Positions 1 through 21,836 of a DNA stretch of 21,836 bases are shown here, one piece after another. This stretch comes from a virus. The notes under the pieces were generated by a model. That model was given only the letters and a program-made list of their open reading frames with translations. It was not told where the DNA came from and did no database searches. The stretch is taken from positions 1 through 21,836 of IMG/VR virus record IMGVR_UViG_3300022837_000112, one strand, 5' to 3'. The position numbers and the translations under genes were made by a program. Numbering within the stretch: position 1 is the first letter of the stretch; every line of letters begins with the position of its first letter.

Positions 1-1
1 T

Positions 2-268
2 AATTACACACAGTATCAATTAACTCAAATTGCTGACGACATTGAGCAACTAATTGTAGATAATGATAATGAAGAAAAGAATGAGTGGGGGGATGTTACA
101 GGTCGTCACTATACAGCAGAAACTATTTCGGCATTTCAAACCGCAGTCGAGATGTTGAGGCAATCTTATATATATGTTCAACGGGTGGACTGGTTAGTGT
201 CTGGAGATGATGGTGAAGAAAGTTTTCATACACGCTTACGAAAAGAATTAAGGGAGAAGAACATATGA
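2..268 (+). CDS. hypothetical phage protein, 5' end cut by window
   Basis: An open frame runs from the left edge of the window to a TGA at 266-268, giving 88 residues without a start, so the gene begins outside the window. The visible part is acidic and polar (for example IADDIEQLIVDNDNEE) with a predicted helical C-terminal half (TISAFQTAVEMLRQSY) and a charged end (LRKELREKNI). I see no signal peptide, membrane segment or recognisable motif. Its stop overlaps the ATG of the next gene as ATGA, so the two are probably translationally coupled in one rightward operon. I do not recognise the family. Coding status rests on the uninterrupted frame and on the overlap. Confidence 0.6.
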   Translation, partial: NYTQYQLTQIADDIEQLIVDNDNEEKNEWGDVTGRHYTAETISAFQTAVEMLRQSYIYVQRVDWLVSGDDGEESFHTRLRKELREKNI

Positions 269-447
269 GTGAAAACCACGTTTCCATCAAAGATATGTAT
301 GAAGGTGCACCGCCGGAAACACACAAGCCTTGGGTTGGGCTGACGGATGAACAGATACACAACACTGCGGGGTATCAGGAGACTCGCAAAATGTACTCCT
401 TCGCCCGAGCCATTGAAGCCAATCTTAAAGAGAAAAATCATGGCTAA
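265..447 (+). CDS. small hypothetical phage protein
   Basis: This 60-residue soluble protein starts at the ATG at 265 behind a good Shine-Dalgarno site (AGGGAG at 251-256, 8 bases upstream) and overlaps the preceding stop by 4 bp. It contains a Pro/Gly-rich stretch followed by GLTDEQI and a helical, basic C-terminus (RAIEANLKEKNHG). No domain is recognised. It ends inside the start of the next gene (8-base overlap), which fits a compact phage operon. Function unknown. Confidence 0.7.
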   Translation: MSENHVSIKDMYEGAPPETHKPWVGLTDEQIHNTAGYQETRKMYSFARAIEANLKEKNHG

Positions 448-640
448 AGTAACACTACTACCTAGAGATGTAGAGAAGATTAACGAGGTTGTAGAACTAA
501 ACAACATTGTATCTAACATAACCATTGAATGTGATAGCAGCTCAGGTATCGGAGCCATCATAACAATGAGTTGGGTGACAGTGTACAATGGTCTTTGTAC
601 TACGATGACTGTTAATGTTGCTGATGAAAGTGAGTGGTGA
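440..640 (+). CDS. small hypothetical phage protein
   Basis: The frame is open from 347, but I place the start at the ATG at 440 because AAAGAG lies 7 bases upstream and because the upstream extension would overlap the previous gene almost fully. The result is a 66-residue protein (MAKVTLLPRDVEKINEV...) with an N-terminal helix and a likely beta-rich second half containing repeated Val/Thr/Ile. It has no membrane segment, no cysteine cluster and no known motif. It sits in a run of small early genes. Function unknown. Confidence 0.6.
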   Translation: MAKVTLLPRDVEKINEVVELNNIVSNITIECDSSSGIGAIITMSWVTVYNGLCTTMTVNVADESEW

Positions 641-644
641 GGTG

Positions 645-887
645 ATGGACTATGAGGAAATAGGCGCTGAGATGCGTAATGAAAAGGATGCTTTAATACT
701 GCAAGGGCTTGTTAAAGAACTCTTTGATAAGTATTTAAACAGAGTGGAAGAGAGTGATAGCGGTACTGAGTTTAGCCCTATTACACTTAGCTGTTGTAGG
801 GTTATGATGTTAGAGCCGTTGAATGATTTATTAACAAGGATGGCAAAGCTGTCCGGTGCAAAATCAAAGGTGACTTATGGACTTTAA
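645..887 (+). CDS. small hypothetical phage protein
   Basis: This 80-residue protein probably starts at the ATG at 645 (MDYEEIGAEM). Earlier in-frame ATGs at 615 and 624 overlap the previous gene and lack a ribosome binding site, while a GGTGAGG stretch lies just before 645. It is acidic and mostly helical, with a CCRVMML patch near the middle. The end overlaps the next ATG by 11 bases. No family is recognised. Confidence 0.6.
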   Translation: MDYEEIGAEMRNEKDALILQGLVKELFDKYLNRVEESDSGTEFSPITLSCCRVMMLEPLNDLLTRMAKLSGAKSKVTYGL

Positions 888-1089
888 AATAACAATATGT
901 GATGATGATGCAGATAAGATTGTCGTGGCTGTACTCAAAGAATTAACAAAGGACTTAAAATCTCAACTAAAGAGGAGAAAAAGAAGTGAAGGTTGTGCTG
1001 TATTTGAGTTAGACCAAGCAGCAGACCTTATTGAAATAGAAAAAAGAATTGTTAACTTTAAATTAACGTTAGAATATTTTGGGAACTAG
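877..1089 (+). CDS. small acidic-N-terminus protein, paralogue of the product at 6996-7226
   Basis: This 70-residue protein starts at the ATG at 877 behind AAAGGTGA. Its N-terminus, with CDDDADKIVVAVLKEL, closely matches the N-terminus of the product at 6996-7226 (IDDDYADEIVAACLRE). Both have a short beta strand, an Asp triplet, A-D-x-I-V and then an amphipathic helix. The C-terminal halves differ: this one is basic in the middle (KSQLKRRKRSEG) and ends in a helix. I infer a small phage family present here in two copies. Function unknown; it has no catalytic motif. Confidence 0.65.
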   Translation: MDFKITICDDDADKIVVAVLKELTKDLKSQLKRRKRSEGCAVFELDQAADLIEIEKRIVNFKLTLEYFGN

Positions 1090-1090
1090 C

Positions 1091-1441
1091 ATGAATGATA
1101 TTAATGGGACATCAAACGTAGTACTATTAAAAGAAAACGAAGACGGCAGCGCTGTTTATCAATTTGACTTTCCACCAGAGGCACTAGCAGCCTTGACACG
1201 GTTAGGTATACTCACTGCAATAAAGGCAGGGCTGGCTATCGCTAAAGAGCTATCGCCCGATTATGAAGCTGAAGTAGAGTTCACAGAGGAGATTAAAAAC
1301 TTGGCTGAAGATGCCGGGTTTTGTATGTGGAGGAATGAAAGCTATAAGCCGGAGGGTGACGTGGTAGACTGGGCTTCTAATTATGACAAAGAGTTAGTTA
1401 AATTCTATCATTTGGTTAAAGCGATGTACGAACATGAGTGA
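1091..1441 (+). CDS. hypothetical phage protein
   Basis: This is a 116-residue acidic soluble protein. I chose the ATG at 1091 over the in-frame ATG at 1079 because 1091 lies just after the previous stop and has a GGGA at a plausible distance. Residues about 28-45 (FPPEALAALTRLGILTAIKA) look like an amphipathic helix following a short beta region. The C-terminal third is rich in Asp, Glu and Tyr. There is no signal peptide and no recognisable active site. It overlaps the next gene by 8 bases, so it is part of the same rightward transcript. Function unknown. Confidence 0.65.
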   Translation: MNDINGTSNVVLLKENEDGSAVYQFDFPPEALAALTRLGILTAIKAGLAIAKELSPDYEAEVEFTEEIKNLAEDAGFCMWRNESYKPEGDVVDWASNYDKELVKFYHLVKAMYEHE

Positions 1442-1664
1442 AGACCGATATTGTATTAAACAAATAACACGCAATGAAGCGTCCCATTGGATTCTTAAAA
1501 AACATTATGCAAAAAGGATGCATCCAATATCTTACTCATTTGGACTTTGCAAGAATTCAATGTATGACTCGGAATTCACAGAGAAGAACGTTGCTTTAAT
1601 ACGTGCTGATATGCAGAAGGAAAAACGTGACGCTGAGTCCACCAGAGCAAGAAGCAACACATGA
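1434..1664 (+). CDS. short Mom-like/GNAT N-terminal fragment fused to an unrelated tail (probable truncation)
   Basis: This 76-residue ORF has an N-terminal part, residues about 1-40, containing IKQITRNEASHWILKKHYAKR followed within a few residues by ISYSFGL. As I recall them, Mom-like and related phage acyltransferase-type proteins begin this way, but they are usually well over 150 residues long and carry the acetyl-CoA-binding core downstream. Here the resemblance stops at about GLCKN and is followed by a charged helical tail that I do not recognise. The switch lies between two GAATTC hexamers (1553-1558 and 1572-1577). I infer a deletion-derived remnant or a domain-swapped small protein, unlikely to be catalytic. 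The frame stays open and overlaps both neighbours (8 bp and 4 bp), so it may still be translated as an operon spacer. Confidence 0.5.
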   Translation: MSEDRYCIKQITRNEASHWILKKHYAKRMHPISYSFGLCKNSMYDSEFTEKNVALIRADMQKEKRDAESTRARSNT

Positions 1665-3274
1665 CATTCGTACTACTACACCAGCCTTGTGCCAACTGTA
1701 AGAGCAGTGATGGCCTGAGCTACAACGATGATGGGAGCAGCATGTGCTTTGCGTGTGATGAGTACACACGCCCTCCTGAAGATGAAGAATTTATTTTACC
1801 TATTAAGAAAGAAAAGCCTGTGAACGAATCCTACCTAAAGCATCTCAAAGAAGGCAACATAATCTCCATCTCTGATCGCCGTATCAGCCGCAACGTTGCT
1901 GAGAAGTTTGGTGTCGTGCGTGATGGTGAACACTACTACTTCCCGTACTACACAGCCGAGGGTGACATCACTGCTGCCAAGGTGCGTGGTGTTAAGGAGA
2001 AGACATTCGCTTGCGAAGGACAGTGGAGTAAGGGCACCTTGTTTGGTCAGCAACTGTTCACCACAGGCGGCAAGTACTTAACCATAGTTGAGGGTGAGTT
2101 TGATGCACTCGCTGCCTTCCAATTAACTGGTAGCAAGTACCCTGTTGTATCTATACGCAATGGTGCAGGCAGTGCCTTGAAAGATTGCAAGGCTCAGTAT
2201 GAGTGGATTGATTCCTTTGAGAACATCGTCATCTGTTTTGATAATGACAAGCCGGGTAAGGATGCAGCACGTGAGGTGGCTGAGTTGTTCGGCGCTAAGA
2301 GTAAGATCTTTAAACATGAGACAGACTACAAGGATGCTTGCGACTACTTAGCTGAGAGCAAAGAGGCTTTGTTTGTGCAGCAGTGGTGGAGGGCAGAGGC
2401 GTACACACCCGATGGCATCATCAGTGGCACATCTCTGTGGGACTTAGTGTCAACACCGCTTGAGCCAGCACAGTGTCAGTACCCTTGGGTTGGTCTTAAC
2501 GAATTAACTTATGGTATCCGGCACGGTGAGCTAGTGACCATCACTGCCGGAAGCGGCTTGGGTAAGAGTCAGATCTTACGTGAGATTGTTTGGCACTTGT
2601 TGCAGAACACCACAGATAATATTGGCTTGATGTTTCTGGAAGAGAGCATCCGCAAGACAGGCTTGTCGCTGATGAGCATGGCAGCTAACATTCCCCTGCA
2701 CTTACCGGACACACCAACAACAGACGCTGAGCGAAAGGCAGCATACGATGCAACGCTGGGCACAGGCCGTGTGTATTTGTTTGATCACTTTGGTAGCACC
2801 AGTGTGGATAACATCGTAAACCGTGTGCGTTATATGGCAAAGGCAATGAACTGCAAGTACATCTTTGTTGACCACATCTCCATCATTGTGTCGGCACAAG
2901 AGAGTGGTGATGAGCGCAAGGCCATTGATGAGATCATGACCAAGCTGCGTATGCTGGTGCAGGAAACTGACGTCTCTTTGTTTGTTGTGTCGCACCTGAA
3001 GCGTCCTGAAGGTAAGGGTCATGAAGAAGGGGCAGCAACTTCACTGGCGCAGCTGCGTGGTAGCGGTTCTATTGCACAGCTTAGCGACATTGTTATTGGT
3101 GGTGAGCGTAACGGTCAGGCAGAAGACCCCACTGTACGCAACACAACCCACCTACGTGTACTGAAGAATCGTTTCAGCGGACAGACAGGGCCAGCGTGTC
3201 GTTTGTTGTACACCAAAGCGACAGGCAGGATGTTGGAGTACAATGAGCCGGAAGAAGAAGAGCAAACGTTTTAA
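1661..3274 (+). CDS. T7 gp4-like DNA primase-helicase
   Basis: This 537-residue protein joins a primase to a replicative hexameric helicase; it unwinds the fork and primes the lagging strand. The zinc-binding domain has C10-x2-C13-x15-C29-x2-C32, the same spacing as T7 gp4. The TOPRIM primase domain shows VEGEFDAL (E144) and CFDNDKPG (D194, D196). The DnaB/RecA-type helicase has a Walker A motif at 296-303 (AGSGLGKS), a Walker B at about 400-404 (KYIFVD), a VVSHLKRP segment with H445, and LKNRFSGQTG near 501-510 with R504 as the likely arginine finger. Length is close to T7 gp4 (566). The ATG at 1661 overlaps the previous stop by 4 bp. The polymerase gene follows after 8 bases, as expected for a replisome operon. 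All key residues are present, so it should be active. Confidence 0.97.
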   Translation: MTFVLLHQPCANCKSSDGLSYNDDGSSMCFACDEYTRPPEDEEFILPIKKEKPVNESYLKHLKEGNIISISDRRISRNVAEKFGVVRDGEHYYFPYYTAEGDITAAKVRGVKEKTFACEGQWSKGTLFGQQLFTTGGKYLTIVEGEFDALAAFQLTGSKYPVVSIRNGAGSALKDCKAQYEWIDSFENIVICFDNDKPGKDAAREVAELFGAKSKIFKHETDYKDACDYLAESKEALFVQQWWRAEAYTPDGIISGTSLWDLVSTPLEPAQCQYPWVGLNELTYGIRHGELVTITAGSGLGKSQILREIVWHLLQNTTDNIGLMFLEESIRKTGLSLMSMAANIPLHLPDTPTTDAERKAAYDATLGTGRVYLFDHFGSTSVDNIVNRVRYMAKAMNCKYIFVDHISIIVSAQESGDERKAIDEIMTKLRMLVQETDVSLFVVSHLKRPEGKGHEEGAATSLAQLRGSGSIAQLSDIVIGGERNGQAEDPTVRNTTHLRVLKNRFSGQTGPACRLLYTKATGRMLEYNEPEEEEQTF

Positions 3275-3282
3275 GGAATAAA

Positions 3283-4986
3283 ATGCGGGTCTACTTAGAC
3301 ATAGAAACAAACCGTGCCCACAACCGGATATGGATGTGTGTTACTAAGAAGTCGGGTAAGGTGCGGGTGTGGCGGGATGCTGACAATCTACAGCAGTACC
3401 TTGACGGGCATGTGTGTGTAGCGCACAACGGCATAGGCTTTGATTACCCTGTATTGAAAAGGATATGGGGTGTGTCTATACCAGACTATATGCAACGAGA
3501 CACATTGGTGTTGTCTCGCCTGTACAACCCGCAGCTTATAGCACCTGAAGGTAGTAAAGCTAAGCCGCATAGTCTTGAGGCGTGGGGCTTACGTCTAGGT
3601 TCTCCTAAAGGCAACTTCACTGATTATGATGCTGGTGATAGCCCAGAGATGGAAGAGTATTGTATACAAGACGTACACGTACTAGAGAAACTAGACCTGA
3701 TGCTGGAGCAGACAATGCAAGAGCTAAAGTTTAGTGAGACAAGTATTGTTATTGAACACAAGGTTGCTCAGATATGTGATCAGATGGAGGAAAACGGCTT
3801 TGCTTTAGATATACAGAAGGCTCAGATATTGTCAGCCACTCTGTCGGGTGAGATGTTTGACATTGAAGAGGAGATGCAAACTGTGTTCCATCCTATCATT
3901 GAAGAACGTATCAGCGATAAGACAGGCAAAAAGTTAAAGGATAAGATAACTGTATTTAACCCCGGCAGTAGAAAGCAGATTATTAAACGTTTAATTGGTA
4001 AAGGCGTTAGGCTTACTAAGAAGACAGAGGCGGGTAACTTCACAATTGATGAGGATGTGCTGGAAGGCATTGACTTACCAGAGGCTAAGATCTTTGGTCG
4101 CTACTTGATGATTCAGAAACGAGTGGCTGCTGTTAGTAGCTGGCTTAATCTTGTAGGTGAGGATGGTCGCATGCATGGTCGCATCATTACTAATGGTGCT
4201 ATTACAGGACGAGCAACTCATAATACACCCAATATGGGGCAGGTGCCTGCGGTAGGTAAGCCCTACGGTGCTGAGTGCAGGGCTATGTTTGGTGTTGCTC
4301 CCGGCATGATGCAAGTTGGTGTTGACTTATCAGGGATTGAATTGAGATGTCTTGGACACTATCTTAACGATCAGGCATGGATTGATGAGTTGGTAAAGGG
4401 TGACATCCATTGGGTCAACGCACAGAGTTTTGGTATTGTGGAGAAGGGTACTGTGCAAGACAGCAGCAACCCTGATCATAAAACAAAACGGGGCTACACA
4501 AAGACGCTGACATACGCTGTGTTATTTGGTTCAGGTGCAGCTAAGGCTGGTGCTATTGTTGGCGGTAACAGTGCACACGGCAAGAAGATGATCAACAGCT
4601 TTACTAAGAACACACCGGGTCTGATGGAGCTGAAAGCAAAGCTATCTAAGTTTGTAAAGAAGGGGCACTTGCCCGGACTAGATGGACGTAGGGTTTGGAT
4701 TCGTAGTGAGCATGCTGCACTTAATACTTTGTTGCAATCCGCCGGAGCAATCGTTGCTAAACAGTGGTTGATTGAATGCGACAGAGACTTGAAGGCAGCT
4801 AACATCCCTGCGAAGCTGATGGCGTGGGTGCATGATGAGGTGCAGTATGAGACAGTCCCCGAACATGCGACCACAGTAAAAGAAATTGTAGAGAATGCCG
4901 CCACAAAAGCAGGCATTGTGCTACAATTTAGATGTCCTGTTGATGCCGAAGGAAAGATCGGAGTTAACTGGTACGAGACTCATTGA
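3283..4986 (+). CDS. T7-like family A DNA polymerase with 3'-5' exonuclease
   Basis: This 567-residue replicative polymerase has an AAGGA ribosome binding site before the ATG. The proofreading domain occupies about residues 1-145, with DIE (D6, E8), HNGIGFDYP (D54) and YCIQD (Y126, D130). Palm motif A is VGVDLSGIELR (D348). The O-helix is K407-T-L-T-Y411-A-V-L-F415-G, and motif C is WVHDEV (H517, D518, E519). Tyr411 aligns with T7 Tyr526 (E. coli Pol I Phe762), a T7-like choice. The next aromatic, usually Tyr (Tyr766 of Pol I), is Phe415. The protein is about 137 residues shorter than T7 gp5. Most of that (about 83 residues) is missing between the last exonuclease Asp and motif A, where T7 carries its thioredoxin-binding insertion, so that processivity loop is probably absent. 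Confidence 0.97.
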   Translation: MRVYLDIETNRAHNRIWMCVTKKSGKVRVWRDADNLQQYLDGHVCVAHNGIGFDYPVLKRIWGVSIPDYMQRDTLVLSRLYNPQLIAPEGSKAKPHSLEAWGLRLGSPKGNFTDYDAGDSPEMEEYCIQDVHVLEKLDLMLEQTMQELKFSETSIVIEHKVAQICDQMEENGFALDIQKAQILSATLSGEMFDIEEEMQTVFHPIIEERISDKTGKKLKDKITVFNPGSRKQIIKRLIGKGVRLTKKTEAGNFTIDEDVLEGIDLPEAKIFGRYLMIQKRVAAVSSWLNLVGEDGRMHGRIITNGAITGRATHNTPNMGQVPAVGKPYGAECRAMFGVAPGMMQVGVDLSGIELRCLGHYLNDQAWIDELVKGDIHWVNAQSFGIVEKGTVQDSSNPDHKTKRGYTKTLTYAVLFGSGAAKAGAIVGGNSAHGKKMINSFTKNTPGLMELKAKLSKFVKKGHLPGLDGRRVWIRSEHAALNTLLQSAGAIVAKQWLIECDRDLKAANIPAKLMAWVHDEVQYETVPEHATTVKEIVENAATKAGIVLQFRCPVDAEGKIGVNWYETH

Positions 4987-5014
4987 GTCATTTTGTTTTA
5001 ATTAGGAGTTTATT

Positions 5015-5431
5015 ATGACTGAAGAAAAGAAGCGCATTAAAATTAATGCTGATGTGTTCTGGGCACAACTGGACAAGATTAACGACATGTCTGGTAAGTA
5101 CCAAGTAAACTTGTGCAACCTATCTGATGGAGCAGCCTCTGCTCTTGAAGGTATGGGATTATCTATTCAGGAAGATTCTGAGAAGAAGGCAGATCTAGGT
5201 AAGTACATTACTTGCAAGAGCAACAAACCAATTCGTGCGTTTGATGTTGATGGTGAAGAGCTGCATACTTTGATTGGTAACAAGAGCCGCTGCAAAGCAT
5301 TGGTCAGTACGTATGAGTGGACATACAAAAACAAAAAGGGTTCCAGCCCATCATTGATGAAGCTTGTCATCACAGACTTGGTTGAGTTTGCTGGTGGTGT
5401 CGACATGGGCGGTGACGAAGACGCTCTGTGA
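5015..5431 (+). CDS. single-stranded DNA-binding protein (T7 gp2.5-like role)
   Basis: This 138-residue protein has a strong AGGAG site ahead of the ATG. Residues 8-30 (KINADVFWAQLDKIN, then SGKYQVN) and the later YEWTYKNKKG plus PSLMKLVITDLV are the pattern I associate with OB-fold ssDNA-binding proteins of T7-supergroup phages. The C-terminus is acidic (VDMGGDEDAL), as in T7 gp2.5 and bacterial SSB, where the tail contacts replisome partners; here it ends in Leu and not an aromatic residue. Its position between polymerase and exonuclease supports the role. It should coat ssDNA at the fork and assist recombination. Its stop overlaps the GTG of the exonuclease gene. Confidence 0.85.
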   Translation: MTEEKKRIKINADVFWAQLDKINDMSGKYQVNLCNLSDGAASALEGMGLSIQEDSEKKADLGKYITCKSNKPIRAFDVDGEELHTLIGNKSRCKALVSTYEWTYKNKKGSSPSLMKLVITDLVEFAGGVDMGGDEDAL

Positions 5432-6114
5432 TTGCTCTGCTTGACAGCGACATCCTTGCCTACCGCATAGGATTTGCCTGTGAAGCTGAGAGTGTCGGTC
5501 TTGCTCTGTCTAGATTAGATAAGATCATCACCGACATTCTCTTAGCCTGTGATCATGGAGACTTTTTCTATGATGAGTGGAAGCTGTTCTTAACTGGTAG
5601 TAATAACTTCAGAAAAAAAATAGCAACCACCGCAGTCTACAAAGGCAACCGCACTGCAGCTAAGCCTATACATCTACCTGCTTTACGTAAGCATATGATT
5701 GATAGCTGGGGTGCAGTGGTAGCAGAGGGGGAAGAAGCTGATGACGCAATAGCGATTGAAGGAACTATGTACGGGGACTCATGTATCATGGTGTCGTTGG
5801 ACAAAGACTTTAATCAAATACCCGGCTGGCATTATAACTTTGTGAAGAAGACACACTACTATGTTAACCAAGCAGAAGGTGATCGTTTCTTTTACACACA
5901 GATATTAACTGGCGACTCAGCAGATAATATCATAGGTTTGTTTCGTATCGGTCCTGTTAAGGCTGCAAAGATCTTACAAGACAAGACGACAACAAAAGAA
6001 ATGTATGATGCATGTGTTGAAGCCTATGGTAATACCGATAGGGTTTTAGAAAATGCAAGACTTTTATGGTTGAGAAGATACGATGATGAACTCTGGTTAC
6101 CCCCAACAGACTGA
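5428..6114 (+). CDS. 5'-3' exonuclease, FEN/T7 gp6-like
   Basis: This 228-residue protein starts at a GTG (5428) inside the GTGA overlap with the SSB stop, and the reading frame begins directly with the family's LLDSD motif. Metal-binding acids expected of flap/T7 gp6-type nucleases are visible: D6 and D8, the EEADD block at 102-106, D125 and D127 (SLDKD), and TGDSADN with D163 and D166. This last block is followed by the helix-three-turn-helix IGPVKAAKIL that grips duplex DNA. In T7 this enzyme removes RNA primers and degrades host DNA; the same is likely here. There is no strong Shine-Dalgarno site, so it probably relies on coupling to the SSB gene. The 3' end overlaps the next gene by 32 bases. 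Confidence 0.93.
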   Translation: MIALLDSDILAYRIGFACEAESVGLALSRLDKIITDILLACDHGDFFYDEWKLFLTGSNNFRKKIATTAVYKGNRTAAKPIHLPALRKHMIDSWGAVVAEGEEADDAIAIEGTMYGDSCIMVSLDKDFNQIPGWHYNFVKKTHYYVNQAEGDRFFYTQILTGDSADNIIGLFRIGPVKAAKILQDKTTTKEMYDACVEAYGNTDRVLENARLLWLRRYDDELWLPPTD

Positions 6115-6421
6115 GCTAGAGCCTGATGACGTTGTCATTATCCTACGACCTAGGAAAATAGGTAATGACTGGACAGGTGTGTATGACATCATCCAGTCAG
6201 TGGTTGGACCAACAACGATGTCCGGTAAAGATGCATACGCTATTGCAATGACTGGATTAATGATGGCTCTACTTCCTCAGTACCTAACTGAAGACGAAGA
6301 GTTTGATGACCACTACACAGAGTACATTTTTAATGAACATGCTGATCTTGTAGAAGAGTTGTTGGATAAGAACAACCTTGTAAAAGAAATGCTGCAAGGA
6401 TTTACTGGAAAGTTACATTGA
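6083..6421 (+). CDS. hypothetical phage protein
   Basis: This 112-residue acidic protein has two adjacent ATGs (6083 and 6086) as possible starts behind GAGAAG. The N-terminal half looks beta-rich (DVVIILRPR, then WTGVYDIIQSVV). The C-terminal half is helical and very acidic (LTEDEEFDDHYTEYIF, HADLVEELL). No motif is recognised and no membrane segment is evident. It overlaps the exonuclease gene by 32 bases and is followed one base later by the next small gene, so it belongs to the replication operon. Function unknown. Confidence 0.7.
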   Translation: MMNSGYPQQTELEPDDVVIILRPRKIGNDWTGVYDIIQSVVGPTTMSGKDAYAIAMTGLMMALLPQYLTEDEEFDDHYTEYIFNEHADLVEELLDKNNLVKEMLQGFTGKLH

Positions 6422-6422
6422 T

Positions 6423-6599
6423 ATGAAAGTAATTATTAAATTTCGCCTGACTGTAGATGAAGAAAATCTTCCCATCTCTTTCCTTGACGACATATACTTT
6501 GCTGAAGTATTACGAGAGAACATTGAAGATGTCTTCTTAGGTTCTGCCGTCTCTGACTTTACAATTGAAGATATCACAGTGGATGTAAAGGGGGGGTGA
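6423..6599 (+). CDS. small hypothetical phage protein (58 residues)
   Basis: I found this short frame by reading the sequence between two longer genes. The ATG at 6423 begins one base after the previous stop, and the TGA at 6597 ends one base before the GTG of the HNH gene. The product starts MKVIIKFRLTVDEENLP and is acidic throughout. It looks like one beta strand, a helix (FAEVLRENIEDVF) and a final strand (FTIEDITVDVK), ending in Gly-Gly. The perfect fit between neighbours and the coding-like composition support it. No family is recognised. Confidence 0.65.
   Translation: MKVIIKFRLTVDEENLPISFLDDIYFAEVLRENIEDVFLGSAVSDFTIEDITVDVKGG
6591..6596 (+). promoter_or_regulatory. ribosome binding site for the HNH gene
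   Basis: A run of six G bases lies just before two in-frame GTG codons at 6601 and 6604, and no ATG is available nearby. The spacing (4 or 7 bases) suits 6604 slightly better. The site also encodes the last two codons of the preceding small gene. Confidence 0.5.
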
Positions 6600-6600
6600 T

Positions 6601-6999
6601 GTGGTGATAAAGAAGAAGCCAGTGGAGAAGCCCTACAACGGAGGCACTTGGACAGAGTCTCGTAGGGCTAGCTTTATTAAAGGTGGCCTACGTACCTTGT
6701 CTAGGAAGTGGCCTCCTAAGTACAAGGCAATAAGCTTAGCTAATGTAGGCAGGCGCTTTGATCCTAAGACTGGTAAAGATAGTTATCGTTACAGGTGTGC
6801 CGCTTGTAAGGAAATCTTTAAATCAGCAGAGGTACAGGCAGACCACATTGAACCTGTGGTTGATATTGAGGATGGTTTTATTGATTGGAATGAATATATA
6901 AAACGTCTACTGTGTGAGCATGATAACTACCAAATACTTTGTATTACTTGTCATGCAGTTAAGACTTCTACCGAACGTGAACAGAGGAAAAAGAAATGA
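6601..6999 (+). CDS. HNH endonuclease
   Basis: This 132-residue protein has a GTG start at 6601 (6604 is an equal alternative). A structural zinc site is formed by C66-x2-C69 and C114-x2-C117. The catalytic core is VQADHIEPV (D81, H82), then DNYQILC with N109, then CITCHAVKT with H118, ending in ERE. This is the usual phage HNH arrangement. The basic N-terminus (KKKPVEKPYN) could contact DNA. Encoded inside the replication block, where T7 carries its gp3 endonuclease, it may resolve branched DNA or degrade host DNA. A free-standing homing nuclease is the alternative, though there is no intron or gene interruption nearby. Confidence 0.85.
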   Translation: MVIKKKPVEKPYNGGTWTESRRASFIKGGLRTLSRKWPPKYKAISLANVGRRFDPKTGKDSYRYRCAACKEIFKSAEVQADHIEPVVDIEDGFIDWNEYIKRLLCEHDNYQILCITCHAVKTSTEREQRKKK

Positions 7000-7226
7000 A
7001 CATAGAAATTGATGATGATTATGCGGATGAGATCGTAGCTGCTTGTTTACGGGAGACATACCTTCGTGCTTTGTCCGACCTCAAGGAGGGCAATCAGTAC
7101 CCTGCGGATCTAGAGATGTTAGAACAGCTAGTCATGGCCTTGCCTACTGTATTTTCCCACTTCATGAGCGCAGGATCTTACGAAGAATTTATGCAACGTG
7201 TTGAAGAGATGAACGAAAATGATTGA
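6996..7226 (+). CDS. small acidic protein, paralogue of the product at 877-1089
   Basis: This 76-residue acidic protein overlaps the HNH stop as ATGA. Its first half (IEIDDDYADEIVAACLRE) mirrors the product at 877-1089: Asp triplet, A-D-x-I-V, then an amphipathic helix. The second half is a separate acidic helical segment (LEMLEQLVMAL, then SYEEFMQRVEEMNEND). No catalytic motif is visible. It overlaps the MazG gene by 8 bases. It could act as a small binding partner, but nothing in the sequence shows for what. Confidence 0.7.
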   Translation: MNIEIDDDYADEIVAACLRETYLRALSDLKEGNQYPADLEMLEQLVMALPTVFSHFMSAGSYEEFMQRVEEMNEND

Positions 7227-7539
7227 TGTTGATGACTACCAAACCAAGGCAATGAAGTTTCGTTTGCCCTCCGCCAACGCCACCTACGCCCTACTCAACC
7301 TAGCAGGTGAGGTGGGTGAGGTTACTAGCTTGGCTGCAAAGTTCATTAGGGATGGTGATCAATACCCCGAAGACTTCCGCAAGAGCATGAAAAAAGAATT
7401 AGGTGATATTATGTGGATGGTGGCTGCTGTTGCTGCTGATAATGGTCTGTTGATGTCTGATGTTTGTCGTGGAAACATGGACAAATTACAGAGTAGAAAA
7501 GACAGGGATGTTATTAAAGGCAGTGGTAACGAACGCTGA
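7219..7539 (+). CDS. mazG: MazG-like nucleotide pyrophosphohydrolase
   Basis: This is a 106-residue single-domain MazG. The metal-binding pattern E-x2-E...E-x2-D is present as E31-V-G-E34 (in NLAGEVGEV) and E60-L-G-D63 (in KKELGDIMW), and the end RKDRDVIKGSGNER matches the usual MazG tail. The family hydrolyses (d)NTPs to monophosphate and pyrophosphate. In phages it is thought to clear aberrant nucleotides or to adjust nucleotide pools or host alarmone signalling. It stands directly before the RNR gene and fits a nucleotide-supply cluster. The gene overlaps its upstream neighbour by 8 bases and is followed by the first leader region of the arm. Confidence 0.92.
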   Translation: MIDVDDYQTKAMKFRLPSANATYALLNLAGEVGEVTSLAAKFIRDGDQYPEDFRKSMKKELGDIMWMVAAVAADNGLLMSDVCRGNMDKLQSRKDRDVIKGSGNER

Positions 7540-7543
7540 TCTG

Positions 7544-7558
7544 TGCTATAACTATAAC
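7544..7558 (+). promoter_or_regulatory. candidate extended -10 promoter ahead of RNR
   Basis: TG (7544-7545), one base, then TATAAC (7547-7552), directly repeated as a second TATAAC (7553-7558). No clear -35 hexamer lies 16-18 bases upstream, so recognition would depend on the extended -10. It lies in the 63-base gap between MazG and RNR, one of only two such gaps in the + arm. A host sigma70-type promoter is an inference. Confidence 0.4.
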
Positions 7559-7563
7559 CCCAT

Positions 7564-7583
7564 AGCAGCTTAGGCTGCTTTTT
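7564..7583 (+). terminator. stem-loop with T run between MazG and RNR
   Basis: AGCAGC (7564-7569), loop TTAG, GCTGCT (7574-7579), then T's to 7583: a 6-bp perfect stem with a 5-T run, the form of a Rho-independent terminator for the replication operon. It sits 5 to 11 bases downstream of the candidate -10 elements, so it could instead be the 5' stem-loop of the RNR transcript or an attenuating partial terminator. Confidence 0.55.
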
Positions 7584-7602
7584 AATCGTCAAAAGGAAAT
7601 GA

Positions 7603-9561
7603 ATGACAACCGATAATCTACCTAGTCTCCGTGCACAAGTAATCACACGGCGCACATATAACCGACCGCTTATAGAAGGCGGCTTTGAATCATGGGAGCA
7701 AACAGTTGACCGTGTTATTGGTCACCAATCGTGGCTGTGGAATCGTGCAGACACAACAGCAACCGGAGTTGGCGCTGAGCTTGCCGAACTACGCACCCTT
7801 ATGTTAGAACGCAAGGTGTTAACATCAGGTCGCACCCTGTGGCTTGGTGGTACTGAGGTGGCTAAGAAGCGTGAGGCAAGTCAATTTAACTGCAGCTTCA
7901 CCAATGTAGAGACAGTGATGGATTGTGTGGATGCTTTATGGTTGCTGCTGCAAGGCTGTGGCGTAGGCTTCCGACCCATTGTTGGGCAGCTGACGGGCTA
8001 CCAGAAACCAATCCCTAAGCTGACTGTTAAACGCAGTGAGCGTACCACAAAGGGTGGTGTAGCTTACAACGAGGAGACATTTGATGCAGCAACAGGAGTG
8101 TGGACAATTAAAGTCGGAGACAGTGCAGAAGCTTGGGCAAAAAGCCTTGGTAAGCTGGTCGCCCATGCGTTTCCCGCCCGTGAACTTATACTTGATTTCA
8201 CCGAAATACGTCCGGCAGGCGAGCGTCTTTCTGGATACGGATGGATAAGCTCTGGTGATGCATCTTTGTGCAAGGCATACATAGCAATCCATAAGATACT
8301 GAACCGCCGCTCAGGGTCGCTGTTGACCCGCATGAACATCCTAGACTTGGTTAACTGGATGGGAACTGTGTTGTCGTCACGCCGCTCTGCTGAGATTGCC
8401 TTGTTTACATTTGGTGAAGATGAGTGGGAACAGTTTGCTGTTGCTAAGAAGGACTTTTGGATTGATAACGAGCAACGTGCCCAGTCTAATAACTCATTGG
8501 TTTTTAATACTAAGCCATTGAGGTCAGAGCTTGAGAAGATATTTGGTCTGATGGTTTCCAGCGGTGGCAGTGAGCCGGGCTTCATTAACGGTCAGGCAGC
8601 AACTAAACGTGCGCCTTGGTTTAAAGGTAGCAACCCCTGCGTTGAGATCTTGTTGGGAAACAAATCGTTCTGTAACTTGACCGAAATAGACTTGAATAAA
8701 TTTCATGGTGATAGTGCTGGACTACGCCGTGCAGTTGAGATTGCCGCTCGTGCTAACTACCGCCAGACCTGCGTGAACTTGAGAGACGGTATCTTGCAAG
8801 AAGCATGGCACATGAACAATGACTTCCTGCGTTTATGTGGTGTGGGCTTGACTGGTATTGCTACACGACCAGACCTACAGGCTTATGACTATGCAGAGCT
8901 ACAACGAACAGCGACTTCAGCAGCTTATGCAATGGCAGATGAACTTGGTACACCCCGTCCTAAGAACATAACCACTGTTAAGCCAAGCGGTACGTTGAGT
9001 AAGATTATGGATACCACTGAGGGTGTGCACAAGCCATTAGGTAAGTACATCATTAACAACGTGGTCTTCAGTAAGTTTGACTTAGTTGTTCCTAAGTTGC
9101 GTGGTGCTGGCTACAAAGTGTTTGACCACCCATTTGATAAAGAAAGTGTGTTAGTTGCGTTGCCAGTTAAGTGGGATACAGTTGAGTTTGATGTGCATAA
9201 CGGTATGGAGGTAAACCTTGAGAGTGCCTTTGATCAACTAGAACGATACAAGATGTTAATGACCAACTGGTGTCAACAAAACGTATCAGCAACGATTAGC
9301 TATGATGTAGATGAAGTGCCTGTAATTGTTGATTGGCTGTTGGAGAACTGGGATAACTATGTTGGCGTAAGTTTCTTATTCCGTAATGACCCAACAAAGA
9401 CAGCTGCCGACTTAGGTTACCCGTACCTACCGCAAGAGGTTGTAACCAAGGAGGTGTTTGAGAAGTATGTAGGTAGTATTGTTGACTTTGAATTAGACGA
9501 GACAACCGTATCAGATACACTAGATGATGATTGTGCTACCGGCGCATGTCCAATTCGTTGA
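7603..9561 (+). CDS. class II (adenosylcobalamin-dependent) ribonucleoside-triphosphate reductase, monomeric
   Basis: This 652-residue enzyme reduces ribonucleotides to deoxyribonucleotides using a B12-generated thiyl radical. The expected cysteines are visible: C97 (SQFNCSF) and C357 (SFCNLTE) as the active-site redox pair, C346 in NPCVEI as the radical cysteine with E348, and C644/C649 in CATGACPIR as the C-terminal shuttle pair. The C346-to-C357 spacing of 11 equals that of C408/C419 in the Lactobacillus leichmannii enzyme. Also present are QGCGVGF near 117-123 and TTVKPSGTLSKI near 457-468. It is shorter than the 739-residue model enzyme. No partner subunit or glutaredoxin is seen nearby, consistent with a monomeric enzyme recycled by host thioredoxin. 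An AAGGAA site precedes the ATG. It implies a host that makes or imports cobalamin. Confidence 0.93.
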   Translation: MTTDNLPSLRAQVITRRTYNRPLIEGGFESWEQTVDRVIGHQSWLWNRADTTATGVGAELAELRTLMLERKVLTSGRTLWLGGTEVAKKREASQFNCSFTNVETVMDCVDALWLLLQGCGVGFRPIVGQLTGYQKPIPKLTVKRSERTTKGGVAYNEETFDAATGVWTIKVGDSAEAWAKSLGKLVAHAFPARELILDFTEIRPAGERLSGYGWISSGDASLCKAYIAIHKILNRRSGSLLTRMNILDLVNWMGTVLSSRRSAEIALFTFGEDEWEQFAVAKKDFWIDNEQRAQSNNSLVFNTKPLRSELEKIFGLMVSSGGSEPGFINGQAATKRAPWFKGSNPCVEILLGNKSFCNLTEIDLNKFHGDSAGLRRAVEIAARANYRQTCVNLRDGILQEAWHMNNDFLRLCGVGLTGIATRPDLQAYDYAELQRTATSAAYAMADELGTPRPKNITTVKPSGTLSKIMDTTEGVHKPLGKYIINNVVFSKFDLVVPKLRGAGYKVFDHPFDKESVLVALPVKWDTVEFDVHNGMEVNLESAFDQLERYKMLMTNWCQQNVSATISYDVDEVPVIVDWLLENWDNYVGVSFLFRNDPTKTAADLGYPYLPQEVVTKEVFEKYVGSIVDFELDETTVSDTLDDDCATGACPIR

Positions 9562-9562
9562 T

Positions 9563-9670
9563 ATGAAAGAACAAACACAGGAGGCCGTGGAACACATGAA
9601 CCATTACAACAACAATGATTATTTTGCCCACCTAGTAATAGATGTAAAACAAGAAGACGTTAAGGAGTAA
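9563..9670 (+). CDS. 35-residue small ORF between RNR and PhoH
   Basis: An ATG one base after the RNR stop opens a 35-codon acidic frame (MKEQTQEAVEHMNHYNNND...) ending at TAA 9668-9670, two bases before the PhoH ATG. The tight fit suggests a real coupled gene. An internal ATG at 9596 has an AGGAGG at 9579-9584, 11 bases upstream, so a 24-residue form is also possible. The 3' end carries the PhoH ribosome binding site. No family is recognised, and it could be just a spacer. Confidence 0.4.
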   Translation: MKEQTQEAVEHMNHYNNNDYFAHLVIDVKQEDVKE

Positions 9671-9672
9671 CT

Positions 9673-10401
9673 ATGGTAACTAAGAAACAAACAGCAGAGC
9701 CAAAGACCACACCACAACATGGATTGAAGATGCGGCTGGATGACATGTTGACAATCCAACCTAAGACTGATAAGCAGAAGGAGTTCTTTGATGCCTATCA
9801 GCAGGGTCATTACTTCTGTGCCTTGTCTGGTGTGGCTGGTACAGGCAAGACTTACATTGCTTTCTACAAAGCTTTGGAAGAAGTTATGGAGAAGTCTAAT
9901 CCATACACCAAGCTTGTCATCATCCGCAGCTCAGTACAGAGTCGGGAGATGGGTCACTTGCCGGGCGATGCAGCTGAGAAGATGAACCAGTTTACTGAGC
10001 CGTACAAGCAGATTGCTGCAGAGTTGTTCAAGCGTAAGGACGCTTGGGACAGGTTGGTTGAGCAAGGGTACGTTGAGTTTCTATCTACATCATTCATTCG
10101 TGGCACGACATTTAACAATGCCATTGTCATGTTGGATGAGAGTCAGAACTGTACGATGCATGAGCTTGATACCATCATAACTCGTATTGGTAACGCCTCT
10201 AAGTTCTTCTTGTGCGGTGACTACCGACAGGTTGACTTGAAGAAGCGTGATGATAAGAGTGGACTGTTGGAGTTCTTGACTATCTTACGAGCAATGAAAG
10301 AGTTCACAGAGATTGAGTTTACAGTGGACGACATTGTACGCAGTAGTTTGGTGAAGAGCTACATCATTGCCCGAATCAAGTACGAAGATAGTAAATACTA
10401 A
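9673..10401 (+). CDS. phoH: PhoH-like P-loop ATPase
   Basis: This 242-residue cytoplasmic ATPase has AAGGAG 5 bases upstream of its ATG. Walker A is GVAGTGKT (53-60) and Walker B is AIVMLDESQN with D155/E156. RSSVQSREMGHLPGD (86-99) and FLCGDYRQVDL (around 195-205) are hallmarks of the PhoH family, which is related to the N-terminal part of RNA helicases. Marine phages often carry phoH. Its role is unresolved (phosphate stress, RNA processing or nucleotide metabolism). Here it follows RNR with no PhoB box visible upstream, so phosphate control is not supported by this sequence. It ends before the second leader region. Confidence 0.93.
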   Translation: MVTKKQTAEPKTTPQHGLKMRLDDMLTIQPKTDKQKEFFDAYQQGHYFCALSGVAGTGKTYIAFYKALEEVMEKSNPYTKLVIIRSSVQSREMGHLPGDAAEKMNQFTEPYKQIAAELFKRKDAWDRLVEQGYVEFLSTSFIRGTTFNNAIVMLDESQNCTMHELDTIITRIGNASKFFLCGDYRQVDLKKRDDKSGLLEFLTILRAMKEFTEIEFTVDDIVRSSLVKSYIIARIKYEDSKY

Positions 10402-10402
10402 C

Positions 10403-10411
10403 TGTTATAAT
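10403..10411 (+). promoter_or_regulatory. extended -10 promoter with consensus TATAAT
   Basis: TG (10403-10404), T, then TATAAT (10406-10411) is a perfect extended -10 element in the gap after PhoH. No convincing -35 is found at 16-18 bases. It would start transcription at about 10418-10419 and serve the three small genes at 10467-11243. Confidence 0.5.
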
Positions 10412-10418
10412 GTCTGGA

Positions 10419-10442
10419 GTAACACAGCTACAACTGTGTTAC
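10419..10442 (+). promoter_or_regulatory. 9-bp perfect inverted repeat at the predicted transcript start
   Basis: GTAACACAG (10419-10427), six-base loop CTACAA, CTGTGTTAC (10434-10442). The dyad begins 7 bases after the TATAAT, essentially at +1. It lacks a T run, so it is a poor intrinsic terminator. As RNA it would be a 5' stem-loop that protects the message; as DNA it could be an operator. The sequence alone does not decide between them. Confidence 0.6.
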
Positions 10443-10454
10443 AATCATTTCTTT

Positions 10455-10460
10455 TGGAGG
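10455..10460 (+). promoter_or_regulatory. strong ribosome binding site that decides the start at 10467
   Basis: TGGAGG lies 6 bases before the ATG at 10467. An earlier in-frame ATG at 10410 lies inside the -10 element and dyad and has no such site. Confidence 0.7.
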
Positions 10461-10466
10461 ATTTAT

Positions 10467-10649
10467 ATGATACGATTTGCGCTAAGACAAGGTATTGGAT
10501 TTGACATTGAATACAACGATGAGATTTGCTACGTTGCTATAGAGGATGGGGAGCATGAGCTTATGCTTGGTTTCAATGGCATCATTATTAAAATACCTTT
10601 TGTCCAGATTGAGATTGGTGATATGTTTGAGCTGGAGCTTAGCAAATGA
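10467..10649 (+). CDS. small hypothetical phage protein
   Basis: This 60-residue protein reads MIRFALRQGIGFDIEYND and onward, mostly beta-strand-like, with alternating hydrophobic and acidic residues (CYVAIEDGEHELMLGF, IIIKIPFVQIEIGD). It suggests a small beta-barrel or beta-sandwich fold. The start at 10467 was chosen for its TGGAGG site. It is first in a three-gene unit downstream of the promoter and dyad at 10403-10442. Its stop overlaps the next ATG by 4 bp. Function unknown. Confidence 0.7.
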   Translation: MIRFALRQGIGFDIEYNDEICYVAIEDGEHELMLGFNGIIIKIPFVQIEIGDMFELELSK

Positions 10650-10834
10650 TGACTGATGCTAAACCAAGAATTTCTTACCAGTTCAAAGAAGGACACTATT
10701 CTTTCTATAGGGGCAGGCTTAACAACCAACATCACCCTGAATCACACCGTGGTAAAGAGTGGCAACGTGGTTTTGATCGGGCTTACTTTGACAATATAGA
10801 TAGGATTACCCAGCATGCAGAACAAAAGGTTTGA
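10646..10834 (+). CDS. small basic hypothetical protein with W-x-R-G-F-x-x-A-Y motif
   Basis: This 62-residue protein starts at the ATG at 10646 (overlapping the prior stop) or the adjacent ATG at 10649. It is rich in His, Arg, Asn and Tyr. Residues about 36-49 (GKEWQRGFDRAYFD) faintly recall ribosome modulation factor-like phage proteins, which share a W-x-x-G-[FY]-x-x-A segment. That resemblance is weak and the role is unproven. It overlaps the next gene by 20 bases. Confidence 0.6.
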   Translation: MMTDAKPRISYQFKEGHYSFYRGRLNNQHHPESHRGKEWQRGFDRAYFDNIDRITQHAEQKV

Positions 10835-11243
10835 TAAAGAACTGTTTGATAAGTATGACAAGATGGGACGAGACATAGTCAAATCCTTTATTGGTCAATG
10901 GGGATTGATTGCTGAAGACAACCCTGATAGATACGGAGTTGATCTGCTCCTGTATGCTGACGGTGAGTTGAAGGGGTGTGCTGAAGTTGAGGTACGAAAC
11001 TCTTGGAAGACTGTTGAGTTTCCTTACGAAGATCTTAACGTACCATACCGCAAGAAGAAGCTATTAGAGAATGATATGGAGACGTTCTTCTTCTCCATCA
11101 ATGCTGATGGCACTGCTCTGTTCTTCTGCAAGGCTGATGATGTCCTGTCCTCTGAGGTGAAAGAAAGCCGCAACAAGTATGTATATAAAGGGGAACATTT
11201 TTATAAAGTCCCTCTTGATAAGCTAACTCATATAGTTCTTTAA
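10815..11243 (+). CDS. putative PD-(D/E)XK-type nuclease
   Basis: This 142-residue protein has an N-terminal helix (FDKELFDKYDKMGRD), then NPDRYGVDLLLYADGELKG with D43, then CAEVEVRNSW with E57 and E59, then FPYEDLNVPYRKKKLLEN. The layout of strand, Asp, strand, E-x-[EK], followed by a basic RKKK helix, is that of small PD-(D/E)XK fold phage endonucleases. The position normally held by Lys is Glu59 here, so activity is uncertain. The likely role is processing replication intermediates or cutting host DNA. It is the last + strand gene, and its stop overlaps the stop of the opposing gene. Confidence 0.5.
   Translation: MQNKRFDKELFDKYDKMGRDIVKSFIGQWGLIAEDNPDRYGVDLLLYADGELKGCAEVEVRNSWKTVEFPYEDLNVPYRKKKLLENDMETFFFSINADGTALFFCKADDVLSSEVKESRNKYVYKGEHFYKVPLDKLTHIVL
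11240..11243. other. convergent junction of the two genome arms (overlapping stop codons)
   Basis: The palindrome TTAA supplies TAA on both strands: + strand stop at 11241-11243 and - strand stop at 11240-11242. The two long transcription units therefore meet with a 4-bp overlap. I see no intrinsic terminator on either strand within about 100 bases. Confidence 0.9.
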
Positions 11244-12859
11244 CTGCGCCTACTAGCCAACCCACCCTTAGCCAACTTAGAAGCTGCTTCTCTGATGGCT
11301 TTGGTGGCTGGTACTGTATTGTCTGCCTTGCGGATCTCTTCCAAGTTATCTGCAATCTTACGCAGCAACGTAGCCCTCTCCACAGATCCTTGCTTTTCCA
11401 ATACGTCTGCCATATTCCTCAATGGAATAGGGTACAAAGGTGAGCCAGCCACTCTCGCTGTGTACTGATGTCCCATACCTGTCTTTGTTGACGTTATCTG
11501 TGAAGCAGCGGCGTAGGACTGAAACAATTCACGTATAGCTTTGTATGAATTATTAGTGGTAATTATCTGCTGCTTCTCTGGAAGGGCTTTAAATTTTTCA
11601 GTGTTACTAACTAAGGCTGCAGAATCGTTATACATCTTAATTGCTTCTTGACGCTTCTCACTGATAGGTTTATAGACATCAAGCTTTCCTGCAACAACTT
11701 TTTCTGCTTTATTAACCATCAACTTATCCGCTTCCACAAACGCATCTTCTGTTTCGTTCATAGCACCTGACCGTGGTATAGACAAAGCACGGGTTGACTT
11801 AGGATCTCCACTAATGGTACGAACAATAACATCTAAGTCTTGATTATCGTAAGCTGTGGCTGGCATGTTGACACGGCTAAATAAGTAATCAGCGTATGGC
11901 ATCTCTGTAGAAACAAAAGCAGATGGATCTCGGCCACCAAAAGAACCTGTATTAAACGGCAGGTTTAGATCTTTAGTAAAAGAAGGTGCAGCTATATTTA
12001 GCTCTGAGTGACTGAAAGATCCTCGTTGTGGTTTAGCAAAGCCCTGTTGACTCAGTGTATCCGCTCTATTAGAGTTACCGTGGAATAGTTGTTGCGGAGG
12101 TGTGCTTTTATATTTAAGACGCAGACGGTCCAAAGCCTTCTGATTCTTTTTAGCAAGCACTGTAAATAAAGATTTGTCTTTAGCTTTAGATGGGTCAGCT
12201 TCTCTACCGTTTAACATTCTAAAGTCACCCTGTGTTACACCTACAACAGAATCTTCAACACCGTCCATCATTAACTTAGGGAAACGATCTGTCCTTATCT
12301 CACGTATCTGTTCAATCATATCATTACGATCAGCAAGATTACTAACTGTTTTTAGCATTCCTTTGACCGCCTTGTCTGACACGATTACAACAGGCTCTTC
12401 AGCCAACGGCTGCATCAATCCTTTAGGTGCTGGTGGTTCTTCTTGCTGTGACACCACCTTAGAGAAGTCGTAGTTGCCTTCTTCATCTACAAAGTCATAC
12501 ACACTACCAGCGCCGGGGTAAGGTTCTGCGTCTACGTATTTACCTAAGTGTGTGAACACAGTGTTGTCATACTTCTCAGGATAGTTTTTCTTTAAGAAGT
12601 CCATCGTAGAGGCACCCTCAAACTCTAAAGCCTTGGCCTCTGCTGCCTGCACTTCTTCTGGTGCATACTTAGCCAGCCCCATAGGTTGTGGTGCTGCCTC
12701 CGGCATAGCCTTAGCTACAGGGAAAGCTTCTTCTGTTTGCTTTGCTAGTGTAGGCGTAGCTTCTAACATGTCAGCACCTACATCAGCAATACCTTGGATA
12801 GCTTTCTTAGTTGGCTGACTAGACAGTGCTTTGGTTAAAAGTTTATTAACAATACCCAT
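11240..12859 (-). CDS. 539-residue late protein with a possible ADP-ribosyltransferase-like segment
   Basis: This is the last gene of the leftward arm. Its ATG overlaps the previous stop as TAATG, with AGGTGA upstream. Residues 1-160 are Ala/Pro/Glu-rich and probably disordered. Residues about 256-380 contain LFHGNSNRADTLSQQGF, then FGGRDPSAFVSTEMPYADYLF, then NETEDAFVEADKL. A His-Gly near a strand end (H260), a later S-T-x(4)-A-x-Y block (Y325) and acidic candidates (E369, E371, E377) are the order of features in H-Y-E ADP-ribosyltransferases. The match is by eye and low confidence. The C-terminus is helical and basic, ending AKGGLASRRS. Its position beside an apparent internal virion protein suggests a virion or ejected protein. 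It could equally be an unrelated structural protein. Confidence 0.7.
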   Translation of the reverse strand: MGIVNKLLTKALSSQPTKKAIQGIADVGADMLEATPTLAKQTEEAFPVAKAMPEAAPQPMGLAKYAPEEVQAAEAKALEFEGASTMDFLKKNYPEKYDNTVFTHLGKYVDAEPYPGAGSVYDFVDEEGNYDFSKVVSQQEEPPAPKGLMQPLAEEPVVIVSDKAVKGMLKTVSNLADRNDMIEQIREIRTDRFPKLMMDGVEDSVVGVTQGDFRMLNGREADPSKAKDKSLFTVLAKKNQKALDRLRLKYKSTPPQQLFHGNSNRADTLSQQGFAKPQRGSFSHSELNIAAPSFTKDLNLPFNTGSFGGRDPSAFVSTEMPYADYLFSRVNMPATAYDNQDLDVIVRTISGDPKSTRALSIPRSGAMNETEDAFVEADKLMVNKAEKVVAGKLDVYKPISEKRQEAIKMYNDSAALVSNTEKFKALPEKQQIITTNNSYKAIRELFQSYAAASQITSTKTGMGHQYTARVAGSPLYPIPLRNMADVLEKQGSVERATLLRKIADNLEEIRKADNTVPATKAIREAASKLAKGGLASRRS

Positions 12860-15800
12860 TATAATTCACCTGCTTTTAAATCTTGTAGTATCATTTTGTA
12901 ATCGTCAAGCTCATCATACGCACCTGCTTCTTCTAAAGAAACACCGTTGATTTCTTTATACCTGTTGTTGATAACCTTACGGGAATCAGAGGGTAGACGA
13001 TTAAACTGCATCTTATAATATTTTACAACATCCTTATCTGCCAGCTCATCCAACAACCCACTCTTAGCAAACTTAACAATATCTCTAATGGCTTGTCCAA
13101 TTACAATTCTTTTCTCTGGTGTGCTGAGTAATTGGTAATCAGGGTCAGTTAATATCTCTCTCATCTCTGGTAATATTTCTTTGTTGGCTGCACGTACAAG
13201 ACTGTTATCAAAGTCTTTCATACCTGATGAAGCACCATACAAAGCGTAAGGACTCAGACCCAGTTTAGTTATTTCTTTTTCTTCAGGAGACTTATTAGGA
13301 ATTTGACGTACACCGATAAGCCTGTTAAATATCTCACCTTCTCTGTAGATTGCATCATTCTCTTTCAAACGTGGAGCAGCTTCTGGTAACATCTCTTTAA
13401 GGATTGGCAGCTTATTCATCACACGTTTTGTGGCTGCTTCTGCGCCCAGCTCATACCATGTACCATCTTCGCTAAGAACGTTAGGGTCTCTAACAATTGT
13501 ACCGTCTTCGCTAAACATATCTATAGTGTCATACAACTGCTTAAGAACAAATGGTTGTGTGAAGCGTCCGCCAAAATCACCAAGCACTTTACCAACATTT
13601 ACAGCTACTTTATCAGCTTCTTTCTCTGATGAAAAGGAAACAATCAGCTGATCTAGGAAAGTGTTCTGCGACCCTGCTGGTAGTTTTATACCAATGATAG
13701 TCTGTAACATCTCAGCCGTCTTTGCCGTATCTCCGTTACGTAACTTAACAATAAAATCAGCAACAGCAAAATAAGGAGCAAGAGGAAACAACGCCCTGAT
13801 GTCAGTAGTACCACCCTCAGTAACCTCTGCAGTAAACCAGTCTTGATCCTGTCTAGTCTCACGGTATTTTATAGCAGCGTACACAGCACCCACACCCACA
13901 AAACCTTGTGTCATTTTAGTGTTGCGTTCTCTTCTTATTAGCTGAGATTTAGCCATGTCTCCTGCTTTTTCAGCTGCATCAATAAGAGCATTGTCCCTAC
14001 TGAAACTACCAGCAACTCCTAACGGGCTGTACCTGTATTGGAATGCCATAGCGTTTGCCATAAAGCGAGGGAAAGGAATGACCAAAGAAGAACCCGGGAA
14101 TTGCTCAATAGCTCTAATGATAGACGAAGCGCCACTTTCAAATACACCTTCTATACTCTTGTCTGTACCCTTACGAGACTTAGGCATGTATGAAAAGGTT
14201 GCTTTCAAAGAATCATCAACTGCTCTTTTAATCACAGCAGAAGGAACAACCTTATTCTTACCTAAGAAGTCTCCGTATAAGTCCATACCTTGATCTCGCA
14301 ACTGCTTCTCAATAGAAGATGTGAAGACAGCCCTACGAAACAAACCATCAACAGCTACGTTCAGCGAATTAGCCCAGCGACCAATCTTAGATATCTCTTC
14401 GTTACCTGTCTCTTGTAAAGCAGAGAACAAAGTTTCCCTGAGCGTAGGGTTAAATTTTAAGATATCATCAGCGGCTTCTGCAGCCAGTGTCCTGCCTTCT
14501 GTTGTTGCTATCTTTGTCCACACATCAACAGCGTCGCTGAAAGAATCAGCAACAATCTTCTTAGCTCTTTCCTGTCCCTTACCCGCTACAGCATCACGTA
14601 CACCCACACCTGTGGCGTATACGATACCCTCCATCATGCTGACAGCGCTTCTAACTGACAGGCCGACTGAGGTACCAATAAGGTTTCGGCTCAGTGTATC
14701 AATACCAGATGTAATCCAAACTTTACCCTCACGTTCTATGCGTGTAACGAAGGAAGAAAACTTACTCAGAGCGCTGGTATACTCTTCATCTTTACTGTAC
14801 AAAGCATCAAATTGTTTTTCAAACTTTGGACTCACACCTCTAATTTGATTCATCCACTTACCTGTCTGGCTTAGTGAGTTCAGAATCTTACCTGCTTCAG
14901 ATGTTGAGCTAACAAACATAGCAGCATACTGCTCTTTAGTTACACCCAGCTGTGCTAGTCCTGATTCAATAATTGTTCCGTCAATAGCATCAGTGTTAGC
15001 AATGATCCTGCCTATAGCACTCATTGCTGATTCATTATCTTTACGCATAAACTGCGTATCAGTCTCCATAATCTTGAATGCTGCTTGCGCTGTCAGCCTA
15101 ACAAAGTCTGTCTTTACTTTTGCATCTGTGATAACACCAGCAGGGTCTAACTCTTCTAAGATAGATTTACCATATACCTTCATGTAAGACTCAACCACAG
15201 AATCCATGTTCTCAGTAAGAGGATCAACCATTGCCGTCTCTAGCTTTGTTGCAGGCTCAGCGATAGTCTTTGCCACCTTTGTGCTACCCTCTTCAATTGC
15301 TTTAGATAACTGTCCTATATATTTAGAGGGGTCTAAGCTGACTGCCTTGTAAGCAGCTGCGCCACCCAGTGCAGCGGTAACAGCGCCAACTGCGCCGATA
15401 AGACCGAAGCTCATAGATGAAGGCTCTTCACCCAAAGCAGTGTCTACAGCTTGTTCCAGCTTCTGTGATGTAGCAGCAGATGCCACACCAACCAAGCCTT
15501 CTGTAACCGCACCGATAGCTGCTGACTTCTTAGCAACAGACTTAAGGCCAAGCTTTGCTGCCTGTGTAGTGGCTGCGCTTGAAGCAATTCGTGCGGCACC
15601 AACAGTAGCTGCCTTACCCACACCAAAGCCTAGGTATGTTGTAGGGTCTGTGACAATAGCTTTTAAGATATCTAGGTAAGGACTGATGCCGCCTTGACCA
15701 CCTTCTTCATAGAAGCTGGCGGTGTTAGAGTATACTTTCCTAGCTAGAGAAGCCGTAGCTGCATCAGCAGGGTCAGCGTTCTTAATGTAAGAAAGCTCAG

Positions 15801-16191
15801 CCACCGTGCCGAAAGCTGCGTTAAAGTCAGTGAAGCGCTGGTCTGCTAAGTATTCATCAACAAAGTCTTCTTTGTCATCAGTAGCAGGGTCGTATACTTT
15901 ATTGCGTCTGATCTTCTGTGAGTCCACGATAACACTAAACAGATCATCATTAGCAGACAAGTCTTTAACAGAGAACTGCTTAGAGAAATCAAAGTCAAAT
16001 GAAGGCGCTGGTTTAGTAGGTACATTAACAGCAGAAGGTGTAGGTTCTTTTTTAGCAGTTGACAAGTATGCATCAGGATCAAAAGAACTAGAAGAAACTG
16101 CAGTATTTTCTGATATATATTTATCAGGATTAAAATCAGCAGTAACTATGTTTTTTTCTTTTGCAAGATATTCATCAGGATTAAATGCCAT
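12859..16191 (-). CDS. large internal/ejected virion protein candidate (1110 residues)
   Basis: This is the longest gene in the window, placed where podoviruses carry their large internal core proteins (compare T7 gp16). The N-terminus has three copies of F-[N/D]-P-D-x-Y-[L/I] at residues 3, 20 and 37, exactly 17 apart. Residues about 188-285 are Ala/Gly-rich and hydrophobic, including SFGLIGAVGAVTAALGGAAA at 261-280, which could insert in a membrane during DNA entry. The remaining 800 residues are mostly helical with no enzymatic motif that I can recognise; no lytic transglycosylase signature was found. Its ATG follows the upstream stop by one base, and its TAA overlaps the start of the downstream gene. 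Function as an ejection protein is inferred from size, position and composition. Confidence 0.85.
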   Translation of the reverse strand: MAFNPDEYLAKEKNIVTADFNPDKYISENTAVSSSSFDPDAYLSTAKKEPTPSAVNVPTKPAPSFDFDFSKQFSVKDLSANDDLFSVIVDSQKIRRNKVYDPATDDKEDFVDEYLADQRFTDFNAAFGTVAELSYIKNADPADAATASLARKVYSNTASFYEEGGQGGISPYLDILKAIVTDPTTYLGFGVGKAATVGAARIASSAATTQAAKLGLKSVAKKSAAIGAVTEGLVGVASAATSQKLEQAVDTALGEEPSSMSFGLIGAVGAVTAALGGAAAYKAVSLDPSKYIGQLSKAIEEGSTKVAKTIAEPATKLETAMVDPLTENMDSVVESYMKVYGKSILEELDPAGVITDAKVKTDFVRLTAQAAFKIMETDTQFMRKDNESAMSAIGRIIANTDAIDGTIIESGLAQLGVTKEQYAAMFVSSTSEAGKILNSLSQTGKWMNQIRGVSPKFEKQFDALYSKDEEYTSALSKFSSFVTRIEREGKVWITSGIDTLSRNLIGTSVGLSVRSAVSMMEGIVYATGVGVRDAVAGKGQERAKKIVADSFSDAVDVWTKIATTEGRTLAAEAADDILKFNPTLRETLFSALQETGNEEISKIGRWANSLNVAVDGLFRRAVFTSSIEKQLRDQGMDLYGDFLGKNKVVPSAVIKRAVDDSLKATFSYMPKSRKGTDKSIEGVFESGASSIIRAIEQFPGSSLVIPFPRFMANAMAFQYRYSPLGVAGSFSRDNALIDAAEKAGDMAKSQLIRRERNTKMTQGFVGVGAVYAAIKYRETRQDQDWFTAEVTEGGTTDIRALFPLAPYFAVADFIVKLRNGDTAKTAEMLQTIIGIKLPAGSQNTFLDQLIVSFSSEKEADKVAVNVGKVLGDFGGRFTQPFVLKQLYDTIDMFSEDGTIVRDPNVLSEDGTWYELGAEAATKRVMNKLPILKEMLPEAAPRLKENDAIYREGEIFNRLIGVRQIPNKSPEEKEITKLGLSPYALYGASSGMKDFDNSLVRAANKEILPEMREILTDPDYQLLSTPEKRIVIGQAIRDIVKFAKSGLLDELADKDVVKYYKMQFNRLPSDSRKVINNRYKEINGVSLEEAGAYDELDDYKMILQDLKAGEL
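16060..16185 (-). repeat. three 17-residue-spaced F-[N/D]-P-D-x-Y-[L/I] motifs
   Basis: FNPDEYLA, FNPDKYIS and FDPDAYLS occur at residues 3, 20 and 37 of the 1110-residue protein, with divergent polar linkers of equal length. They are likely short linear binding motifs, possibly for docking in the virion. Confidence 0.85.
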
Positions 16192-16192
16192 C

Positions 16193-17569
16193 TTATTTTA
16201 GTCCGGGGTATTTACGGTTAATAGTATCATTGATGCCTGCTGCTCTAGGATCTGTAGAGTTTGCTGTTGCCCATGCCTTAGCTGCCTTGTCTTCAGCACT
16301 CATACCAACTGAAGCACCGCCTACTTGGGCAGGCTTAGAAGCAGTTGGTGCTTTAATATATTGCTTACCATTAACAACAGTTAAATCAATACCTTGAGCT
16401 GATAGCTCGGCAACTAACTTCTGATCAGCGGGGGCTTTAAACATACCGTTCTCATCTACAATAGAACCGATAAGTAGGATACGTGCCGCTGCATTAACTT
16501 TAGTACCTTGTAACATTGCTAAAACCTCTGGAGATCCCTCTGGTAGCTTTACACCGTTAACTACAAATACATCCGCACCTCTAGCGTTCTTAGAGGAAGG
16601 TATCATAGCTAGGTCATTCCTTACAGCGGATGTAATAATCCCAGTTAAGTCTAATGGTTGTCCTAAACTAAAAGATCTCTGCGCCTGTGCTGCCAATAGC
16701 TGAGCTTGCCTTTCCCTCTTACCATCGTTAAGAAGAAAGTTATCAGCAAAAGCATTATCTTCAGCAGAGAATTCTGTAGGACGGGATTTAATATTGAGAG
16801 CCTTAAAGCGATTTGCAGTAAAGATTGCTGCGTGGTCTGTATCGCCTGAAGCTTTATCAAACTTTTCCATGTCTTTAGCAAAGGCTTCTATTTTTACCAC
16901 GACAGCCTTCCTTTTCACAGGGTCGTCTGATGAATCAGTATACTCTTTAAGTAAGATCTCTTGATTCTCTGCGGCACTCTTAGGTAGCTCTAAAGCTGCT
17001 TCGTTCAAGCTCGCTGTAGGAGTAAGCATAGGCTTATCAGCTTGTTGTTCAAACGCCATCAACTGATCAGAGGTCAAGCCCACACTACCAGCTAATTTGT
17101 CTAATTGACGCTGCTGTCCTTTAGGACTAATACCAAAGAAAGAACTTTCTTCTAATTTAGCTGAGACAGGAGCAGGTTGTTTAGTGGTGGCTGCTTGTAC
17201 CCAGTCAGAATAATTCTGTGCTGAAGCACCCTCTTGCTTCTTAACAATGAAGTCACGTAACGTCTTCTTCATTGGATTGCCTGCAGCTAACACAGTCTTG
17301 TATGAAGATAGGAATACATTGCTTGAGTCAGAGCCAATAGCAATGCGCTCTTCTTCAGTTAGGTCAGCTTGATAAGAAGTGGCTTCAGAGTCACGTTTCT
17401 TAATCTCTTCCTTAAGGGCAGCAGTCTGCTCTTGATACATCTGATAATTAATGTAAGCATTCTTAGTTTTGTTAGCTAAGGATACTTTAGTTGTTTCACG
17501 TTCTTCGTCAAACTTATCGCTAACAGCTTCGAGGGCACCAGTCAGAAATGATTTAAGTTTAAAGCTCAT
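16193..17569 (-). CDS. helical virion-associated protein candidate (458 residues)
   Basis: This soluble, highly helical protein has an N-terminal half with long charged and Gln-rich stretches suited to coiled coils (for example TKVSLANKTKNAYINYQMYQ, then ALKEEIKKRDSE), a Pro/Ala linker near residues 130-140, and a C-terminal third with alternating strands. It ends AWATANSTDPRAAGINDTI followed by a short tail. This kind of terminus, K-A-W-x-x-x-N-x-x-D-P-R-A, recurs in phage virion proteins in my recollection, but I cannot name the family. The upstream AGAGGAAA site and the 4-bp overlap with the previous stop support the ATG at 17569. Its place between small structural-type genes and the 1110-residue protein suggests an internal or neck component. 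Confidence 0.75.
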   Translation of the reverse strand: MSFKLKSFLTGALEAVSDKFDEERETTKVSLANKTKNAYINYQMYQEQTAALKEEIKKRDSEATSYQADLTEEERIAIGSDSSNVFLSSYKTVLAAGNPMKKTLRDFIVKKQEGASAQNYSDWVQAATTKQPAPVSAKLEESSFFGISPKGQQRQLDKLAGSVGLTSDQLMAFEQQADKPMLTPTASLNEAALELPKSAAENQEILLKEYTDSSDDPVKRKAVVVKIEAFAKDMEKFDKASGDTDHAAIFTANRFKALNIKSRPTEFSAEDNAFADNFLLNDGKRERQAQLLAAQAQRSFSLGQPLDLTGIITSAVRNDLAMIPSSKNARGADVFVVNGVKLPEGSPEVLAMLQGTKVNAAARILLIGSIVDENGMFKAPADQKLVAELSAQGIDLTVVNGKQYIKAPTASKPAQVGGASVGMSAEDKAAKAWATANSTDPRAAGINDTINRKYPGLK

Positions 17570-18051
17570 TCTTTATTTCCTCTGGACATCAGTCCCTTAG
17601 GTTGTTCAACGACAGGCTCTTCATCAGTCTTACGCATCTTATTAGCCGCAGTAACTTCTGAGATAGCAGACTTAACGATATCTTCATCCACTGTAGTCAT
17701 CTGATCACGGTCTTCTTTTGTTATAACGAAACCGACATCGTTTAACTCTGCTAATGTTATGATAAGCTCAACGACAACAGGCGTTACAAGCACTGCTGTG
17801 TCTGGGGAATGTATCCCGTTCATCATCTCAATCTTTGTCAAAGCTTCGGCTAACTCATACACAGGTACATCTTCTTTTAAACCCATCATGATTGATTCAA
17901 TAACAGCCCCTTCAGAAAGTCTTTCTGCATAGTGATCAACAACTTCAGAAAGCTTTGTTAGTTTAGGTGCCTGCTCCCAAGGACGGCTACTAGGTCCTGT
18001 CGTTAAAGACATACCCGGTACGGGAGACATTAATAATTTATCATTTACCAC
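17566..18051 (-). CDS. conserved phage virion-arm protein (161 residues), GTG start
   Basis: The start is GTG at 18051, supported by AGAGGAG (18059-18065 on the - strand) 7 bases upstream. The in-frame ATG at 18030, which would begin MSPVPGMSLT, has no such site. The N-terminus reads PVPGMSLTTGPSSRPWEQAP and the middle has a run of helices (VIESIMMGLKEDVPVYELAE, then GIHSPDTAVLVTPVVVELI). I recall similar uncharacterised proteins in marine podoviruses and myoviruses encoded among structural genes. The acidic-to-basic tail ends PKGLMSRGNKE. No enzymatic motif is seen. Function unknown; a virion role is inferred from context. Confidence 0.75.
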   Translation of the reverse strand: MVNDKLLMSPVPGMSLTTGPSSRPWEQAPKLTKLSEVVDHYAERLSEGAVIESIMMGLKEDVPVYELAEALTKIEMMNGIHSPDTAVLVTPVVVELIITLAELNDVGFVITKEDRDQMTTVDEDIVKSAISEVTAANKMRKTDEEPVVEQPKGLMSRGNKE

Positions 18052-18253
18052 GAATCAGCTCCTCTTTTTGTTTTCTGATTGCAGAAATATAATCAGCAAT
18101 CTCTGAAGTAATGTCACCACCTGCAGCCCGTGCAGGACCAGAAGGCATAGCGCTCCTAGCCAACAACCCTGTGCCTGTTAGTGAGGGACGCTTAGTTACT
18201 TTAGTAGAAGCAATCTTTTCTTCCACTTTTTTCATTGTATTGTAGTATGTCAT
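18041..18253 (-). CDS. small basic virion-arm protein (70 residues)
   Basis: This 70-residue basic protein has its ATG at 18253 behind AAAGGA. It has an N-terminal helix (MKKVEEKIASTKVTKR), a Gly/Ser/Pro-rich middle (SLTGTGLLARSAMPSGPARA) and a C-terminal helix (ITSEIADYISAIRKQKEEL). It lies 10 bases after the repeat-protein stop and overlaps the next gene by 11 bases. No family is recognised. It may be a minor structural protein or assembly factor, judged only by context. Confidence 0.65.
   Translation of the reverse strand: MTYYNTMKKVEEKIASTKVTKRPSLTGTGLLARSAMPSGPARAAGGDITSEIADYISAIRKQKEELIRGK
18059..18065 (-). promoter_or_regulatory. ribosome binding site for the GTG start at 18051
   Basis: AGAGGAG on the - strand, 7 bases before GTG, inside the 3' end of the preceding gene. 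It favours the GTG over the downstream ATG at 18030. Confidence 0.65.
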
Positions 18254-18263
18254 TTGTTATCCT

Positions 18264-21152
18264 TTAGAAGATCCTACTAAGTGCCCATTTAGTAGCAATG
18301 CTAGCCACAGCAGAGTAGATGCCACCACTAGAACTAGCGTCAGCCTGTGCTTCCGCAGCTTTTAAACTACCTGTAGAAGTAATCTGTTGAAGAAGAACTT
18401 GCGTTGCCCTATCCTCATCCTTCTCCCAGCTGCTCCAAGCCATTTCAACTTGATCTCGGTACAGCTGTATCTGGTTATTATAGTCTGCTAATGTCATCTG
18501 TTGCATCTGCTGTGCATTCAAATAGTTAGAAGCATTGGTGGCAGCAGTGTTAGCTGTGCTGATATCCCTACGCCATTGAGCATTTGATTGATCAATAACC
18601 AAACGTTGGTTTGCGTTGAACTGATCTCTTGCATTCTGCTGCTCAACATTAAACTTAGAAACAGAGTTGGATTGGTCAGCGTTAAATTGACCCAGAGCAT
18701 TTTGCTGTGCTGAATTAAACTGACTAACTTGAGAAGACAAACCTGCCATAAACTGATTCGTTTGATTATCAGAGGTGGCATTAAACTGGCTTGCTGCATT
18801 AGCAGCTGCTGTGTCTGACAGCATAGCCTGTGTCATCTGCTGAGCCTTAAACAAAGATGTCTGCTGCTCGTTATTTAAGTTCTGTAAATCCAAAGCAAGA
18901 AAAGCCTGTGAATTCTGAGCAAGTGCTTTCTGTCTATTGTCTAAGTTAGCCATGTCTATTGTTGCAAACGTGGCAGCATTAGCTAATACATTGGCCTGCT
19001 GATTACTGAGATCAGTTAAATTAATCTGCTGAACAAACTGTGCATTAGCAAGAGCAGATTGCTGTTCTGCTGTAAAATTAACATTAGCCACCTCCGCAAT
19101 ACGTGCAGCGTTAGTGATGTTTACTTGTTGTTTATTAGTAAGCTCTTGTCCCTTCAATGCTGATTCAATTTGTGCGTTAGCTAAAGCAGTTTGTTGTTTA
19201 TTAGATAGGTTAGTAACCTCAAGCTGCATCGCATTCGTGGTGTTGAACAGTCTTGTTTGTTGATCGTTAGTGAGATTAAGTCTACGTTCATCTAATACAG
19301 AACTAACGTTAAACAAGGCAGTTTGTTGCTTGTTAGACAACACTAGGTTTTCCAAAGCCGCTCTTGCTTGAAAGTCTTGAATAAAAGATTGTTGTTGATT
19401 GGTAGCATTAATCTGTGCTGCATCAAAATTCTGAGTAGATTGCAGCATACGTGATTGCTGATCATTACTTAGTTCTTGTCCTGTAAGAGCAGCTCTAACT
19501 TGTAAGTTAGATAGTGCAGTTTGCTGACGATTACTTAAGTTTGCCAAGTCAACTTGTAAGTTCTCAGCTGACCGTTGCATAGCTGATTGCTGTGAGTTAC
19601 TTAGGTTAATGTTGTTTACTTCAGCGTAACGAGCAGCATTGGTCAACGCAACTTGTGTCTTAACATCTAAGTTCTTCTCTTGCATTGCTGCTTTAAGTTG
19701 GGCATTTGCTAATACAACAGATTGCTGGTTAGAGAGGCTTTGTCCTTGTAAAGCAAAAGCATTGGAACTATTCTGCAACACTGCTTGTTGACGAGCAGTA
19801 AGATTAGATAGCTCAAGGTTTTGCATGGCAGCAGCGTTGGCTAACGAAACTTGTTGACGGTTGCTTAAGTTGGTTAACCCCATCTGTGCAAACGTCTGAG
19901 CATCAGCAGCTGCGATAGGAGTTGCGGCCTCCATAGCAGCTTGAACAATAGCAGCACCCGCCATACTACTGGCACTAATACCACGAGAAGACATAGCAGC
20001 ATTGGCTTGGCGAAGAGCACCAGCAGCCCAAGCAGGTGTGCCGTTATTAAACTGCTGCATCAGCTTATCCATCTGACCAGCAACAGTGGCTGCAGCCTCA
20101 ACGGTACCAGTCTGTGCTGCTGCCAGAGCCTGACTAAAGTTACCTTGCTGTGCTGTAGCAATGGCAGCGCTGTTGAGCATGTCCATTGTTGCTGCAATTG
20201 CCTGAACAGGTTCTATAAGTTGTAAGTTCTCACGAGCAACATCAACTAACTCTTGTTGAGTTACAGCACGTTGTTGAGCAACAGCTGTTGAGGTGGCGTT
20301 TGTTTGAGCAGAGGTTGCTGCTGGTATTTCTGACGCTTTTGCCGCTGACAAAACAGCAGGGGCATCCATTGTTGCAAACCTAGTTTCAGGGAGCGTATAA
20401 CTAGTAGCGGCCTGAGCCTCTGGTGTTCCTGCTAACTGAGCAGCTGACGCTGCAAAGTCTTTATCGGTAGTGGCTGCTTGTACTTGAGTGGCTCCACCTA
20501 CATCAGCAACAGTGGCGGCGTTAGCCAGCTGGTTAGGTGTTGCTTCTAAACCCACTGGTGCCTGTACAACAGCAGCATTAGGCGCAGTTGGTGCAGTAGC
20601 TAAAGCATTATTGGATACACTACCTTGTGCTGCCTGTGATAAAGCGCCTTCTGATACAGTGCCAGTGGCAGCACCAACACCTTGTAAAGCTGCTGTCAGT
20701 GCAGGCGTTGCCGCTGCTGTAGACATGTTAGCTGATGCTACATTTGTAGGTGTAGCTGCATTAGCAACATTAGAAACCTGTGAAGCTGTCCCCTGTGACG
20801 CTGCTGCTGAGGCAGCTTGTGCAGCCATCAACTGATTCTGTTGTTCTTGTAATTGAGCTGCTGTTAGTATAGGTGTTCCTTGTGGACGTGGTACACCAGT
20901 GGCTGTGGTTTGATAAGCAGCGGCATCTTCTGGAGATGTGGCTGAAGATTGAGCAACACCACCAACAGCAAACTTCTTCCGTGTCAATCCACCCTTAGCC
21001 ATGCGTTGCACGTACTTGTCTGTGATGATGCTATACTTAGCAGCCAGCGCAGGTGATGATTTGATGTATTGATCAAAGCCCTGCATAGGACCATCGTAGC
21101 CAAGCTTACGAGCAAGTATTTCTTTTTGTCCTGAAGTGAATTCTTTTTTCAT
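18264..21152 (-). CDS. 962-residue Ala/Gln-rich repeat virion protein
   Basis: Four zones are visible. Residues 1-60 form a basic domain (KEFTSGQKEILARKLGYDG, then MAKGGLTRKKFAVGG). Residues about 70-420 are Ala/Thr/Gln/Pro low complexity. Residues 429-780 are sixteen exact-length 22-residue repeats with no insertion or deletion, consensus L-S-N-x-Q-Q-x-x-L-x-N followed by A-x-x-x-x-A-L-x-x-x-x. Residues 789-865 are seven 11-residue repeats starting Q-F-N. The C-terminus turns to Tyr/Trp-bearing helices and ends with a short hydrophobic segment (YSAVASIATKWALSRIF). The 11/22 periodicity points to hendecad coiled coil, a long rod or core-like assembly. There is no receptor-binding or enzyme domain that I can see. 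It is likely an internal or tail structural protein, placed between the M15/HExxH genes and the other virion genes. Confidence 0.85.
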   Translation of the reverse strand: MKKEFTSGQKEILARKLGYDGPMQGFDQYIKSSPALAAKYSIITDKYVQRMAKGGLTRKKFAVGGVAQSSATSPEDAAAYQTTATGVPRPQGTPILTAAQLQEQQNQLMAAQAASAAASQGTASQVSNVANAATPTNVASANMSTAAATPALTAALQGVGAATGTVSEGALSQAAQGSVSNNALATAPTAPNAAVVQAPVGLEATPNQLANAATVADVGGATQVQAATTDKDFAASAAQLAGTPEAQAATSYTLPETRFATMDAPAVLSAAKASEIPAATSAQTNATSTAVAQQRAVTQQELVDVARENLQLIEPVQAIAATMDMLNSAAIATAQQGNFSQALAAAQTGTVEAAATVAGQMDKLMQQFNNGTPAWAAGALRQANAAMSSRGISASSMAGAAIVQAAMEAATPIAAADAQTFAQMGLTNLSNRQQVSLANAAAMQNLELSNLTARQQAVLQNSSNAFALQGQSLSNQQSVVLANAQLKAAMQEKNLDVKTQVALTNAARYAEVNNINLSNSQQSAMQRSAENLQVDLANLSNRQQTALSNLQVRAALTGQELSNDQQSRMLQSTQNFDAAQINATNQQQSFIQDFQARAALENLVLSNKQQTALFNVSSVLDERRLNLTNDQQTRLFNTTNAMQLEVTNLSNKQQTALANAQIESALKGQELTNKQQVNITNAARIAEVANVNFTAEQQSALANAQFVQQINLTDLSNQQANVLANAATFATIDMANLDNRQKALAQNSQAFLALDLQNLNNEQQTSLFKAQQMTQAMLSDTAAANAASQFNATSDNQTNQFMAGLSSQVSQFNSAQQNALGQFNADQSNSVSKFNVEQQNARDQFNANQRLVIDQSNAQWRRDISTANTAATNASNYLNAQQMQQMTLADYNNQIQLYRDQVEMAWSSWEKDEDRATQVLLQQITSTGSLKAAEAQADASSSGGIYSAVASIATKWALSRIF
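18558..18788 (-). repeat. seven tandem 11-residue repeats (33 bp units)
   Basis: Residues 789-865 of the 962-residue protein. The units begin QFNATSDNQTN, QFMAGLSSQVS, QFNSAQQNALG, QFNADQSNSVS, KFNVEQQNARD, QFNANQRLVID and QSNAQWRRDIS. Length is constant; the pattern is Q-F-N-x-x-Q-x-N. Confidence 0.9.
18813..19868 (-). repeat. sixteen tandem 22-residue repeats (66 bp units)
   Basis: Residues 429-780 of the 962-residue protein divide exactly into sixteen 22-residue units (16 x 66 = 1056 bp). Nearly every unit starts [L/F/A]-[S/T/D/N]-[N/A]-x-Q-Q and has Asn at or near position 11. The DNA units have diverged, so selection acts on the protein period. Confidence 0.92.
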
Positions 21153-21154
21153 GT

Positions 21155-21460
21155 TTATCTTTTAATAACAGCGTTTGCTAAGTATTGTAGCATATCTGGG
21201 TTATCCTGCAACAAGCTAAGAAGACCAACAGTAGTACAATACACTTGTCTTTCTGTTAGGTTCATTTGAAATCTCTCGTCCAGTGCGTGGATGGTTTCAT
21301 GAAGCAATGTATCAGCTTCGTCATAAAGGCTCTGACCTTCTTGAATCTTTATGGTACCTTTGCCTATGTGCGTCTCGCCGTAGCTGTCAGGAAACTCCTC
21401 AACAGTCAATATCTGTACGGTGTATTCTTTACCAATAACTTTAAGGTATGTAGGTATCAT
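21155..21460 (-). CDS. small HExxH zinc metallopeptidase-like protein (101 residues)
   Basis: The ATG at 21460 overlaps the M15 stop by 4 bp. The single domain has beta strands at 1-20 and 30-42, then an active-site helix DTLLHETIHALDERF with H54-E55-x-x-H58, then LTERQV with E70, a candidate third metal ligand 12 residues on, and a final helical part (LLSLLQDNPDMLQYLANA). The layout fits small gluzincin-like (minigluzincin-type) peptidases and a family of phage HExxH proteins of unknown target. It could trim a virion or host protein, or act with the adjacent M15 enzyme. No signal peptide is seen. Catalysis is inferred from motif only. Confidence 0.75.
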   Translation of the reverse strand: MIPTYLKVIGKEYTVQILTVEEFPDSYGETHIGKGTIKIQEGQSLYDEADTLLHETIHALDERFQMNLTERQVYCTTVGLLSLLQDNPDMLQYLANAVIKR

Positions 21461-21836
21461 GCGATTCCTGTGAGGTATTTAGTTTTACCATCAACCTTGG
21501 TTGCTGTTAATACCTGCTTCTTTAGATCTGTAGCATCGTAAGCACAATGTACCCAACCGCTGTTGGCATCGCCTTCAGTGTAGAACTCAAGTATTAATTG
21601 TGTAAATTCTAGGTTATCTCTAATCCACACAGCCAACTCTTTGTTATCCACACCACCAACTTCAAAGTCAGCAGCAAAGCCAAAGCAATGTTGGCTAGTT
21701 CTAGAGCCGCCTACAGCTTTATTAAGCTCAGGCACTCTCAATCCACTGGTGATTGTTACAGGACCAAACTGGTCTCTAACAGGTTGTAACACACAATCAA
21801 CTAAATCTTGTAAACATTGTAATTGTTCTGGTGTTG
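21457..21836 (-). CDS. peptidase M15 family (endolysin-type), 5' end cut by window
   Basis: The frame is open to the right window edge, with TPEQLQCLQDLVD and onward upstream of a GTG at 21792. That GTG is therefore probably not the start and the gene continues outside. The visible 125 residues show LQPVRDQFGPVTITSGLR, then GGSRTSQHCFGFAADFEV with the zinc-binding S-x-H-x(6)-D motif (His and Asp ligands), and later GWVHCAYD with the third ligand His. This is the M15/VanY-type fold that cuts peptide bonds in peptidoglycan stems, used by phages for lysis or for entry. No transmembrane segment is visible in this part. It ends by overlapping the HExxH gene by 4 bp. Confidence 0.9.
   Translation of the reverse strand, partial: TPEQLQCLQDLVDCVLQPVRDQFGPVTITSGLRVPELNKAVGGSRTSQHCFGFAADFEVGGVDNKELAVWIRDNLEFTQLILEFYTEGDANSGWVHCAYDATDLKKQVLTATKVDGKTKYLTGIA

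Follow-up and report, generated by a model that had tools for sequence, protein, structure and literature searches.

In the window, the whole 21,836-nucleotide stretch of viral DNA analysed here (IMG/VR record IMGVR_UViG_3300022837_000112), we identified a cysteine-free protein of 962 residues (18264..21152, minus strand) that contains a single continuous array of 44 hendecads, extending from residue 407 to about residue 890, and whose relatives differ in array length by steps of exactly 110 residues. The explanation that we consider somewhat better than evenly probable is that its gene is the first of a DNA-ejection (envelope-penetration) cassette with an extendable array in a podovirus of the HMO-2011 type.

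Results

A single array of 22- and 11-residue units

Open reading frame and repeat analysis, cysteine counts and comparison with relatives divide the protein into five segments, all on the minus strand. The N-terminal module (residues 1-65; 20958..21152), recognised by sequence comparison through the motif F..QQ..IARKLGY.GPM..F..Y...MAKGG, is predicted to form helices (pLDDT about 75) and is also found in HMO-2011. A conserved pre-array domain (residues 300-406; 19935..20255), from which a profile was built, carries the motif TPAWAAGA...RGxxASSMA and is followed by seventeen 22-residue units (residues 407-780; 18813..19934) and ten 11-residue units in phase with them (residues 781-890; 18483..18812). 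According to sequence analysis, the C-terminal segment (residues 891-962; 18264..18482) ends in a Gly/Ala/hydrophobic stretch. The original prediction described an exact-register array of sixteen 22-residue and seven 11-residue units without indels; both were recovered (residues 429-780 and 789-865, mapping exactly to 19868-18558), and our count adds a degenerate 22-residue unit (residues 407-428). The 8 residues between the 22-mers and the 11-mers keep the phase when read in the 22-residue frame, and the 11-mers retain the (F/A)-N-A signature of positions 10-12 of the 22-mers, so that the two parts are one array and not two.

Self-similarity of the protein exceeded that of shuffled sequences at lags 11, 22, 33, 44 and 55 only (z = 13.5 at 22 and 13.4 at 44). 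The units had been described as rich in Asn and Gln and poor in charge, in agreement with the composition of residues 429-788 (16% Ala, 16% Gln, 14% Asn and 13% charged residues), where Pro is absent. The proposed decay of the repeats in DNA is likewise borne out by an identity of 0.40 at a lag of 66 nucleotides and 0.33 at third codon positions, and Tandem Repeats Finder called no array in the array DNA. Neither Pfam and PHROGs searches of the gene block nor a PDB sequence search with the repeat-protein profile gave a match for the repeat protein. It is a putative virion protein on the basis of gene position.

Array length changes in steps of 110 residues

Of the 26 phage records matched by tblastn, most belong to Roseobacter CRP phages, pelagiphages and Puniceispirillum phage HMO-2011. 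IMG/VR scans with the pre-array domain as profile yielded no fewer than 493-557 relatives each, and 80 were retained every time. Alteromonas, Arsukibacterium and Rheinheimera genomes encode distant relatives of this domain, and 44-residue repeats come after it in the Alteromonas relative. A gene for a GNAT acetyltransferase lies after the distant repeat-protein relative in Alteromonas and Rheinheimera (L260:8475-8933 and L264:6891-7352).

We measured array length as the distance between two anchors, M407 (pre-array) and W860 (post-array), which were placed by profile alignment and lie outside the counted 22-mers. This distance equals 2 modulo 11 in 113 of 114 non-redundant relatives, where chance would give 1 in 11. 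The anchors are separated by 21 (n = 35), 31 (n = 11), 41 (n = 29, window included), 51 (n = 9), 61 (n = 7, plus L068) or 71 (n = 1) hendecads, that is, by a step of 10 hendecads (110 residues, or 5 × 22) within this long class; a short class has 11-20 hendecads, and two pelagiphages have 29. The sole relative out of register, L068 (array residues 554-1225), falls two residues below 61 hendecads, for which a true deletion, a sequencing error and an alignment slip are candidate causes. The copy-number variation that the original prediction expected among relatives is thus present (21 to 71 hendecads in the long class), and the steps of exactly 110 residues are a feature beyond that expectation. 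Random indels inside units, which would have spoken against a strictly kept length, were not seen: besides the 113 relatives in register, the 28 relatives whose arrays are as long as that of the window can be aligned gap-free over 523 residues at 53-76% identity.

On a tree derived from the flanking domains, with the array excluded, we counted at least 23 changes between the states of this length ladder (18 on an earlier tree from a redundant set of relatives). Units 7-11 of the window are present three times in tandem in one relative (L007), and in the relative with 71 hendecads (L154) neighbouring 110-residue modules are 95% identical in amino acid sequence and 86% identical in DNA, which indicates that length change is recent and ongoing. 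All cultured relatives (from Roseobacter, SAR116, Vibrio, Aeromonas, Rhizobium and SAR11) have 14-29 hendecads; the class with 31-71 hendecads consists, among the relatives found, only of uncultured phages. The 110-residue quantum may have a structural origin, and one step could conceivably correspond to one superhelical turn; a neutral alternative would be unequal recombination among those copies that are most alike.

Predicted fold of the array

An AlphaFold2 model of the array from 29 gapless sequences (mean pLDDT 70.5, pTM 0.54) has a core, at about residues 480-690 of the window protein, with pLDDT 85-91, in which every 22-mer folds into a helix, 12-17 residues long, that begins at position 3 of the unit and leads into a loop of about 6 residues. 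The full-length model (mean pLDDT 49.7) has the same helix-loop pattern at lower confidence. For the 11-mer part an unbroken helix is predicted, at a pLDDT near 50. Helices, and not the beta-solenoid or disorder that would have contradicted the original prediction, are therefore what the models give. The statistics of 1115 distinct units support the helix-turn reading independently of the AlphaFold2 model: a residue typical of helix N-caps (S, T, N or D) occupies position 2 in 96% of units but position 13, its counterpart in the second hendecad, in only 27%, which makes the two hendecads of one unit non-equivalent; position 9 is bulky and hydrophobic in 98%; Gly is enriched at position 20; and the units contain no Pro, compared to 5.6% Pro upstream of the array.

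Of the proposed hendecad coiled coil, the 11-residue periodicity without indels stands, whereas the continuous helix does not, given that in the model, as in the N-cap spacing, the helix is broken in every 22-mer. The sixteen 22-mers are thus most likely not a coiled-coil rod, the model pointing to an array that is helical and rigidly spaced, and only the 11-mer region is still a candidate for a hendecad helix. Because each 22-mer would consist of a helix and a loop, with one N-cap per 22 residues, a rigid rod is unlikely in the predicted folded state. The hydrophobic periodicity of the array has no main peak at 98 degrees, and there are two hydrophobic faces, with Gln and Asn/charged faces between them. 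A module of five helices is odd-numbered, which would argue against strict up-down alternation of helices throughout a module.

Foldseek gave no significant match for the full-length model, which is too weak for such a search (mean pLDDT 49.7), and no significant PDB match for the array model, whose significant matches in the viral library were homologues only. The best PDB fold matches were designed helical repeats, at non-significant levels (best E = 0.06 and 0.13, TM-score below 0.25). The array resembles alpha-helical repeat solenoids and designed repeats in its short helix and loop of fixed length, but differs in having one helix per 22 residues and no Pro; judged from the model, no solved structure seems to share the fold of the 22-residue single-helix repeat.

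A conserved gene block that closes the structural operon

The repeat protein is the first member of a block in which it is followed by a small or lytic protein, a protein of about 165 residues, one of 300-630 residues and one of about 1100 residues. This block lies at the end of the structural operon and is conserved in about 100 non-redundant loci and 16 named phages. In the window (all minus strand), gene order identifies the second gene as one that encodes 70 residues (18041..18253). The third encodes 161 residues (17566..18051) with the N-terminal motif P.PG.SLT...RPW..PP; sequence comparison shows that the motif is kept in the distant CHOED and phiM6, and no family model covers the protein. 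The fourth gene (458 residues; 16193..17569) has no family match. The fifth (1110 residues; 12859..16191) has two Gly/Ala-rich hydrophobic segments near residues 223-280, and its product is a candidate inner-membrane ejection protein. The sixth gene, whose cysteine-free product of 539 residues (11240..12859) has no family match, overlaps the end of the fifth and is missing from HMO-2011 at the corresponding place; it is possibly an extra member of the cassette. The window also has DNA_pol_A, DnaB_C/Toprim, class II RNR, MazG and synteny with HMO-2011, and the shared replication module and structural gene order identify its phage, at the level of sequence, as a podovirus of the HMO-2011 type.

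The best functional clue in the gene order is the second slot. In 44 relatives it encodes a protein of 240-785 residues, many of which have peptidoglycan-lytic or peptidoglycan-binding domains: PG_binding_1 (9), Phage_lysozyme2 (6), PG_binding_3 (6), Phage_lysozyme (4), SLT (3), Hydrolase_2 (3), Pesticin (2), LysM (1) and Transglycosylas (1), where the Pfam counts are per family and not per protein and so do not give a share of the 44. Such domains are also seen in this slot in CRP-13, CRP-603 and CRP-207. The lytic families are mutually unrelated, the gene having been replaced repeatedly. The M15 endolysin of the window is separate from the second-slot gene. Peptidoglycan-binding domains occur in the repeat protein itself in CRP-235 (LysM) and in one further relative (PASTA).

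The C-termini of the repeat-protein family have been exchanged between a plain type, a Peptidase_S74 type and the W/Y-rich type of HMO-2011 gp25 (L012:14505-16625, minus strand), whose C-terminal extension (FCWVAREVYGEG...) includes its only cysteine and is not present in the window protein. An Ala/Gly hydrophobic C-terminal stretch was found in 75 of 109 complete relatives. Pfam detected no Peptidase_S74 in the repeat protein of the window. Further genes were noted beside the repeat gene in two pelagiphages: in HTVC115P (L020:4219-4668) a HlyC-type lysine acyltransferase (PF02794, 1e-15) follows directly after it, and the annotation of HTVC033P (L029:163-2277) places two 2OG-Fe(II) oxygenases, together with a putative ferrochelatase, immediately before it within the structural region.

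The six adjacent window proteins (11240-21152, minus strand) contain no cysteine in 3300 residues, compared to 8-11 in each large replication protein; cysteine content is normal in the genes flanking the block and in the replication module. The block is also cysteine-free in CRP-1, ctYwJ313 and CHOED and has two cysteines in HMO-2011. T7 gp15 and gp16 and P22 gp7, gp20 and gp16 have no cysteine either, and a near absence of cysteine may be a general marker of ejection cassettes, although low cysteine is not specific to them, the tail fibres CRP-1 gp43 and HMO-2011 gp43 being cysteine-free too.

Discussion

Several observations lead us to favour an ejection cassette with an extendable array: the conserved block, the lytic-enzyme slot, the LysM and PASTA domains, the near absence of cysteine, the predicted helix-turn fold, the quantised modules and the hydrophobic segments of the 1110-residue protein, a feature also of gp16-type proteins (PMC8954989). 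Short-tailed phages must bring their own periplasmic conduit (PMC8954989, PMC11440229), the size of ejection proteins differs widely between phages (PMC8954989), and another pelagiphage has a glycoside hydrolase beside three internal virion proteins (PMC10504331). The block resembles the entry proteins T7 gp14/15/16 and P22 gp7/20/16, a cysteine-poor set that ends the virion genes with the largest last (PMC8954989). Gene size likewise rises along the late operon here, and the window has the extra 539-residue gene after the largest. A peptidoglycan hydrolase is joined to such sets in T7-like members, as it is to the block in relatives, where the window has the 70-residue version; the difference is that the hydrolase here is a separate and often replaced gene. 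Probabilities in hhalign comparisons with these six T7 and P22 proteins were all below 1%, a weak test with single-sequence targets. We know of no such quantised helix-turn array in T7 or P22 ejection proteins. The closest known systems are the homologues HMO-2011 gp25 and CRP-1 gp35, which have the pre-array domain, the array, the post-array motif and the gene block in common with the window but only 21 hendecads between the anchors, compared to 41, and are annotated as hypothetical proteins; we found no described function of HMO-2011 gp25 in the literature, nor virion proteomics for HMO-2011, CRP phages or MQM1.

We infer that the repeat protein would be located in the virion, ejected and assembled into an oligomer with a lumen, and that the cassette would work like T7 gp14-16 or P22 gp7/20/16 without detectable homology to them. 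The array would consist of 22-residue helix-turn units joined into a modular chain, with a long helical (hendecad) segment after them, and would serve as an extendable spacer or wall component between the N-terminal and pre-array domains and the C-terminal part, and lineages would gain or lose whole 110-residue (five-helix) modules that leave packing and register undisturbed. Packed in the head, the proteins would exit via the short tail before the DNA; in the periplasm, which is hostile to cysteine, the repeat protein would refold with the 161-, 458- and 1110-residue proteins into a bridge from the outer to the inner membrane, and the enzyme of the downstream gene, where present, would open the peptidoglycan. 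The repeat protein would thus be the adjustable component of the cassette. Among the roles offered by the original prediction, gene context favours the ejected entry protein, whereas a rigid rod through the 22-mers does not agree with the AlphaFold2 model.

The observation that fits a fibre better than an ejected protein is the Peptidase_S74 domain that ends the repeat protein in at least five relatives (L003, CRP-3, CRP-235, CRP-738 and others). Peptidase_S74 is a chaperone of trimeric tailspikes, and the protein could be a trimeric external appendage (tail fibre, whisker or tail-tip stalk) with the array as its shaft and S74, in the relatives that have it, as the trimerisation chaperone that is cleaved off. 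S74/ICA domains function as homotrimers (PMC6972908, PMC8326128), the N-terminal regions of relatives are long and variable and contain DUF4214 or RTX repeats in individual cases, fibres commonly vary in length, some tail fibres of these phages share the lack of cysteine, and the single-chain AlphaFold2 model (pTM 0.54) is silent on the oligomer. We nevertheless regard an appendage as unlikely, since S74 is missing from most relatives, tail-fibre genes form a separate cluster upstream of the block, most complete relatives have the Ala/Gly C-terminal stretch, the predicted helix-turn chain is neither a coiled coil nor a beta-helix, and the lytic-enzyme slot and the conservation of the block agree better with an entry protein. 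Somewhat less probable still is a protein that stays inside the head as a scaffold, core or genome organiser, with repeats that bind DNA or the portal: its Asn/Gln-rich helices could touch DNA, the gene sits in the structural module and all homologues are without known function, but recurrent peptidoglycan-active domains have no role within the head, and the block is found at the operon end, whereas scaffold genes of P22-like phages adjoin the coat gene.

The strict 11-residue register, the absence of Pro from all distinct units and the alternation of two hydrophobic faces with Gln and Asn/charged ones would also suit a continuous hendecad coiled-coil rod or tube with a lumen lined by Asn, Gln and Arg, as in phiX174 H, which consists of Gln-rich hendecads with a 4-7 spacing of amide residues and inward-facing Gln, and acts as a tube for DNA (PMC7354561). 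We claim no homology between the two proteins: H forms decameric continuous helices of 121 residues, whereas the window family has predicted helix-turn units and an array up to five times longer. We give such a tube little credence because the model interrupts the helix in each 22-mer in its best-predicted part (pLDDT 85-91), N-caps recur per 22 and not per 11 residues, the main hydrophobic peak at 98 degrees is lacking, and the long-class step is 10 hendecads, not 1 or 2. Loops free of Pro are odd for a helix-turn repeat and leave room for a continuous-helix state, and it is conceivable, if rather improbable, that compact helix-turn units straighten after ejection into continuous 11/3 helices that form a Gln/Asn-lined tube like that of phiX174 H. 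Such a spring-loaded extension would explain the Pro-free loops, the helix plus loop of exactly two hendecads and the single phase across 22-mers and 11-mers, and the 110-residue module would then be the length quantum of the conduit.

Under the favoured ejection-cassette explanation, the repeat protein of these marine phages probably belongs to the machinery that moves viral DNA across the bacterial envelope, and its array with fixed 110-residue steps resembles a molecular extender whose length can be adjusted. If the protein is a conduit or spacer, it comes in discrete natural length steps, from 13 to 71 hendecads, and the relatives would therefore be a ready-made set in which to test the idea that an ejection protein gauges the envelope.
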